Position numbers and translations under genes: made by a program. The notes under the pieces are model-generated. The model worked only from the letters and a program-made list of their open reading frames with translations. It made no database searches and had not been told where the DNA came from. Below, piece after piece: positions 1-64,000 of a stretch of 64,000 bases of DNA. Source of the DNA: an uncultured Rhodopila sp. Its GTDB lineage: Bacteria; Pseudomonadota; Alphaproteobacteria; Acetobacterales; Acetobacteraceae. Where the stretch lies: positions 1 through 64,000 of the forward strand of contig NZ_CAIWTY010000033.1 in assembly GCF_903915725.1 (NCBI RefSeq). The letters run 5' to 3'. Each line of letters opens with the position of its first letter. Within the stretch, counting starts at the first letter, position 1.

Positions 1-42
1 CGCACCGCGATGACGGCAAATGGTGTCGGCGTTGCTGCTGAC

Positions 43-119
43 GTCATGGTGGCCGAAGGGCCACCATCCACGCCTTACGGTAATGACGCGAGCCAAGGCG
101 TGGATGGCGGGCGACCGAG
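43..119. repeat. Dispersed palindromic intergenic repeat (copy 1)
   Basis: The stretch starts with a GTCATGG / CCATCCACG hairpin and continues into a second arm containing GGCGTGGATGG. The same layout recurs near 3682, 22664, 22776, 47592 and 50462, always between genes. It codes for nothing recognisable. The exact ends are approximate. Confidence 0.6.
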
Positions 120-191
120 CACGCGAGGGAGGGCTGCGCCCGCCACGACGTCCAGCGGCACGTGCCGCGCCGGGCATTTGCATGGTAGAAC

Positions 192-345
192 GCTGAGATT
201 ATGAGATCGCAGAGAAGGATTTCCTGCGCCTTCGGCGCGGCCCTCGTCGCACCGTCCGGTGCCGCCGCACCAGGCGGCGCGAAAAGCAAAAACCCCCCGG
301 CCTCGCCGCCAAGGAAAGAAATCTCTGCGATCTCAGAATCTCAGC
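192..345. repeat. Long inverted repeat, about 33-bp arms
   Basis: The left arm (192-224) and right arm (313-345) are near-perfect reverse complements. Both contain GAGATCGCAGAGA or its complement, and about 88 bases lie between them. Open frames inside are low-complexity by-products of the palindrome. The right arm ends just before the group II intron-like segment. It could be a MITE-like element or a structured RNA. No transposase is present. Confidence 0.65.
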
Positions 346-355
346 GAACTCTGGC

Positions 356-612
356 GTGCCCCGAAGGGCGCGATCACCTCGTGGGTGCAAGTCCCACCCG
401 GGCAATGGTCGGTTGGCCCGGTAGCTGGCAGGCGCTGCGGTCGGGCAACTGGCCGTATCGAAGCCCTGCGACGAACCTCGCCTTGGGCGGGGGAGCGAAT
501 CGACGGGCCGTAACGTGTGTGAAGCCTGAGCAGGCCTCGAAATTGAAGTCATGGACGCCGACCCAGCCAGAGAATGGGGAAGGCAAAGCCTAAAGCGAAC
601 ATCCATTCCGTT
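356..612 (+). mobile_element. Group II intron remnant (5' ribozyme part)
   Basis: The segment begins GTGCCCCGAAGGGCGCGATC and soon contains GGGTGCAAGTCCCACC. These resemble the 5' end and domain I of bacterial group II introns. Further intron-like blocks follow (GGCCGTAACGTGTGTGAAGC, then AATGGGGAAGGCAAAGCC). No reverse-transcriptase/maturase frame and no domain V/VI-like 3' end are seen before the usp gene, so only a 5' fragment seems to remain. The identification is by recognition of the sequence style, without alignment, and the 3' boundary is approximate. Confidence 0.55.
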
Positions 613-645
613 TAAGGCATCTTGCACCGCCCCCCGCCACCTCCC

Positions 646-1467
646 TCAATGCCGCATCAGCACCGGCACGTCGGCATGTTCGCACATATACCGGGTCACC
701 CCGCCGAAGATCAGCTCCCGCAACGGTGTGTGCGCATACGCGCCCATCACCAGCATGTCGGCGCCGAGTTCATGCAGCGTCTCCAGCAGCAGCTTGCGGA
801 ACCCACCCGTTCCGATCGGCACGATGCGCAGGCTGGCCTCGATCCCGTGATCGGCCAGCACCGCCGGCATGCCCGGCGGCGTGGCGCCCGGACGGACTCC
901 GGCCAGCAGGAACACCTGCTCGGCCGAACCGAGCAGCCGCAGCGCCGGCATGATCGCCTTCGCCGTGCGGGCGTCGTCCCGCCACGCAATCGCGACACGC
1001 CGCCCGAACGCGGCCGATACGCCTTGCGGCACCACCAGCACCGGCCGCTCGGTATGGAACAATGCCGCCCCGAAGGCGTGAGCCGTCGCCGCATCGTCAT
1101 CCGGCAGCGGCCGGGCGATCACGATGGTATCGGCCCTGCGCCCGCGTTCCTCGACCACCACGCTTGCCTCGCCCTCGGCTTCGACCCACTGCACCGTGCT
1201 GCCCGCGTGCCGCGCCCGGTCCGCCCGGGCGTCGAACGTGCTCTTCAGCGAGGCGATGCGCCGCTGCTCACACGTCCGTGCGCCGTCAATATCGCCGGCT
1301 TCGGCGATCAGCGCCTCGGCGGCGAGCGGGCCGACCGATAGCGGCGCGTGGATCGCCAGCACGATGATGCTGGCCCCGCCGGCAAGCCCGGCCAGGCAGT
1401 GGGCGGCGTCCAGCACCGCATGCGCCGCCTCAGGGCGTCCGAGCACGGCGAGAATGACGTCGGTCAT
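646..1467 (-). CDS. Universal stress protein, two UspA domains
   Basis: A 273-residue cytoplasmic protein with two UspA-type units, about 1-140 and 150-273. Each unit opens with a hydrophobic strand (VILAVLG; RRVAIAWRDD). The second ends in the nucleotide-binding style LVMGAYAHTPLRELIFGG followed by a PVLMRH tail. Such proteins bind ATP or AMP and support survival under stress, often in anaerobic or redox regulons. It lies 9 bases downstream of a second gene of the same design, probably in one transcript. The family call is firm; the physiological trigger is unknown. Confidence 0.85.
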   Translation of the reverse strand: MTDVILAVLGRPEAAHAVLDAAHCLAGLAGGASIIVLAIHAPLSVGPLAAEALIAEAGDIDGARTCEQRRIASLKSTFDARADRARHAGSTVQWVEAEGEASVVVEERGRRADTIVIARPLPDDDAATAHAFGAALFHTERPVLVVPQGVSAAFGRRVAIAWRDDARTAKAIMPALRLLGSAEQVFLLAGVRPGATPPGMPAVLADHGIEASLRIVPIGTGGFRKLLLETLHELGADMLVMGAYAHTPLRELIFGGVTRYMCEHADVPVLMRH

Positions 1468-1476
1468 GCCTGCCTC

Positions 1477-2286
1477 CTAATGGCGCATGAGAACGGGAAT
1501 ATCGGCATGTGCCATGATCGAACGCGTGGCGCCCCCCAGCACCATTTGCCGCCACGGGCTGTGCGCATAGGCGCCCATCACCAGCATGTCGGCACCAAGC
1601 GCATGCGCTCTGGCCAGCAGCGCCAGTCCGAACGGGTCCTTGCCGAGGGGGATGGTCTGCAACGCCGCCGCGATGCCGTGCTCGGTCAGGATTTCGGGAA
1701 TGCGCGGTTCCGGGGCACCTGGGTGCACGCCGGCCAGCAGATGCACGCTGGCGGCTTTGCCGGCAAAGCGCAGGGCGGACAGGACCGCGCGCGTGGCATG
1801 CGGATCGTCTCGCCAGGCGATGGCGATATGCCGGCCGAATCCGGCGGCCGGGTGAACCGGGACCACAAGGACAGGACGATCGGTTTCGAACAGGGCGGCG
1901 GGAAGCGCCTGGCCGGTGGCCGAGGCCAGGCGATGCTCTCCTGGCCGCTCCATGACGATCACGTCAGCTCGCCGCCCCCATTCGACGATCAGGTCATGCG
2001 CCACGGCCTCGATATCCAGCCAGTCGGCAGCGCCATAGGTCGCCGTCCATGAATCGACGATCGCTTTCAGGGCGGCGGCTCTTTCGGTTTCGAGCGCGCG
2101 CAGGCGGGCTTCCCGGTCGCGGGTCAGCACCTCCTCGGTGGCCATGATCGTCGAGGCCGGCGGCACGCGCCCGACCAGGACATGAATGCGGCCGCCCCCG
2201 GACAGTTCCGCAAGCCGCCGTGCGGCGTCCAGCAGGCCGGCGGCCGCGGTGGGGTGGTCGAGCATGGCGAGGATGACGCGTGGCAT
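1477..2286 (-). CDS. Universal stress protein, two UspA domains (paralogue)
   Basis: A 269-residue paralogue of the next gene downstream, with the same two-domain plan, the same LVMGAYAHSPWRQMVLGG block near the C-terminus and the same PVLMRH ending. I chose the ATG at 2286 because AGGAGG lies 9 bases upstream and the protein then begins MPRVILAMLD, matching the start of its neighbour. The two genes look like a tandem duplication. The gene is divergent from nnrS, so the roughly 180 bases between them should hold both promoters. No clear FNR box was seen there. Confidence 0.85.
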   Translation of the reverse strand: MPRVILAMLDHPTAAAGLLDAARRLAELSGGGRIHVLVGRVPPASTIMATEEVLTRDREARLRALETERAAALKAIVDSWTATYGAADWLDIEAVAHDLIVEWGRRADVIVMERPGEHRLASATGQALPAALFETDRPVLVVPVHPAAGFGRHIAIAWRDDPHATRAVLSALRFAGKAASVHLLAGVHPGAPEPRIPEILTEHGIAAALQTIPLGKDPFGLALLARAHALGADMLVMGAYAHSPWRQMVLGGATRSIMAHADIPVLMRH

Positions 2287-2467
2287 AGCCGTTGTCCTCC
2301 TATAATGCGGACGGCTGGATAGCCGTGCGCAGAAGAGGCCCGATACCGGCAAACGTCGCGTGCCCTGCGGTCAATTTTTCAACGCCGCCGGGTCAGGCCG
2401 TTTCAGTATTATAACACGGATGCCCCGGTTGCCGCCAGTAGCGGCTGCCAGATCAAAGGAGGGCGGC

Positions 2468-3643
2468 ATGGCTCCAAACGGCAGGATCGGCTGGCAAACT
2501 TCCATCCTCAGCTATGGTTTCAGGGCGTTTTTCCTGGCGGGGGCGATCCAGGCGGCGCTGGCGATCACTTTGTGGCTGCTGATGTTTTTCGGCGATTTGC
2601 AGATCCCGACCGGGTTTTCTCCGGTCGATTGGCATGTTCACGAAATGCTGTACGGCTATCTCCCCGCCATCATCGCCGGCTTCCTGCTGACGGCGATCCC
2701 GAACTGGACCGGCCGGCCGCCGCTGCGCGGGTTGCCGCTGGCGATGCTGGTTCTGGTCTGGCTGGCCGGGCGCGTGGCGGTGTTTCTGTCGCAACCTCTT
2801 GGCCCTTTGCTAGCGGGCGGGGTCGATTGCCTGTTCCTGGTGCTTGTCGCCGCCGCGGCGGCGCGGGAGGTGATCCTCAGCCGCAACTGGAAGAACCTGC
2901 CTCCCGTCGGCCTGCTGACGATGTTCGTTGTTGGCAACGTGATCTTTCACGTCGAGGACGATCGCTTCGGCGTATCGGAATTCGGCAAACGCATCGGTAT
3001 CGCAACGGCGATCCTGCTGGTGGCGCTGATTGGCGGACGCGTGATCCCGACGTTCACCCGCAACTGGCTGCTGCGCGAAAACCCGGGGCGGCTGCCGGCT
3101 CCGTTCGGACGTCTCGACGCCGGGGTGCTGGCGGTTTCGGCGGTGACGCTGGCGCTGTGGATCGTTTTGCCGGACTTGCCGGTAACCGCCTGGCTGCTGT
3201 TGCTCGCCGGTGCCGGGCAGGCGGTGAGGCTGACCCGGTGGGCTGGAGACAGAACGCTGCGCAGTCCCCTGACGCTGGTCCTGCACGTTGCCTATGCGTT
3301 CGTTCCCATCGGCTTTGTTCTGCTGGCAGCCGCCGTGCTGTTCCCGGCGGACGTCGCGGTCAGCGCCGGCATCCACGCCTGGACGGTAGGCGCCATCGGC
3401 GTGATGACCCTGGCGATGATGACCCGCGTAAGCCTCGGCCACACCGGACGGGCGCTGGCGGCAGGCTTCCCGACATGCGCGATTTACGTCTGTGTTGCTG
3501 CCGCGGCGGTGGTCCGCATCGGGGCGGCGGCCGCGCCGGAGTGGAGCACAGTCTTGCTGCTTATCGCCGGTGGCGCCTGGGTTATTGCGTTCGTGCTGTT
3601 TGTCGTCGAGTACGGACCATTACTTGTCCGGCCGAGGGATTGA
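2468..3643 (+). CDS. nnrS: NnrS family membrane protein
   Basis: A 391-residue polytopic inner-membrane protein with about 12 hydrophobic segments. Typical NnrS features are present: DWHVHEMLYGY near residue 55, FLLTAIPNWTG, GRVIPTFTRNW in the middle and MMTRVSLGHTGR near residue 320. The conserved His and Arg residues of these blocks are the proposed metal or haem contacts. NnrS proteins protect against nitric oxide stress and are usually controlled by NO- or oxygen-responsive regulators. The ATG at 2468 is preceded by AAGGAGGGCGGC, a strong ribosome binding site. An in-frame extension to 2360 is less likely. Confidence 0.9.
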   Translation: MAPNGRIGWQTSILSYGFRAFFLAGAIQAALAITLWLLMFFGDLQIPTGFSPVDWHVHEMLYGYLPAIIAGFLLTAIPNWTGRPPLRGLPLAMLVLVWLAGRVAVFLSQPLGPLLAGGVDCLFLVLVAAAAAREVILSRNWKNLPPVGLLTMFVVGNVIFHVEDDRFGVSEFGKRIGIATAILLVALIGGRVIPTFTRNWLLRENPGRLPAPFGRLDAGVLAVSAVTLALWIVLPDLPVTAWLLLLAGAGQAVRLTRWAGDRTLRSPLTLVLHVAYAFVPIGFVLLAAAVLFPADVAVSAGIHAWTVGAIGVMTLAMMTRVSLGHTGRALAAGFPTCAIYVCVAAAAVVRIGAAAAPEWSTVLLLIAGGAWVIAFVLFVVEYGPLLVRPRD

Positions 3644-3681
3644 ACGGCGGGCGTCGCGTCTCATTGCGGTCGGCCCCTCCC

Positions 3682-3713
3682 GTCATGCCGGGCGCAGGCC
3701 CGCCATCCACGCC
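3682..3713. repeat. Dispersed palindromic intergenic repeat (short copy)
   Basis: GTCATGCCGGGCGCAGGCCC followed by GCCATCCACGCC is a short copy of the GTCATGG...CCATCCACG hairpin. It lies between the convergent nnrS and DUF155-like genes. Confidence 0.6.
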
Positions 3714-3778
3714 ATTGTTTAAGCAAGCAGCAGGCATGTTCAGTCTTCGTCGGGAAGACGAGGCGACACGGCCGGAAA

Positions 3779-4897
3779 TCAACGCACAATCGCCAGGACG
3801 ATCTCCACAGCAATCAACACCAGAATAATGATTTCCAGCACCTCCGACCGGCTTGCATGCGCCTCATCATACAGCGCCGTGTAGGTGTCCCGAATGATCG
3901 ACAGCTTGCGGTCCACCGCCGCGCTGACCGTTGGCACCCGAAACAAATCCAGCGCCGCCGTATAGATCCGCGCCAGATACACATCCTCCGTCACCTGCAA
4001 CGCATTATCCACTTTCTCCGTCAATTCCGTTACTTCCGCGACGATGCCGTACAGACGCCGCGCCAGATCGGCGAATCGCCGCGCGCCGGGCAGCCGCCAA
4101 TGGTGCCGCGTCGCCTCCACCAGATCGTACATCCGCGGCAGCTCGTCATCCAGAAGCTCGTCGTAATAGCGCATCTCCAGCAACTGGGCGTTCGCCACCT
4201 CCAGCACGTCGATCACATCCGTATCGCCGCGCGGCTCGTAAATGAACGCCCGGTCCCAGGTCAGCACCACAAGATCGTCGGTGTAATAGGAATACTGATG
4301 CCGCAACAAATCACGCCGCGCCGATTCCGACAGCGTCCGGCGCTCGCCCGACAGCAGCGGCACCAGGTCCAGGCGCTCCGGCAACCCGACCGCCGTCATG
4401 GGCTCGCTGAAGCTGTTGGCGACGCCGACCAGGTAATCTTCCTCCAGCGTCGATGCGACCGGACGAATCAGCGCGCCGGCGACACCCTTGCGCACCCGTT
4501 CCAGCAGCCCCGTCCACAACGCGGTCGCCGGCGCCAGGCCCACGCTGACATCGACCGCATTCATCCGGTCGGAGAACGCTGCCCAGGACAACCCCGCCAC
4601 CTTCACCCGCAGCGCAATGCTGATCACGCCGAAATCGAACAGCCGCGCGGTGGCCACGGCCTGCAGCGGGCCGTCCGGCAAGTCCAGCTCGACAACCCCG
4701 AGATCGAGCGCCACCGGCGGCACGTCGAAGGCCACCGCCTTAGGCGGCGTCGTGGTCAGGCGGCCGCGCGAACTGCCGGTGCGCACGGTGCGCGCCCAAA
4801 TGTCCTCGGCCTTGGCGAGGTCGATCTCATACGCGACGTCAAACAGCCGGTAGGCGAGGATCGCCCCCGCGGTGACGGCAACATCCGAACCCGGCAT
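3779..4897 (-). CDS. RMD1/DUF155-like protein with C-terminal membrane anchor
   Basis: A 372-residue protein. Three features resemble the DUF155 (RMND1/Sif2-like) family: a mid-protein TDDLVVLTWDRAFIYEPRGD block, a DVLEVANAQLLEMRYYDE helix, and a single hydrophobic helix at the extreme C-terminus (VLEIIILVLIAVEIVLAIV). Family members are membrane-anchored with the bulk in the cytoplasm, and their bacterial role is not known. The ATG at 4897 follows AAGGAGACCGCCC. The longer frame from 5002 lacks a good ribosome binding site. It is divergent from the cyclase gene. Confidence 0.6.
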   Translation of the reverse strand: MPGSDVAVTAGAILAYRLFDVAYEIDLAKAEDIWARTVRTGSSRGRLTTTPPKAVAFDVPPVALDLGVVELDLPDGPLQAVATARLFDFGVISIALRVKVAGLSWAAFSDRMNAVDVSVGLAPATALWTGLLERVRKGVAGALIRPVASTLEEDYLVGVANSFSEPMTAVGLPERLDLVPLLSGERRTLSESARRDLLRHQYSYYTDDLVVLTWDRAFIYEPRGDTDVIDVLEVANAQLLEMRYYDELLDDELPRMYDLVEATRHHWRLPGARRFADLARRLYGIVAEVTELTEKVDNALQVTEDVYLARIYTAALDLFRVPTVSAAVDRKLSIIRDTYTALYDEAHASRSEVLEIIILVLIAVEIVLAIVR

Positions 4898-5072
4898 CGG
4901 GCGGTCTCCTTCAAGCGAATCGGCGGCGAACGCCGCGGCGCCCGCAAAGCGATACTCCCGCGCGCATAAAACAGGATCGACGGATGGAAAGCGACCCGGC
5001 AACAGCCGATTCCGTTGCCTGGGCGCGGGGACGCTGGCAGGCTGCCGGCAACCGAGTAACGGAGCGTCATCA

Positions 5073-5954
5073 ATGTTTCACACCCACTCTCAATGGGGAC
5101 CCGCCGACCAGATCGGCGCCGGCAATCTGCTCACCGTGGAAAAACGGCTGGCGGCGCTTTCCTTCGTCCGGCAGGGCCGGGTCTACGACGTCAGCCACGA
5201 AATCTACATGGGCGCGCCGTTTCTGCCGCCGAACCAGACGCCGTTCCTGATGTCGATTTTCGGCTCCTGGCGCGACACCATCAAGCGGCGGCGCAAGCTG
5301 GGCGCGGTCAACGACGCCGGAACCAATCTCGAGCGCATCGAAATGACCGCGCATGTCGGCACCCACGTCGATGCGCTCGGACATTTTTCCAAGGGCGATA
5401 TGCTCTACAACGGCAATGCCGCCGCCGACGTGGTGACCGACTGGGGCCTCGATCGCCTCGGCATCGAGCACGCGCCGCCGATGATCACCCGCGGCGTGCT
5501 GTTCGATGTCGCGCCGGGCACGCATTTGAACCCCGGGCAGACGGTGACGGCCGATCACCTGAAGCGGGCGGCGGATGCCGGCGGGTTCGGTGTCGAATCG
5601 GGTGACATCGCGCTGATCCGCACCGGCTGGGGGCGCTATTTCGGCGTCGATAACGCGCGCTACACGGAAGGCGAACCCGGCATCGATGTGGTGGCGGCGA
5701 AATGGCTGATCGACCAGGGCATCGTCGCCATCGGCGCCGACAATATGGCGGTCGAAGTGCTGCCGAACCCGGACAAGACCGTGCTGCTGCCGGTGCATCA
5801 ATTCGCCCTGGCCGAATGCGGGGTCTATCTGATCGAGAACCTCGCGCTGGAGGAGCTGGCGGCGGACCGGGTCTTTGCCGGGTGCCTGATTCTGCTGGCG
5901 ACAAAGATTCGCGGCGCGACCGGTGCGCCGGTGCGTCCCATCGTCATGGTGTAG
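5073..5954 (+). CDS. Cyclase-family (kynurenine formamidase-like) metal hydrolase
   Basis: A 293-residue cytoplasmic protein of the PF04199 cyclase family. The hallmark metal-binding motif HVGTHVDALGHF is near residue 95, and the later blocks TGWGRYF and GADNMAVEVLPN are also typical. Family members include kynurenine formamidase and other amide- or lactone-opening hydrolases, with Zn or Mn held by His and Asp residues of the HxGTHxD motif. The start at 5073 has GGAG 11 bases upstream. No tryptophan-catabolic neighbour is visible, so the substrate is open. Confidence 0.8.
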   Translation: MFHTHSQWGPADQIGAGNLLTVEKRLAALSFVRQGRVYDVSHEIYMGAPFLPPNQTPFLMSIFGSWRDTIKRRRKLGAVNDAGTNLERIEMTAHVGTHVDALGHFSKGDMLYNGNAAADVVTDWGLDRLGIEHAPPMITRGVLFDVAPGTHLNPGQTVTADHLKRAADAGGFGVESGDIALIRTGWGRYFGVDNARYTEGEPGIDVVAAKWLIDQGIVAIGADNMAVEVLPNPDKTVLLPVHQFALAECGVYLIENLALEELAADRVFAGCLILLATKIRGATGAPVRPIVMV

Positions 5955-6023
5955 CCGCCATCGGCGGTGGGTGTTTCAATGTAGCCGGGCGCAATATTTT
6001 CGTGCGATACCAAGTCGCAGTAA

Positions 6024-6977
6024 GTGAAAAGGCCCGCCGTGAGCATCCGCCAACCCGCCGCAACCGGCCTTGCCGCTGCGCCGCGCCTGCCTTTGCCGGC
6101 CGCGGTCGACACCCACCGGATCGTCTGGTCCTACGCGATCACACTGGCGGTCTATCACGCCCTCGCCCTGCTGGCGCTGCTGCCGTGGTGTTTCAGTTGG
6201 ACAGGCGTCGCGCTGGCCATCGGCGGAGTCTACGTGTTCGGCGGCCTCGGCATCAACCTGTGCTACCATCGGATGCTCACCCATCGCGGCCTGGTCTGCC
6301 CGAAATGGCTGGAGCACGGCTTCGCCATCCTTGGCGTCTGCTCCATGCAGGACACCCCGGCCCGCTGGGTTGCCGTGCACCGCCGCCATCACGAACATTC
6401 CGACAAACAGGACGACCCGCACTCGCCGCTGGTGAATTTCCTCTGGGGCCATGCCGGCTGGATGCTGCTGGAGAATCGCGACCTCGCCCGCCTGGGCATT
6501 TACGACCGCTACGCCAAGGACGTGCTGCGCGACCCGTTCTACCGCCGGCTGGAGCGGACGTTGCTGTATCCGATCATCGTCATCAGTTCCTGGGCGGTCT
6601 TCTTCCTCGGCGGTTTCGCCACCGGACTGCTCACGGGTGACGGCGCGGCCGGCGCCGCTCGGTTCGGCACCAGCCTGCTGGTCTGGGGCGTGTTCGTGCG
6701 CATCGTGCTGGTCTGGCACATCACCTGGTCGGTCAACTCCCTGGCGCATCTGTGGGGCTACCAGAACTACGCAACCGGGGAATACAGCCGCAACAACTGG
6801 CTGGTCGCCGTCCTGACCAGCGGCGAGGGCTGGCACAACAACCACCACGCCGACGCACGCTCCGCCCGGCACGGCCACCGCTGGTGGGAAGTGGACCTGA
6901 TTTTCGGCTTCGTCGTGCTGCTGGAAACGCTCGGCCTGGCGAAAGAGGTCTGCCGCCCGGCGCGCCGGGTCAGTTGA
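6024..6977 (+). CDS. Acyl-CoA delta-9 (stearoyl-CoA type) fatty acid desaturase
   Basis: A 317-residue integral-membrane di-iron desaturase. All three histidine boxes are present in order: HRMLTHRG (about residue 80), HRRHHEHSD (about 118) and HNNHHADARSARHG (about 272). Hydrophobic segments lie before and between them. The enzyme introduces a cis double bond into saturated acyl chains to adjust membrane fluidity. The start is uncertain, with GTG codons at 6024 and 6039 and no clear ribosome binding site. The 3' end overlaps the convergent binding-protein gene by 8 bases. Confidence 0.88.
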   Translation: MKRPAVSIRQPAATGLAAAPRLPLPAAVDTHRIVWSYAITLAVYHALALLALLPWCFSWTGVALAIGGVYVFGGLGINLCYHRMLTHRGLVCPKWLEHGFAILGVCSMQDTPARWVAVHRRHHEHSDKQDDPHSPLVNFLWGHAGWMLLENRDLARLGIYDRYAKDVLRDPFYRRLERTLLYPIIVISSWAVFFLGGFATGLLTGDGAAGAARFGTSLLVWGVFVRIVLVWHITWSVNSLAHLWGYQNYATGEYSRNNWLVAVLTSGEGWHNNHHADARSARHGHRWWEVDLIFGFVVLLETLGLAKEVCRPARRVS

Positions 6978-7983
6978 TGGCGACGACCGCCTCGGTGATG
7001 CGAGCGACGATGGCGGGGGAAATCTTCATCTCGCGCGCCACCTGGTCCTGCTCGGCCATCATCCGCTTGCGCTGCTCGGCCAGGTCTTCCGGTGGCACGA
7101 CCGTCACCTTCATGCCTCGCACCTTCAGGTCCTTCTCCGCTCTCTCCTGAGCGGCGGCCATCGCGGTTCGGTATGAGCCGATATTGGCCGCCCACAGATC
7201 CGTCACCAGGGTCTTCAGCGATGGGCTGAGCGACGCCCAGAACATTTCGCTGATCATGGGGACATACTCGCTCATGGTCTGATGGTCGATCAGGCCGTAG
7301 CGCAGCCCGTCATCCCATAACCGCGCGCTGTCGCAGCTCTCGGCGGTGCTCTGCAAAGCGTCGAAGACGCCGTTCGCCAGCGCCAGGGGCACGTCCGGCC
7401 AGTTCGCCGTGGCCGGGATGCCGCCGAAGAACCGCGCCCGCCAGGGCTGCGCGAAGCCACCGGAGTTGCGGATCTTCAGCCCCCGCAGGTCATCCAGCGA
7501 ATTCAATGGCTTGTGGGTGCTGTACCAGTTGGTAAAGCCGAGGTCCATCCAGTGCCCGGGAATCGTCACCCGCAGCTTCCTGCTGATCTGGTCGTTCACC
7601 AGATCGCCGGGGATGCCGTCGATCGCGCCATGCGTGACGGTGATGGGCTGGCCATAGAACACCGGCAATTGCCCGAGATCCGCCTCCGGCACATAGGCCG
7701 CGACCAGCCAGGTGCCGGGCGCTGCCATCTCAATCTGGCCCAGCACCAGCGCCTTGATCACCTCGCTATCGGCCAGCAACCGGCCGCTGTCGAACAGTTG
7801 CGGCGCGATCTCACCTTGCGAGGCCGCCTCCAGCTTCCTGAGGAAGTCGGCGATGGAGACGGTTCGGGCATGCCCGGGCGCGGTGTCCACCGACACGCGC
7901 ATCCTGACGGGTTCGGCCCTGGCCGTCCTGATGAACGGGGCGGCCAGCGCGGCCGACAGAACCACCCGGCGCCCGGCCTTCAT
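6970..7983 (-). CDS. TRAP transporter DctP-type solute-binding protein (orphan)
   Basis: A 337-residue periplasmic protein with an N-terminal signal (MKAGRRVVLSAALAAPFIRT, cleavage near ARA-EP). DctP-family features are the LFDSGRLLADSEVIKALVLG block and LKIRNSGG with a following Arg, which in this family contacts the substrate carboxylate. No dctQ or dctM membrane subunits are nearby, so it must work with a distant permease or act in sensing. The substrate cannot be inferred beyond a probable organic acid. Confidence 0.82.
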   Translation of the reverse strand: MKAGRRVVLSAALAAPFIRTARAEPVRMRVSVDTAPGHARTVSIADFLRKLEAASQGEIAPQLFDSGRLLADSEVIKALVLGQIEMAAPGTWLVAAYVPEADLGQLPVFYGQPITVTHGAIDGIPGDLVNDQISRKLRVTIPGHWMDLGFTNWYSTHKPLNSLDDLRGLKIRNSGGFAQPWRARFFGGIPATANWPDVPLALANGVFDALQSTAESCDSARLWDDGLRYGLIDHQTMSEYVPMISEMFWASLSPSLKTLVTDLWAANIGSYRTAMAAAQERAEKDLKVRGMKVTVVPPEDLAEQRKRMMAEQDQVAREMKISPAIVARITEAVVAIN

Positions 7984-8525
7984 CCCCCGGCACTCCGGCG
8001 GCGGAGGACTGCGCCTTCCGGCGGCCGTTGTCCCGCGAACCGGCCGGGGACTTCTGCCAACGTCATTAGACGGTTCCTCCAGGTCCAGGGCAACGCGAGA
8101 CGGCGCGCCAGCGCGGGGCGAATAATCCCGGGTTCGGGGGGCGCGTCAACCACAGGGTGACATGGATCGCCGGCAGCGGCCGGTGGATTGCGAGACTCCG
8201 CCGCTGCGGCCAGCCGATCGGCGATGCGCACACCGAGGATGTGTTGCGCATCCGGTCGCACCCGCTGGTGCCGCCGCGCATCACCGATCTGCGGCCACAT
8301 CTTCGACGTGAAGTCGGGCCGTCTGATCGCGGGTGAGGCCACCACGACGGCCGGCGCGAAGGCGGTTGGCGGGCATCCACGTCTTTGCCGCAACCGGCAC
8401 CGTAAGGCATGAATGGTGCGCCTGCGCGCACCGTGACGGGGAAACACACACCGAGTTGTATTGCGTCGGCAGGTCCCTGGCATCCCGGTTGCGTATTTTG
8501 CGATCTCGTCAGCAAGGAGCCGCCG
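7984..8525. other. Intergenic region without a recognised gene
   Basis: Both flanking genes point away from this 542-base stretch, so it must hold their promoters. Short frames on both strands have no recognisable protein features. AAGGAG just before 8526 is the ribosome binding site of the permease gene. I see no repeat or RNA motif that I can name. Confidence 0.5.
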
Positions 8526-10004
8526 ATGTCGTCACATGTGAAGGCCCCGCCGATCGCTTCGATAGCCGGGGCGGATGCACGGCTTTACAATCATGACCTG
8601 GCGCCGGCGGCGCCCGAGGCGCGGACCTGGGGCGTGTTCAGCCTGCTGGCGATGTGGATGTCGGATGTTCATTCCGTCGGCGGCTATACCTTCGCCGCCA
8701 GCCTGTTCTTCCTCGGCCTGACCGGCTGGCAGGTGCTGATCTCCATGCTGATCGGCATCATGGCGGTGTATTTCCTGATGAACCTGATCGGGCGTCCGTC
8801 GCTGCGCTACGGGATTCCCTATCCGGTCGTCGCCCGCATCGCGTTCGGCGTGATGGGCGCCAACCTCGCCGCCGTGGTGCGGGGCGTGGTCGGAATCGTT
8901 TGGTATGGCGTACAGACCTATTTCGCCTCGAAAGCGGTGCAGGTGCTGGTGGTGACGTTGATGCCGTCGGCGGCGGACTGGACGCATAACAGCATCTTCG
9001 GCCTGTCCTCGCTGGGCTGGTTCAGCTTCCTGTTCATGTGGTTCTTCCAGCTTGCGATTTTCCTGAGCGGCATGGAGCGCATCCGGCGGTTCATCGATTT
9101 CTGCGGGCCGGTGGTGTATGTGGTGATGTTCGCGCTGGCGGCCTGGATGCTGTGGCAGACGGGTTTCTCCAGCCTGTCGCTGCAGCTTGCGACTCCGCCG
9201 CCAACACCATCCGCGACGGTGGGCGTGATGGCGAACGCCGCGATGCTGATCGTGGCGTATTTTGCGGCACTGCTGCTGAATTTCGGCGATTTTGCCCGCT
9301 TTGGCAGAGATGAGGCGGCGATGAAGGCGGGCAATTTCTTCGGCCTGCCGGTGAACTTCCTGGTGTTTTCCATTATTGCCGTGATCGTCACTGCCGGAAC
9401 GTTGAAGGTATTCGGCCAGGCGATCATGGATCCGGTGCTGATTGTCGAGCGTATCGGCAATCCGGTCGTCGTTATCGTTGGATCAGTAACGTTCATCGTG
9501 GCGACGATGGGGATCAACATCGTGGCAAACTTCGTGTCTCCTGCCTACGATATCGCCAATCTCTGGCCGGAACGCATCAATTTCAGGCTGGGCGGGTTGA
9601 TCACCTCGATCCTTTCGGCGCTGGTGTGCCCGTGGCTTTTCGTCGCCAGCCCGCAGGCGATCACGCTGTTCGTCAGCATCTTCGGTTCGGTGCTCGGACC
9701 GATGTTCGGCATCATCGTCGCCGACTATTACCTGGTGAAACGCCAGCAGATCGCGGTCGGGCAACTCTATACCATGTCGCCAACCGGGGATTTCTATTAC
9801 GACGGCGGCTGGAATCGGGCCGCGCTTCTGGCTCTCGGCGGGGCCGCTTTCCTGTCCATCGGCCTGGCGCTGTTGGGCGCGTACGGCTCGGCCATCAATG
9901 TCGGCGATTGGGGCTGGCTGATCGGAGCGGCCGCGGGTGCAACGCTGCATTGCGGACTGTCGGGTGTTTCGCCGCGCGCGGTGATGGCCGGCGCCGGCGA
10001 ATGA
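8526..10004 (+). CDS. NCS1-family nucleobase/allantoin:cation symporter
   Basis: A 492-residue inner-membrane protein with about 12 transmembrane segments. NCS1 features are the early NHDLAPAAPEARTWGVFSLLAMW block, GIPYPVVARIAFGVMGAN, WYGVQTYFASKAV and a late MFGIIVADYYLVKRQ. Proteins of this family import uracil, allantoin, hydantoins, cytosine or related compounds with Na+ or H+. The next two genes belong to urate breakdown, so a purine or ureide substrate is likely (inference). The ATG at 8526 follows AGCAAGGAGCCGCCG. Confidence 0.88.
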   Translation: MSSHVKAPPIASIAGADARLYNHDLAPAAPEARTWGVFSLLAMWMSDVHSVGGYTFAASLFFLGLTGWQVLISMLIGIMAVYFLMNLIGRPSLRYGIPYPVVARIAFGVMGANLAAVVRGVVGIVWYGVQTYFASKAVQVLVVTLMPSAADWTHNSIFGLSSLGWFSFLFMWFFQLAIFLSGMERIRRFIDFCGPVVYVVMFALAAWMLWQTGFSSLSLQLATPPPTPSATVGVMANAAMLIVAYFAALLLNFGDFARFGRDEAAMKAGNFFGLPVNFLVFSIIAVIVTAGTLKVFGQAIMDPVLIVERIGNPVVVIVGSVTFIVATMGINIVANFVSPAYDIANLWPERINFRLGGLITSILSALVCPWLFVASPQAITLFVSIFGSVLGPMFGIIVADYYLVKRQQIAVGQLYTMSPTGDFYYDGGWNRAALLALGGAAFLSIGLALLGAYGSAINVGDWGWLIGAAAGATLHCGLSGVSPRAVMAGAGE

Positions 10005-10020
10005 CGTCAAACACCAGGAA

Positions 10021-10257
10021 GGGGATGCCGACGGGCGCAACGCGGAGCCGTTGCTGACGGCGGAAACCATCAAGGTCGGGCAATACCAGTTGGTCTTCCA
10101 TATCGCCGAGTATTTTGCCCGGGTTGGCAGCGTCCTGCCCGATCCGCCGTTTCTCGACCGCGCGGTTATTCAGTTCGGTATCGCCGATGCCGATTCGCAC
10201 TATCACGTGCCGCTGCTGGCGTCGCCATGGAGCTACACGACCTATCTCGGCAGTTGA
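10021..10257 (+). pseudogene. 5'-truncated 5-hydroxyisourate hydrolase (transthyretin-like)
   Basis: The frame reads GDADGRNAEPLL, then YQLVFHIAEYFAR, LPDPPFLDRAVIQFGIAD and HYHVPLLASPWSYTTYLGS before a stop. This is the C-terminal two-thirds of HIU hydrolase, ending in the family's SPWSYSTYRGS-like tail. The N-terminal third, with the THVLD block and its catalytic His, is missing. The frame instead runs back into the end of the NCS1 gene. There is no ATG and no ribosome binding site. Either a deletion joined the two genes or a shortened protein starts at TTG 10051. A pseudogene is more likely. Confidence 0.7.
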
Positions 10258-10272
10258 TGGAGGATGTGCAGG

Positions 10273-10854
10273 ATGTTTCGTCGAGGATTGCTGGCGCTGG
10301 CGCTTGGCCTTGTGTTGGCCGGGCCCGCGGCGCTGGCGGCCGAACCGGACATGGCGGCGATCAATGCCATGGACCGCGCCGCCTTCGTCGAGAAGTTCGG
10401 CGGGATTTTCGAGAAGTCGCCGTGGGTGGCCGAGTCTGCGTGGGACAAGAAACCCTTTGCCACCATCGACGACATGCATGCGGCGATGGTCAATGTGGTG
10501 AAATACGCGCCGTTGCCGAGCCAGCTTAGGTTATTGCAAAACCATCCCGATCTGGCCGGCAAGGAGGCCGCGGCCGGTGCCATGACGGCATCGTCCGTCT
10601 CCGAGCAGGCGAGTGCAGGGCTGAATGCCCTGTCGAAAGCGGAAATGGGCCGGATTTCGGAGTTGAATGCCGCCTACAAGCAGAAGTTCGGCTTTCCGTT
10701 CATCATCGCGGTGCGCATGCACACCAAGGAGGGGATCTTTTTCGACTTCGCGCGCCGTCTGCAGAACGACACCCAGACCGAGTACGCCAACGACCTGCAG
10801 AATGTCTATGCCATCACCCGCTTGCGGCTGGACAAGCTGCTGAGCGGGAGCTGA
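10273..10854 (+). CDS. OHCU decarboxylase (UraD family) with N-terminal signal peptide
   Basis: A 193-residue protein. After a clear signal peptide (MFRRGLLALALGLVLAGPAA, cut near ALA-AEP) comes a full OHCU decarboxylase domain: SPWVAESAW, NHPDLAGKEA, the S-x2-EQ-x2-AGL block, LNAAYKQKFGFPFIIAV and a terminal helix. UraD converts 2-oxo-4-hydroxy-4-carboxy-5-ureidoimidazoline to S-allantoin. The active-site His and Glu blocks are retained. Most family members are cytosolic, so export is unusual. The ATG at 10273 has GGAGG at a good distance. An ATG at 10264 would be too close to it. Confidence 0.85.
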   Translation: MFRRGLLALALGLVLAGPAALAAEPDMAAINAMDRAAFVEKFGGIFEKSPWVAESAWDKKPFATIDDMHAAMVNVVKYAPLPSQLRLLQNHPDLAGKEAAAGAMTASSVSEQASAGLNALSKAEMGRISELNAAYKQKFGFPFIIAVRMHTKEGIFFDFARRLQNDTQTEYANDLQNVYAITRLRLDKLLSGS

Positions 10855-10965
10855 CGCCGCCAAACGTCATTTGAGCACCCTGGCCGCTTCGGTTGATAGT
10901 CCGGCCTCCGGCAAGGTCCGGACATCAATGCCGGGACAACCGGCAGCGCCAGGGAGAACGACCAT

Positions 10966-12180
10966 ATGACACCGACTCGCCGGACCCTTCTCGGCGGCGC
11001 CGCGGCACTGACGCTTGCGCCGCGCCGCGCCCGTGCCCGCACGAAGATCACCATCGGGGTGCTAACCGACCTGTCCGGCACCTATCGCGACAATACCGGG
11101 CCGACTTCGGTGGCGGCGACACAGCTTGCCGTCGATGAGATGAAAGCCCACCTCGACTGTGAGGTGGAGGTGATCGCGGCGGACCATCAGAACAAGCCGG
11201 ATGTCGCCGCCTCCATCGCGCGGCAATGGTTCGACGGCGGCGTGGATGTCGCGGCCGACGTGCCGACATCCTCGGTGGCGCTGGCGGTGGCGCAGGTGGC
11301 CCGGGAGAAGGACAAGCTGATGCTGAACGCATCGGCGACGGTCGCTTCGCTGACCGATGCGCAGTGCAGCCCCAACACCGTGGTCTGGAGCTTCGACACC
11401 TACGAAAACGCCCATTCGACCGGCGGCTCGCTGGTCACGCAGGGATTCAAGTCGTGGTATTTCATCACCGCGAACTATGCCTTCGGCCAGTCGCTTGAGG
11501 ATCTGACAGCCGAGGTGGTGAAACAGGGCGGCGGCGAGATCAAGGGATCGTCGCGCTATCCGTTCCCGGACACCACCGATTTCTCGTCCTATCTGGCGCA
11601 GGCCCAGGCCAGCGGCGCGACCGTGGTGGGCTTCGCCAATGCCGGGCTGGACACCGAGAACTGCATCAAACAGGCGGCGGAGTTCGGCCTGAACAAGACC
11701 ATGAAGCTGGCGCCGCTGCTGATGTTCATCCAGAATCCGCACGCGCTGGGGCCGCAGATTTGCGGCGGCCTGTTGACGACGGAGACGTTCTACTGGGACC
11801 TGAACGACCGCACGCGGACCTTTACGAAAAAACTGCTGGCGCGGACCAAGGCCGATAACCATCCCAACCAGGCGCATGCCAGCTCGTACGGCTCGACGAT
11901 CCACTACCTGAAGGCGGTCGCGGCGCTGGGCGGGGCGGCGGCGAAAGCCAGTGGCCGGGCGGCGGTGGCCAAGATGAAGGAGCTGCCGACGGATGACGAT
12001 GCGTTCGGTCCCGGCCGGGTGCGCGCCGATGGCCGCGGCGAATTCCCGGCCTATTTGTTCCAGGTAAAAACGGCCGAGGAAAGCAAGGGCGCGTGGGACC
12101 TATACAAGCTGGTCCGCACCACGCCGCCGGACGGCGTGCTGCATCCGCTCAATGCGAAGTGCAATTTTCCGGTCGGGTGA
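10966..12180 (+). CDS. ABC transporter substrate-binding protein, LivK/branched-chain type
   Basis: A 404-residue periplasmic type I binding protein. It starts with a twin-arginine-like signal (TPTRRTLLGGAAALTLAPRR) and then IGVLTDLSGTYRDNTGP, typical of the LivJ/LivK/amide-urea group. Further family blocks are ADHQNKPDVAASIARQWFD and SWYFITANYAFGQSLEDL. No livHMGF genes are adjacent. Its place after the ureide genes suggests amide, urea or amino-acid capture, but this is inference only. Confidence 0.85.
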   Translation: MTPTRRTLLGGAAALTLAPRRARARTKITIGVLTDLSGTYRDNTGPTSVAATQLAVDEMKAHLDCEVEVIAADHQNKPDVAASIARQWFDGGVDVAADVPTSSVALAVAQVAREKDKLMLNASATVASLTDAQCSPNTVVWSFDTYENAHSTGGSLVTQGFKSWYFITANYAFGQSLEDLTAEVVKQGGGEIKGSSRYPFPDTTDFSSYLAQAQASGATVVGFANAGLDTENCIKQAAEFGLNKTMKLAPLLMFIQNPHALGPQICGGLLTTETFYWDLNDRTRTFTKKLLARTKADNHPNQAHASSYGSTIHYLKAVAALGGAAAKASGRAAVAKMKELPTDDDAFGPGRVRADGRGEFPAYLFQVKTAEESKGAWDLYKLVRTTPPDGVLHPLNAKCNFPVG

Positions 12181-12181
12181 G

Positions 12182-12582
12182 TCAGTCGTTTATCGCGGCG
12201 GCGACGGCGTCCTGAAGCTGCCCTTCGCCGAGCGGCTTGAACAGCACGCGTGCCGGGTTTGCGGCTGGATGCGGGCGATGGTGGGGGAATCGCGCGATCC
12301 GGTGATGAAAATCACTTTTGATCCGACTGTTTCCCGGATGGCGATGGCGGCGTCGATGCCGTCGCGCCGACCTTCGAGGCGGACATCCATCAGGACGACT
12401 TTGGGGCGGAACTGCTGCGCGAGGGTGATCGCGGCATCGGCGGTCTTGGCGATGCCGCAGACCTCGAGCTGCATATCCTCCAGGATCATGCACCAAAGTT
12501 CAGCGATCAGTATCTCGTCGTCGACAACCAGGATGCAGTCCTGCAGGCCGGTCATCGCGGCTTCGGCGGCGTGGGCGATCAT
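12182..12582 (-). pseudogene. CheY-like response-regulator receiver, frameshifted near the C-terminus
   Basis: The main frame has ILVVDDEILIAELWCMILED, the phosphoacceptor block VVLMDVRLEG and the switch strand VIFITGSRD. It then becomes nonsense after ARIQ near 12270. Moving by one base gives AANPARVLFKPLGEGQLQDA and a natural stop at 12182. That restores the conserved Lys-Pro and last helix of a single-domain receiver of about 125 residues. A one-base deletion explains it, either real or a sequencing error. No kinase gene is next to it. Confidence 0.75.
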
Positions 12583-13413
12583 TGATGCGTGGCCCCAATG
12601 AAGGGGGAGGGCGTCTTGCCGATGCGCGACGAATGGGCGGGTCGCGCGTGGATCGCGGTCAGGTTGCCGGGGCGGTTCCGCTTGTGCCGTAGCGAAATGA
12701 AAGCATCGCGCCCGCCTGCGCTCCGGATCGAGATCATTATGCGGACCGATGAACCAGCCGGTAGAGATCGGCGTCGGTCGACGCTCTCGGCGGGTCTCAT
12801 TCCGGCGTTGGCGGCAAGCGTGTTACCTGGTCTCATTTGTAGCCTTCTATCGTCCCCTTGGCGGTCTCGCGGTCCGGGGAATTATGTAGGTATGATCAGC
12901 AAGGTTTGGGAAATGCCCAGCTTTCGGCGGGTCCGTCAACGTTCTTCGGAGCAGATTTGGCGGGATTCTACGTTGCCAAAACATATCATCAGGATTCTGC
13001 CGGTCGGCTCGCGGACATTATGATTTTGTTTGTATCAAAATTGATTACTTATGCACGAGTGTGCAACGGTTTGAGACGAACGTGCATACCGGGGCCGATG
13101 ATTGCGATGCTGTTTGCAGCGGCTCTGTTTGCTGGTGCCACACGGCTTTGCAGGTGTGCGGATAACGTCCGCGTTTGACGCAGAGTTCGCCGAGCGGGGC
13201 GCAGAGGGCGCAGAGAAGAATTTTTTTGGCTTCGCCGGGGGCATCTGGCCGCGCGGTAACGCGTCCTCTGCGTGCTCTGCGCCCCGCTCTGCGAACTCTG
13301 CGTCGAAACGCGGACGCAAAAACACAGAGCGGCTGCTGGCCATCATCGACCGGCGGCAACCTCGGGCTTACGCTGATGCCTACGCCGCCTGGCCAATCAT
13401 CGAACGGTTGCCA
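12583..13413. other. Intergenic region with a large palindrome
   Basis: Apart from the inverted repeat at 13169-13313 I find nothing recognisable. The open frames here show no protein-like features. The stretch from about 12890 to 13080 is clearly richer in A and T than the surroundings. Confidence 0.5.
13169..13313. repeat. Long inverted repeat with 49-bp arms
   Basis: The arms 13169-13217 and 13265-13313 are close reverse complements. They share GACGCAGAGTTCGC and GAGCGGGGCGCAGAG, and about 47 bases including a T-run lie between them. The CGCAGAG words resemble those of the palindrome at 192-345, so the two may belong to one family. It is non-coding; a MITE-like element or RNA hairpin is possible. 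Confidence 0.7.
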
Positions 13414-13587
13414 TCACTCCGCCGCGTGCCGGTTGGCGCCGTATTTTTCGATCCATTCCCGGCCGAGTTGGACCGCTTCCTCCGGCGTCAACCATGACCA
13501 ATCGGCGCCGCGCGAGCGGAGCGCGATCCAGACGGTGTCGCCATGCACGCGCTCTTCGACGGCAAACGGGGGCGGGTTCGGCATCAT
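13414..13587 (-). CDS. Small hypothetical protein, 57 residues
   Basis: The frame starts at tandem ATGs (13587 and 13584) and ends at TGA 13414. The peptide has FAVEERVHGDTVWIALRSRG followed by WLTPEEAVQLGREWIEKYGA. It looks like a small folded alpha/beta protein with a beta pair and an amphipathic helix. AAGGTC upstream is a weak ribosome binding site. I do not recognise a named family. Nearby convergent context gives no clue to function. Confidence 0.5.
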   Translation of the reverse strand: MMPNPPPFAVEERVHGDTVWIALRSRGADWSWLTPEEAVQLGREWIEKYGANRHAAE

Positions 13588-13798
13588 CTGACCTTGTTAA
13601 TAACGAGTTCGCGATTGCGGTGAAGTGCGACAGCGATTCCAATGCGTGTCGCGACAACGTGATCATCAACGCCTTATTTTTGCCGCAAGTGCCGGAACCG
13701 CTGCAACAGCAAAATCGCATTCGTTGCGGAACTAGCGGAAATGTGTGCCGCGTCCGACCCACCGCGTGTGATCCCGGCAACAGGCCGCCCACCAGCGA

Positions 13799-15670
13799 TC
13801 AGAAACCGAACATGTGATCCAGCGAGAACCCGCCCGCCGCGTCCATCAGGCCGTGATAGCCGAATAGCCGGCAGGTCGCGTCCCGCACCAGCACGTACCC
13901 CTCCAGTCCGGCCGCCGTCAGCGTCGCGGCATCGAACGCCTCGTCCGGCCACACCATCGCGGACCCGGAACAGGTGATCGCAATCGGCGCCTCCGCGATC
14001 ATCCGCCCGGTGCCGTCATGCAGCTGCAGCACGGTCGAGGACACGGTGTGCCACGGACCGGACGCGGGATAGATCAGCACCGCGAAGCTGCGCCGGCTTC
14101 TGTCGCCCAGCTTCAGGAACAGCCGGGTGGACAGGCCCGGCGGCGGTCCGGAGTAGGATTGCGGCTCGTCACGGTAGGTCATCGCGGTGTTGAAGATATG
14201 CGCGCCGAAGCTCGACTCGGCGCTGTGGCCGGACGCCCGGTCCTCGTAACGGAACAGCGCATGCAGCCAGCCGTCGGCCTCGCCGCCGTCGCGGAAATCG
14301 TAGACCAGCTCGGCGTGGCCCTGCTCGACGCCGAAGCCGTCGAGGTCCATCGCCAGCGCATGGTCGCGCGGCAGGCAGCCGAGGAATTTTTCGCCGCGCT
14401 TGGTCCCGTCCGCGGCGAATACGTCCAGGCGCAGCGGCAGGTGGCGTTGCGAGGTCGCCATCGGCGTCGGCTGGACGATGGTGCGGAAGCGCTCGCGCGG
14501 CAGGATCGGGAAGGGCAGCAGGTAGCCGCGCCCCATTTGGGCGGGCAGCGCCGGGATGCCGGGGTCGGGGCGGAGGTTGTCGCGCTCGACGTTGACATGC
14601 GCGATGCGGACGCGGTCGTTGCGGGTCACCTCGTAGCGCGGGCGCACCACGTGGCGTCCGGCGCGCAATTCGATCTGCGCCGGCCAGTGCAGCCCCGGCA
14701 GGACATCGGCCACGTCGAGTGCCACGGTGGCGAACGGTCCGACTTCGCGGGTCAGGGCAACCGGCAGGTTGTCTCCCATGCGGTCCAGCGCAACGGCGCC
14801 CGCCGGTATCGGCGCGGCGTGGCTGTTTTGCAGCCAGAGGATCACCGTCTCGTCCGGCCGCGGTGCGGGCAGGCCGGCGAAACGGTCCGACGGCCAGGCG
14901 TTGGCGTCGTGCGTGCAGGACAGCGAGGCGCCGTTGTCCGAGGCATAGGTGTCCAGCGCGTATTTCACCACGTCGTGGCCGGAGACTCCGACCGCGTGGA
15001 TGAACAACTGGCCGGTGAACGGGTCGAGCCCGAACCGCTCGCGCACCTGCCGGCTGTCGATCGAGAATCCGCCCGGCCCGGCGGGCAACGCCTGCTCCCA
15101 GGTCGCCAGCACCGCGCCGTCGGCGCCGAACAGCCGCAGCCACAGGCGCACGTCCTTCGCGCCGTAGCTGGCCCAGTAATTGGCCGAGACCAGCCGTGTG
15201 GACAGGCCGTCCGCGTCGCGGAAGAAGGCGAAGTTCGTGGCGAAGTTCAGCTTGTCCAGATACTTGCCGGGCGCGCTCAGCAGGGCGTCGGGCAGCCGCG
15301 CCTCGTCCAGGGTCAGCACCGTGGCGCCCGGCGGCAGCAGCGGGGCGATGCGTTGGACGATCCTGGCGGCGTCGAAGGCGGTGACCAGCACGGTGCGTGC
15401 GCCGGAGGCGGGAAGATCGGTCAGCGGGCGCGCGGCCAAGCCGGCGCGGATTTGCCCGACCTCGCTGACGTCACGCACGAACAGGCTGTCGATCGAAGCC
15501 GGATACAGCGCGAGCAAGGCGGCGGCGACGCCATCCGGGTCGTACAACGCGACCGGGCCGTCCAGCCTGGCATAGAGGCGGCTGATGGCCTCCGCGGCCA
15601 ACGGATGGGCCAGTGCTTTGTAGAGCACGTTGCCGCCGGCGCGGGCGTCGAAGGTCTCGATCTGCAGCAT
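13799..15670 (-). CDS. Conserved-looking protein of unknown function, 623 residues
   Basis: A 623-residue soluble protein without a signal peptide or membrane segment, and I do not recognise the family. The first 150 residues look like an alpha/beta domain (VALYDPDGVAAALLALYP, TVLVTAFDAARIVQRI, TVLTLDEARLP). The rest is rich in beta strands with many Trp, Tyr and Pro, like carbohydrate-binding or sandwich domains. It starts 15 bases after the ELM1-like gene ends, so the two are co-transcribed. A role linked to surface glycan or metabolite handling is only a guess from that neighbour. Confidence 0.6.
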   Translation of the reverse strand: MLQIETFDARAGGNVLYKALAHPLAAEAISRLYARLDGPVALYDPDGVAAALLALYPASIDSLFVRDVSEVGQIRAGLAARPLTDLPASGARTVLVTAFDAARIVQRIAPLLPPGATVLTLDEARLPDALLSAPGKYLDKLNFATNFAFFRDADGLSTRLVSANYWASYGAKDVRLWLRLFGADGAVLATWEQALPAGPGGFSIDSRQVRERFGLDPFTGQLFIHAVGVSGHDVVKYALDTYASDNGASLSCTHDANAWPSDRFAGLPAPRPDETVILWLQNSHAAPIPAGAVALDRMGDNLPVALTREVGPFATVALDVADVLPGLHWPAQIELRAGRHVVRPRYEVTRNDRVRIAHVNVERDNLRPDPGIPALPAQMGRGYLLPFPILPRERFRTIVQPTPMATSQRHLPLRLDVFAADGTKRGEKFLGCLPRDHALAMDLDGFGVEQGHAELVYDFRDGGEADGWLHALFRYEDRASGHSAESSFGAHIFNTAMTYRDEPQSYSGPPPGLSTRLFLKLGDRSRRSFAVLIYPASGPWHTVSSTVLQLHDGTGRMIAEAPIAITCSGSAMVWPDEAFDAATLTAAGLEGYVLVRDATCRLFGYHGLMDAAGGFSLDHMFGF

Positions 15671-15685
15671 CGGCCTTTTGTTCTC

Positions 15686-16624
15686 CTACAGCCCCAGGCG
15701 CCGCCGCATCTCGGCCGCGGCTTGCGGCGTGTCGTTCAGCGGCGTCACCGGCCAATGTAGGAAGCGTCCGGTGAAAGGGCGAATCCGGTCCTCGTTCATC
15801 ATCGTCTTCAGGAAGATCCCCTGCCGCCGCGACCGTCCCGGCAGCGGCGCGAACAGCACAGGCGCGGCGGTGGCGGAGGCTTCGGAGATCATCGACACGC
15901 TGTCCTGTGTCACGACGATCAGGTCCGCCAGCGCCAACATGCCGAAATAGGGATTCTCGCCTTCGAAGTCCCACACCCAGCCGCCGAGCGGCGTCAGCGC
16001 CTCCCGGATCAGCGCGGTCACCTCCGGATCGGTGCGGCGCGACGGGGTCACCACTACGCCGACATTGTCGCGTTGCGCCATCGCCGCCAGATCCGCCGCC
16101 AGCTTCGCGCCCACCTTGCGGTCGAGCCGGTAGCGGCCATTGCTGCCGCCCAGCAGGACGGCGACCAGCGGACGCTTGTACGGAGCAAGACGATCGCGCC
16201 ATGCCTCGGCTTCGGCGGCGAGCCGCTCGGGGGTGGCGCGATGCAGCGCCGTGCGCGTGACCAAAACGTTCGATCCGGTCAGTTCATCATGCGTGTTGGC
16301 GACGATCAGGTCGAAGCGGCTGATGTCCATGCGCGGATTCTGCACCTGCACGACGGGCAGCGATGTCCCGCGCAAGGCGGCCAGGACGGCCCCCGCCATG
16401 CCGCCGCAACCGATGGCGAGGCCGGGCAGGGGGGCTTTCACCGCCTCGGCGACGGCGGTCAGCGGGTTGGGCCAGAATTTCGCGGAGATCCATTTCCATG
16501 GGGCGGCGGGCTGGAGGACCCGGATGTCGGGCGTGAGGCCCGCGGCTTCGGCGAGGCCCAGGGCTTGGGCGCGCAGCCCGGCGAATCCCTCGCTGATGAC
16601 CCACGAGGTGGCAATATCAGACAT
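15686..16624 (-). CDS. ELM1-like (PF06258, GT-B-type) protein
   Basis: A 312-residue protein of the bacterial ELM1-like family. Its plan is that of a GT-B fold: WVISEGFAGLRAQALGLAEA at the start, a GCGGMAGAVLAALRG turn, VAVLLGGSNGRYRLD opening the second domain, and DLIVVTQDSVSMISEASATA with the conserved acidic and Ser residues of the nucleotide-sugar region. Bacterial members have no proven reaction, and eukaryotic ELM1 acts in mitochondrial fission. It lies between a CoA transferase gene (52 bases upstream) and the 623-residue unknown. Confidence 0.75.
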   Translation of the reverse strand: MSDIATSWVISEGFAGLRAQALGLAEAAGLTPDIRVLQPAAPWKWISAKFWPNPLTAVAEAVKAPLPGLAIGCGGMAGAVLAALRGTSLPVVQVQNPRMDISRFDLIVANTHDELTGSNVLVTRTALHRATPERLAAEAEAWRDRLAPYKRPLVAVLLGGSNGRYRLDRKVGAKLAADLAAMAQRDNVGVVVTPSRRTDPEVTALIREALTPLGGWVWDFEGENPYFGMLALADLIVVTQDSVSMISEASATAAPVLFAPLPGRSRRQGIFLKTMMNEDRIRPFTGRFLHWPVTPLNDTPQAAAEMRRRLGL

Positions 16625-16676
16625 CAGGGGCTTTTGGGTGGGGAGGCGGCAAAGGTCAATGTGATTGTCGGCCGTG

Positions 16677-17870
16677 CTAGATCGCCCCGGCGCGCCTCAG
16701 CGCTTCGATGCCGTCCTCGCCCAGCCCCAGCCAGCCGCCATAGACCTCCTGATTGTGCTGCCCGAGCGACGGGCTCGGCACCGCTCCGACCGCGTCCGCG
16801 CCATGCAGCCGCAGCGGCGAGTTCGGTACGATGATCGGACCGAGCGAGGGATGCTCGATCCGTTGCAGCATGCCGCGTGCGTGCATATGCGGATCGTTCA
16901 TCACCTCCACCGCATCGCGCACGGCCGCGGCCGGGATCTTCAGCCGCCTGGTTTCGGCGGCAATTTCGGCTTTGGTCAGGCCAAGGGTCCAGGCCGTCAC
17001 CAGCGCCTCGGTCGCCGCCATGTTTTCGGTCCGGGCGGCGTTGGTGTTGAACCTCGGATCGTCCAGCAGGTCGCGCCGATCCATGGCGCGCAGCAGGTTC
17101 TGCCAATGCGCCTCGGTGACGACGTGGATCGCCACCCAGCCATCCTTGGTCCGGAACGCGTTGTAGGGAGCGCTCGCCAGTCCGGCCTGGCGGTTGCCGG
17201 CGCGCGGCGGTATTTTGCCGGTGCGCAGATGGTAGTCGTAGCTGGAGGCCAGGGTCGGATACACCGCCTCCTGCATCGCCACTTCCACCAGTTGGCCTTG
17301 GCCGGTGGCCGTGCGGTGCAGCAGCGCCGTCATCACTGCCGCGTAAAGATGAATCCCGCCCATGAAATCCACCACGGTCGGCCCGGCCTTCATCGGCGGC
17401 CCGTCCGGATCGCCGGTCACGCTCATGATCCCGGAGGCCGCCTGGATGGTGAAATCCATCGCCAGGTTGTTGCGATCCGGCCCGCTTATGCCGAAACCGG
17501 TGCCCGTGGCGTAGATCAGCCTCGGGTTTATAGCGCGCAGCTCGTCATAGCCGACGCCCAGCCCGTCCATTGTCCCCGGAGAAAAATTCTCCAGCAGCAC
17601 GTCGGCGCGGGCGGCCATCTGTTTCAGCAGATCCTTCCCGGCCCCGGTCTTCAGGTTCAGCGTCACCGCGCGCTTGTTGGCGTTCAGCATCGCTATCGGC
17701 AGCGTGGTGTCGCCGCCGGCGGCGATGGCGCGGCGGCGCAGCGGCTCGCCGCCCGGCGGCTCGATCTTGATGACGTCCGCGCCCGCCTTGGCCATCAGCA
17801 GCGTGGCATACGGCCCCTGGAAGATCTGGCCAAAATCCAGGACGATGATGCCGGCCAGCGGAGTCGTCAT
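16677..17870 (-). CDS. CaiB/BaiF-family (type III) CoA transferase
   Basis: A 397-residue protein with family III signatures: LAGIIVLDFGQIFQGPYATL at the start, then GADVIKIEPPGGEPLRR, NANKRAVTLNLKTGAGKD, VLLENFSPGTMDGLG and a central LAMDFTIQAASGIMSVTGD region carrying the catalytic Asp. These enzymes move CoA between carboxylic acids (carnitine, formyl, succinyl or bile-acid type). The substrate is unknown. The ATG at 17870 gives the usual MTTPLAGI-style start. It is 71 bases downstream of the SMP-30 gene on the same strand. Confidence 0.88.
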   Translation of the reverse strand: MTTPLAGIIVLDFGQIFQGPYATLLMAKAGADVIKIEPPGGEPLRRRAIAAGGDTTLPIAMLNANKRAVTLNLKTGAGKDLLKQMAARADVLLENFSPGTMDGLGVGYDELRAINPRLIYATGTGFGISGPDRNNLAMDFTIQAASGIMSVTGDPDGPPMKAGPTVVDFMGGIHLYAAVMTALLHRTATGQGQLVEVAMQEAVYPTLASSYDYHLRTGKIPPRAGNRQAGLASAPYNAFRTKDGWVAIHVVTEAHWQNLLRAMDRRDLLDDPRFNTNAARTENMAATEALVTAWTLGLTKAEIAAETRRLKIPAAAVRDAVEVMNDPHMHARGMLQRIEHPSLGPIIVPNSPLRLHGADAVGAVPSPSLGQHNQEVYGGWLGLGEDGIEALRRAGAI

Positions 17871-17941
17871 GCGCGGAACCCTTTGCACGGGACCGGGAGG
17901 TTAGCGCGGTTCCCGGCGCATGACGACAGCACGCGGGATCG

Positions 17942-19039
17942 TTACGGAACGGCGGCACCTTGCGTGTTTACGTAGAGCGCGTAAATCGACGTGCTGGCAC
18001 AGATATACAGGCGATTGCGCAGCAGGCCGCCGAAGACGAGGTTGGCGCAGGTTTCCGGCAGATGAATTTTGCCGATAAGATCGCCGTTCGGAGCGTAGCA
18101 GCGCACGCCGTCCTCTTTCGGATCGCCCCAGCCCATGCTGCACCAGACATTGCCCTCGACGTCCAGCCGCATTCCGTCGGTTATTCCGGGCGCGAAATTT
18201 TCAGCAAACACCTTGCTGTTCGACAGCTTTCCGGCGCCGAGATCGACATCGAACACGCGTATATGGGCCGGTCCGCCATCACTCAGCCCGCTATCGATGA
18301 TGTAGAGCTTCTTCTCGTCCGGAGAGAAAGCGAGGCCGTTCGGCTGGGTGAAGTCGTCAACCACGACCTTCACTTCGCCGCTGCGCGGATCGACGCGATA
18401 GACGTTGTGCCTGTCCTGCTCGGGGGCTGCCTTTATTCCTTCATAGTTACCAAGTATTCCATAGGTCGGATCGCTGAACCAGATCGAATCGTCGGAGGCT
18501 ACGACAACATCGTTCGGCGAATTGAGCTTCTTGCCGTTGTAGCTGTCGGCCAGGATCGTCACTGTGCCGTCGAGTTCGGTCCGCACCACGCGGCGCCCGG
18601 CATGCTGGCAGGAAACCAGCCGTCCCTGGCGATCGACGGTGTTGCCGTTGGAATTGTAGGACGGCGTGCGAAAAACGCTGAGATGGTTGTCGTCCTCCAG
18701 CAGCCGCATCTGTCGATTGTTCGGGATGTCGCTGAACACCAGATAACGGCCGGCGCGAAAATAGGCCGGACCTTCCGCCCAACGCATGCCGGTGGCGACG
18801 CGCTCCACCGCGCCGGTGCCGGGACTGCCCTTGAAGCGTTTGGCGTCGAGCGCCTCGATGTGGGAATCGGGATAGCGGGAGTCTAGCAGCGGTCCCAGCG
18901 GCAGCCGATCACCGCCGGTGGGCCATAGCGGGACGCCGGTTTCGCCGGTTGGCGGAACCTGTGCCGCGGCGGCGATTTGCAGCGTGGCAGCCGCGGAGGC
19001 GCCGGCCGCCGAAGAGGCCAGGAATGCGCGTCTGTTCAT
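17942..19039 (-). CDS. SMP-30/gluconolactonase family protein, exported
   Basis: A 365-residue protein with a Tat-type signal (MNRRAFLASSAAGASAAATL). A six-bladed propeller follows, with AEGPAYFRAGRYLVFSDIPNN, NGNTVDRQGRLVSCQH, KKLNSPNDVVVASDDSIWFSDPTYG and a late TDGMRLDVEGNVW. These carry the Glu, Asn and Asp positions that bind the divalent metal in SMP-30/gluconolactonases. It probably hydrolyses a sugar lactone in the periplasm. GAGGAAAC precedes the ATG at 19039. It may head the minus-strand run that includes the CoA transferase and ELM1-like genes. Confidence 0.85.
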   Translation of the reverse strand: MNRRAFLASSAAGASAAATLQIAAAAQVPPTGETGVPLWPTGGDRLPLGPLLDSRYPDSHIEALDAKRFKGSPGTGAVERVATGMRWAEGPAYFRAGRYLVFSDIPNNRQMRLLEDDNHLSVFRTPSYNSNGNTVDRQGRLVSCQHAGRRVVRTELDGTVTILADSYNGKKLNSPNDVVVASDDSIWFSDPTYGILGNYEGIKAAPEQDRHNVYRVDPRSGEVKVVVDDFTQPNGLAFSPDEKKLYIIDSGLSDGGPAHIRVFDVDLGAGKLSNSKVFAENFAPGITDGMRLDVEGNVWCSMGWGDPKEDGVRCYAPNGDLIGKIHLPETCANLVFGGLLRNRLYICASTSIYALYVNTQGAAVP

Positions 19040-19455
19040 GTCGTTTCCTCGCATCGTTGCCCTTTGCATCAAGGGTTTTTCCGGGGGCTGCGGCGCGCCG
19101 CCCCGTTCGCGCCCGGAACAACCGCCTGTCGCGGCTGTGATCCGTGGTGAAAGCAGGCATCACGGCCGAGGGGATGTCCAGCCGTTCGAAAGCGCACAAG
19201 GGCGCGAGGCAAGAACAAACGAGTCGCCGCGCCCCGTCGGCAGGATGTTACCGGGACAATGCCGGAACAAGTCTGCGTGACACATGCGGAAACGAGGAAC
19301 TATAGCCCGGAATCAGCGCTTATACGGGATCGTTTGCTGAAATAAGCTTGTCTTTCGTCCGTAACTTTGACTATAGTGTCATTGCACGAAGCCAGTCTTT
19401 GCGACTCGTCCGTTGTGCAATGCACTGTGCGCTCTGAACCAGAGGGAACTGGAAC

Positions 19456-19659
19456 ATGTTGTTTGGTCTGCCCCCATACGTGGACTTCGCGATCCGCATG
19501 GCCTTCACTATAAGTCTGCTTTATCTTCTGTTTGCCTGGCTGGATTATCTGTACAGAGGCAACAACCGATACCCGAAGCTGTTCGGGGCGCTCGATCGCT
19601 GGACCAGCCTGATGGTCAGCGCTATGTTAATGACGCCATTTCGTCGCAAGCAGGACTGA
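19456..19659 (+). CDS. Small membrane protein, 67 residues
   Basis: A short protein with one strong transmembrane helix (AFTISLLYLLFAWLDYLY, residues about 15-32) and a basic C-terminal tail (FRRKQD). GAGGGAACTGGAAC before the ATG is a usable ribosome binding site. A rho-independent terminator lies 73 bases downstream, so it looks like a real monocistronic gene. I do not recognise a family. Confidence 0.55.
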   Translation: MLFGLPPYVDFAIRMAFTISLLYLLFAWLDYLYRGNNRYPKLFGALDRWTSLMVSAMLMTPFRRKQD

Positions 19660-19731
19660 AACGGGCGTCCCACTTGGTGCTTTCTCGAACTACTACAGTC
19701 TGATACAACGACGATCGTGTCGTGATCACTG

Positions 19732-19758
19732 AAACGGGGCGCCAGGCGTCCCGTTTTT
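19732..19758 (+). terminator. Rho-independent terminator
   Basis: AAACGGG, then a GC-rich hairpin centre, then TCCCGTTTTT. It ends the transcript of the small membrane protein. Confidence 0.65.
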
Positions 19759-19798
19759 GATTCACCCGTTCGCTGCCAAGATCGCTCGATGGGCTAAC

Positions 19799-19829
19799 AA
19801 TAAAAACTGCCCGTTTGAGCGACGGGCAG
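19799..19829 (-). terminator. Rho-independent terminator of tspO
   Basis: Read on the minus strand, CTGCCCGT-CGCTCAA-ACGGGCAG is followed by TTTTTAT, a perfect 8-bp stem with a T-run. It lies about 95 bases after the tspO stop codon. Confidence 0.7.
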
Positions 19830-19922
19830 CCGGTACAACAGGTCGGACGTGATATTCCTGTTTCTGATGCTTGACCGGAAGGCAGCCGATTGGCTCGGCT
19901 CACCTCCCGGACCTGGCAGGTC

Positions 19923-20429
19923 TTAGTGAGAATCCCATGCCGGCGCGGCCCGCATCCCGAACGGCGGATTGATCCGCACCACCGTCCGATTGAGATAGGC
20001 AGCGAACGAAACCCAGCACAGATAAGGCACGAGCAGCCATCCGGCGGTTTCGGATATCGGCCACAACACCACCATGGGTGCCAGAACCGACAGCCATAGA
20101 ACCGGTACCTCCATCAGCGCCCAATCCGGACGCCGCAGTGTGAAGAACAGCGGGCTCCAGACGATATTCGCCAGTCCGTTCAGCACGAACAGGCCGAGCA
20201 CCAGCAGGCGGGTATCCTCATTCGGGGCGTCTCGCAGCCCGAGATAAAGCGACCATCCCGCCAAGGCGAAAATAACCGACCAGGCCGGCCCGAACGCCCA
20301 GTCCGGCGGCTGCCAGGACGGCTTCTTCAATTGCTCCCGATACCAGGTGGATCGGCTATCGGTCAGGAACGCTCCCGTGGCCGCAACCAGCACCCCCCAG
20401 GCCACGGCGATAACAAGATATGTGTACAT
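19923..20429 (-). CDS. tspO: TspO/MBR family tryptophan-rich sensory protein
   Basis: A 168-residue protein with five transmembrane helices. TspO signatures are YREQLKKPSWQPPDWAFGPAW in the first loop, LNGLANIVWSPLFFTLRRPD, and a final WVSFAAYLNRTVVRINP. TspO binds tetrapyrroles. In Rhodobacter sphaeroides it is an outer-membrane protein that down-modulates photosynthesis genes in response to oxygen. Its position about 590 bases from bchO, divergently, fits a tetrapyrrole or photosynthesis role. Confidence 0.92.
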   Translation of the reverse strand: MYTYLVIAVAWGVLVAATGAFLTDSRSTWYREQLKKPSWQPPDWAFGPAWSVIFALAGWSLYLGLRDAPNEDTRLLVLGLFVLNGLANIVWSPLFFTLRRPDWALMEVPVLWLSVLAPMVVLWPISETAGWLLVPYLCWVSFAAYLNRTVVRINPPFGMRAAPAWDSH

Positions 20430-21017
20430 GCATCGGCCTCCTCAATCATAGCGACTATTGGTTAGCCGGCCGCCCTGAAGGCCCTGGCGGGCGCGGGGGA
20501 GACAAAATCTCCCTCGCATCCGTGGATTCCTTCAATAACGTCTCTCCGGCGGTGTCCCAGGAGGTGGGAAGCATCGCACGGCTGTTAACTGCACCCTCGC
20601 GCCGGATTGTTTCAAGAAAGCTTGTACTCGGGCATCTCTTGTCTCGTTCGGAGCCTGGCCCCGGGCATTGGCCGGCAACGCGTCAACAAGTTGACACTGG
20701 GCGTCGCACCCGTGCTGCACGTATCATTGCAATAATCAATTGGCGCTCCGCCAATATCAATGACTTGCGGCGTGCCGGCTATTCTCGGGCATCTGGACAC
20801 ACGGCACGCGACGTCCCGATCCGACAAGTGTTCATGACGCCTGTCAGATGTACCTGACCACGTAACATTGATGCAACGCCTGCCGAACGGAAAGCATTGC
20901 CGAAGTGTTCAGACCGTAGCCGGCAGACCCTCCCCGCCGCCGCGGCAAACCGCCGTCTTTGCTGGTGCGGGAGCGTCCAGGCCGGCGCCCGAAGCCGGTA
21001 TTTAAGGACTATTGCCG
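20430..21017. other. Divergent tspO-bchO intergenic region
   Basis: No convincing gene is present; the open frames have no recognisable features. The TGTC-N10-GACC element at 20842-20859 is listed separately. AAGGACTATTGCCG at the end is the ribosome binding site of bchO. Confidence 0.5.
20842..20859. promoter_or_regulatory. PpsR/CrtJ-like operator candidate upstream of bchO
   Basis: TGTCAGATGTACCTGACC matches seven of the eight conserved positions of the PpsR consensus TGTC-N10-GACA. PpsR represses bacteriochlorophyll and puc genes aerobically. PpsR usually binds two sites together, and only one is visible here. Confidence 0.35.
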
Positions 21018-22016
21018 ATGACGTCTGTCGTGACGCATGCGCGGATCACCACCCTTCCTGTTTGGCAACGCCGTCCAATCTTCGGCACGACCCGAACTGG
21101 CCTGGACTGGTCAACCGATGGCGCGAACTGGCCCAATCGCAGCGCCAGCCGCTTTGTCGGGACCGCCGACCTGACGTGGCACGTACAGATCATGGGACAA
21201 GGGCCGACCCTGCTGCTCGCTCACGGCGCCGGTGCCTGCTCCAGCAGTTGGCGCGATCTGATGCCGAGTCTGGCGCAGGATTTCACCGTTGTCGCGCCCG
21301 ACCTGCACGGCCACGGCTTTACCGGCATGCCCGGTGCTTCGGCAATGACCGTGGATGCGATGGCCGCCGGCCTGGGCGCGCTGCTGCTGGCGCTGGGCGT
21401 CTCGCCGCTGGTGGCCGTCGGGCATTCGGCCGGCGCGGCTATCCTGGCGAGGCTGGTGCTGAGCAAAATGATGGCCGCTCCCGCGGTGCTGGTGGCCTTG
21501 AATGGCGCCATGCTGCCGATACCGGGGCTGGCCGGTCCCGTGTTCCGATCGATGGCAAGGATGCTGGCTTCGACGCCGATCCTGCCCGGGATGTTCAGCC
21601 GCCGTGTCCGCAAGCCGGGCGTCATCGAACGGCTGATCGCCAATACGGGCAGCCGGCTGAATGACGCCGGCATAGACGCCTACGCCCGCCTGATGGGCAA
21701 TCCGGGGCATGTGCGCAACGTGCTGCACATGTTCGCCCATTGGGATTTGCGGCAAATTCTCCTCGACCTGCCGTCGCTGCCGTGCCGCCTCGTGCTTGTG
21801 GCGGCCGAGGGCGATCGTGCGGTGCCGCCGCTTGCCGCCTATCGGACCGCCGCGCGCGTGCCCGGCTGCGAGCTGATCGTGCACAAGGGTTATGGACACT
21901 TGTCGCACGAGGAAGCCCCGGACGAGACAGCGGCGATCATCCGGCGCGTGGCCCGGGAATCCGGTGTCGCGGCTGAACCTGCCAACGCCCGGGCGGTGGA
22001 AACCGCCGCCGCATAG
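21018..22016 (+). CDS. bchO: Magnesium-chelatase-associated alpha/beta hydrolase BchO
   Basis: A 332-residue alpha/beta hydrolase. BchO character is seen in NWPNRSASRFV with a WHVQIMGQGPTLLLAHGAGA strand, SSSWRDLMPSLAQDFTVVAPDLHGHGFT, the nucleophile elbow VGHSAGAAI and a late YGHLSHEE bearing the catalytic His. BchO accompanies the BchIDH magnesium chelatase at the first committed step of bacteriochlorophyll synthesis, and its exact reaction is unsettled. No bchI or bchD is adjacent, so this copy is outside the usual bchIDO order. The ATG at 21018 follows AAGGA. Confidence 0.85.
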   Translation: MTSVVTHARITTLPVWQRRPIFGTTRTGLDWSTDGANWPNRSASRFVGTADLTWHVQIMGQGPTLLLAHGAGACSSSWRDLMPSLAQDFTVVAPDLHGHGFTGMPGASAMTVDAMAAGLGALLLALGVSPLVAVGHSAGAAILARLVLSKMMAAPAVLVALNGAMLPIPGLAGPVFRSMARMLASTPILPGMFSRRVRKPGVIERLIANTGSRLNDAGIDAYARLMGNPGHVRNVLHMFAHWDLRQILLDLPSLPCRLVLVAAEGDRAVPPLAAYRTAARVPGCELIVHKGYGHLSHEEAPDETAAIIRRVARESGVAAEPANARAVETAAA

Positions 22017-22152
22017 ACCGCGTGGTTTGTCATGGCTCGGCTTGTGCCCGATTCTTGCACCGGCGTCCCGGACCGTGTACGCAAGGACAGTCAACCGGCC
22101 AAAGCCGGTCGCCGGATCATCCGGTTTTCAGGCGTCGGGAGGATACAATTCC

Positions 22153-22629
22153 ATGAAGCTCAGCTTTCTGTTCGTTGCCATCAGCGTCGCGTGTGGTCCG
22201 GCCTTCGCCCAGGGCGGCGCCAGCCAGGTAGACGGAGACTGGATCGGCAAGGGGTCTTTCCAGATGGGAGCCGACATCCTGGCGTGCAGCGAAGTCAAAA
22301 TGCGGTTCGCCGGCACTCCGGTGCTTTTCGGGGTGCGGGACGCATCGTTCGCCTGCGAAAGTTTCAAGCAGGCCTTCCCGATGAATGACGATTTTGAGGT
22401 AAAGGCCAACAACGACGTGTTTCATGCCGGGGCGAAAATCGGCGCTATCGCCGGCAACAAGCTGACCGTGCTGGTGCCGGGAAAGGACGAGGTCGGGACT
22501 GAATTCACGCTCCGCCGTGAAGGCGATTTCCTCTACTATAACGAGGTTTCCCGCGCGCCCGGCCAGCCGCCCGTGTTCGGCATGGTCGCCATTATGCAGA
22601 AAGACCCGAATGCGGGTTCGGCGCACTGA
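22153..22629 (+). CDS. Secreted hypothetical protein, 158 residues
   Basis: An N-terminal signal peptide (MKLSFLFVAISVACGPAFA, cut before QGG) precedes a 139-residue, beta-rich domain (VDGDWIGKGSFQMG, LTVLVPGKDEVGTEFTLRRE, FLYYNEVSRAPG). Two Cys residues may form a disulfide. GGAGGATACAATTCC precedes the ATG. I do not recognise the family. The layout resembles small lipocalin-like periplasmic proteins. Confidence 0.65.
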   Translation: MKLSFLFVAISVACGPAFAQGGASQVDGDWIGKGSFQMGADILACSEVKMRFAGTPVLFGVRDASFACESFKQAFPMNDDFEVKANNDVFHAGAKIGAIAGNKLTVLVPGKDEVGTEFTLRREGDFLYYNEVSRAPGQPPVFGMVAIMQKDPNAGSAH

Positions 22630-22663
22630 GCGGGGCGCCCCCGGCGCGCGCCGTTGCGCGAGC

Positions 22664-22699
22664 GTCATGGCCGATTTGGTCCGGCCGTCCACGGCTTGC
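22664..22699. repeat. Dispersed palindromic repeat (half copy)
   Basis: GTCATGGCCGATTTGGTCCGG followed by CCGTCCACGGC forms one hairpin arm of the family. The second arm is absent. Confidence 0.6.
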
Positions 22700-22775
22700 G
22701 ATGCTGAAACAGCCAAAGGCGGGCCGTGCCCTATAGGCGCTGATTTAAGGGTGCGGCAGAGGCCGTTCCTGTTGT

Positions 22776-22863
22776 GTCATGGCCGGATTTAGTCCGGCCA
22801 GCCACGACTTTGCCCCGAGCAACACCGTAAGTCGTGGATGGCCGGGCCAAGCGCGGCCATGAC
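22776..22863. repeat. Dispersed palindromic repeat (full copy)
   Basis: The element opens GTCATGGCCGGATTTAGTCC and closes with GTGGATGGCCGGGCCAAGCG then CGGCCATGAC. The two halves are inverted copies around a central variable part. It is almost identical in plan to the copy at 47592-47678. Confidence 0.75.
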
Positions 22864-23068
22864 AAAACCGGTGCACGGCCATAGCACCCGGGTCTAAGTT
22901 GCGGGCGGATAGTTCACTCGCTTTTTAGGCTTCACGTCCTGCGGACGACCCTTACCGGCCGACGGTTCGGCATTACCTGATAATCATAGCGCGCAAAGAA
23001 CGGCAGCAAAAAGCCGATCGGCTTAACTCCGGTATGTCAACCGCGCGCGGATCAGGGAGCTGAACGCC

Positions 23069-24481
23069 ATGTCAGGGGCCTCCTCGTTGGAAAATGCCGT
23101 CCATTGGGTTTCCTGCAAGGCGCAAAAGCTCGCGCCGTATGACGCGGCAAATCGTTACCTGGAAGGTCCGTTCGCGCCGGTTCACGCCGAGGTGACGCAG
23201 ACCGGCCTGGCGGTCACCGGGACATTGCCGCGCGCGTTGAACGGGCTGTATGCCCGTATCGGTCCCAACCCGATCGATGTGGCCAATCCGGGCACCCACC
23301 ATTGGTTCCTCGGCGCCGGCATGGTGCACGGCGTCCGCCTGCGCGACGGCAAGGCCCTCTGGTACCGCAACCGCTGGATCGGCACCGATTCGGTGCATCA
23401 GCGGCTCGGCCGACCGACCGCGCCCGGGCCGCGGCGGGGCGCCGTCGATATCGTCAATACCAACATCATCGGCCATGCCGGACGCCTCTGGGCGCTGGTT
23501 GAGGGTGCGGCGCTGCCGGTCGAACTCGACGCCGAACTCAATACGCTGCGCCACGGCCTGTTCGCCGCACCGGCGACCCGGTCCTTCACCGCGCATCCGC
23601 GCCGCGACCCGGCGACCGGGGAGTTGCACGCCGTTTGCTATGACGCGGCGAACCGGGAGCGTGTGGACTACGTCGTCATCGGCCGCGACGGCGCGCTGGT
23701 GAAGGAGGTCGCCATTCCCGTCCGCCATGGGCCGATGATCCATGATAGTGCGGTGACGCGGTCGCATGTCGTGATCCTCGACCTGCCGGTGACATTCTCG
23801 ATGCGCGCGCTGCTGCGCGGCCGCGCGATCCCCTATACATGGAACGAACGCCATCCGGCCCGCGTCGGCCTGCTGCCGCGCGACGGGGACGCCGGCGCGA
23901 TCCGCTGGTTCGACATCGAGCCGTGCTACGTGTTCCATATCGCCAACGCCTATGATCGCGATGACGGCGGCACGGTGATCGACGTCGTTGCCTATCCGCG
24001 CATGTTCGATACGTCTCGGCAGGGGCCGGAGGGCTTCGACAGCAGCCTTGAGCGATGGACTTTGGACCCCGGCAGCACGCGGGTGAAGCGCAGCGTCGTC
24101 TCCGGCTTCCGGCAGGAGTTTCCCCGCTGCGACGATCGCCGGGCCGGGCGGACGTATCGCTTTGCCTACAGCATCGGCGCGGGGCTTGATGCCGTGCGGC
24201 CGCAGCCGCTGTATCGCCACGACATGCGGACGGGCGCGGTGATCCGGCACGATTACGGCGCGCACCATGTTCCGGCCGAGGCGGTGTTCGTGCCGCGCCA
24301 TCCGGACGCGGCCGAGGACGACGGATGGCTGATCGCGTTCGTCTACGACCTGCGCGACGACAGCAGCGCGTTGGTGGTGCTGAACGCCGGGGATCTCGGC
24401 GGCGAGCCGGCGGCGACGGTGCATCTGCCGGCGCGGGTGCCGCTGGGGTTCCACGGCAATTGGATTGCGGACGCAAAATAA
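23069..24481 (+). CDS. Carotenoid oxygenase (RPE65/CCD family)
   Basis: A 470-residue seven-bladed propeller protein. Four His residues that hold the non-haem iron can be placed: FTAHPRRD (about residue 173), MIHDSAVT (about 225), VFHIANAYD (about 290) and GFHGNW at the C-terminus. ARIGPNPI and HHWFLGAGMVHGV are family blocks. These enzymes cleave or oxidise carotenoids, apocarotenoids or stilbenes with O2. In this phototroph it could degrade or tailor carotenoids; the substrate is unknown. Confidence 0.88.
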   Translation: MSGASSLENAVHWVSCKAQKLAPYDAANRYLEGPFAPVHAEVTQTGLAVTGTLPRALNGLYARIGPNPIDVANPGTHHWFLGAGMVHGVRLRDGKALWYRNRWIGTDSVHQRLGRPTAPGPRRGAVDIVNTNIIGHAGRLWALVEGAALPVELDAELNTLRHGLFAAPATRSFTAHPRRDPATGELHAVCYDAANRERVDYVVIGRDGALVKEVAIPVRHGPMIHDSAVTRSHVVILDLPVTFSMRALLRGRAIPYTWNERHPARVGLLPRDGDAGAIRWFDIEPCYVFHIANAYDRDDGGTVIDVVAYPRMFDTSRQGPEGFDSSLERWTLDPGSTRVKRSVVSGFRQEFPRCDDRRAGRTYRFAYSIGAGLDAVRPQPLYRHDMRTGAVIRHDYGAHHVPAEAVFVPRHPDAAEDDGWLIAFVYDLRDDSSALVVLNAGDLGGEPAATVHLPARVPLGFHGNWIADAK

Positions 24482-24720
24482 CGTCCGGCGCCAAGCGGTG
24501 CACCGGGCGTCGCGCGGCGGGTCGCAGCGGCCCCCCGGCTCGGCCGAGGCTCAATGCGCATCGCCTGCCGCTAGTCGCGCAGACCTGAGAGTCGGCCGCC
24601 TGGAAACCGCCGGGTATCGGATTGATTCAGATACTATCTTGCCTGAAAAGTGACGCGGTGATAGCTATACGCCGGTTTCCGCGGCATGCCGCAATCTGAA
24701 CGACAGAGACGGAGCACCGT

Positions 24721-25653
24721 ATGAGCCTGTCATCTCCCAAAATCCTGATCGTCGTGCGCGCCGGACGAAACTCATTACACCGCTCCTGGAGCTACTTGCG
24801 TCGTGAGAGGGTAGATGTCGCCGTCAGCACCTATGAAGACGCCGATTGGGCGGGTCCGGATGCGGATTTTCTGCACCATGCTCCCGGAGGAAAATTCCTT
24901 GGTATCAAGCATTTCCTGGCCGAGAACCCTGGTTTGATTGATCAGTACGACTATATGTGGGCGTTTGAGGACGACCTTCTGCTACCATACTCGTCGTTAG
25001 TAACGGTACAAGCGCTGTTGGCGCGATTTCGTTTTTTCCTGGCCGCACCCAGCCTATCCGCGGAGAGCTTCTTCGGTTGGCCTCTGACAGTGCAGAATGA
25101 GACTATGCTATGGCGTGGAACCGATTTTGTCGAGATAATGGCTCCAATAATGTCGCGAGACTTTTTAAAGCTGGCTTTACCCTATTTTGATGAGAATTTC
25201 TCCTCATGGGGATATGAGTGGCTCTGGCGCCGGTTCTTGAACGAAACCGGATCGTTTGCCGCCATACTGGATGCCGCACCTATTGTTCATACACGTCCAC
25301 CGGGGTGCAGTACTCTGTATGACGCCGGATCGAGATCGGTGGCCATACAAGAGATGAACGATTTGATCAGCAAATTCAAGTTGACAAAAGAGCCGTTCAG
25401 AAACTTGTTTGGAATAACAAACGAGCAGACCCCCCGCCTGCTGACGGCAAATAATCTGTTGCATCGAATGATCGGCGGTTATCGCGGACTAATGGACCAC
25501 AACTTTGACAATTATGGCAGATGCATCGACGGACTCCTGAACCACCACCGTCCGATAGCGGCAATCGACCAGCTACGGTGCCTAAATGGATTCGCTGAGG
25601 TCGAGAATTTTACCAGCGCTGGCCGTCCCTTCTCGACCTCAAAGGCTGACTGA
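24721..25653 (+). CDS. Unrecognised protein with glycosyltransferase-like features, AT-richer than neighbours
   Basis: A 310-residue soluble protein. ILIVVRAGRNSLHRSWSYL is followed by YDYMWAFEDDLLLPYSSL, an acidic Asp-rich motif like the metal site of GT-A or DUF707-type proteins, and later by SSWGYEWLWRRFLNE. This suggests a glycan-related transferase, but no family is certain. Base and codon use differ visibly from the genes around it: many A- or T-ending codons (ATA, TTA, AAT). That points to recent acquisition. Its only close downstream neighbour is the secreted repeat-protein cluster. Confidence 0.6.
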   Translation: MSLSSPKILIVVRAGRNSLHRSWSYLRRERVDVAVSTYEDADWAGPDADFLHHAPGGKFLGIKHFLAENPGLIDQYDYMWAFEDDLLLPYSSLVTVQALLARFRFFLAAPSLSAESFFGWPLTVQNETMLWRGTDFVEIMAPIMSRDFLKLALPYFDENFSSWGYEWLWRRFLNETGSFAAILDAAPIVHTRPPGCSTLYDAGSRSVAIQEMNDLISKFKLTKEPFRNLFGITNEQTPRLLTANNLLHRMIGGYRGLMDHNFDNYGRCIDGLLNHHRPIAAIDQLRCLNGFAEVENFTSAGRPFSTSKAD

Positions 25654-25897
25654 AAGCGACCGGGCGTTAACCCTGAGGAAAGACCGGCATCCCCGGGTTT
25701 AGCCCCTTCGTGCAGGCATGACGCCGCCCACGGCGGAACCGCGTTATCACGCTTCGTTTACCTCGAAAAGCCCGAAAAATGTGACCCTGTTGACTGGCCC
25801 ACAGCGGCTTCGCACCGCTCCCCGTAGGTTTCCTCTCGTCGATCACCGACATCCCGGAAGCAGAAACTTCCGGACAGTCACAGAAGGAAACCAAGTC

Positions 25898-26485
25898 ATG
25901 CGCTCCATCGTCCTGTCCAGCTTCGCAGCTTTCGCCGCCATTGCCGCCATCTCGGCCGCCCCGGCCGGCGCGCAGATCTCGATCACGCACGGCGGCGGCA
26001 ACGTCAACACCGCCAAGGGTGCGCTCAGCGAGGCGGATCAGTCCGCGACGACATTGGGCGGTCTGGCGAGCGGCCACGGCAAGGCCATCACCAACGGCGG
26101 CAACAACGTCAACACGGCCCTCGGGAAATACAGCTACGCCGGCCAGGATACCACCACCGTGGGCGGCACGGCGCTGGGCCATGGCCTGGCGATCACCAAG
26201 GGCGGCAGCAACACCAACCTCGCCAAGGGCTATGCCAGCTCGGCGACGCAGTCCACCCTGACCCTGGGCGGCACCGCCTATGGCCACGGCAAGTCGATCA
26301 CCAACGGCGGCTACAACTCCAACCTCGCGGCCGGCGCGTTCTCCTCGGCGGATCAGCAGGTTGCCACTGTCGGCGGCACCGCCGGGAAGCACGGCCTGAA
26401 CGTGGTCAGCGGCGGAATGAACAAGAACGCGGCGCTCGGCTTCGGCTCCTCGGCTTCGCAGCAGGTGTTCACCGGCGGGCAATAA
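25898..26485 (+). CDS. Secreted repeat protein, about 35-residue Gly/Asn/Gln repeats
   Basis: A 195-residue protein. After a signal peptide (ending PAGA-Q) it is made of nearly five tandem repeats with the plan GG-x-N-x-N-x-A-x-G...SxAxQ...TxGGTAxGHGxxIT. Regular Gly, Asn and Gln spacing with no Cys or charged clusters is what surface beta-solenoid or curli-like amyloid subunits show, so a fibre or surface polymer is plausible (inference). The ATG at 25898 has AGAAGGAAACC upstream. It heads a run of four small exported proteins. Confidence 0.7.
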   Translation: MRSIVLSSFAAFAAIAAISAAPAGAQISITHGGGNVNTAKGALSEADQSATTLGGLASGHGKAITNGGNNVNTALGKYSYAGQDTTTVGGTALGHGLAITKGGSNTNLAKGYASSATQSTLTLGGTAYGHGKSITNGGYNSNLAAGAFSSADQQVATVGGTAGKHGLNVVSGGMNKNAALGFGSSASQQVFTGGQ

Positions 26486-26520
26486 GGTCGGGTGAGGTTC
26501 AACGTCGCATCAATGGACCC

Positions 26521-26542
26521 GGCCCCGCGGGAGAGCGGGGCC
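26521..26542. promoter_or_regulatory. Strong intercistronic hairpin
   Basis: GGCCCCGC-GGGAGA-GCGGGGCC is a perfect 8-bp stem with no T-run after it. It lies between the repeat protein and the next gene, where it could stabilise the upstream message and favour excess of the first product. Confidence 0.5.
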
Positions 26543-26574
26543 GGCTCGGGCCGAACCTTCAAGGAGACCGTGCC

Positions 26575-27003
26575 ATGTTACGAGCATCTCTCGCCGTCCT
26601 GAGCCTGCTGGCGGCGCTTCCCGCCGCGGCGCAGGACCGGGGCGGCATGCATATGAACAATGCGATTACCGAACTGGGAGAGATCCAGGCCAACCAGGGC
26701 TGTCCGCTCTCCGCGACCAGCGTGACCGTTGGCGTCAACACCGCGCGGGGCGGCGGTTCGTCGGCCACGCAGCAGCTTGGGACTCAGGGGGGCGGATCGT
26801 CCGGTTGCCGCCCGCTGGTGAGCACCCGGGTGGTGACCGGCGCCAACCTGGCACTTGGGAGCGGTTCCTATGCCGGCCAGTCGATTACCGCGCAGGGGCC
26901 GAGCGGCGTTCTGGCAACCAACACCTACACCCGTGGCTACAACGCCGGCTACGGCGCGCTGTCCACCGCCAACCAGCGCCTGCTCAACGGGACCGGCCAC
27001 TAA
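26575..27003 (+). CDS. Secreted Gly/Ser/Gln-rich protein, 142 residues
   Basis: A signal peptide (MLRASLAVLSLLAALPAAA, cut before QDR) is followed by a low-complexity domain with two related units: TSVTVGVNTARGGGSSATQQ and TRVVTGANLALGSGSYAGQS. These echo the N-x-A-x-G...A-x-Q pattern of the previous protein. Two Cys flank the first unit. It ends in YNAGYGALSTANQRLL. It may be a partner or nucleator of the repeat protein. The family is not recognised. Confidence 0.65.
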   Translation: MLRASLAVLSLLAALPAAAQDRGGMHMNNAITELGEIQANQGCPLSATSVTVGVNTARGGGSSATQQLGTQGGGSSGCRPLVSTRVVTGANLALGSGSYAGQSITAQGPSGVLATNTYTRGYNAGYGALSTANQRLLNGTGH

Positions 27004-27013
27004 GGAGGATGTC

Positions 27014-27343
27014 ATGTCCCGCCAGATCAATGCTTTGGCTGTTGCCGGCTTGTTGAGTGTTTGGTGCGGCGTCTCGGCGGGGGCCGAGACGCTGCGCTGC
27101 CAGTCGGTGAACGGCAACCTGAACTGCGCCGGTTCGAGCGGCGTCAGTTGCCAGACCATCGACGGCCGGAAGACCTGCGTCAGCGGCCACGGCGACGTGG
27201 TGCAGTCGTTCGGCGGCGGCGCGGCGCCGGATATCTCCGCGGATGACGCCGACGGCGCTGATGAGCCTGACGTGCCGCGAGCGCGGCACGGTGGCCTGCC
27301 GCCGCAGCGGGATGCCGGGGGGCTGTCCCGGGAATCCGATTGA
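27014..27343 (+). CDS. Small secreted Cys-containing protein, 109 residues
   Basis: A signal peptide (ending VSAGA-E) precedes a short domain with four Cys in LRCQSVNGNLNCAGSSGVSC and TCVSGHGDVVQSF, likely two disulfides. An acidic, disordered tail follows (ADDADGADEPD). TAAGGAGGATGTC before the ATG is a strong ribosome binding site, and the gene starts 10 bases after the previous stop. It belongs to the exported-protein operon. Function unknown. Confidence 0.65.
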   Translation: MSRQINALAVAGLLSVWCGVSAGAETLRCQSVNGNLNCAGSSGVSCQTIDGRKTCVSGHGDVVQSFGGGAAPDISADDADGADEPDVPRARHGGLPPQRDAGGLSRESD

Positions 27344-27373
27344 GCTTGGCTTGGGGCGAGAGGGGTGCTGTCG

Positions 27374-27934
27374 ATGACACGCTTGAGTTTGCTGGCCGGT
27401 CTGGCGCTGCTGTCGCTTGGCGGGGTTGGTTATGCGCAGGAGACCGGAGGTCTCGGCCTGGATCCGTCCATCAAGGACGGGCCGCATGGCCTGGCCCGGC
27501 CAATGGCGTTCTTCCGCAATCCCTACATGACGGCGCGGGATGTTCAGGGCGGCATGACGGCGGCGGATCATCAGGCTCAGGATCAGGCGATGATCACCAA
27601 GTTGCGTGGCGATCCGGGCTACCTGGCGGGGTTTTCGATGGGCACGCCGCTGGCGGCGAGCCGCCAGCCGGTTGCGGCGTTGCCGGATGACGGCGGCTAT
27701 CGCTACCGGCGGCAGCACGGCCATGGCAACGGGCCGATCATCATCAACAACGCGGGGCCGCTGGCGGTGACGGTGGGCAACGGGAATGTCGTGCAGCAGC
27801 AATCCGCGACGGGATCGGGTCCGATCGCTCAGCAGCAGGTTGCGACGACGCCGGCGCGGGGGGCTTCGGGTGGTGGAGCGCTGAACCTTGTGTCCGGGGC
27901 TGGGAATATCATCCAGCGTGCGCCGGGCAATTAA
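27374..27934 (+). CDS. Secreted protein, last of the exported-protein run, 186 residues
   Basis: A signal peptide (MTRLSLLAGLALLSLGGVGY, cut near YAQ-E) is followed by a region with FFRNPYMTARDVQGGMTAAD, and then a C-terminal part rich in Gly, Asn and Gln (NAGPLAVTVGNGNVVQQQSA, LVSGAGNIIQ). Its tail again resembles the amyloid- or solenoid-like pattern of the first gene. The ATG at 27374 is preferred over the upstream GTG at 27365. Function unknown; probably a surface-structure component. Confidence 0.65.
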   Translation: MTRLSLLAGLALLSLGGVGYAQETGGLGLDPSIKDGPHGLARPMAFFRNPYMTARDVQGGMTAADHQAQDQAMITKLRGDPGYLAGFSMGTPLAASRQPVAALPDDGGYRYRRQHGHGNGPIIINNAGPLAVTVGNGNVVQQQSATGSGPIAQQQVATTPARGASGGGALNLVSGAGNIIQRAPGN

Positions 27935-27969
27935 GCACCGCCAGCCCGGGAGGCGTTGACATGGATTCC

Positions 27970-27993
27970 ATATCTCCATAGAGTTGGAGATAT
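27970..27993. promoter_or_regulatory. Perfect palindrome over the arsR start (probable ArsR operator)
   Basis: ATATCTCCA-TAGAGT-TGGAGATAT is a perfect 9-bp inverted repeat whose right end overlaps the ATG of arsR. ArsR-family repressors bind such palindromes and release them on binding arsenite. The overlap suggests tight autorepression and a very short leader. Confidence 0.7.
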
Positions 27994-28351
27994 GGAAAAG
28001 AAGGACGCCATAGCCGCTCTGGCGGCGCTCGCCCAGGAAACCCGGCTGGATATCTTCCGGCTGCTGGTTCAGGCCGGGCCGGAGGGATTGGCCGCCGGGC
28101 ATATCGGCGAACGATTGAACCTGGCTTCCGCAACGCTGTCGTTCCATTTGAATCAGCTTCGCCATGCCGGCCTTGCGGGTTTCCGCCGCGAAGGCCGGTC
28201 GCTGATCTATGCGGCCGAGTATGCCGCCATGAACACCCTGCTGGCCTATCTGACCGAGAACTGCTGCCAGGGCGACTCCGCGGCGTGCGGTGCCGGCGGC
28301 TGCGATGGTTCAGGCGTCACCGACGCCGCCCAAATTTTTCCGGGAGACTGA
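27992..28351 (+). CDS. arsR: ArsR-family metalloid-responsive repressor
   Basis: A 119-residue winged-helix repressor: ALAALAQETRLDIFRLLVQA, recognition helix LNLASATLSFHLNQLRHAGL and wing FRREGRSLIYAA. C-terminal Cys residues (NCCQGDSAACGAGGC) are candidates for arsenite binding, like ArsR types that sense through C-terminal thiols rather than the alpha-3 ELCVCDL motif, which is absent. It heads the operon with arsM, two arsC genes and acr3. The palindrome across its start is the likely operator. Confidence 0.9.
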   Translation: MEKKDAIAALAALAQETRLDIFRLLVQAGPEGLAAGHIGERLNLASATLSFHLNQLRHAGLAGFRREGRSLIYAAEYAAMNTLLAYLTENCCQGDSAACGAGGCDGSGVTDAAQIFPGD

Positions 28352-28352
28352 C

Positions 28353-29195
28353 ATGAATGATGCGACCATCAAGGAAATCGTGCGCGACAAATATGCTCAG
28401 GCTGCATTGCGCGCCGGCGCGGGCGGTTCCTGTTGCGGACCACGGGGAGACCTTGCCGGCGCCAACCCGATTACGTCCAATCTGTATGGGGTGAGCGAAA
28501 CCGACGCATTGCCGGAAGCCGCCGTGCTGGCTTCGCTGGGATGCGGCAATCCCACCGCTCTCGCCGAGCTGAAACCGGGCGAAACGGTTCTGGATCTCGG
28601 GTCGGGCGGTGGCATCGACGTGCTGCTGTCGGCGAGGCGCGTCGGGCCCGCCGGCAAAGCCTACGGTCTGGATATGACCGACGAAATGCTGGCGTTGGCT
28701 CGTGCCAATCAACAGAAGGCCGGCGCGGAAAACGTCGAGTTTCTAAAAGGCGAGATTGAGAATATCCCGCTGCCCGACAATACCGTCGATGTGATCATAT
28801 CGAACTGCGTGATCAACCTGTCCGCCGACAAGGATCGCGTCCTGCGGGAGGCGTTCCGTGTCCTGAAGCCGGGCGGACGCTTCGCCGTTTCGGATGTGGT
28901 GACACGGGGCGATGTGCCTCAACAACTCCGAAAAGACATGCTGCTTTGGGTCGGCTGTATCGCCGGTGCACTGGAAGAGACCGACTATCGCGCCCGGCTG
29001 GCAGCCGCCGGATTCGAGGCCATCGGCATCGAGCCTACCCGTATCTACAAGATTGATGACGCACGGGAGTTTCTGCAAGGCAAGGGGATCGACGTCGATG
29101 CGCTTGCTTCCGAAATCGACGGCAAGTTCATGAGCGCCTTCGTGCGCGCGGTGAAACCGCAGACGGCTTGCTGTGCCCCGAGTTGCTGCGATTGA
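28353..29195 (+). CDS. arsM: Arsenite S-adenosylmethionine methyltransferase
   Basis: A 280-residue cytoplasmic enzyme. VLDLGSGGGIDVLLSARRVG and LDMTDEMLALARANQQ form the SAM site, and VIISNCVINLSADKDRVLRE carries an arsenite-binding Cys typical of ArsM. A Cys pair also lies in the N-terminal GGSCCGPRGD, and the C-terminus ends CCAPSCCD. ArsM converts As(III) to methylated, partly volatile arsenicals. It follows arsR directly, with two bases between. Confidence 0.9.
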   Translation: MNDATIKEIVRDKYAQAALRAGAGGSCCGPRGDLAGANPITSNLYGVSETDALPEAAVLASLGCGNPTALAELKPGETVLDLGSGGGIDVLLSARRVGPAGKAYGLDMTDEMLALARANQQKAGAENVEFLKGEIENIPLPDNTVDVIISNCVINLSADKDRVLREAFRVLKPGGRFAVSDVVTRGDVPQQLRKDMLLWVGCIAGALEETDYRARLAAAGFEAIGIEPTRIYKIDDAREFLQGKGIDVDALASEIDGKFMSAFVRAVKPQTACCAPSCCD

Positions 29196-29209
29196 CGAGG
29201 ATCGCAGCA

Positions 29210-29734
29210 ATGACCGATCGTGCTTTCAACGTCCTGTTCCTCTGCACCGGCAATTCCGCCCGCAGCATCCTGGCGGAATCGTTGCTGAACCATTGGGGGC
29301 ACGGCCGTTTCCGGGGCTTCAGCGCGGGCAGTTTTCCGAGGGGCGCGGTTCACCCCTACTCTCTGAAATTGTTGCGGGCGCTCGATCTGCCGATCGAAGG
29401 ATTGCGCAGCAAGAGTTGGGATGAATTCGCCGGGGCGGGCGCCCCGGTCATGGATTTTGTGTTCACCGTTTGCGACCAGGCTGCGGGCGAAACCTGTCCG
29501 GTGTGGCCGGGTCGGCCGATCACCGCACACTGGGGGGTACCCGACCCGGCGGCGGTTGATAGTGCCGAGGTCGAACAGTGGCACGCATTCCGCGAGGCGT
29601 TTCGCGCGCTGGAAAACCGCATCAAGATTTTTGTGGCATTGCCGGTCGCCTCGCTGGATCGGATGTCGCTGGCGCGTCAGGTCGAGGCGATTGGCCGTAT
29701 GCGGCCCGACGAAGCGGAGAGTCATGGGGCATGA
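29210..29734 (+). CDS. arsC: Arsenate reductase, low-molecular-weight phosphatase fold
   Basis: A 174-residue protein beginning with the PTP loop VLFLCTGNSARSILAESLLN (CX5R), followed by GFSAGSFPRGAVHPYSLKLL and a central VFTVCDQAAGETCPVWPG with the second and third Cys of the thioredoxin-coupled arsenate reductase cascade. It reduces arsenate to arsenite for export. Its last four bases overlap the next arsC start (ATGA), so translation is coupled. Confidence 0.88.
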   Translation: MTDRAFNVLFLCTGNSARSILAESLLNHWGHGRFRGFSAGSFPRGAVHPYSLKLLRALDLPIEGLRSKSWDEFAGAGAPVMDFVFTVCDQAAGETCPVWPGRPITAHWGVPDPAAVDSAEVEQWHAFREAFRALENRIKIFVALPVASLDRMSLARQVEAIGRMRPDEAESHGA

Positions 29735-30165
29735 GCAGTATTATCTACCACAATCCCGCCTGCGGCACCTCCCGCAATGTGCTCGGGCTGATCCGCAACA
29801 GCGGACAGGAACCGCGGATCATTGAATACCTGAAGACGCCACCAAGCCGTAACGAGTTGGTCAGCCTGATCGATCGCATGGGCATTTCGCCGCGGGATCT
29901 GTTGCGCCGCAAGGGAACGCCGTACGACGACCTGAAGCTGGATGATCCGGCCTTGACGGACGACCAGTTGATCGACGCGATGATGGCACACCCGATCCTG
30001 ATCAACCGCCCGATTGTCGTTACCGACATGGGTGTGAAGCTTTGCCGCCCGTCCGAGGCGGTGCTGGACCTTCTGCCCGGTCCCCAGCGAGGCGCGTTCG
30101 TCAAAGAAGACGGCGAAGCTGTCGTCGATGCCGGCGGCAACCCTGTTGTAAGGACCATTCCATGA
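29731..30165 (+). CDS. arsC: Arsenate reductase, glutaredoxin type (ArsC/Spx fold)
   Basis: A 144-residue protein with the ArsC active site IYHNPACGTSRNVLGLIRN (CGTSRN, catalytic Cys about residue 11), YLKTPPSRNELVSLI, LLRRKGTPYDDL and HPILINRPIVVTDMGVKLCR. The Arg residues in these last blocks hold arsenate. It uses glutathione and glutaredoxin, unlike the preceding thioredoxin-type enzyme, so the operon has two unrelated reductases. It overlaps both neighbours by 4 bases. Confidence 0.9.
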   Translation: MSSIIYHNPACGTSRNVLGLIRNSGQEPRIIEYLKTPPSRNELVSLIDRMGISPRDLLRRKGTPYDDLKLDDPALTDDQLIDAMMAHPILINRPIVVTDMGVKLCRPSEAVLDLLPGPQRGAFVKEDGEAVVDAGGNPVVRTIP

Positions 30166-31238
30166 GTGAGGCCGCGATCGTTGCGCCCGCCAAGGCGCCG
30201 CCCATGGGGATTTTCGAGCGATTCCTGACCCTCTGGGTCGGGCTCTGCATCGTTGCCGGCATTGCGCTGGGGCGGACCGTTCCGGGTGTGTTCCGTGCGC
30301 TCGGCGAGGCGACCGTTTCGCAAGTCAACCTGCCGATCGCTGCGCTTGTCTGGCTGATGATTATTCCGATGCTGTTGAGGATTGATCTCGCCGCCCTCGG
30401 CCAGGTCAAAGACCATTGGCGCGGAATCGCAACCACGGTCGGCATTAACTGGCTGGTCAAGCCTTTTTCCATGGCGCTGCTTGGGTGGTTGTTCATCGCG
30501 CATTTGTTCCGGCCCTGGCTGCCGCCCGGGCAGATTGATGGTTACATTGCCGGTCTGATCCTGCTGGCGGCGGCGCCCTGCACGGCGATGGTGTTCGTCT
30601 GGTCGAATCTGGTGGATGGGGAGCCGCATTTCACGCTGTCGCAGGTGGCGCTGAATGACACGATCATGATCTTTGCTTTCGCGCCGATTGTTGCTCTGCT
30701 GCTTGGCCTGTCCTCGATCATCGTGCCATGGGATACGCTGATCCTGTCGGTGGTATTGTATATCGTCGTACCGGTGATCGTCGCGCAGGTTTGGCGGTGG
30801 AGGTTGCTGGCGCAGGGCGGTGCCGCGGCGTTGGCGAGGACACTGCACGCGCTGGAGCCGCTGTCACTGTCGGCTCTGTTGCTGACGCTGGTGTTGCTGT
30901 TCGGCCTGCAAGGCGAGCAGATCATGCGCCAGCCGGCGGTCATCGCGCTGCTCGCGGTGCCGATCGTCATACAGGTATATTTCAACGCCGGGCTGGCCTA
31001 CTGGCTGAATCGTAAGTTGGGTGTCGAGTGGTGCGTGGCGGGGCCTTCGGCGCTGATCGGGGCGAGCAATTTCTTTGAACTGGCGGTGGCGACGGCGATC
31101 GCGCTGTTCGGCTTCCAGTCGGGCGCGGCACTTTCAACCGTTGTCGGTGTGCTGGTGGAAGTGCCGGTGATGCTGTCCGTGGTGCACATCGTCCGCCGCT
31201 CGCGTGGGTGGTATGAAATTGGCCGGTCCGGCGCTTGA
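30162..31238 (+). CDS. acr3: Arsenite efflux permease, ACR3 family
   Basis: A 358-residue inner-membrane protein with ten predicted helices. ACR3 signatures include VNLPIAALVWLMIIPMLLRID, LAAAPCTAMVFVWSNLVDG with the essential Cys in helix 4, and GPSALIGASNFFELAVATAI in helix 9. It exports As(III) from the cytoplasm. It is the last gene of the ars operon, overlaps arsC by 4 bases and is followed by a terminator hairpin. Confidence 0.93.
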   Translation: MSEAAIVAPAKAPPMGIFERFLTLWVGLCIVAGIALGRTVPGVFRALGEATVSQVNLPIAALVWLMIIPMLLRIDLAALGQVKDHWRGIATTVGINWLVKPFSMALLGWLFIAHLFRPWLPPGQIDGYIAGLILLAAAPCTAMVFVWSNLVDGEPHFTLSQVALNDTIMIFAFAPIVALLLGLSSIIVPWDTLILSVVLYIVVPVIVAQVWRWRLLAQGGAAALARTLHALEPLSLSALLLTLVLLFGLQGEQIMRQPAVIALLAVPIVIQVYFNAGLAYWLNRKLGVEWCVAGPSALIGASNFFELAVATAIALFGFQSGAALSTVVGVLVEVPVMLSVVHIVRRSRGWYEIGRSGA

Positions 31239-31245
31239 TAGCCCC

Positions 31246-31281
31246 GGGGCGCCGCCGCTCCACGCGGCAGGCGCCCCGTTT
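31246..31281. terminator. Bidirectional terminator between acr3 and the porin gene
   Basis: GGGGCGCCGCCG-CTCCA-CGCGGCAGGCGCCCC is a very strong GC-rich stem with one bulged A. GTTTA follows on the plus side, a weak T-run. It sits between two convergent genes. Confidence 0.6.
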
Positions 31282-31289
31282 ATGCGCGT

Positions 31290-32699
31290 TCAGAACTTGA
31301 TGTTCAATCGCCCTGCAAAGACGAATGCATTCGGCAACTTCGCATCGGCGTTGGGATGGATGAAATACTGAATGCCCGGTTCCAGATACACCCCCCGGTA
31401 TATCGGCGCGATGTAGTCCAGTTCGATAGCATATTCATTGCTTTGCGGATGCAAGGCGTTGTTGGCCAATGGAAGCCCGAGGGCGGCCTGTTGCTGTTGC
31501 AGCGATCCGAGCTGGTTGCTGACCGCCCACCACGCGCCTGACAGCATGATTCCGTCATCCGGTCGCGATCTGAGGAATCCCTTGTCCAGAGCACTGACGA
31601 AGGCGGTCTGCCACGTTACGGAAACGTCTGATGCACTGTGGCCATAGGTCCCGATGAGTGTAAGTCCGGCGTTATCGCCCGGACCGTTCCTGAAGAGCAT
31701 TTGATCGGCTGTTGCCCAGAACTGCATCCGTCCGGTTGTCATGCTCGGCGTCTCTATCGGCGTCAGCAGCGGACCGCCGGCAGTGTTCTGGGCCAGATTG
31801 TTGAAATTGGAGGTGTCGTACGCGAAGCCGAGCTTGTAATGACCGGTCAGGTGCGTCGGGCCGAACACCGGTTCCCAGGCAATTTCCACCGGCAGGATCG
31901 TTCCGGTCGCATTGACGGTGCTCCATTCCCAGCCGGTGCGTCCGCCGCCGGGGAATGGATCGGATTCATACGCACCGAACTGGATATAGGTCGTCGGGGT
32001 CGGGCGCGCGCGGATGCGGCCGCCCCAGGTCGATTGCGGCCAGGATGTAAACGATGCGCTATTGGTCGTCGCCCTGGGATTGCCGCAGCCGAGCAGGCCG
32101 ATGGGAAGGCAGTACAGCGGCGATGCCGCGAAGTCGACGGCAACCGGCAGGCGGCCGATGGCGATGTTGAGCCGATCGTTAAAGAGTTTTTCTTCGCCGT
32201 ACAGGTAGACGAACTTGACGCCCATGCCGAATGCCGCCCCGTAGACTTCGGCGGACTGCGTGAGGTGATCGCCGTACAGGTTGCTGACGTCGTTGCCGTT
32301 ACGGTTTATGATCACGAAATGCGTGTTGAAACCCGGGATGTTCGCCGCTTTCTGCCAGTCTATATCGAGCGAAAAGGCGATCTGGCCGGCATAGCCGGCG
32401 CCGGTCTGTTGGCCACTGGTGTTGCCGCCGAATTCTCCCACATACCCGATATCAAAATCGATGCCATGGTTGAGCAATTTGGTTCGCAGACCGCCCCAGT
32501 CGCCGAACAGCTTGGTTTCCTCATAGGGCGACGGAGAGATGGCAACGAGCGGTTGGTTCACTTCCTGCTCGGGTTCGCTTCCGACGCCGCCGGGCAGAAC
32601 TCCGGAGCCTTGTGCCCGGGCCGGCATGCTGGCCGCCAGCGTCAACGCGGCTAATGCGACGGCTTTACCGGCCGCCTTGTAAGGCATGTTATTTACCAT
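31290..32699 (-). CDS. Carbohydrate-selective porin, OprB family
   Basis: A 469-residue outer-membrane protein. Signal peptide to about residue 29 (ASMPARA-Q), then the OprB-type opening LFGDWGGLRTKLLNHGIDFD, a long series of amphipathic strands and a C-terminal strand ending FAGRLNIKF with terminal Phe, as needed for outer-membrane assembly. OprB porins let glucose and other sugars through. It is the last gene of a minus-strand PTS run, 78 bases after the EIICB gene, giving an outer-membrane entry for the same sugar. Confidence 0.88.
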   Translation of the reverse strand: MVNNMPYKAAGKAVALAALTLAASMPARAQGSGVLPGGVGSEPEQEVNQPLVAISPSPYEETKLFGDWGGLRTKLLNHGIDFDIGYVGEFGGNTSGQQTGAGYAGQIAFSLDIDWQKAANIPGFNTHFVIINRNGNDVSNLYGDHLTQSAEVYGAAFGMGVKFVYLYGEEKLFNDRLNIAIGRLPVAVDFAASPLYCLPIGLLGCGNPRATTNSASFTSWPQSTWGGRIRARPTPTTYIQFGAYESDPFPGGGRTGWEWSTVNATGTILPVEIAWEPVFGPTHLTGHYKLGFAYDTSNFNNLAQNTAGGPLLTPIETPSMTTGRMQFWATADQMLFRNGPGDNAGLTLIGTYGHSASDVSVTWQTAFVSALDKGFLRSRPDDGIMLSGAWWAVSNQLGSLQQQQAALGLPLANNALHPQSNEYAIELDYIAPIYRGVYLEPGIQYFIHPNADAKLPNAFVFAGRLNIKF

Positions 32700-32777
32700 G
32701 ATTATCTCTCCCCCTTTGCATTATAATCGGTCGGACTTTTTGCTCTCCTTGAAAAATGATGAACGCCGATACCCTTG

Positions 32778-34574
32778 TCAGGCGGGCGCGTGAAGGGTTC
32801 GTTTCTTTGTCATTTCGGCAGCATAGTCCGCCGCAGAAGGCCCGATGATCAGGTGGAAAACTCCATCGCCGAGCGGCATGATCGCCCTGACGCCGGCCGC
32901 GTGCGCGCCGGCCGCGTCCAATTTGCCGGCGTCCACAAGCAGAACCCGGACACGGGTTGCGGCGACCGTGGAAAGTTCCCGCAGATTCGCCTCCCCCCCG
33001 AGTGCCGTCAGCAGGGCCCCCGATTGCGCAAGCACCGCCGCGGAGGGCGCCGCGGCCGGTGTTGCAACTGGCGCACGCGGCGCCGGCGGTGCCGGCTTCG
33101 TTGCCGGCGCCGCGCCGCTGTCCTGGCGGAGGAATTCGTCCATGTCCGTCTTGAGATTTTCCGACCGCGTGCCGAATATCGCCTGGAAACTCTCGCCTAC
33201 CTGCATCACCCCGGCCGCCCCGAGGGCCTTGAATCGTTTTTGGTCCACCAAGGCCGGATCGTGCACCCCAACCCGCAGCCGGGTGATGCAGGCGTCGAGG
33301 CTGGCGATGTTCTCGCGTCCGCCGAATGCGGCAACCAGTTGGCGCGCCATGGTAAAGCGGTCCGTGCCGCCGGCCTCCGGCGCCGCCTCGGCGAGACTGT
33401 CGGCGTCCTCGCGGCCCGGGGTCTTGAGGTTGAAGCGCAAGATGACCGTGCGGAACAGCACGAAGTAGATCAGGGCATAGATTGGCCCCGCCACCAGGAC
33501 GATCCACCAATTATGCGCGGTCTTGCCGAATACGTTGAACAGCAGGAAGTCGATGCCGCCCTGGGAAAACGTGAAGCCCATATGCATATCGAACGTATTG
33601 GCGAGAAATTGCGTGCTCGCCGCCAGCACAGCATGCATCAGATACAGCACGGGTGCGACGAACAGGAACGAGAACTCTATCGGCTCGGTAATGCCGGTCA
33701 GGAACGATGTTAGCGCGGCCGAGATCATGATGCCGCCGACGAGTTTCTTGTTCTCCGGCTTGGCTGTCAGCCAGATCGCGATGGCCGCGGCCGGCAGGCC
33801 GAACATCTTGAAGATGAATGCCCCGGCGAGAATTCCTGCGGTGCGGTCGCCGGCGAAAAACCGGTTGATGTCGCCGTGCACCACTTTTCCCGCCGCGTCG
33901 GTGAACGAGCCGATCTGGAAAAAGAAGGGAACGTTCCAGATGTGATGCAGGCCGAACGGGATAAGCAGGCGCTCGACAAAGCCGTAGATCGTTGCGGCCG
34001 TGCGTGGGTCGCTCTCGGCCGCCCAATGCGAAAACAGATCGATCCCGTGTTGGATGGGCGGCCAAATGACCGACAGGGCGATCCCCACCCCGATCGCCGC
34101 GACGCCGGTGGCAATCGGCACGAAACGCTTGCCGGCGAAAAAGCCGAGATAGGTTGGAAGCTCTATGCGATAGTAGCGGTTGAATATCACCGCCGCCACC
34201 GCACCGATGATAATGCCGCCAAACACGCCGGTTTCCATCGACTTCATGCCGAGCACCATCGACGGCTCGACCCCGAAGAAGCCCGCCATAACGCCCATGG
34301 TGGCGACCATGACGACGAACCCGACCACCGCGGCGATGGCCGCGACGCCGTCATTGTTGCCAAGCCCGAGACCGACACCGACGGCGAAAATCAGCGGCAG
34401 GTTGCCGAACACGGCGGCGCCGCTTTGCGCCATTACCTGCGAAACAATCGCCGGCAGGAATGAAAAGTTCGAGGCGCCGATGCCGAGCAACAGGCCCGCC
34501 ACCGGCAGCACCGCAACCGGCAGCATCAGCGATTTGCCGATCTTCTGCAGCCACCCGAAGGCTGATGTCAGCAT
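32778..34574 (-). CDS. Sugar PTS EIICB of the glucose/N-acetylglucosamine class with a second degenerate EIIB
   Basis: A 598-residue protein. Residues 1-375 are the EIIC membrane part ([33 protein letters not shown], the substrate motif [16 protein letters not shown]). EIIB follows at about 405-485, with its phosphorylated Cys in [13 protein letters not shown]. After a Pro/Ala linker a second EIIB-like domain (about 525-590) keeps the fold but has Ala-Ala where Cys should be ([12 protein letters not shown]). The sugar is phosphorylated as it enters. Glucose or GlcNAc is likely; the exact sugar is open. Upstream by 32 bases is the EIIA-HPr-EI gene. Confidence 0.88.
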
Positions 34575-34606
34575 GGTTTGTTCCCCCTTTTTTGCCGCCC
34601 CGGGTG

Positions 34607-37171
34607 TCAGACCTCAGGCCAGGTTTCCGCCAGCAGCCGGTGTACCGCCTCGGCGGAGTCGAGATCCAGCGCCCGCCTTGCGACCCGCGCGCAGTCCTGG
34701 ACGCTCAGCGTGCGCAGCAGCGCCTTCACCGCCGGGATGGCCGATGCGGTTGCGGATAGTTCCGTCACGCCGAGCCCGACCAGCACCGCCGCGGCACGCG
34801 GCAGCGAAGCGATGCCGCCGCAGACTCCGACCCAGCGTTTGTGCAGCCGGGCGCCGTCGCAGGTCATGGCGATCAGCCGCAGGATGGCCGGGTGCAGCCC
34901 GTCCATCTGGCGGGCGAGCAGCGGATTGCCGCGGTCCATCGCCAGCGTGTACTGGGTCAGGTCGTTGCTGCCGATGGAGAAGAAATCCGCCTCGGCGGCC
35001 AGTGTCCCGGCCATCAGCGCGGCCGACGGCACTTCCACCATGATGCCGAGCTGCACCGGGGCGGTGTGGCCGAGCTCGGCGCGTACCTCGTCGAACAGGG
35101 CACGCGCGGCGCGGATCTCCTCCAGCAGGGCGATCATCGGCAGCATGATCCGGCACTGTCCCGCCGGTTGCACGCGCAGGATGGCGCGGAACTGCGCCTT
35201 CAGCAGTTCGGGCTGCCATAGCCCGACGCGCACGCCACGCAGGCCGAGCGCGGGGTTTTCCTCCGGCGGCAGGTCGAGATAGGGCAGCGGCTTGTCGGCC
35301 CCGGCGTCGAGCGTGCGGATGATCAGCGGCCGGCCTTGCAGCCCTTCGGCGATGCGCTGGTAGGTCGCGGATTGAACGTCCTCGCTCGGCGCGGTGACTC
35401 GGTCGAGGAACAGGAATTCGCTGCGCAGCAGGCCGCAGCCTTCAGCGCCGCGGGCCAGTGCCTCGGGGATGTCGGCCTCGCCGCCGAGATTGGCGGCGAT
35501 CTCGATGCGGGTGCCGTCCGTCAGCCGGCAGTCAGCCGCGGCGGCGCGCAGCTGTGTGGCGGCGCGTTCCCGCGCGGCGGCAATCGAAGCATCGGTGCGG
35601 GCAAGCGCTTCCGCTTCCGGGAAGGCGCGCAACGTGCCGGCTTCGGCGTCCAGAATGACCGGCGCGCCCTCCGGCACGCGGGCGAGACCGGGGCCGACGG
35701 CGACCAGGGTCGGGATGCCGAGGGACGCGGCCATGATGACGACGTGCGACGTCCGGCCGCCTTTCGCGAGCGCGATGCCGGCGATGCCGTCCACCGGCAG
35801 GGCGGCGAACTGCGATGGCAGCAGGTCGTCGGCCAGCAGCACCGCGCGCGGCGGCAGCACCACGGCTTCCTGCGCCTTGCCGCTGATCGCCTGAAGCACG
35901 CGGCGGCCGACGTCGCGCAGATCGTCGGTTCGCTCCGCCATACGGTCGATGCCGAGTCCGCGCAGGATGTCGATCTGGCGGTCGATCGCGCCGCTCCAGG
36001 CGAAGCCGGCGCTTTTGCCGGCGGCGATCGTGGCGTCGGCGGCGCCGACGAGCTCGGGGTCTTCGACGAAGGCCAGATGGGCGCCGAGGATTTCGGCTTG
36101 CGGCGAGCCGGGGGGCGCGCGGCCGATTTCGGCTTGCAGAGCGGTTTGGGCGGCGGCGAGGGCGCGGTGGAGGATATCGTGCTCGGCCGCGGGTTCGGCA
36201 CCGTATTCAGCCACGTCTACCCGATCGGTATGCAGCGGGAAGGCGGTGCCGACGGCGCGGCCCGGGACGGCGGCGACGCCGGACAGAACCTGTTCGGTGC
36301 CGGGGTCGAAGGGGATGGCGGGCGGTGCCGGTTCAGGAACTGCCGTCGCCGGGGCAGGGGGCGTTGCCGGTCCGGCGGCTTCGAACCCGTGGCCTTCGGA
36401 CAGCAAGGCGGCGATCGCGTCCAGCGCCGCCTCGGCGTCGGTGCCACGGCCGATCAGCGTGACGGTGTCTCCGGCCTGCGCGCCGAGGCCCATCAGCGAG
36501 ACCGAACTGCGGGCGTTGGCCTTGCTGCCCCGAAACGCCACGGCGGTATCGGCCTGGAAGCCTCTGGCGGCGGCGGAAATCAGGCCGGCGGGGCGGGCGT
36601 GCAGGCCGGTGGGAATGCGCAGGACCACGTCGCGGGTCACCTCCGCCGCCCCGGTCTCGGCGGTCCAGGCGGATTCGGTTGCGTCCGGAGCGATCGTGAA
36701 GATGGCCTCTCCGGTCTTGACCTCCCGGCCCTGCCGCCGATCGGCCACGGTGAAGGTGCGGTCGCCGGCGGTGACGATGACCGGGCTGAGCAGGCTTTTC
36801 ACCCGCACCGCGATCGAGGCGGCATCGAAGCTGATCAATGCGTCGCCTTGGCGGACCTGCTGGCCGGCGGCGACGTGGGGGGTAAACCCGACGCCGTCCA
36901 GTTCCACGGTGTCGAGGCCGATATGCATCAGGATGTCCGCGCCGGCGGTGGTGCGCAGTGTCAGCGCGTGGTGGGCGCGGTGCAGCATCGTGATTGTGCC
37001 GTCGCAGGGCGCGCGGAGGACCTGATCAACCGGGTCGATGGCGACGCCGTCACCAAGCACCAGCCCGGCGAATACGGGATCCGGCAGTTCGGACAACGGG
37101 GTCGCCCAGCCGGCCAGCGGCGCCATGACGGTTTCCCGCGCACCGGATTGAGGGCCGATATCGGGACTCAT
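34607..37171 (-). CDS. PTS multiphosphoryl-transfer protein: EIIA(Glc)-HPr-EI fusion
   Basis: An 854-residue cytoplasmic protein with three PTS parts in order. EIIA(Glc) covers about 15-150, with the His in [14 protein letters not shown]. HPr covers about 185-270, with the His in [10 protein letters not shown] and the regulatory-type Ser in [10 protein letters not shown]. Enzyme I covers about 295-850, with the His in [19 protein letters not shown] and PEP-site blocks [27 protein letters not shown] and [15 protein letters not shown]. With the EIICB downstream it makes a self-contained phosphorelay from PEP to sugar. Residue positions are approximate. Confidence 0.92.
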
Positions 37172-37387
37172 GATAGCGTTCTCCCTTGGCCTGCCGCCGG
37201 TTGGTCACCGGACTGTCTTTTTCGACACTGCACGGAATGGTAGCAGCGGTCGATACGGTCCGGGTTGCGTCCGGCCGATTTTTGCGGGCGGTAACCTACC
37301 CTTTGGGATGTAAGTGGTTGAGAAAACAGGTATCAACCGCCGTGGCCTTGGTCGGGTCGCGGGTTGCGCATGGGGATCAATATCTTG

Positions 37388-38863
37388 TCACCCACCCGGC
37401 CAAGTGAGCTCCGCCACCTCTTGGCGCATCCGCCGGCGCAGCGAGTCGCGGGCGAGTGACCGCACCTCACCGACGTTAAGCGCGAACGCACTGACACCGT
37501 AGAGTATCGTCCCGAACATCATGGCCCCGAACAGGCCGTGCCAGTTGAGCGGGAAGCGGATCAATGTCAGACCGGCGATCATCGGGACCACTGCCAGGAT
37601 GCACCGAATCGTCTGCCCGAGCGGCACCCACACGGGAAACAAGGACGTCCCGATAAGGCAGCCGCTGATCACCGTCAGCCACTGGCATCCGAGTGCGGTC
37701 CAGGCGGCGCCGAACATGCCATAACGGGGCACGACGAAGAGATTGAGCGCGATGTTCAGGACCGTCACAGGCAGGTATGTCCAGAGCATCCGCAACGGCC
37801 GTCCGCTGAGATGGAAGGCATGGTCGACGAAATGCGCCCGCAGGCTGCGGGCGAGCGCGGTGTAGGCCATGATTGGCAGAAGCGCGGCGACGCCCGGGCG
37901 AAACGCCGGCCCGACGAGCGTAGCGGCGATATAATCTGCGGTCAGCGCCAGGCCGGCGCAGGCCGGCAGACTGACCGCCAACAGGGCGATCCCGTTTCGC
38001 CCGGCCTGCAGCCGGGCGGCTTCCTTGCCCTGGTGCTCCAGCACCTTCACCACCAGAGGGAACGTCGTCGTCGTGATCGAGCCGCAGATCAGCGATGTCG
38101 GCCGCTCCACCAGGCTGTAGGCGACGGCGAAAATACCCAGCGCCTCGGCCCCCGCCATTGATCCGATCATGAAGCGGTCGCTGGTCTGCAGGATCGCCGT
38201 GGTCGCCGCGACCGCCACCATCGGCCATGCATAGGCGAGAAGGCGCACCAGTTCAGCCTTGTCCACGCCCTTGGCCGTTCGCGCCAGCGGCGCCAGCAGC
38301 AGGCGGACATCGGCGAGCGAACACAGGACCGCAGCAAGCAGCAGGCCGAGCACGATGGCCTCCGCGGAGGGACCGAGCGAATAGAGCGCCACCAGCCCCA
38401 GCCCGAAGCCCAGGACCGCGTGCGCGCACTCGATCGCATTAAACCGCTGCATCTTGTCGGCCGAGCGGTTGATCGCCTGGTTAAGCTGCACGAGCGAGCG
38501 GAACAGCAGCATCGGAACCGCCAGCAGGGCGGCCAGCCGATACGCCTGCGGCATGTCGACGGCCAGCATGCCGCCAGCGCAGATCAGGGTCGCCGCGCCG
38601 GCCATGCCGTAGAACAGCAGGTAGGCTTCCTTCAGCAGGCGATCTTTCCGGGCGGCCCTTGCCGCGCCCGGGTAAAACCGCATCACGGCGATCGGCAGGG
38701 CGTGGAACAGCGACGTCTGCAACACGAGCACGGTGGCGAATACATAGCTGTAGACGCCGAACGCCGCCGGCGACAGCAGCCGTGTGTAGGCATAGACCAT
38801 CAGAATTGAAACGACGGCAGGCACCACGTTGGATGGTACGTAACCCAGGATTTGGCGATACAA
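37388..38863 (-). CDS. Wzx-like polysaccharide flippase (MOP superfamily)
   Basis: A 491-residue inner-membrane protein with 12-14 helices and the oligosaccharide-flippase plan: NVVPAVVSILMVYAYTRLLSP at the start, AWPMVAVAATTAILQTSDRF in the middle and PRYGMFGAAWTALGCQW later. Such proteins flip lipid-linked glycan units during capsule, exopolysaccharide or O-antigen synthesis. No glycosyltransferase or polymerase genes surround it. The next minus-strand genes upstream are a YbaK deacylase and an NRPS set, so it may instead serve an exported lipid-linked product (inference). Confidence 0.8.
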   Translation of the reverse strand: MYRQILGYVPSNVVPAVVSILMVYAYTRLLSPAAFGVYSYVFATVLVLQTSLFHALPIAVMRFYPGAARAARKDRLLKEAYLLFYGMAGAATLICAGGMLAVDMPQAYRLAALLAVPMLLFRSLVQLNQAINRSADKMQRFNAIECAHAVLGFGLGLVALYSLGPSAEAIVLGLLLAAVLCSLADVRLLLAPLARTAKGVDKAELVRLLAYAWPMVAVAATTAILQTSDRFMIGSMAGAEALGIFAVAYSLVERPTSLICGSITTTTFPLVVKVLEHQGKEAARLQAGRNGIALLAVSLPACAGLALTADYIAATLVGPAFRPGVAALLPIMAYTALARSLRAHFVDHAFHLSGRPLRMLWTYLPVTVLNIALNLFVVPRYGMFGAAWTALGCQWLTVISGCLIGTSLFPVWVPLGQTIRCILAVVPMIAGLTLIRFPLNWHGLFGAMMFGTILYGVSAFALNVGEVRSLARDSLRRRMRQEVAELTWPGG

Positions 38864-39060
38864 GGTTGAGATGCCTCATTGAGAAATGACGGCCGCCCGC
38901 GCCGCCGGCTTGCAGTTGTGGCTGCCGATGCCGGCGTTAACCCGGATGCTTTCGCCGTCACGCCGGACGGTTTGTTCATGGACGATCGATCCAACGCGCA
39001 TCAAATCACGTTGGTTTGACGATCCATTCTTCAGGTTGCATCGTGCAGGGTTTGCTCGTC

Positions 39061-39585
39061 CTAGAGGTAAGCGGCAACCTCCTGCCGCCTGGCGTGCCCG
39101 CGCTGGTGATCCGGGGCGCCCGATGTCGATATGATATCGCATCGCATCGCGCCGAGCAGTTTCTCCAGATGGACCGCATTCAATTCGACACCGGCGGTGA
39201 GGTCGCCTGAGCTGATGTCCACGTCATCCTCAAGAAAAACTGAGTGATCCATGTAAAAACTGGCAACTGCGAAGAACTGGGTAGGCGAGATCGCGCCGAC
39301 CACCACGTCGAATTCCTCGGCAAGTCTCTCACGGCAAATCAGGTCTATTTTAATTCCACCCGCGAGGGATCTTACTTTCTTTAGTTTCAGAATTTTGTCA
39401 CCAGGGATCAACATGACATGTAAACCCCCCTCAATATCCATGCCGACCATGCACTTAACGATCTGAGATACGCGGACGCCGCGCTCCCTGGCAGCGTCTT
39501 CGCAGTTATAGGCAGGAAGTGAATGACGCTTTAACTTGTAAGAGATGCCGTGTTCCGAAAGGAAACGGGTGACAACGGTTTCCAT
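39061..39585 (-). CDS. YbaK/EbsC-domain aminoacyl-tRNA deacylase-like protein
   Basis: A 174-residue protein with the YbaK fold: LPAYNCEDAARERGVRVSQI, KCMVGMDIEGGLHVMLIPGD with the conserved Lys, and VVVGAISPTQFFAVASFYMD. Family members hydrolyse mischarged Cys-, Pro- or Ala-tRNA. The last 25 residues are basic and look appended. It is noticeably less GC-rich than its neighbours. Lying beside a small NRPS set, it could edit or supply an aminoacyl species, but this is speculative. Confidence 0.75.
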   Translation of the reverse strand: METVVTRFLSEHGISYKLKRHSLPAYNCEDAARERGVRVSQIVKCMVGMDIEGGLHVMLIPGDKILKLKKVRSLAGGIKIDLICRERLAEEFDVVVGAISPTQFFAVASFYMDHSVFLEDDVDISSGDLTAGVELNAVHLEKLLGAMRCDIISTSGAPDHQRGHARRQEVAAYL

Positions 39586-39895
39586 TCTTGCTCTCCTTGA
39601 TCGCGATTTGACGTTTCCGGGTCACGCTGAAGCAGCGGCCGTGATGCCTCGCACCGGGCGTGAACAGGCCGCCGGCACCAGGGGTGTTTCAGTTGGAAGA
39701 TATTAAGCGTTCCGGCATCGATGCCGGAACGCTTAAGCGAGGCGCGCTACACGGAAGCGTACCGGTGCTGACATCGATCCCCCGGCCGCGCCGCCCGGGT
39801 GTCCGCGTCTCCGCTGCACGGCGTCGATGGCCGGCCTTCGCAGCGGTCGCTGCGTCCGCCATGACGGTGGTGGCAACCGCGGACGGGTATGGCGC
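39586..39895. other. Intergenic region between the deacylase and thioesterase genes
   Basis: At 39708-39737 GCGTTCCGGCATCGAT is followed by ATGCCGGAACGC, making a strong hairpin (GCGTTCCGGCAT/ATGCCGGAACGC). It lacks a clear T-run on either strand. It may be the transcript end of the NRPS run. No gene is seen. Confidence 0.45.
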
Positions 39896-40843
39896 TCATG
39901 CTTGCGATGCGACCGTGTCGAGCCGCTGTTGCAACGCGGTTGCGAGCACCGACACTTCCGGACCGCGCAGGATTTCTTCGATGTCGAGCTTGCCGATTCT
40001 GTGCAGGCGAACGGTCCGGGCGAAGTCCTGCCATTTGTGGGCGTGATGCCATTCCTCGCCGCTAACGAACTGGTCGATCTGCCCGAGGTATCGTCGCGGC
40101 CTGTAGGCACGCACCGCGGCGAGCGTTGCAACTTCGAGCCGCAGATCGATCTTGGCCATGAAGTTGACCTCCGGCGGCGCCTCGCGCCGATGAACGCGTT
40201 CCTCCGGGTGAATGAGTTTCCGGATCCTGCGCACGACTTTTTGCTTCCGCTCCGCCAGCGAGCCGGAGGTAAGACCCGCCGCGAAGCGGCTGAGAGGCCG
40301 GAATGCCGTCGGAAACGGGCTTCCGATAAGCGCCAGAAGAGCGACTTCCTGACCCGCCGCGGTCAATTGTTGCGCCACTTCAAATGCAATAGTACCCCCC
40401 GAGCAATGGCCGCCGATGAGGTACGGGCCGTTGGGGCGGTAGCGGCGGATCTGCTCGACCTGGAAACGGGCAAGCGCCTCCACCGATGTCAACGGCTCGC
40501 TGCCGTCCAGGCCCGGCGGCTGGACGCCGAGCACGGGTTGTTCCGGGTCCAGTTGGCGTGCCATCGGCAGCATGAAAAACACGTCGCCACGATAGCCGGA
40601 CACAATGAACAACGGCGGCCGACTGCCACCGGGCTTGATCGGCACAATGGCGGAGGGCGTGCTTTTCAGCGCGTCAGCCTCTTGCAGGAAGGCAAGGATT
40701 TCCTGCTTGCGGCTGGCCAGGACCGCACGCATCTCGGCATCGAGCGCACCTGCCGGCGCGGTGCACTTGATCCGGTCCGCTTCGACCCACAGCTTGACGT
40801 CCCGCTCCCGCAGCGTTGACAGAAGTGTTGCCGTGTCCATCAT
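39896..40843 (-). CDS. NRPS thioesterase with TubC-like docking domain and Cys at the nucleophile position
   Basis: A 315-residue protein. Residues 1-52 resemble the TubC N-terminal docking domain (LRERDVKLWVEADRIKCTAP). The thioesterase follows (PPLFIVSGYRGDVFFMLPMA, LIGGHCSGGTIAFEVAQQL). The nucleophile elbow reads G145-H-C147-S-G, so the nucleophile position is Cys where Ser is usual. The next residue is Ser148. It releases or cyclises a carrier-bound product. Its start overlaps the NRPS stop by 4 bases (ATGA), so it is translationally coupled and likely docks onto the A-PCP protein. Confidence 0.82.
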   Translation of the reverse strand: MMDTATLLSTLRERDVKLWVEADRIKCTAPAGALDAEMRAVLASRKQEILAFLQEADALKSTPSAIVPIKPGGSRPPLFIVSGYRGDVFFMLPMARQLDPEQPVLGVQPPGLDGSEPLTSVEALARFQVEQIRRYRPNGPYLIGGHCSGGTIAFEVAQQLTAAGQEVALLALIGSPFPTAFRPLSRFAAGLTSGSLAERKQKVVRRIRKLIHPEERVHRREAPPEVNFMAKIDLRLEVATLAAVRAYRPRRYLGQIDQFVSGEEWHHAHKWQDFARTVRLHRIGKLDIEEILRGPEVSVLATALQQRLDTVASQA

Positions 40844-42762
40844 AGAATGAACTCTTCCCGCTGAGCCGCTCCCGAACCGGACTCGCGGCGCGTTAGCACG
40901 AAGCTGTCGACGAGTTCCGCAAGTCCCGCGATCGTCGGCCGGTCGAACAGGGCGGCAAGTTGGAGATCGACACCGAAAGTCTCATGCAGCCGAACGAGCA
41001 GCCTGACGGCCGTCATCGAGTCGCCACCCAGATCAAAGTAGTCATCGTGTATGCCGATGCCGTTGATCGCCAACAGATCACACCAGATCGCCGCAATCAG
41101 CTTCTCGGTCTCCGTCCGCGGCGATCCGCCGGTGCCGGCACTCACGTTCTCCACGAGCGGCGGCGGCAGGGCCTTGCGGTCGAACTTCCCGTTCGGCGTC
41201 AGCGGAAGCGAGTCCATGTAGACGAACTTCGCGGGCACCATGTATTCGGGAAGTTTTTCTTTCAGGAACCCGCGCAGATCTGCGGCCACGGGCACGATAA
41301 AGTCACGCGGGACCAGATAGCCCACGAGCTGCTTGTTGCCGGGCTCATCCTCGCGCGCCAGGACAACGCAGGACCGCACCTTCGGGTGCGCCGCGAGAGC
41401 CGCCTCGATCTCACCGAGTTCGATGCGGTAGCCGCGGACCTTGACCTGGTCGTCGGCCCGGCCAAGGCAATACAACGTCCCGTTGGCCTGGTACTGTGCA
41501 AGGTCTCCGGTCCTGAACAGGCACGCGCCGGGGACGCTGCCAAACGTGTCGGGCACGAAGCGCTCGGCGGTGAGTTCCGGCCGGTTCAGGTAACCGCGCG
41601 CCACGCCCGCGCCGCCGATATACAGCTCTCCGGTCACGCCCGGCGGCACCGGCTGCATGTCCGGATCGAGCACGTACAACTGCGTGTTGGCGATCGGCCG
41701 CCCGATCGGCACGGTCCCGGTGGCCGCGTCGGCGGGCTGCACTTCGTAGATGCTGCAACCAACAACCGTTTCGGTGGGGCCATACTCGTTGATGAGCCGC
41801 GTCGGGGGCACCAGGCCGCGCCAGAGCCGGAGGCTTTCGGCGAGCAGATTTTCGCCGCCGATGACGAAAGCCCGGCAGATGCCCGCCGCCTGTTCGGGGC
41901 GCAACTGCTGGTTCAGCAGTTCGAGGTGGGCCGGGGTGATCTTGACCAGGCTTCGGTCGCCGCTGCGCAGAAGCGCGGCCAGTAGGTTCTGGGCGCCGAG
42001 ATCCTCCGGCAGAAGCTCGACCGTCCCGCCGGCGAGCAACGGCGTGTAGAGGCTCGTCACCGTGAGGTCGAAGGCGACGGAGGTATGAACCGGAACCGAA
42101 CGCCCGGGTTCGACGGCATAGGCGCGGATTGCCCACCAGAGATAGTTGACCAGCCCGCGCTGCAGGATCATGGCGCCTTTCGGTTGGCCGGTCGATCCGG
42201 AGGTGTACATGACGTAAGCCAGATCGGACGGGTCTGAGATGGGCGCAAGGTTCTCGGCGCTTTCCCGCGCGAGCAGCGGCCAGCCGGCATCCAGGTAGAT
42301 CGTTTTGTCGGCGGGCACGGTAGAGAATAGCGCGCTGCATTTCTCCTCGGTCAGCAGCAGAACCGTTTGGGAGTCGGCGAGCATGAATGACAGGCGCTCC
42401 GGCGGGTAGGCCGGGTCCAGCGGCACGTAGGCGCCGCCGGCCTTCCAGACGGCCAGCAGCGCGACGACCATTTCCGGCGAGCGTTCAAGGCAGACGCCCA
42501 CCAGCACGTCGGGTCCCACGCCACGCTTGCGAAGCATGTGCGCGACTTTGTTGGCGCGCTCGTTCAGCTCGCCGTAGCTGACCTGGCGTTGGCCAAAAAC
42601 CAGGGCGACGGCCCCGGGGTCGCGGGCGACCTGTTGCTCGAACAGTTCGTGCGCGCAGACCTGCGGGAAATCCGCCCCGGTGTCATTAAAGCGAGTTATC
42701 GACTGTCCGCCGTTGCTCGAAGCTGGTTCGGGCCGCGCAAGGACTTCACCGGATGTCGTCAC
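40840..42762 (-). CDS. NRPS adenylation-carrier protein didomain
   Basis: A 640-residue protein with one A domain and one PCP and no condensation domain. Core motifs are LAYVMYTSGSTGQPKGAM (A3), NEYGPTETVVGC (A5), GELYIGGAGVARGYLNRPEL (A6), LFRTGDLAQY (A7), GRADDQVKVRGYRIELGEIE (A8) and NGKFDRKALP (A10). The carrier has DDYFDLGGDSMTAVRLL with the phosphopantetheine Ser. Lining residues read about D-L-T-K-V-G-E-V-G-K, closest to remembered Asn/Asp codes. GTG 42762 is the start, overlapping the upstream stop (CTGTGA) with GGGAGATCCCT before it. Confidence 0.88.
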   Translation of the reverse strand: MTTSGEVLARPEPASSNGGQSITRFNDTGADFPQVCAHELFEQQVARDPGAVALVFGQRQVSYGELNERANKVAHMLRKRGVGPDVLVGVCLERSPEMVVALLAVWKAGGAYVPLDPAYPPERLSFMLADSQTVLLLTEEKCSALFSTVPADKTIYLDAGWPLLARESAENLAPISDPSDLAYVMYTSGSTGQPKGAMILQRGLVNYLWWAIRAYAVEPGRSVPVHTSVAFDLTVTSLYTPLLAGGTVELLPEDLGAQNLLAALLRSGDRSLVKITPAHLELLNQQLRPEQAAGICRAFVIGGENLLAESLRLWRGLVPPTRLINEYGPTETVVGCSIYEVQPADAATGTVPIGRPIANTQLYVLDPDMQPVPPGVTGELYIGGAGVARGYLNRPELTAERFVPDTFGSVPGACLFRTGDLAQYQANGTLYCLGRADDQVKVRGYRIELGEIEAALAAHPKVRSCVVLAREDEPGNKQLVGYLVPRDFIVPVAADLRGFLKEKLPEYMVPAKFVYMDSLPLTPNGKFDRKALPPPLVENVSAGTGGSPRTETEKLIAAIWCDLLAINGIGIHDDYFDLGGDSMTAVRLLVRLHETFGVDLQLAALFDRPTIAGLAELVDSFVLTRRESGSGAAQREEFIL

Positions 42763-43913
42763 AGGGATCTCCCGATTAATTCTTTCATGATCTCGTTTGA
42801 GCCGCCGTAGATGCGTTGCACCCGGCTGTCCGCCCACATGCGGCCAATTGGACACTCTTGCATGTATCCATAGCCGCCATGCAGTTGCACGCACTCGTCG
42901 ATGATGTGGAACTGACGGTCTGTCAGCCAATATTTCGCCATCGCCGCGGTCACCGAATCGAGCTTGCCGACAAGGAACTGCTGAATACAGGTTTCGATGA
43001 AAACGCGGCCGATATGCGCTTCGGTTTTGCACTCCGCCAGCTTGAACCGCGTGTTCTGCAAATCGAGCAGCGGCTTGCCGAAGGCGTTCCGTTCCTTGAC
43101 ATAGCGCGTCGTGATTTCAACCGCGGCCTCCGCGGCCGCGACCGCGCTCAGTCCGATGGACAGGCGTTCGTAGCAGAGCTGGTCCATCAACTGGAACAAT
43201 CCGCGGCCTTCGCCCGAGCCCAGCAGGTTCGCGACGGGAACGCGTACGTCGTCGAAGAACAGTTCGCAGACATCCTGCGTGTGCCGCCCGAGCTTTTGCA
43301 GCGGACGGCCGATCTGGTAGCCGGGGAGATCGGCCGTTTCGAGTACGATCAGAGAGAGTGCCCTGGGGCCGACCGCCTGAGGATCGGTGCGCATGGCGAG
43401 GCAGATCAGTCCCGCCTGCGAACCGTTGGTGATGAAGGTCTTTGAACCGCGGATGACGTAATGGTCGCCGTCCTTTCGGCCGATGGTCTTCATCGCCTGC
43501 AGGTCGGAACCGGCGTCCGGCTCGGTCATTGCGATGGCGCCGACAAGCTCCCCGCTGGCCATGCGCGGCAGCCAGCGGCGCTTCTGCTCCGGGTTGCCGT
43601 AGGCGAGGATGTAATGCGCGACGATGCTCTGGACGCTGAAGCCGATATGGATACCGGCGCGGGCGAGTTCCCCGATAACGATGGCTTCGTGCGCGAAAGT
43701 TCCGCCGGCCCCGCCGTACTCTTCGGGCACGTCCGGGAGCAGCAACCCGGCTTTGCCGGCCGCGACCCAGGCGCCGGGGTCCGGGCGGCCCTGTTCGGCC
43801 CACCGTTCCTGGTGGGGCGCAAGCTCCTTTGCGATGAACTGGCGGACCGTTCCTTGGAAGATACGCGTGTCATCGGTCATCCAGGGTGAATCGGTCCCGG
43901 CAGGTGCTATCAT
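42759..43913 (-). CDS. Acyl-CoA dehydrogenase-family flavoprotein linked to the NRPS genes
   Basis: A 384-residue cytoplasmic FAD enzyme: VPEEYGGAGGTFAHEAIVIG, GAIAMTEPDAGSDLQAMKT (flavin site), FITNGSQAGLICLAMRTD, FGKPLLDLQNTRFKLAECKT and CVQLHGGYGYMQECPIGRMW with RIYGGSNEIMKELI at the end. Its 3' end overlaps the A-PCP start by 4 bases. Such enzymes in NRPS clusters oxidise carrier-bound aminoacyl or acyl groups, as in prolyl-to-pyrrolyl conversion. Here it may desaturate the loaded residue (inference). ATG 43913 with GGAACGAA upstream was chosen. Confidence 0.85.
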   Translation of the reverse strand: MIAPAGTDSPWMTDDTRIFQGTVRQFIAKELAPHQERWAEQGRPDPGAWVAAGKAGLLLPDVPEEYGGAGGTFAHEAIVIGELARAGIHIGFSVQSIVAHYILAYGNPEQKRRWLPRMASGELVGAIAMTEPDAGSDLQAMKTIGRKDGDHYVIRGSKTFITNGSQAGLICLAMRTDPQAVGPRALSLIVLETADLPGYQIGRPLQKLGRHTQDVCELFFDDVRVPVANLLGSGEGRGLFQLMDQLCYERLSIGLSAVAAAEAAVEITTRYVKERNAFGKPLLDLQNTRFKLAECKTEAHIGRVFIETCIQQFLVGKLDSVTAAMAKYWLTDRQFHIIDECVQLHGGYGYMQECPIGRMWADSRVQRIYGGSNEIMKELIGRSL

Positions 43914-44413
43914 TTCGTTCCGCCAATCGGGTGTATGTATCGCGATATAAAGACGAAATTGCACCTATCAGGGAAATAAAAAGCCAGTGAATGGCTCAGC
44001 ATTCTCCGCGCGATCGGTTCCGAAGTCAGGGCCGGGCCCATTCAAATTAAGCTGTATGGTAATGTAAGCCCGCTGTGATCGGCGAGCTGGCGACCCCGAG
44101 GGGCGGGGCGCCATCGGATGATCGCCTCGCGCAAAGATGATCGTTACAATTCGAAGTAATTGCGGGATCTTGTACGCTGGTGGACGGAATCCAGCGCCCG
44201 CCGCCGGCTTTCCGCCGCGCGGATCATTATTGATAAATCCAAGTACACCGAATCGCGAACCGGTTTCGATCCGATCAGGAGGCGATTGATCGCGGCTTGA
44301 GGTTCAACGGTGCGGCAAAACACGCCGCCGCGTGGCTTTGAGGAAAAAGCCCCTGACCGGTTTCGGCGATCGGGCCGCCCGGATGATGAACGCCGAAATC
44401 CCGGCCCGGGCCG
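43914..44413. other. Intergenic region upstream of the NRPS genes
   Basis: This 500-base stretch must hold the promoter of the acyl-CoA dehydrogenase/NRPS run. Part of it (about 44100-44280) is richer in A and T. I see no gene, repeat or clear operator. Confidence 0.45.
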
Positions 44414-45070
44414 TTAGCCCTCCACCAGCCAGCCATGCCCCAGCGCATACCCGACCAGTTCAACCCGGCTGTGGAATCCCAGCTTGTCCATCGCGCGCGA
44501 CTTATACGTCTCGACGCTCTTGACCCCGACGCGCAGCACCGCGGCGATGGCCTTATTACTATGGCCGAGCGCGGTCAGCCGCAGCACCTCCACCTCGCGC
44601 TCGCTCAGATCCACCGCCCGCCCCGGGCCATCGTCCTGCTGCCGGTTCGCGCTGGAATCGATCGCCTGTCCGGCGATCGCGGGATCGAGATAAATCCCCC
44701 CCGCCGCCACGGCATGAATCGCTCGCAGCAGGTCCTCCGGAGCCGAACGCTTCAGCACGTAACCGACCGCGCCAAATTCAAGCAGCTTGCGGACATAGGA
44801 CCGGTCCTCGTGCACCGTCAGCACCAGCACCTTGCATTCCGGGAACTCGGCCAACAGTTGCCGGGTCACATCCATCCCGCTCAGCCCGGGCATCGACAGA
44901 TCCAGCACCAGCACATCCGGCCGCAATTCGATCGCCGCCCGCAACGCCGCGGGCCCGTCGCGCGCCTCACCCACGATGTCGATTTCGGGGTCCGCGGTCA
45001 GCAACGCCTTGATGCCGGCGAGCACTACGGGATGATCATCTGCCAGGAACACACGCACGGCGGCGCTCAC
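44414..45070 (-). CDS. NarL/FixJ-type response regulator partnered with the bacteriophytochrome
   Basis: A 218-residue protein. The receiver (1-120) has FLADDHPVVLAGIKALL, phosphoacceptor DVLVLDLSMPGLSG and Lys in VGYVLKRSAPED. A LuxR-type helix-turn-helix follows (about 150-210: LSEREVEVLRLTALGHSNKA, VGVKSVETYKSRAMDKLG). Its ATG overlaps the stop of the bacteriophytochrome kinase (ATGA), making a coupled two-component pair. It probably switches genes in response to far-red light; the pucC/pucBA genes just beyond are attractive targets. Confidence 0.92.
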   Translation of the reverse strand: MSAAVRVFLADDHPVVLAGIKALLTADPEIDIVGEARDGPAALRAAIELRPDVLVLDLSMPGLSGMDVTRQLLAEFPECKVLVLTVHEDRSYVRKLLEFGAVGYVLKRSAPEDLLRAIHAVAAGGIYLDPAIAGQAIDSSANRQQDDGPGRAVDLSEREVEVLRLTALGHSNKAIAAVLRVGVKSVETYKSRAMDKLGFHSRVELVGYALGHGWLVEG

Positions 45071-47406
45071 AGCGGCACGCGGACGAACAACGTGCAGCCG
45101 AGGCCCGGCGCGGTCTCGATCTCCAGCGCGCCGGAGACGAGCGACAGCCGCTCCCGGATACCCAGCAGTCCGAGGCGCTTCGTCTTCGGCTCGCCATCGG
45201 CGGTAAAGCCCCGACCGTCGTCTTCGACGATCATGCGGACCTCCTGTTCATTCGCTTCCAGCAGCACGCCGACGCGCGTCGCCTCGGCATGGCGGACGAT
45301 GTTATTAAGCGCCTCTTGCAGCACGCGATAGAGCGTTGTCTCGACCGCCGGGTCCAGCCGGCGATCATTCAGCGCCAGATGCAGGCCGATCGGCACGCCC
45401 GAGCGTTCGGCCCAGATCTCCGTCAGGTGGCGGATGGCGGTCTCCAGGCCCAGGTCATCCAGTGCCGTCGGGCGGATTTCCCAGGCCAGCCGGTTGACCT
45501 CGGCGCCGACGCCCTTGGCCAGATGCTTCAATGCCGCAACCCGGGTTTGCAAATCGCCGCGCTCCGGCAGGCCACGGCCGAGGCCGTCCAGCCCGAGTTG
45601 CAGCAATGTCAGCGTCTGCCCCAGCGTATCGTGCAGTTCGCGGGCGATGCGGCGGCGCTCGGCCTCCTGGTCTTCCACGGTGGAGCGCAGCACCTGCGAC
45701 AGCTCCGCCTCCAGTACGGCGCGGCGTTCGGCTTCTTCCTTCAGCTTGGTTGCGACAGCCTGCCATTGCTCCAGCCGCCGATCGAGCTCGGCGGTCAGTA
45801 CTTCTTGCTTGAGGCGGGCGGTTTCGCGCTCACGCGATACCTGATCGATGCGTTGCAGCACCACCTCCAGCAGCGACAGCCGCAGCGTCTTCGCCGCCTC
45901 GATATCGATGTTGCGCCAGGGGCGGGCGTGCAGCTTCACCGTTTCCTGCCAGGCGGCGAAGCTGGTGCGCGGCGTCAGCGTCTCGCCATCCGGGCCGGTT
46001 TCGACAGGCTTGTTCGGGTTGCCGCCCCAGGTGATGTCGCGGACCACCTCCGGGCGGAACCACAGCACGTAGTCGCGCGGCGAGCGGGACACCGACAGCG
46101 CGATCAAGCCGCTGGCGACATCGGCGAATGCGACAGCGGCCGGATAGTCCAGCGGCAGGCGGTCGGTGTGATAGACGCCATCGGCGGCGGTTCGGTTCAG
46201 CCAGGCGACCAGGGCGGCCACCTCGTCCGCCGATGGCGTGCGGCCGAGCGCGGTGAACCTGCCGTCGAGCCATAAACCCACGCCGTCCGCCGGGATATAA
46301 TCCTGCAGGTTGGGCCGCTGGCGCATCAGGCCCTCGGTCAGGTCGCCTTCGCGGCTGATGGTCTTGACCAGCTCCTCATGCACGCGCTTGCAGTGCAATT
46401 GGGCGTCGAACTCCTCGCCGGCGACCTTCGACTCCAGCCGCCAGGACGCCATCTGCGCGAACAGTTCGCAGGCCATGCGCAACCGGTGCGGCAGGAAGCG
46501 GGGCGTGCGGTGGTGGCAGGCGATCAGCCCCCACAGCTCACCGCGGATAACGAGCGACAGCGACATCGACGCGCCAACGCCCATGTTGAGCAGGTATTGC
46601 AGGTGGATGGGCGAGACGCTGCGGGTGACGCTGTAGCTGAGATCGAGCGGGCGTCCGTCGCGCGGGTTGAGCGGCGGCAGGATCGGGTCCGGGCGGTAAT
46701 GCGTGTTGGGGATCAGGCGGATCCAGTTGGACACATACAGTGCGCGGGCCTGGCTGGGGATGTCGGAGGCCGGATAGTGCAGGCCGAGGAACGACTCGGC
46801 GTTGTCATGGCGCGATTCGGCTATGACCGCGCCGCTGCCGTCCGGCTGGAAACGGTAGACCATGACGCGGTCGAAGCCGGAGATGCGGCGGACTTCGTCG
46901 GCGAGGCCCTGGCAGAACGCCCGGGGGGTGGCGGCTTGCTGCACGCGCAGCAGCATGGCCTGCACCTGGCTGAGCGCGTCGTCGGGGTTTTTCTCCAGCA
47001 GCGGCTCCAGTTCCAGAATCAGCAGGCCGCCGGTCTGGTGCACCAGCGCGTCGATCGGGCGGCCGTCGTGCCGGGCCGAGAGGGTGAAGGCGTGCATCGG
47101 CCGGAGCATCGGCCCTTCGGTGGCCAGCAGGGAGCGCAGCCGGGTGACGCGGTCGGCGGTAAACCAGTCATCCATCGGGCGGCCGAGCAGCCTGGCCGGC
47201 GGGTCGCCGAGAATCCGAGTGGTGTCGCCGGCCGCCTGGAGGATGGTCAGCGTTTGCGGGTCAAGCGCCAGCAGGACTCCATGCGGCTGGATCGCGGCGG
47301 GGATATGGATCGGCTCGTGATCGCAATCAGTTATCTCGGTCGCGCCAAAGGCGGGATCGTGTTGTCCGGCATCATCCCGGTCATCCGCTCCCGGAGAGCG
47401 GTTCAT
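45067..47406 (-). CDS. bphP: Bacteriophytochrome histidine kinase
   Basis: About 779 residues. PAS: TDCDHEPIHIPAAIQPHGVL with the biliverdin-binding Cys (about residue 28). GAF: SGFDRVMVYRFQPDGSG and LGLHYPASDIPSQARALYV, including the conserved Asp-Ile-Pro. PHY lies at about 330-500. The kinase is NarX-like (HisKA_3): RRRIARELHDTLGQTLTLLQ with the phosphorylated His, then the HATPase blocks EALNNIVRHAEATRV, EDDGRGF and GLLGIRERL. It senses red/far-red light and phosphorylates the overlapping regulator. The ATG at 47406 was chosen; in-frame starts upstream (47487, 47580) cannot be excluded. Confidence 0.92.
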   Translation of the reverse strand: MNRSPGADDRDDAGQHDPAFGATEITDCDHEPIHIPAAIQPHGVLLALDPQTLTILQAAGDTTRILGDPPARLLGRPMDDWFTADRVTRLRSLLATEGPMLRPMHAFTLSARHDGRPIDALVHQTGGLLILELEPLLEKNPDDALSQVQAMLLRVQQAATPRAFCQGLADEVRRISGFDRVMVYRFQPDGSGAVIAESRHDNAESFLGLHYPASDIPSQARALYVSNWIRLIPNTHYRPDPILPPLNPRDGRPLDLSYSVTRSVSPIHLQYLLNMGVGASMSLSLVIRGELWGLIACHHRTPRFLPHRLRMACELFAQMASWRLESKVAGEEFDAQLHCKRVHEELVKTISREGDLTEGLMRQRPNLQDYIPADGVGLWLDGRFTALGRTPSADEVAALVAWLNRTAADGVYHTDRLPLDYPAAVAFADVASGLIALSVSRSPRDYVLWFRPEVVRDITWGGNPNKPVETGPDGETLTPRTSFAAWQETVKLHARPWRNIDIEAAKTLRLSLLEVVLQRIDQVSRERETARLKQEVLTAELDRRLEQWQAVATKLKEEAERRAVLEAELSQVLRSTVEDQEAERRRIARELHDTLGQTLTLLQLGLDGLGRGLPERGDLQTRVAALKHLAKGVGAEVNRLAWEIRPTALDDLGLETAIRHLTEIWAERSGVPIGLHLALNDRRLDPAVETTLYRVLQEALNNIVRHAEATRVGVLLEANEQEVRMIVEDDGRGFTADGEPKTKRLGLLGIRERLSLVSGALEIETAPGLGCTLFVRVPL

Positions 47407-47591
47407 CGCGCAGCAGGCTTGGTTCTGGGGCGCATCGATGTGGTCTCCGCAGTGACCGTGTTGGCGGCGGTCGGGGTAGAATGTCATTTTCCCCCGCGCG
47501 CTGCCAGTGCGGCGCGGTGGGAGCGCCGGGCGAGTCGCCGATAGGGACAATCCTGACATATTCCGGGAAAATACCGACAAGGCGCCCGTGT

Positions 47592-47678
47592 GTCATGGCC
47601 GGACTTGGTCCGGCCATCCACGACTTCCGTGCTGGTTGGGGCAAAGTCGTGGATGGCCGGCGCAAGGCCGGCCATGAC
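47592..47678. repeat. Dispersed palindromic repeat (full copy)
   Basis: The element opens GTCATGGCCGGACTTGGTCC and closes TCGTGGATGGCCGGCGCAAG, then GCCGGCCATGAC. It has two inverted halves around a central part. It lies between the divergent bphP and pucC genes and matches the copy at 22776-22863. Confidence 0.75.
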
Positions 47679-47910
47679 ACAGTGGGATATGGGACACGCC
47701 CGGCGACGGGGAAGGGGTGAGTATCCGGGAAATCCCGCATTGATTTACCTGAAAAGACGCCGTATTGCAGGACCGACTGAGCGAAACTCGTAACGAGCCT
47801 TCGCTGTACATGTTTGACTAATTTTAGCCGTCGTCTGCCGAGCAGGGCGGGGTGAACCGCGCGACTGCCCGGGACGTTACCGTTTTTCTGGCCCTTAAGA
47901 AGAGTTCCCG

Positions 47911-49368
47911 ATGAGCAACCGCTTTCTCAACGCCTTCGACGCAGTCATCAGAAATCCGATTTTCACGCCCTTCGCAGAGGCGGCGTCGGAGGATCTGCCG
48001 GTTAGCCGGCTGTTGCGGCTTTCGCTGTTCCAGCTGACCGTCGGCATGGCCGTGGTGCTCGTCGTCGGCACGCTGAACCGCGTGATGATCGTTGAACTCG
48101 GCGTCCCCGCCTGGCTGGTGGCGGTGATGATTTCGCTGCCGCTGATCGTCGCGCCCTACCGCGCGGTAGTGGGCTACAAATCCGATACGCACCGCTCGGT
48201 CATGGGTTGGCGGCGGTTGCCTTATCTATGGAAGGGCACCGCCATGCAGTTCGGCGGTCTCGCCATCATGCCCTTCGCACTCCTGGCGATGTCCGGAGAC
48301 CACCGCGAGCCTACGCTTATCGGCGAAATCGGAGCGGCTGCCGCCTTCCTGCTGGTGGGCGCGGGCCTGCACACCGTCCAGACCATCGGGCTGGCGCTGG
48401 CAACCGACCTCGCGCCGAAGGAAAAGCATCCGCAGGTGGTCACCCTGCTGTGCGGCATGATGCTGCTGGGCATGGTCATCAGCGCCGTCGCCTTCGGCAT
48501 CGCGTTGCGCGATTTCGAACAGGTCAAGCTGATCCAGGTGGTGCAGACCGCCTCGGCGATCACCCTGGTGGTCAACTTCTTCGCGCTGTGGAAGCAGGAA
48601 CCGTTCGACCGGGCCTTCTTCGTCAGCAAGCGCGACAAGAACCCGCCGAAGCAGCCATCCTTTCGCGCCGCCTGGGCGGTGTTCACGGCCGACGCCAAGT
48701 CGAAGCGCGCGCTGGTGGTCGTCGGCCTCGGCACCTTCGGCTTCCAGGCGCAGGACATCCTGCTGGAGCCTTATGGCGGCCAGATCCTGCATCTTCCCGT
48801 CGGCACAACAACGATCCTCACCGCCTTCCTGGCCATCGGCGGGGTGCTGGGCTTCCTGCTGTCGGGGCGGCTGCTGAACCGCGGCGTTGCCCCGTATCGG
48901 CTGGCGTCATACGGCGTGCTGGGCGGCCTGCTCGCCTTCACCTGCGTCCTCGGCGCCGCCCCGCTCGCCTCGATCATCCCGTTTGGTTTCGGCACCATGC
49001 TGATTGGCTTTGGCAGCGCGCTGTTCGTCGTTGGCACGCTGTCGGCAGTGATGGGCCAGGCGGCTGGCGGCTTTAGCGGCCTCGCACTCGGCACCTGGGG
49101 CGCGGTGCAGGCTTCCGCCGCCGGTGCGGCAATCGCCACCGGCGGGGTGCTGCGGGACGGTGTCTCGGCACTGGCGCAGCGGGGCTACTTCGGTGAGGCG
49201 CTTGCCGCACCGGTCACCGGCTATGCTGTTGTCTACGGCATTGAGATCGTCCTGCTGCTGGCGACGCTGGTTGCGGTCAGGCCGCTGATCGCGGGCGGTG
49301 AGTCGGCCAGCCCGGGCGGCGGCAGCCAGTCCGAGGGCGTCATGTCGGCCGCGTCAACCTCACCCTGA
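47911..49368 (+). CDS. pucC: PucC/LhaA family light-harvesting assembly protein
   Basis: A 485-residue inner-membrane MFS-type (BCH2) protein with 12 helices. PucC blocks include LRLSLFQLTVGMAVVLVVGT, GTLNRVMIVELGVPAWLVA, GYKSDTHRSVMGWRRLPYLW and FGFQAQDILLEPYGGQIL. PucC is needed for assembly of the LH2 antenna, perhaps by delivering bacteriochlorophyll or shielding subunits. It lies about 2 kb before the pucBA genes on the same strand rather than directly after them, which is the more common order. Confidence 0.93.
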   Translation: MSNRFLNAFDAVIRNPIFTPFAEAASEDLPVSRLLRLSLFQLTVGMAVVLVVGTLNRVMIVELGVPAWLVAVMISLPLIVAPYRAVVGYKSDTHRSVMGWRRLPYLWKGTAMQFGGLAIMPFALLAMSGDHREPTLIGEIGAAAAFLLVGAGLHTVQTIGLALATDLAPKEKHPQVVTLLCGMMLLGMVISAVAFGIALRDFEQVKLIQVVQTASAITLVVNFFALWKQEPFDRAFFVSKRDKNPPKQPSFRAAWAVFTADAKSKRALVVVGLGTFGFQAQDILLEPYGGQILHLPVGTTTILTAFLAIGGVLGFLLSGRLLNRGVAPYRLASYGVLGGLLAFTCVLGAAPLASIIPFGFGTMLIGFGSALFVVGTLSAVMGQAAGGFSGLALGTWGAVQASAAGAAIATGGVLRDGVSALAQRGYFGEALAAPVTGYAVVYGIEIVLLLATLVAVRPLIAGGESASPGGGSQSEGVMSAASTSP

Positions 49369-49432
49369 TCGCCCCTGGCGTCACGCTCGTGCCGGGGCGG
49401 TCTGCCGGCGCACCTTCTGGAAGAGCAAACGC

Positions 49433-50356
49433 ATGGACATCTTCGGCTTCGAAATCCCGCCGATCTTCGGGATTCAGATCCCCAAGCTCGCGATCGTCAT
49501 CGCGATGGGGATCTTCGGGTATTTTGTTGCGACCTTCATCCTCAAGGTCGGCATGTCGGGCTTTGCCGGCATGGCCACCCTCGGCAGCGGATCGAAAAAC
49601 GACGCCGCCAAACCGCGCCGCACGGCGGCGGCACGCGCCAGTGCTTCGGCCTCGGTCGCCTTCGAGCGCGGCATCGTCGTCGCCTCCGGCGCGGACTGGG
49701 AGGATATCCAGGCGCTGAATACGGTGCTCGAAACGCTGGAGGGCCGCAAGAAGGCGACGCTGCTGCGGCAGGGAGACCTGCAGGCTTCAAAGGGTGCCTG
49801 GTGGCTCGCTTTGTTTGAGCAGGCGATCCTGCACCGCATCCTCACTTTGGTCAGCGGCGCGCTCACGCTGTGGGACGCCCGCAATCCCGTTGGCGCGGCG
49901 CTATCCGCCCGCAGCCTGCTGGAGTCGGGGGCGGTGGTGTTGCAGATCGAGCGGCAGCTCAGCCTGCTGGCCGCCAGCGGCAGGCTGGCCGATATCGATG
50001 CTTATGTCGCCGAACGCGCGTTCAGTCAGCCCGGCGGCTGGATCGAACAGGCGCGCAAGACCCGACCGGTTGACGTCCCGAATGTCATCGACGAAGCGGA
50101 CCGGATCAGCCCCGGCCTGCGCTTCTGCTATGACAGGCTGAGCGAATTCGCGGCACCCGAGGCGGTTGGCCAGCACGCCGTGTTCGGCGCCATCGACAAG
50201 ACCGGCACCTCGGCTGAGTTCCGCGACGACGAGAGCCTGGACCCGTCGACCTTCCGGCTTATTCTGGACGCGGCACGGATTGTCGTGCCGGTGGCGGCAG
50301 CATTGGACGCGATCGACGCGCTTATGCGCGAGGATGTTGCGGTCGAGAAGGTATAG
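49433..50356 (+). CDS. Membrane-anchored protein of unknown function after pucC
   Basis: A 307-residue protein with one N-terminal transmembrane helix (LAIVIAMGIFGYFVATFILK, about 18-37), an Ala/Ser/Arg-rich linker, then a helical cytoplasmic domain. The block RFCYDRLSEFAAPEAVGQ resembles helical proteins of the HEPN/DUF5677 style, but no family is certain. The ATG at 49433 is the best start. It is 64 bases after pucC, so it may share its transcript. Confidence 0.6.
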   Translation: MDIFGFEIPPIFGIQIPKLAIVIAMGIFGYFVATFILKVGMSGFAGMATLGSGSKNDAAKPRRTAAARASASASVAFERGIVVASGADWEDIQALNTVLETLEGRKKATLLRQGDLQASKGAWWLALFEQAILHRILTLVSGALTLWDARNPVGAALSARSLLESGAVVLQIERQLSLLAASGRLADIDAYVAERAFSQPGGWIEQARKTRPVDVPNVIDEADRISPGLRFCYDRLSEFAAPEAVGQHAVFGAIDKTGTSAEFRDDESLDPSTFRLILDAARIVVPVAAALDAIDALMREDVAVEKV

Positions 50357-51182
50357 GCCCGGGCGCAGGCCTGCCGGCCTGGTTCGCCGCCATAGCCGGC
50401 AGAGACGCGGGACTTATACCAACCGGCGTTGACGTTGACCGGTCGGGCAGGCCGCCCCATCGTCATGGCGGGCGCAGGCGCGCCATCCACCGGGCTTTGG
50501 TTACGCAGAAAGAAGGCGCGGATGCCGACCTCCGCCGGCATGACGGGGCGCCTGCGGCCGGGAGTCAACGTCATCGCCGGTTGGTATTAGACGCGTCCAG
50601 CCCCGCGAGTCGTGAATGGCCGGATTGGGCACGGCGATGCCATGCGGGTGGCTTGCGTCCGGTCCCGCGAGGCCGGGCGATGAGGCGAGTACACGAGTCT
50701 CCGCGGTCCGCCTCGCCCGTGTCTTGTTTCAGGGCGCTGCGTCGATCAAAGAAATGATGTATTCGGCGGTTGACAATAGGTCATTCGCCAGCCAATACGG
50801 TGTAGACGCTGTCCAGCCAGCGGCAAAGCCAACCATCAGACTACGGCGTGGTTATCGGCTCAGTCCAAAATCGGCGGGAAAGCGGGGTTTTTGTCGAGTC
50901 GCGCGACGTTGCCCCCTGGCAGCAGCGCCCATGCGCAAGCGGTTTTGCGGCCCGGTCCGGGCCAGGCGCGTCAGGAGATCGCCGCCATTCTCGTCCGGGA
51001 ACACCCTGACGCGCGGCTCTTTTCCGGTTGCCAAACCACCAGCCCGGGGAAATCCCCATTTCGTGTGTAGGGGAATACCCTATGCCTGTCGGTCATTTCT
51101 CTGACGCGATCGGGCCATTTCGATTGTGGAATCCCTGACGGCGCCCCGGAAGGTTCCGGACACGATTTTCTGACAACCTGCG
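50357..51182. other. Long intergenic region upstream of the puc genes
   Basis: The region holds the inverted repeat at 50416-50587 and otherwise no recognisable gene. Frames here lack protein-like features. At its end the puc promoter begins. Confidence 0.5.
50416..50587. repeat. Long palindromic element containing the dispersed repeat
   Basis: The outer arms are ATACCAACCGGCGTTGACGT (from 50416) and ACGTCATCGCCGGTTGGTAT (to 50587). Nested inside are CGCCCCATCGTCATGGCGGG and its partner CCGGCATGACGGGGCG. The whole could fold into one long cruciform. Its core belongs to the GTCATGG...CCATCCAC family. It is non-coding, with no transposase. Confidence 0.7.
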
Positions 51183-51210
51183 TTGACAACCAAGTCCGTC
51201 AGGCTAAGAT
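51171..51210 (+). promoter_or_regulatory. puc promoter with overlapping PpsR-like operator
   Basis: TTGACA (51183-51188), 16 bases and TAAGAT (51205-51210) form a good sigma-70 promoter about 200 bases before the first pucB. TGACAACCTGCGTTGACA (51171-51188) matches the PpsR pattern TGTC-N10-GACA at seven of eight positions and covers the -35 box. That is where an aerobic repressor would be expected. This is sequence pattern only. Confidence 0.5.
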
Positions 51211-51411
51211 GACAATCAGTTCATACGGAGAAAACCTTTGAACGATATGGCGGAAACGAACCGCCTCCGTCGAAAATGTTTTCTCCGCCATGCGACTGAC
51301 TATTCGCGAGACCTTTCTGGCGAAGACCTAAGCCGTGACGGCTTGGTTACGGTTTCCCTGCCGCGAGGGATGCGCGGCAATGACGAGTACTCGATTTTGG
51401 AGGGTATCAAT

Positions 51412-51546
51412 ATGGCTAGCCTTTCAGGCCTCACCGAAGAGCAGGCCCAGGAATTCCACACTCAGTTCAAGATCGGCTTCCAGACCTGGCTCGCGATCGC
51501 CATCGTGGCGCACGTGCTGGTGTTCGCCTGGCGCCCCTGGTTCTGA
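51412..51546 (+). CDS. pucB: LH2 light-harvesting beta subunit (copy 1)
   Basis: A 44-residue antenna polypeptide: SGLTEEQAQEFHTQFKIGFQ, then one transmembrane helix with the bacteriochlorophyll-binding His in IAIVAHVLVFAWRPWF. The ATG at 51412 has GGAGGGTATCAAT before it. An in-frame upstream extension to 51238 is not antenna-like and is rejected. It binds B800-850 type pigments with the alpha subunit encoded 17 bases downstream. Confidence 0.95.
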   Translation: MASLSGLTEEQAQEFHTQFKIGFQTWLAIAIVAHVLVFAWRPWF

Positions 51547-51563
51547 TTTAGGAGACGCAGACA

Positions 51564-51746
51564 ATGGCACACAACACTGACAACGACTACAAGTTCTGGC
51601 TCGTCGTCAACCCGGCGACCTGGCTGGTTCCGATCTTCCTGGCTCTGCTGGCCGTGGCCGTGATCGTGCACGTCTCGATTCTCAACGCCAGCCCGAAGCA
51701 CAACTGGATCGCCGGTGCGGCGCCGGCTGCGGCTGCGGTGAAGTAA
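51564..51746 (+). CDS. pucA: LH2 light-harvesting alpha subunit (copy 1)
   Basis: A 60-residue antenna polypeptide: DYKFWLVVNPATWLVPIFLA, then a transmembrane helix with the bacteriochlorophyll-ligating His in VAVIVHVSILNASP and an Ala-rich periplasmic tail. It pairs with PucB to form LH2 rings. TAGGAGACGCAGACA before the ATG is the ribosome binding site. Confidence 0.95.
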   Translation: MAHNTDNDYKFWLVVNPATWLVPIFLALLAVAVIVHVSILNASPKHNWIAGAAPAAAAVK

Positions 51747-51957
51747 GCACCGGGATCGTCACTCCCGTGCGGTGCGCCGGGAGCTGGGCTGAACTGTCCG
51801 GTTCCCGTCGTTAAGCACGGCTGAAGGATCTCGGTGAACCGGAAATAGTAACGGGTGTTCTGCGTGGCAGGTGTTGTCGTCTGGTTTTGATAACAAACAT
51901 CCGGGCAGCGAGAACCGCGTTACTAAAGCGATAACCCCAATCAAAGGGACATAAGAC

Positions 51958-52095
51958 ATGGCAGCTAGCCTTTCAGGCCTGACCGAAGAGCAGGCCCAGG
52001 AATTTCACGCTCAGTTCAAGATCGGCTTCCAGACATGGCTCGCGATCGCGATCGTCGCGCACGTGCTGGTGTTCGCTTGGCGCCCCTGGTTCTGA
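51958..52095 (+). CDS. pucB: LH2 light-harvesting beta subunit (copy 2)
   Basis: A 45-residue polypeptide nearly identical to copy 1, with one extra Ala after the start and Ala instead of Thr before QFKIGF. The pigment-binding His is kept. It follows the first pucA after a 211-base spacer containing a weak hairpin (CCGGTTC...GAACCGG), which may set the ratio of the two pairs. Confidence 0.95.
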   Translation: MAASLSGLTEEQAQEFHAQFKIGFQTWLAIAIVAHVLVFAWRPWF

Positions 52096-52112
52096 TTTAG
52101 GAGACAAATACA

Positions 52113-52286
52113 ATGGCACACAATCCCGAGAACGACTACAAGTTCTGGCTCGTCGTCAACCCCGCCACCTGGCTGGTTCCGATCTTCCTGGCCCTGCTGG
52201 CCGTGGCCGTCGTGATTCACCTCTCGATTCTCACCAGCCCGAAGTACAACTGGATCGCTGGTCCGGCCAAGGTTGCTGTGAAGTAA
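52113..52286 (+). CDS. pucA: LH2 light-harvesting alpha subunit (copy 2)
   Basis: A 57-residue polypeptide very like copy 1: PENDYKFWLVVNPATWLVP, then VAVVIHLSILTSPKYNWIAG with the pigment-binding His. The C-terminal tail is shorter and differs (Tyr for His after SPK; PAKVAVK end). TAGGAGACAAATACA precedes the ATG. Differences near the C-terminus of alpha subunits can shift the B850 band, so the two pairs may differ spectrally (inference). Confidence 0.95.
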   Translation: MAHNPENDYKFWLVVNPATWLVPIFLALLAVAVVIHLSILTSPKYNWIAGPAKVAVK

Positions 52287-52316
52287 TAAACGGGATCGTC
52301 ACTTCCGTTTGCTACA

Positions 52317-52356
52317 AAAGGGGATCGGCCAGCGATGGCCGATCCCCTTTCGCTTT
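52317..52356 (+). terminator. Rho-independent terminator of the puc operon
   Basis: AAAGGGGATCGGCC-AGCGAT-GGCCGATCCCCTTTC is a perfect 14-bp stem followed by a pyrimidine-rich stretch. It lies 30 bases after the second pucA. Confidence 0.8.
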
Positions 52357-52542
52357 GTTCGGCTTCCGGCATTCCGGGCCGGATATGAGAATCGCTCGCG
52401 CCCGGTAATCTCCACTTCTTATGCTCTTGCGGACGGGCGACTCGCCCGGCGAAGCCGATAGACGGGACACTAGGAAAGAAATCTTGACTCTACCCCACAA
52501 CTCAGGGTAGAACCGCCCCAACCCAACCACAGGCCGGGCGGC

Positions 52543-53265
52543 ATGACACACTCCACCACCCTCCCCGAAGACCACGACGGCGGCATCCTGCTGAGCCTCA
52601 TCGTCGCCCTTCTCGCGCCCCTGTTCATTGAGGCCGCCGGCGCCGACATCGCCCTCGCCCGCGCCGCGGCGCGCGAGACCATCGCCGCCTACCGTGCGCA
52701 AAACCACGCCAGCCTGATCATCGTCGGCCGCATCATCGCCTTCGGCCTTGCCGCCCTCGGCTCGCTCAGCCTGTCGATGGCCGATGAGCTAACGATCGCC
52801 ATGATCATCCGCCTGCGCTCCAACGCCAACGCGCTGAATCGTTCGGCCGAACGCTGCGAACGCATGCTGCAGGAAGCCCGCGCCGCCGGGATGGCGCCCG
52901 AACCGGGCGGGGGGTTCGATGAAGTGGAAGTTCGCGCCGCCGTCGCCGCGGCGCAGCGCCGTGCCGCCGAGGCGGTCCGGCCGCCGCCTGCGCGCCCCGA
53001 ACCGCCACCTGCTGCCCGGGCACCGGCATCGCAGGCGGAACCGGCGCAATACGACCCGTATCCGGGCATGTGGGCCGACGCGATGACCACGGTCGCCGCC
53101 GAGGAACTCGCCGCCGTTGCCCATCTTCCGCCCGAGCAGCGCAGGGCGGCTACCGCGCGCGCCGCGCTGCTGACGGAAAAGGCCAACCAACTGCGCGACG
53201 GCCGAACGGCGCCGCATCCGCGGCCTGGCGACCTGGATTGGATGAAGCCGCCGGATCGGCGGTGA
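52543..53265 (+). CDS. Membrane protein of unknown function, 240 residues
   Basis: Two hydrophobic helices (GGILLSLIVALLAPLFIEAA and ASLIIVGRIIAFGLAALGSL) occupy the first 75 residues. A coiled, charged region follows (RLRSNANALNRSAERCERML), then a Pro/Ala-rich linker and a helical tail ending DWMKPPDRR. I do not recognise a family. It starts after the puc terminator and is probably transcribed on its own. Confidence 0.6.
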   Translation: MTHSTTLPEDHDGGILLSLIVALLAPLFIEAAGADIALARAAARETIAAYRAQNHASLIIVGRIIAFGLAALGSLSLSMADELTIAMIIRLRSNANALNRSAERCERMLQEARAAGMAPEPGGGFDEVEVRAAVAAAQRRAAEAVRPPPARPEPPPAARAPASQAEPAQYDPYPGMWADAMTTVAAEELAAVAHLPPEQRRAATARAALLTEKANQLRDGRTAPHPRPGDLDWMKPPDRR

Positions 53266-53412
53266 CGAAGAGCGGCCTTCATCCACGCTCGATTTCACCA
53301 CCAGACGCATAAATCTCATGCCGCGCGGCCTGATTATTTTCATCCGCGGATAACCCATTTCCCGATCCATGAAAGCCGGACATCTCGCCCGACTGAAAAT
53401 GGAGATACTCCG

Positions 53413-53565
53413 ATGAAAAATCTGATTCTTGCAGCGCTTGCAGCGATTAGCCTGACGGGCGCGCTCGCGCCTCTCGCGAATGCCGCCAGCCTGCACAACG
53501 GCAGCACCATTGCCGGGGATGCGGCAGCCACGCGGGTCCAGCAAACCGGCGGCTATAGCCAATAA
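53413..53565 (+). CDS. Small secreted peptide, 50 residues
   Basis: MKNLILAALAAISLTGALAP is a clear signal peptide with cleavage near ANA-AS. The mature part is only about 26 residues, ending RVQQTGGYSQ. GGAG lies before the ATG and a strong terminator follows 30 bases after the stop, so it is a complete small transcription unit. Function unknown. Confidence 0.6.
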   Translation: MKNLILAALAAISLTGALAPLANAASLHNGSTIAGDAAATRVQQTGGYSQ

Positions 53566-53595
53566 GCCGAGATCCCTCAGCAACACTGTAGCAAG

Positions 53596-53621
53596 AAGGC
53601 CGGTTTCAGACCGGCCTTTTT
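53596..53621 (+). terminator. Rho-independent terminator
   Basis: AAGGCCGGT-TTCAG-ACCGGCCTT followed by TTT: a perfect 9-bp stem ending the small secreted peptide transcript. Confidence 0.85.
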
Positions 53622-53655
53622 GCTGTACGTCCCCCATCGCAGCGGTTGCGAAAGT

Positions 53656-53669
53656 GTTCCGCCCTGTAC
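53656..53669 (-). promoter_or_regulatory. VnfA-like activator site upstream of the ABC transporter
   Basis: Read on the minus strand this is GTACAGGGCGGAAC. It has the same GTAC-N4-CGGAAC pattern as the site at 61661 and matches the kind of sequence reported for Azotobacter VnfA (GTAC-N6-G(A/T)AC). It lies about 95 bases before the -24 element at 53764, a normal distance for a sigma-54 activator. A weaker GTAC-N6-GTGA follows at 53686. Confidence 0.6.
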
Positions 53670-53763
53670 AAACATCCCCGCCTGCGTACATCGCTGTGAT
53701 ATCCCGGACATAACGCCCGCATCCGGGCGGCCCGGGTCCGCGGGCAAGAATGCTTTGCCGGGC

Positions 53764-53779
53764 TGGTACGCTTCCTGCA
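53764..53779 (+). promoter_or_regulatory. Sigma-54-like promoter of the ABC transporter
   Basis: TGGTACGCTTCCTGCA keeps the essential GG and GC with exactly ten bases between them. It differs from TGGCACG-N4-TTGC at two positions. It lies 113 bases before the chosen ATG of the ATPase gene. Confidence 0.5.
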
Positions 53780-53891
53780 CATCGTCCACCTGACAATGAT
53801 CCACTTACCCGCCCCGACATCCGTCCGTTGTTTTGGCCCGGCTCCTCTGGCGACCCGCGCCGCGCCGCTGCAGCGCTATGAGCATCCGGAC

Positions 53892-54647
53892 ATGGCGTCC
53901 TACCCGGCTGCAACCGTTACGCTTGATCGCGTAACGCTGAAACGAAACGGCCGAGCCATCCTCAGCGACCTCAGCCTGAGCTTCCTGCAAGGCACCATCA
54001 CCGCCCTCGTCGGCTGTTCGGGCGTCGGCAAATCCACGCTGATGGGGGCACTGAACGGCCTGATCGCTCCCGCCGCCGGCAGCATATCCATCGCCGGAGC
54101 CGGGCGGCTCGACGATGCCAGGTCATTGCGCGAAGCCCGCCGCGGCACCGCAACGATCTTCCAGGACCACGCCCTGATCGACCGCCTGCCGGCGATCGAC
54201 AACGTGCTGCTGGGCCTGGCCGACATGCGCCACCCGCTTTCGCCTTTGCCATGGCCGAAGTCGTTCCGCATCCGCGCAGCCGTCGCGCTCGACGAGGTCG
54301 GCCTGCTCGGCCGCGCCACCGCCCGCACCGGCCAGCTTTCGGGTGGAGAGCGCCAGCGCGTCGGTATCGCCCGCGCCCTGGTCCGCCGCCCGCGCCTCCT
54401 GTTGGGCGACGAGCCGTTCGCCTCGGTCGACCCGGTGCTGGCGCGCCAGCTCGGCGCAACGTTCCGCAGCCTTGTCGTGCGCAACGGCCTGACAGTCATT
54501 CTGGTTCTGCATCAGATACCCCTCGCGCGCACCCTGGCGGACCGCATTGTCGGCCTGGCCGATACGCGGGTGGCCTTCGACGGCCCCGCAACAGATTTCG
54601 ATTCCGAAGCCGAGGGCGCGGTGTTTTCCGCCGCACCTGCAGGATAA
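53892..54647 (+). CDS. ABC transporter ATPase, PhnC-like; proposed vanadate importer
   Basis: A 251-residue ATPase: Walker A VGCSGVGKSTL, Q-loop TIFQDHALIDRL, signature LSGGERQRVGIARALVRRPR and Walker B LLLGDEPFASVDP. It is closest in plan to PhnC of phosphonate transporters. ATG 53892 opens VTLDRVTLKRNG, the usual first strand; the frame extends to 53796. The binding protein and permease follow directly. A sigma-54-like promoter and VnfA-like site upstream and the vnf genes downstream suggest vanadate, a phosphate analogue, as substrate (inference). Phosphonate or phosphite import is the alternative. Confidence 0.85.
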   Translation: MASYPAATVTLDRVTLKRNGRAILSDLSLSFLQGTITALVGCSGVGKSTLMGALNGLIAPAAGSISIAGAGRLDDARSLREARRGTATIFQDHALIDRLPAIDNVLLGLADMRHPLSPLPWPKSFRIRAAVALDEVGLLGRATARTGQLSGGERQRVGIARALVRRPRLLLGDEPFASVDPVLARQLGATFRSLVVRNGLTVILVLHQIPLARTLADRIVGLADTRVAFDGPATDFDSEAEGAVFSAAPAG

Positions 54648-54658
54648 AGGTCCACGTC

Positions 54659-55543
54659 ATGTCCAGCCGACTCAGCCGCCGTCTCCTCCTCACCGCCCCG
54701 CTGCTCGCCGCGCTGCCGCTGCAACGCGCCGCGGCACAGGATCGACCGAAAAAGCTCGTCGTCGGCTTGCTGCCAGGGGAATCCGCGCCGACGGTGATGC
54801 GCCTGAACGAGCCGTTGCGCCTGTACCTGGAAAAGCGGCTTGGCCTCCCGGTCGAACTGGCCGTCGGCGCCGACTATGCCGCGACCGGTGAGGCGCTGCG
54901 CTTCGGGCGGCTCGACATCGCCTTTCTCGGGCCGGTGACCTATATCCTGCGCTCTCGCAGCGCCAAGCTGGAGCCGTTCGCCCGGCCGTCCCACGCCGTT
55001 GTCGGGCCGACCTTCACCGCGGTGGTTATCGTGCCGGCTGATAGCACGGCGCAGACCTTGGCCGACCTGAAGGGCGGCGAGGTGGCGTTCGGCGATCCGG
55101 CGTCAACGTCCGGCACCTGGGTCCCGCGCTACCAGTTGCTGCGCGCCGGCCTGGTGTCCGGTCGCGACTATACGCTGCGGGTGCTGGGGGCGCACGATGC
55201 GGTGGCTCTGGCAGTGGCGAACCATCGCGTGGCGGCCGGCGGTCTGTCCCAGCCGGTCTACGCGCGCCTGCTGAAGGAAGGCAAGATCGATCCCAAGGCC
55301 GTGCGGGTGCTGGAACAATCCCAGCCGATACCGGAATACATGTGGACCTTCCGCCAGGGCATCGACCCGGCGTTCAAGGAGGAGGTCCGCCAGGCCTTCA
55401 TCCATGTAGACGACCCGGCGGCGCTGAAGGTTTTCAACGCCGAAGCCTTCATCCCCGCCGTCGATTCGGATGTGGACCGGGTGCGCGGCTGGATCGCCGC
55501 GATCCAGGCCGCCAATCCCGATGCGGTCCCGCCGCCGGTATGA
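54659..55543 (+). CDS. ABC transporter periplasmic binding protein, PhnD-like; proposed vanadate-binding
   Basis: A 294-residue exported protein with signal peptide (MSSRLSRRLLLTAPLLAALP, cut near AAA-QD). The PhnD-type core has LVVGLLPGESAPTVMRLNEP, LELAVGADYAATGEALRFGR-type strands, LDIAFLGPVTYILRSR and GEVAFGDPASTSGTWVPRYQ. The Ser/Thr-rich loop SxSGT is where PhnD-family proteins grip the oxyanion. Vanadate would fit the same site; this is the proposed substrate from context. It overlaps the permease start by 4 bases. Confidence 0.87.
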   Translation: MSSRLSRRLLLTAPLLAALPLQRAAAQDRPKKLVVGLLPGESAPTVMRLNEPLRLYLEKRLGLPVELAVGADYAATGEALRFGRLDIAFLGPVTYILRSRSAKLEPFARPSHAVVGPTFTAVVIVPADSTAQTLADLKGGEVAFGDPASTSGTWVPRYQLLRAGLVSGRDYTLRVLGAHDAVALAVANHRVAAGGLSQPVYARLLKEGKIDPKAVRVLEQSQPIPEYMWTFRQGIDPAFKEEVRQAFIHVDDPAALKVFNAEAFIPAVDSDVDRVRGWIAAIQAANPDAVPPPV

Positions 55544-56358
55544 GCGCGACCGCACCCGCCGGCATCGAGGCCATCCTCGCCGATGGCCGCCGCCGGCTGT
55601 ACGGCAGTGTCCTGTCCGGCGGCGCGGTCCTGCTGGTGGTCATCAGCGCCTTCGCCTACGGCGACGCTTTCGACCTGCATCGTTACGGCGACGCGTTGCC
55701 AACGATGTTGCAGTTGGCGAAGGACGCCATGCCGCCGGACTTCAGCCGCTGGACCCAATGGGGGCGGCCTTTGCTGGAAACCCTGGCCATGAGCGTCGCC
55801 GGCACCGCTTTGGCGGTCTGCGCCGCCCTGCCGCTGTCGGCGCTGGCCGCGCGTAACGTGGTTCGCCAGCCCTGGTTGGGAGAGCCGGTGCGGCTGATGC
55901 TGAACGGGATCCGCTCGATTCCAGGGCTGATCTGGGGGGTGATCTTCGTCGCGGCGGTCGGATTCGGGCCGCTGCCCGGGATACTGGCGCTGGCGACCCA
56001 CAGCACCGGGATGCTGGCCAAGTTGTTTGCCGAAACGTTGGAGCATGTCGATCCAGGCCCCGGCGATGCGATGCGCAGCCATGGTGTTTCCCGTCCGGGC
56101 GTGCTGCGCTTTTCAGTGCTGCCGCAGATCATGCCGCGCCTGGTGGATGTGACGCTTTACCGCTGGGAGCACAACCTGCGTGCCGCGACGACATTGGGCG
56201 TGGTCGGGGCAGGGGGATTGGGGCTGGAGATCATTACCGCCTTCCATCTGTTCGAATACCGGGAAGCGTCAGCGCTGATCATCGTCCTGCTCGGGCTGGT
56301 GACGTTCATCAACGTGGCGGGCGGGTTGCTGCGGGGGCGGTTCCTGGCCGGTGGGTGA
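55540..56358 (+). CDS. ABC transporter permease, PhnE-like; proposed vanadate importer
   Basis: A 272-residue inner-membrane protein with about six helices. PhnE features are GRPLLETLAMSVAGTALAVC, LNGIRSIPGLIWGVIFVAAV, the ABC-contact loop ETLEHVDPGPGDAMRSHGVS and RAATTLGVVGAGGLGLEI. The ATG at 55540 overlaps the binding-protein stop (ATGA). Its last 50 bases overlap the convergent modE-like gene. With the two upstream genes it forms a complete importer. Confidence 0.87.
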   Translation: MSATAPAGIEAILADGRRRLYGSVLSGGAVLLVVISAFAYGDAFDLHRYGDALPTMLQLAKDAMPPDFSRWTQWGRPLLETLAMSVAGTALAVCAALPLSALAARNVVRQPWLGEPVRLMLNGIRSIPGLIWGVIFVAAVGFGPLPGILALATHSTGMLAKLFAETLEHVDPGPGDAMRSHGVSRPGVLRFSVLPQIMPRLVDVTLYRWEHNLRAATTLGVVGAGGLGLEIITAFHLFEYREASALIIVLLGLVTFINVAGGLLRGRFLAGG

Positions 56359-56779
56359 CGCGCGTTTGCTTCTTGACCGAGCAGTCGGCCGAACCCATAT
56401 CCGTTTCGTCGGCGTCGCAGGTGTTCTGCTGCCGCGCGGAGGCAGGCGCCAGAAGCAGGGTCAGCGCATCGACATCGCTTGCGAACATGATGCGTGCTTT
56501 GGTTTCCATCGACCGGAAAATGTCCAGCACCGCCCGGCCGGTCGGGGTCAGCGAGGCACTGCCGCCGCGCCGGCCGCCGATGATCCGGGTGACCAACGGT
56601 TCGCGAAAATGCCCGTTCATGCTTTCCAGGAGTTTCCAGGCGTTCGGATAGGCCATGCCCATCGTTCGAGCCGCGGCGGCGATGGAACCCTGGCGATCGA
56701 TACCCTCCAGCAACGCGATCTTGCCGGGGCCGATCAGCGGGGGGATGCGCACCTGGACGCTGAGATCCGGTTCGGCCAT
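56309..56779 (-). CDS. ModE-like DNA-binding protein without molybdate-binding domains
   Basis: A 156-residue protein. Residues 1-115 are the winged helix of ModE (GPGKIALLEGIDRQGSIAAA, MGMAYPNAWKLLESMN, LVTRIIGGRRGGSASLTPTG). The C-terminal Mop (TOBE) domains that bind molybdate in full ModE (about 260 residues) are absent. Instead there is a tail with Cys residues (CDADETDMGSADCSVKK) and a basic, Pro/Thr-rich end. It sits between the transporter and the vnf genes, convergent with the first. It may repress vnf or transporter genes when Mo is present; how it would sense metal is unclear. Confidence 0.82.
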   Translation of the reverse strand: MAEPDLSVQVRIPPLIGPGKIALLEGIDRQGSIAAAARTMGMAYPNAWKLLESMNGHFREPLVTRIIGGRRGGSASLTPTGRAVLDIFRSMETKARIMFASDVDALTLLLAPASARQQNTCDADETDMGSADCSVKKQTRVTHRPGTAPAATRPPR

Positions 56780-56883
56780 GAATACGTCCTGTCGATAATC
56801 CCAACGATCTAGCCGCTTCGCCGGCCAGCGTCAAGAATCCATCGATCAGCCCGTTGATTAGGCTAGGTTTTCCCGCCCGGGGG

Positions 56884-57375
56884 TCAAACCTCTTGCTCGT
56901 CCAGCGCCAGCCGGAGCCCGTCTGAGTCGCGCATGACGCGGCGCATCCACAGCGGCGGCACGCCCTTCATCAGGCGCTGCACATTGGAAATGACCTCGTC
57001 GATATCGCGTATCGTGGCGCTCATCACCGGGAAGATCTTCAGCGCATGGATGCGGAAGGCGGCGAGGTCGCTGAGACCGAGCGTGAACAGAACGGAGCAA
57101 CCCTTCAGCGCATCGACCCGGTCCACCAACGGATCGCGGCCGGTACCGTCGTCGTCGCCCATGTCGTCCATGATGCAGGTGCCAAGGTCCTTGCCCAGGC
57201 CGCCGCCGGGACCTTTCTTGGCCATTCCGCCGGGACTGAAATGGATCACGTCCACGAATTCCGAGCTGTCCCGGGTGACGTCGTAAAACACCACCTGCCT
57301 GGCGGCGGCGAAATTCGCGTCAACCTGGATCAGGCTGTTCGTGGTGACGGCGATACGAAGATGCGGGGCATCCAT
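56884..57375 (-). CDS. NifX/VnfX-like nitrogenase cofactor protein
   Basis: A 163-residue protein of the NifX/NafY/NifB-C fold (dinitrogenase iron-cofactor biosynthesis): LRIAVTTNSLIQVDANFAAA with Gln/Asp and Asn/Phe replacing the usual His-Phe-Gly, QVVFYDVTRD, a DALKGCSVLFTLGLSDLAAF strand-helix and a C-terminal PPLWMRRVMRDSD like that of NifX. Such proteins carry FeV-co precursors to apo-nitrogenase. It is the last gene of the vnfDGK run, 18 bases after the 297-residue unknown. vnfX is plausible, but the exact orthology is not proven. Confidence 0.75.
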   Translation of the reverse strand: MDAPHLRIAVTTNSLIQVDANFAAARQVVFYDVTRDSSEFVDVIHFSPGGMAKKGPGGGLGKDLGTCIMDDMGDDDGTGRDPLVDRVDALKGCSVLFTLGLSDLAAFRIHALKIFPVMSATIRDIDEVISNVQRLMKGVPPLWMRRVMRDSDGLRLALDEQEV

Positions 57376-57393
57376 GGCGGGTTCCTCGAAGGG

Positions 57394-58287
57394 TCAGGTC
57401 ATTGGTTGGTTGATCGCCGCGACCTCGCGCCCGAAGCGCTGCCGGAAGCTGGCGGGCAAAGTGATGCCGTCCGGGGTGCGGGCGCGCCATTTGTCCAGCT
57501 CCGCCATCGGCAGAGCCGCGTCGGTTAGCGCCTCGACCGGAATGATGTAGAGAACATCGCGGTGAACAACGAAAAAATCGATCGGATACAAGGTCGCATC
57601 GCGATACAGCGGGCTGATTTCGATCTGAAGGAAATCGCCTTCGATTTCGGTCTTCGGATTGTCGCAATCGAAACGGGCATGCCGGTTGAAGCGGCCGGTG
57701 CGGCGGAATTGATAGAGGACGCGGTCCTCATCGAAGAAGCGCTTCAGCTCGCCGGTGATGTCGAAGAAATACTGCGACAGCATCGCGGCGACATAGGCTT
57801 CCGGGTATGGCTGGCGCAACGACTCCAAATAGTAAGCCGTCGCGGACTCCAGCAGCACCAGGCCGATCGGCGTGATCGCCAACTGCAGGGCCAGCTTGTG
57901 AACGGTGCCGTTGAACCAGATGATCCCGTCTTCGAAGGTCACGCGGCCTTGCGGTGTAAACGCCACCGACCAGGCCACGCGGAGGATACGGTAAAGCTCG
58001 GCCGCCACGCGTTCGCTCATGCTGCCTCGCGGCATCGCGGCCGCACGCTGCCATGTCGTTTTGCCGTCGGAGTCAGGGGTGCGGGACTGCACATACGAGT
58101 CCAGCACCGTGAAGGCGCTGAAAACCCCGCGCAGCTCGTCCGCGATGAGATCCTGTTGCTGGTCGTCGGCAGCGAAGGTCAGGGCCCTGCGTTTCGTATA
58201 GAGTTCGATCTGCCGGTATTCCGGCAATGACAAGCGGCGAATCGAGCCGTTGGTCGAACCGGTTAGCAGGTCGTGCAGCTTTACCAT
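57394..58287 (-). CDS. Unrecognised protein in the vnf operon, 297 residues
   Basis: A soluble 297-residue protein, not recognised. It has a helical N-terminal half (LPEYRQIELYTKRRALTFAA, RVAAELYRILRVAWSVAFTP) and a beta-rich C-terminal half (LYPIDFFVVHRDVLYIIPVE). There are few Cys (no Fe-S motif), no signal peptide and no membrane helix. It lies between vnfK (64 bases upstream) and the NifX-like gene (18 bases downstream), so it is probably made only with the V-nitrogenase. A role in VnfDGK assembly, in place of the AnfO/AnfR proteins of Fe-nitrogenase operons, is a guess. Confidence 0.65.
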   Translation of the reverse strand: MVKLHDLLTGSTNGSIRRLSLPEYRQIELYTKRRALTFAADDQQQDLIADELRGVFSAFTVLDSYVQSRTPDSDGKTTWQRAAAMPRGSMSERVAAELYRILRVAWSVAFTPQGRVTFEDGIIWFNGTVHKLALQLAITPIGLVLLESATAYYLESLRQPYPEAYVAAMLSQYFFDITGELKRFFDEDRVLYQFRRTGRFNRHARFDCDNPKTEIEGDFLQIEISPLYRDATLYPIDFFVVHRDVLYIIPVEALTDAALPMAELDKWRARTPDGITLPASFRQRFGREVAAINQPMT

Positions 58288-58351
58288 GATGTCCCGATCT
58301 CCGTATCCGGCAGGCGCCCGGGACGGGATTGCTCCCGTCCCGGATTGTTAC

Positions 58352-59752
<1,401 letters not shown>

Positions 59753-59769
59753 TCATTACAAAGTGACGC

Positions 59770-61674
<1,905 letters not shown>

Positions 61675-61690
61675 GAATGGCCAGGGAAGA

Positions 61691-61704
61691 GTACACGCCG
61701 GTGC
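61691..61704 (+). promoter_or_regulatory. VnfA-like activator site (B)
   Basis: GTACACGCCGGTGC is one base from the symmetric pattern GTAC-N6-GTAC. The following GCGGAAC at 61704-61710 gives a further partial site. It lies between the divergent vnfD and NifX-glyoxalase promoters. Confidence 0.5.
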
Positions 61705-61736
61705 GCGGAACGCCGTAGCTGGCCCCGCATAACGTT

Positions 61737-61752
61737 TGGCACGGAGGTTGCG
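61737..61752 (+). promoter_or_regulatory. Sigma-54 promoter of the NifX-glyoxalase/Nif11 genes
   Basis: TGGCACGGAGGTTGCG is a perfect match to TGGCACG-N4-TTGC. The ATG of the fusion gene lies 38 bases downstream, after CCACGGAGGTCCCTCC, which contains the ribosome binding site. Confidence 0.88.
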
Positions 61753-61790
61753 AGGCGTGCCGCACCCTATTCGTCCACGGAGGTCCCTCC

Positions 61791-62582
61791 ATGTCCATCG
61801 ACACGATCGAAAAACCACAAGCCGTCACGACAACCCTGCGGATTGCCGTCGCCAGCAAGGATGACATCCGCATCGACCAGCATTTCGGCCACGCTGAATC
61901 GTTCCTGGTATACGATGTCGCCGCCGATGGCGTCACGCCGCTCGGCCGCCGTGAAATCGCCGCCCACGCCGAGGGTGAGGACGAGGACCCGCGCCAGACC
62001 ATCCTCCGCATGCTCGCCGACTGCAAAGTCCTCCTTGTCGCCAAGATCGGCCCTAATCCGCAACAACAGCTTTCTACTGTCGGCATCGAGGCCTCCGACA
62101 TGCTGGCGGGCAAGCCGATAGAAACGGCGCTGGAAATGACGTTCGCGGCAAAAAACGTGGATCATGGCAGTTCGGCCGTGGATGCCTCAACGTTTCGCCT
62201 GATGCATGCGATGCTGCGGGTTAGCGATCTCGACCGAGCCTTGGAATTTTATACCACCCAGTTGGGCATGCAGGTGCTGGAGCGCCGCGACCACAAGAAG
62301 AACCAGTTCTCCCAGGCGTATATCGGTTACGCGGACGGATATGCACAGATGACGCTGGAGCTGGTGTCGAACTGGGATCACGAAGGGCCGTATTCCGACG
62401 GCGAATCGTTCGGCCACATCGCCATTCAGGTCCGCGGCATTACCGCGCTGTGCGACCGCCTGTCAGCCGCCGGTGTAAAGATGCCTCGCCCGCCGCGCGC
62501 CCAGCGCCACGGCGAAAATATCGTCGCCTTCATCGAAGATCCGGACGGTCACCAGATCGAACTGGTGCAAACACCCAACTAA
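61791..62582 (+). CDS. NifX-domain/glyoxalase I-domain fusion protein
   Basis: A 263-residue cytoplasmic protein with two domains. Residues 14-118 are of the NifX/NifB-C fold (LRIAVASKDDIRIDQHFGHA with the cofactor-handling HFGH, FLVYDVAADG, CKVLLVAKIGPNPQQQL). Residues 135-263 form a complete glyoxalase I-type domain. Its four metal ligands are in place: His139 (LMHAMLRVSD), Glu190 (MTLELVSNW), His209 (FGHIAIQVRG) and Glu257 (GHQIELVQ). A perfect sigma-54 promoter and VnfA-like sites precede it. It may carry cofactor precursors; what the glyoxalase part does in nitrogen fixation is unknown. Confidence 0.85.
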   Translation: MSIDTIEKPQAVTTTLRIAVASKDDIRIDQHFGHAESFLVYDVAADGVTPLGRREIAAHAEGEDEDPRQTILRMLADCKVLLVAKIGPNPQQQLSTVGIEASDMLAGKPIETALEMTFAAKNVDHGSSAVDASTFRLMHAMLRVSDLDRALEFYTTQLGMQVLERRDHKKNQFSQAYIGYADGYAQMTLELVSNWDHEGPYSDGESFGHIAIQVRGITALCDRLSAAGVKMPRPPRAQRHGENIVAFIEDPDGHQIELVQTPN

Positions 62583-62592
62583 GGAGATTAAC

Positions 62593-62811
62593 ATGTCAGT
62601 TGAATCCGCCGTTGCCTACATTAAGCGTATGCGCGAGGACGATGCGTTTCGTCGCGTGCTCAACGATAACAGCGAAGACGAAGCCGCCAACTGGGCTTTC
62701 GTAAAGGAAAATGGTTACGAGTTCACCATGTCCGAGTTCAAGGCGGCGCAGGACGTTATCTACAAGGAATACGGGGTCGATCCCGACGCGGCGATCCAGG
62801 TGGGTTCGTAG
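62593..62811 (+). CDS. Nif11-domain small protein
   Basis: A 72-residue protein of the Nif11 family (PF07862): MSVESAVAYIKRMREDDAFR, then NDNSEDEAANWAFVKENGYE and FTMSEFKAAQDVIYKEYG. Nif11 proteins occur in nitrogen-fixation loci, and a related domain serves as leader of some peptide natural products. No double-Gly leader end or core peptide is visible here, so the nitrogen-fixation type fits. It is 10 bases downstream of the NifX-glyoxalase gene with TAAGGAGATTAAC as ribosome binding site. Confidence 0.85.
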   Translation: MSVESAVAYIKRMREDDAFRRVLNDNSEDEAANWAFVKENGYEFTMSEFKAAQDVIYKEYGVDPDAAIQVGS

Positions 62812-62854
62812 CAACCGGGCATGTCCTGGCGCCCGCGGGCGCCAGGACAATCGT

Positions 62855-63199
62855 TCAGCTCCGGTAACGCAGCACGGCCTCACGCCGGTTGATGAAATGC
62901 TGTTCCATCCGCTCGGCATCGCTGACCGTCAGCGGAACGCCGTAGGTCTGCGCAGCGGCGGCCAGTTGCGTGGCGGGCATGCCTTGCAGGGACGCGAAAC
63001 CGGCCGTCGCCATGGCATTGACCCGGCTGCGCAACGCCGGATCGCCCGTGCGCGCCAGCCAGGTTTCGCGGATCGATCCGGGAAGATACTCCGCACCGAC
63101 CGGAACGACCGACTGGCGGTCAAACGTGCTGATCGCCGCCATCATGGCAATGTCGGCCAGAATCATATGATACGTCTGGTTATCGGTCGGCGCGTGCAT
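62855..63199 (-). CDS. Hypothetical protein downstream of the activator gene, 114 residues
   Basis: A soluble, mostly helical 114-residue protein (YHMILADIAMMAAISTFDRQ, IRETWLARTGDPALRSRVNA, VPLTVSDAERMEQHFINRRE). Not recognised. It starts 11 bases after the sigma-54 activator gene, so it is likely co-transcribed with it. It converges on the Nif11 gene. Confidence 0.55.
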   Translation of the reverse strand: MHAPTDNQTYHMILADIAMMAAISTFDRQSVVPVGAEYLPGSIRETWLARTGDPALRSRVNAMATAGFASLQGMPATQLAAAAQTYGVPLTVSDAERMEQHFINRREAVLRYRS

Positions 63200-63210
63200 G
63201 GGCTGATTTC

Positions 63211-64000
63211 CTACTGGTTGGTGTCACCACGGCGAAACGTCTTGTAGCTGATGCCATGCTTTTCCATGCGCAGGCCGAGGATCCGGCGAGTTAGGCCGAG
63301 TTCCTTGGCAGCCTCGGTCATGTTGCCGTTATGGGCTTTCAGCGTCTCGACGATCATTTCATACTCGACAGCATGGATCTTCGCCTCCAGGCTGCAGCCG
63401 AAGGCAGTGCCTGTTTCGGCGGAGGTCTGCAGCGAAGGCGGCAAATTGTACCCGTGGATCACCGCATCATCCGACAGGATGACGGACCGCTCGATGACAT
63501 TCTCCAGTTCGCGGACATTGCCCGGCCAATGATACGCCATCAGCATATTCAGCGCGGGGGTGGAGATGCGCTTCACCGCCTTGCCGCCCTCAGCCGAGTA
63601 ACGTGCGGCAAAGTAATCCGCCAGCAGGATGACATCGCTGCCCCGCTCCCGCAGCGCCGGCACGGTGATCGGGAAAACATTCAGCCGGTAATAGAGATCT
63701 TCGCGAAAGGTTCCCTTCGCCACCATGTCAGGCAGGTCGCGGTTGGTCGCGGCGATGATGCGCAGATCGACCTTGACCGGACGGTTGCCGCCAACCCTCT
63801 CGAACGCCCTCTCCTGCAGCACCCGCAACAACTTCGCCTGGATCGGCAGGCTCAACTCGCCGACTTCATCGAGGAATATCGTACCGCCATCGGCCTGCTC
63901 GAAGCGCCCCTTGCGCATCATGGCCGCCCCGGTGAAGGCACCTTTTTCATGCCCGAACAATTCGCTTTCGACGATGTTTTCAGGCAACGCCGCGCAGTTG
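63211..64000 (-). CDS. Sigma-54-dependent transcriptional activator, C-terminal part (probably VnfA)
   Basis: The gene runs off the window end, so only its last 263 residues are seen. [20 protein letters not shown] and the sigma-54-contact loop GAFTGA come first, then Walker [33 protein letters not shown] with the Arg region, [18 protein letters not shown] and a Fis-type HTH ([20 protein letters not shown]). The N-terminal GAF domain that would tell VnfA from NifA or AnfA lies outside. The vnf neighbourhood and VnfA-like sites favour VnfA. Confidence 0.85.

Follow-up and report, generated by a model that had tools for sequence, protein, structure and literature searches.

A VodABC-type transporter, probably for vanadate, beside the vanadium nitrogenase genes of a Rhodopila-like genome

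In a Rhodopila-like genome of 6.7 Mb, three plus-strand genes at 53796-56358 of the window (contig C33, positions 1-64000, the whole 64-kb stretch that was analysed) encode first an ATPase, then a binding protein of the PhnD family and last a permease of the PhnE type. We assign this trio as the VodABC system of the genome, with vanadate as its probable ligand, and put the probability of this reading at about 0.9. The trio has a complete gene set, belongs to the VodA/VnfZ protein group, is linked to vnf genes and carries conserved upstream sites. Vanadate is proposed as the ligand by analogy with RPA1385, a protein of the same kind (PMC3223731), and control by VnfA is suggested by a motif match. 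According to the proposed mechanism, the periplasmic binding protein VodA would capture vanadate, the permease and ATPase would carry it inward for the synthesis of the vanadium cofactor, and vodABC would be turned on jointly with vnfDGK by VnfA and the sigma-54 RNA polymerase via the upstream tandem sites.

Transporters of this type are already in print (PMC3223731, PMC4465626, PMC9542535; here and below, statements on cited papers refer to the available parts of their text). The novelty that the first-pass annotation had implied for a PhnD-type vanadate transporter therefore fails, and the window trio is a new member of VodABC. For the COG3221 protein RPA1385 from Rhodopseudomonas palustris, high-affinity vanadate binding in a thermal-shift screen was reported in 2011; the same paper gives RPA1381-1386 as annotated as a vanadate nitrogen fixation system and describes the protein as misannotated as a phosphonate system (PMC3223731). 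Six genes come after vnfDGK in both Azotobacter genomes, among them VnfX and a phosphonate/phosphite-type ABC transporter for which vanadate was suggested (PMC4465626), and Avin_02540-02560 of Azotobacter vinelandii were named vodA, vodB and vodC (PMC9542535). The available part of a review on vanadium in bacteria (PMC13102585) mentions neither RPA1385 nor vup and contains nothing on a PhnD-type vanadate transporter. VupABC of Anabaena variabilis resembles the proposed VodABC function in importing vanadate for V-nitrogenase, but is a transporter of another type, as the first-pass annotation had stated: PMC4284476 describes it as closest to tungstate transport genes and as missing in both A. 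vinelandii and R. palustris.

The window system is like that of RPA1385 in having a COG3221 (PhnD-type) binding protein in a vnf region (PMC3223731). This likeness, and with it the placing of VodA as the RPA1385 kind, was judged by orthology via another R. palustris record (L043), whose binding protein is 78-83% identical and whose three transporter genes also lie beside vnfDGK. Vanadate binding has been reported for RPA1385 (PMC3223731), whereas the copy in the Rhodopila-like genome is known from its sequence. The window likewise resembles the A. vinelandii vodABC region in combining the transporter trio with vnfDGK, an uncharacterised protein and VnfX (PMC9542535); in G752, which we take to be A. 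vinelandii, the binding protein is 71-73% identical and the three transporter genes lie beside vnfDGK (locus L095). There the transporter is co-directional behind vnfDGK, whereas in the window it lies on the opposite strand with upstream sites of its own.

The transporter genes and their vnf neighbourhood

The first-pass annotation had described an ATPase, binding protein and permease set next to a ModE-like gene and vnfDGK, and Pfam and NCBIfam matches confirmed this arrangement.

53796..54647, + strand: ATPase of PhnC type; PF00005 (ABC_tran); TIGR02315 at 188.5 bits, below the PhnC cut-off of 266.1; start codon uncertain
54659..55543, + strand: substrate-binding protein VodA (PhnD superfamily), 294 aa; PF12974 at 2.5e-64; TIGR01098 above cut-off
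55540..56358, + strand: permease of PhnE type; BPD_transp_1; TIGR01097 at 276.3 bits, above the cut-off of 216.7
56309..56779, - strand: ModE-like protein, DNA-binding part only; TIGR00637 at 74 bits, below the cut-off of 98.5
56884..57375, - strand: NifX/VnfX-like protein; PF02579; TIGR02663 at 84 bits, below the cut-off of 112
57394..58287, - strand: conserved vnf-cluster protein, 297 aa, conserved beside vnfK
58352..59740, - strand: vnfK; TIGR02932 at 893.1 bits, above the equivalog cut-off of 873.95
59770..60123, - strand: vnfG; TIGR02930 at 159.4 bits, above the equivalog cut-off of 141.7
60120..61538, - strand: vnfD; TIGR01860 at 992.8 bits, above the equivalog cut-off of 823.1
61791..62582, + strand: NifX/NifB-tail domain fused to a glyoxalase domain; PF02579 and PF00903
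63211..64000, - strand: vnfA-like sigma-54 activator, 3' part; PF00158 and PF02954; its 531-aa frame runs past the window (frame list of L103)

The binding-protein and permease genes overlap by 4 bases, and the N-terminus of VodA resembles a signal sequence as judged by eye. The ATPase start is uncertain: an in-frame ATG stands close behind the -24/-12 element in L039 and L040, two loci labelled Rhodopila, and in the window (53796, a distance of 17 bases), and the leader that follows is of variable length. PF12974 was the sole Pfam match of the binding protein. Its NCBIfam scores fell below cut-off for the PhnD equivalog model (188 bits against 261.1) and for the putative selenate importer model TIGR04553 (128.3 bits against 250). 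The same genome has three further PhnD-like proteins, 29-32% identical to VodA.

On the opposite strand, the ModE-like gene overlaps the end of the permease gene and was seen, besides the window, only in L039 and L043 among the loci compared. The 297-aa protein, kept beside vnfK in most of the vnf loci compared, gave zero matches in Pfam and NCBIfam searched at 0.001. Relatives of the NifX-glyoxalase fusion, 62-65% identical over most of its length, occur in the vnf clusters L042, L043, L045 and L102. Past the window edge, two frames resemble vnfE and vnfN by eye, the second scoring 147 bits to TIGR02932; a NifK-like gene (assignment inferred) on contig C13 of the same genome scores 281 bits to that model.

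VnfA-type sites and -24/-12 elements

The VnfA1 motif was published as GT(T/A)C-N6-GTAC, with two motifs at similar spacing in most promoters of that study (PMC9542535). The corresponding sites and elements of the window are as follows.

53656..53669, + strand: VnfA-type site GTTC-N6-GTAC, exact to the motif of PMC9542535, with a half-site GTAC-N6-GTG 30 bp on (53686)
53764..53778, + strand: sigma-54 type -24/-12 element, TGGTACGCTTCCTGC, 1 mismatch
61592..61606, - strand: -24/-12-like element of vnfD, 1 mismatch
61661..61703, + strand: tandem VnfA-type sites in the interval between vnfD and the 61791 gene, with the same spacing (30 bp) as at the transporter
61737..61751, + strand: -24/-12 element ahead of the 61791 gene, the sole perfect match in the window

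Exact VnfA-type sites number three in the 64 kb (35083, 53656 and 61661) against 0.74 expected, a count reached in 7 of 100 shuffles. The tandem form, with the second half-site 30 bp on, occurs within the window at 53656 and 61661 only, which bears out the earlier observation that the site at 53656 matches one in the vnfD promoter region; a loose form of the tandem appeared in 0 of 300 Markov models, the pattern having been set after the pair was seen. The -24/-12-like element noted earlier at 53764 is present, and both it and the VnfA-type site are kept upstream of the orthologues in L039 and L040. By itself, however, this element does not rise above chance: sites with at most two mismatches number 106 in the window versus 116 expected, and because of this count the element alone was set aside as evidence.

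The 450 bp ahead of the ATPase start, as aligned, were scanned in 25 loci, namely that of the window (L103), 17 of 20 relative loci and seven vnf loci of the G696 family; L055, L057 and L058 were left out because they have no such ATPase. An exact VnfA-type site was found upstream of the ATPase in 10 of the 25, against a background of 0.071 per 460 bases taken from all 408,415 bases of the scanned loci, promoters included (binomial 4e-6, with the relatedness of loci ignored). The transporter is co-directional behind vnf genes in 11 loci, among which L100 also has an exact site. Counting against the proposed reading, neither an exact site within 450 bp nor co-directional placement was found in five (L041, L042, L043, L047 and L048); in L047, however, three exact sites lie farther out, at about 490-580 bases upstream. 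The region upstream of vnfD, used as a positive control, carried an exact VnfA-type site in 14 of 16 scannable loci.

Occurrence of VodA and VnfK across genomes

A scan of genome contigs for the binding protein returned 20 loci at 61-97% identity from 19 genomes, L052 and L051 lying in the same bin. The closest named relative is L039 (97%), labelled uncultured Rhodopila sp. In 11 of the 20, the locus also contains VnfD at 80% identity or above (two of these copies partial, at a locus end), and L057 and L058 are VnfZ-like, not transporters. TIGR02932 was matched at 1e-120 or better in 17 of the 19 genomes, with 14 above 873.95 and three just under it (868.6, 866.5 and 865.3). Close relatives in genomes lacking vnf, which the first-pass annotation had named as counting against a vanadate importer, were thus confined to two exceptions, the metagenome bins of L049 and L055, in which a VodA-like protein was present with no VnfK detected. 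The L049 contig ends about 0.7 kb beyond the permease. L055 carries tandem VodA-like binding-protein genes (8790-9698 and 9905-10816) with no adjoining PhnC/PhnE-type partners.

The first of three surveys covered 385 genomes of the class: VnfK was found at 1e-150 in G000 and G340, and 13 genomes had a binding protein at 1e-30, with 100% identity in G000 and at most 50% in the other 12. In the family of G696 (198 genomes), VnfK occurred in seven genomes, all with the binding protein at 70-76%, and the other 30 genomes matching at 1e-50 were all at 44% or less. Among 16 Rhodopseudomonas genomes (the genus of G683), one had VnfK above cut-off, and its VodA is 82% identical; seven with AnfK-range scores alone (747-753 bits, AnfK being inferred from the score) gave no VodA match, and one with neither VnfK nor an AnfK-range score holds a 43% relative. 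Pooled, a binding protein of at least 70% identity was present in 9 of 10 VnfK genomes, the window copy included, versus 0 of 589 others (Fisher 4e-19), where the best relative reached 50%. In these figures the survey centres G000, G696 and G683, picked for having the gene, are counted, the class and genus samples might overlap by a few genomes, and the boundary between VodA and the rest was drawn from the results. The co-occurrence with vnf for which the first-pass annotation had suggested a genome comparison was thereby found. In a search of the order, outside the three surveys, VnfK above cut-off occurred in 1 of 299 genomes, the window's own.

A further point against the reading is G340, the VnfK genome that lacks the binding protein at 1e-30: the transporter is also absent from 14 kb of its vnf contig. 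This stretch (L102, G340:C115:1-14000) contains vnfDGK and genes for a 297-aa-type protein, a NifX-like protein and a vnfA-like protein, with no VodABC found; two minus-strand genes at 362-1039 and 1372-1845, beside the NifX-like gene, encode membrane proteins, one of them ZIP-family-like by eye.

Among 72,556 plasmid protein records, the 1092 that matched were all below 60% identity, so that, at the sensitivity of this search, these plasmids carry no VodA of 60% or more. The closest plasmid relative is a VnfZ-like protein still annotated as phnD. L059, from an Azotobacter chroococcum plasmid, was set aside: it groups with VnfZ and has no PhnC/PhnE-type partners. Its orphan VnfZ-like gene (12058-12888) lies beside iron-chelate transporter genes, and no vnfA-like gene is annotated within the 25 kb shown, for which the gene table is incomplete.

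Binding-protein group, pocket residues and ligand

In a tree of 61 binding-protein rows, VodA and VnfZ (34 of 61) were set apart from the PtxB-type group by a branch with 100/100 support and a length of 1.68; the program flagged long branches, this one among them. When 13 distant rows were removed, VodA and VnfZ (34 of 48) were again split from the PtxB-type group at 100/100. The VodA rows alone did not form one side of a branch in the 61-row tree (two changes), and two rows classed as other, L028 and L029, were placed inside the PtxB-type group. The label PtxB-type was assigned by 41-50% identity and grouping, L110 being the only member observed beside a phosphonate dehydrogenase. Eight identical PtxB-type rows were removed before the residue count and the tree, leaving 14 of 22. 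L095-L104 (proteins already used) and L004 (under the E 1e-10 cut) were left out of the rows; L112 and L113 are later additions. VnfZ shares the protein group of VodA, with copies at 59-63% in six of the seven VnfK genomes of the G696 family in addition to VodA, but VnfZ of A. vinelandii (Avin_47110) is reported to have no signal peptide and to act in regulation together with VnfA3 (PMC9542535).

PtxB binds phosphite by an STS-H cage, Tyr94 and a capping Tyr, with Asp16 holding the cap (PMC5700983). Transferring PtxB numbering by alignment via the PtxB-type row L080, we found the cage and capping Tyr retained in 26 of 26 VodA rows. The Asp16 position was Gly in 24 and Thr in two of these rows, and Asp in 14 of 14 PtxB-type rows; the Tyr94 position was Phe in all 26, and Tyr in 14 of 14 PtxB-type rows. 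All eight VnfZ rows have Gly and Phe at these positions, and the window VodA has G40 and F119. VodA thus shares fold, cage and cap with PtxB but is without its Asp latch and hinge Tyr, and the loss of these two residues may set the specificity of VodA. A predicted VodA model (mean pLDDT 84.3, pTM 0.76), which served for fold matching and not pocket geometry, had PtxB as its best structural matches (39-41% identity).

These likenesses speak for a rival reading, in which the trio would import phosphite (as PtxABC) or phosphonate (as PhnCDE) and lie beside vnf by chance. PtxB was likewise nearest in PDB sequence searches, the nearest solved structures bind phosphite, the PtxB cage and cap are intact throughout VodA, and the PhnE model was passed. 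We nevertheless regard such an importer as highly improbable, since the PhnC and PhnD equivalog cut-offs were missed, VodA lies outside the PtxB-type group and is linked to VnfK, one PtxB-type plasmid copy instead adjoins a phosphonate dehydrogenase, and both PtxB residues are replaced in every VodA row. Pm_PhnD, however, also has Phe at the hinge and yet binds phosphite (PMC5700983), so that the change of Tyr94 to Phe alone leaves phosphite possible.

A system importing another oxyanion of nitrogenase metabolism, such as molybdate, or serving mainly as a vanadate sensor could be argued from the adjoining ModE-like gene and from the regulatory role of the related VnfZ in A. vinelandii (PMC9542535). 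This too seems very unlikely to us: the window VodA comes with a permease and an ATPase of its own, and its N-terminus looks by eye like a signal sequence; VodA is absent from the Rhodopseudomonas genomes with AnfK-range scores alone; and vanadate binding is reported for RPA1385 (PMC3223731). The best reading of the sequence is the one that the first-pass annotation had proposed, a probable vanadate transporter of PhnD type controlled by VnfA, given group membership, co-occurrence with VnfK, conserved sites and the vanadate binding reported for RPA1385 (PMC3223731).

More tentatively, and with odds somewhat against it, VodA may derive from a PtxB-like phosphite-binding ancestor in which Asp16 to Gly and Tyr94 to Phe, with cage and cap kept, shifted specificity to vanadate, so that a sequence rule would mark vanadate binders in any genome.

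With the window trio, a Rhodopila-like genome joins the holders of VodABC, here with VnfA-type upstream sites of its own and not behind vnfDGK. A clear protein group together with a residue rule would aid the annotation of vanadium use and make the switch from phosphite to vanadate testable.
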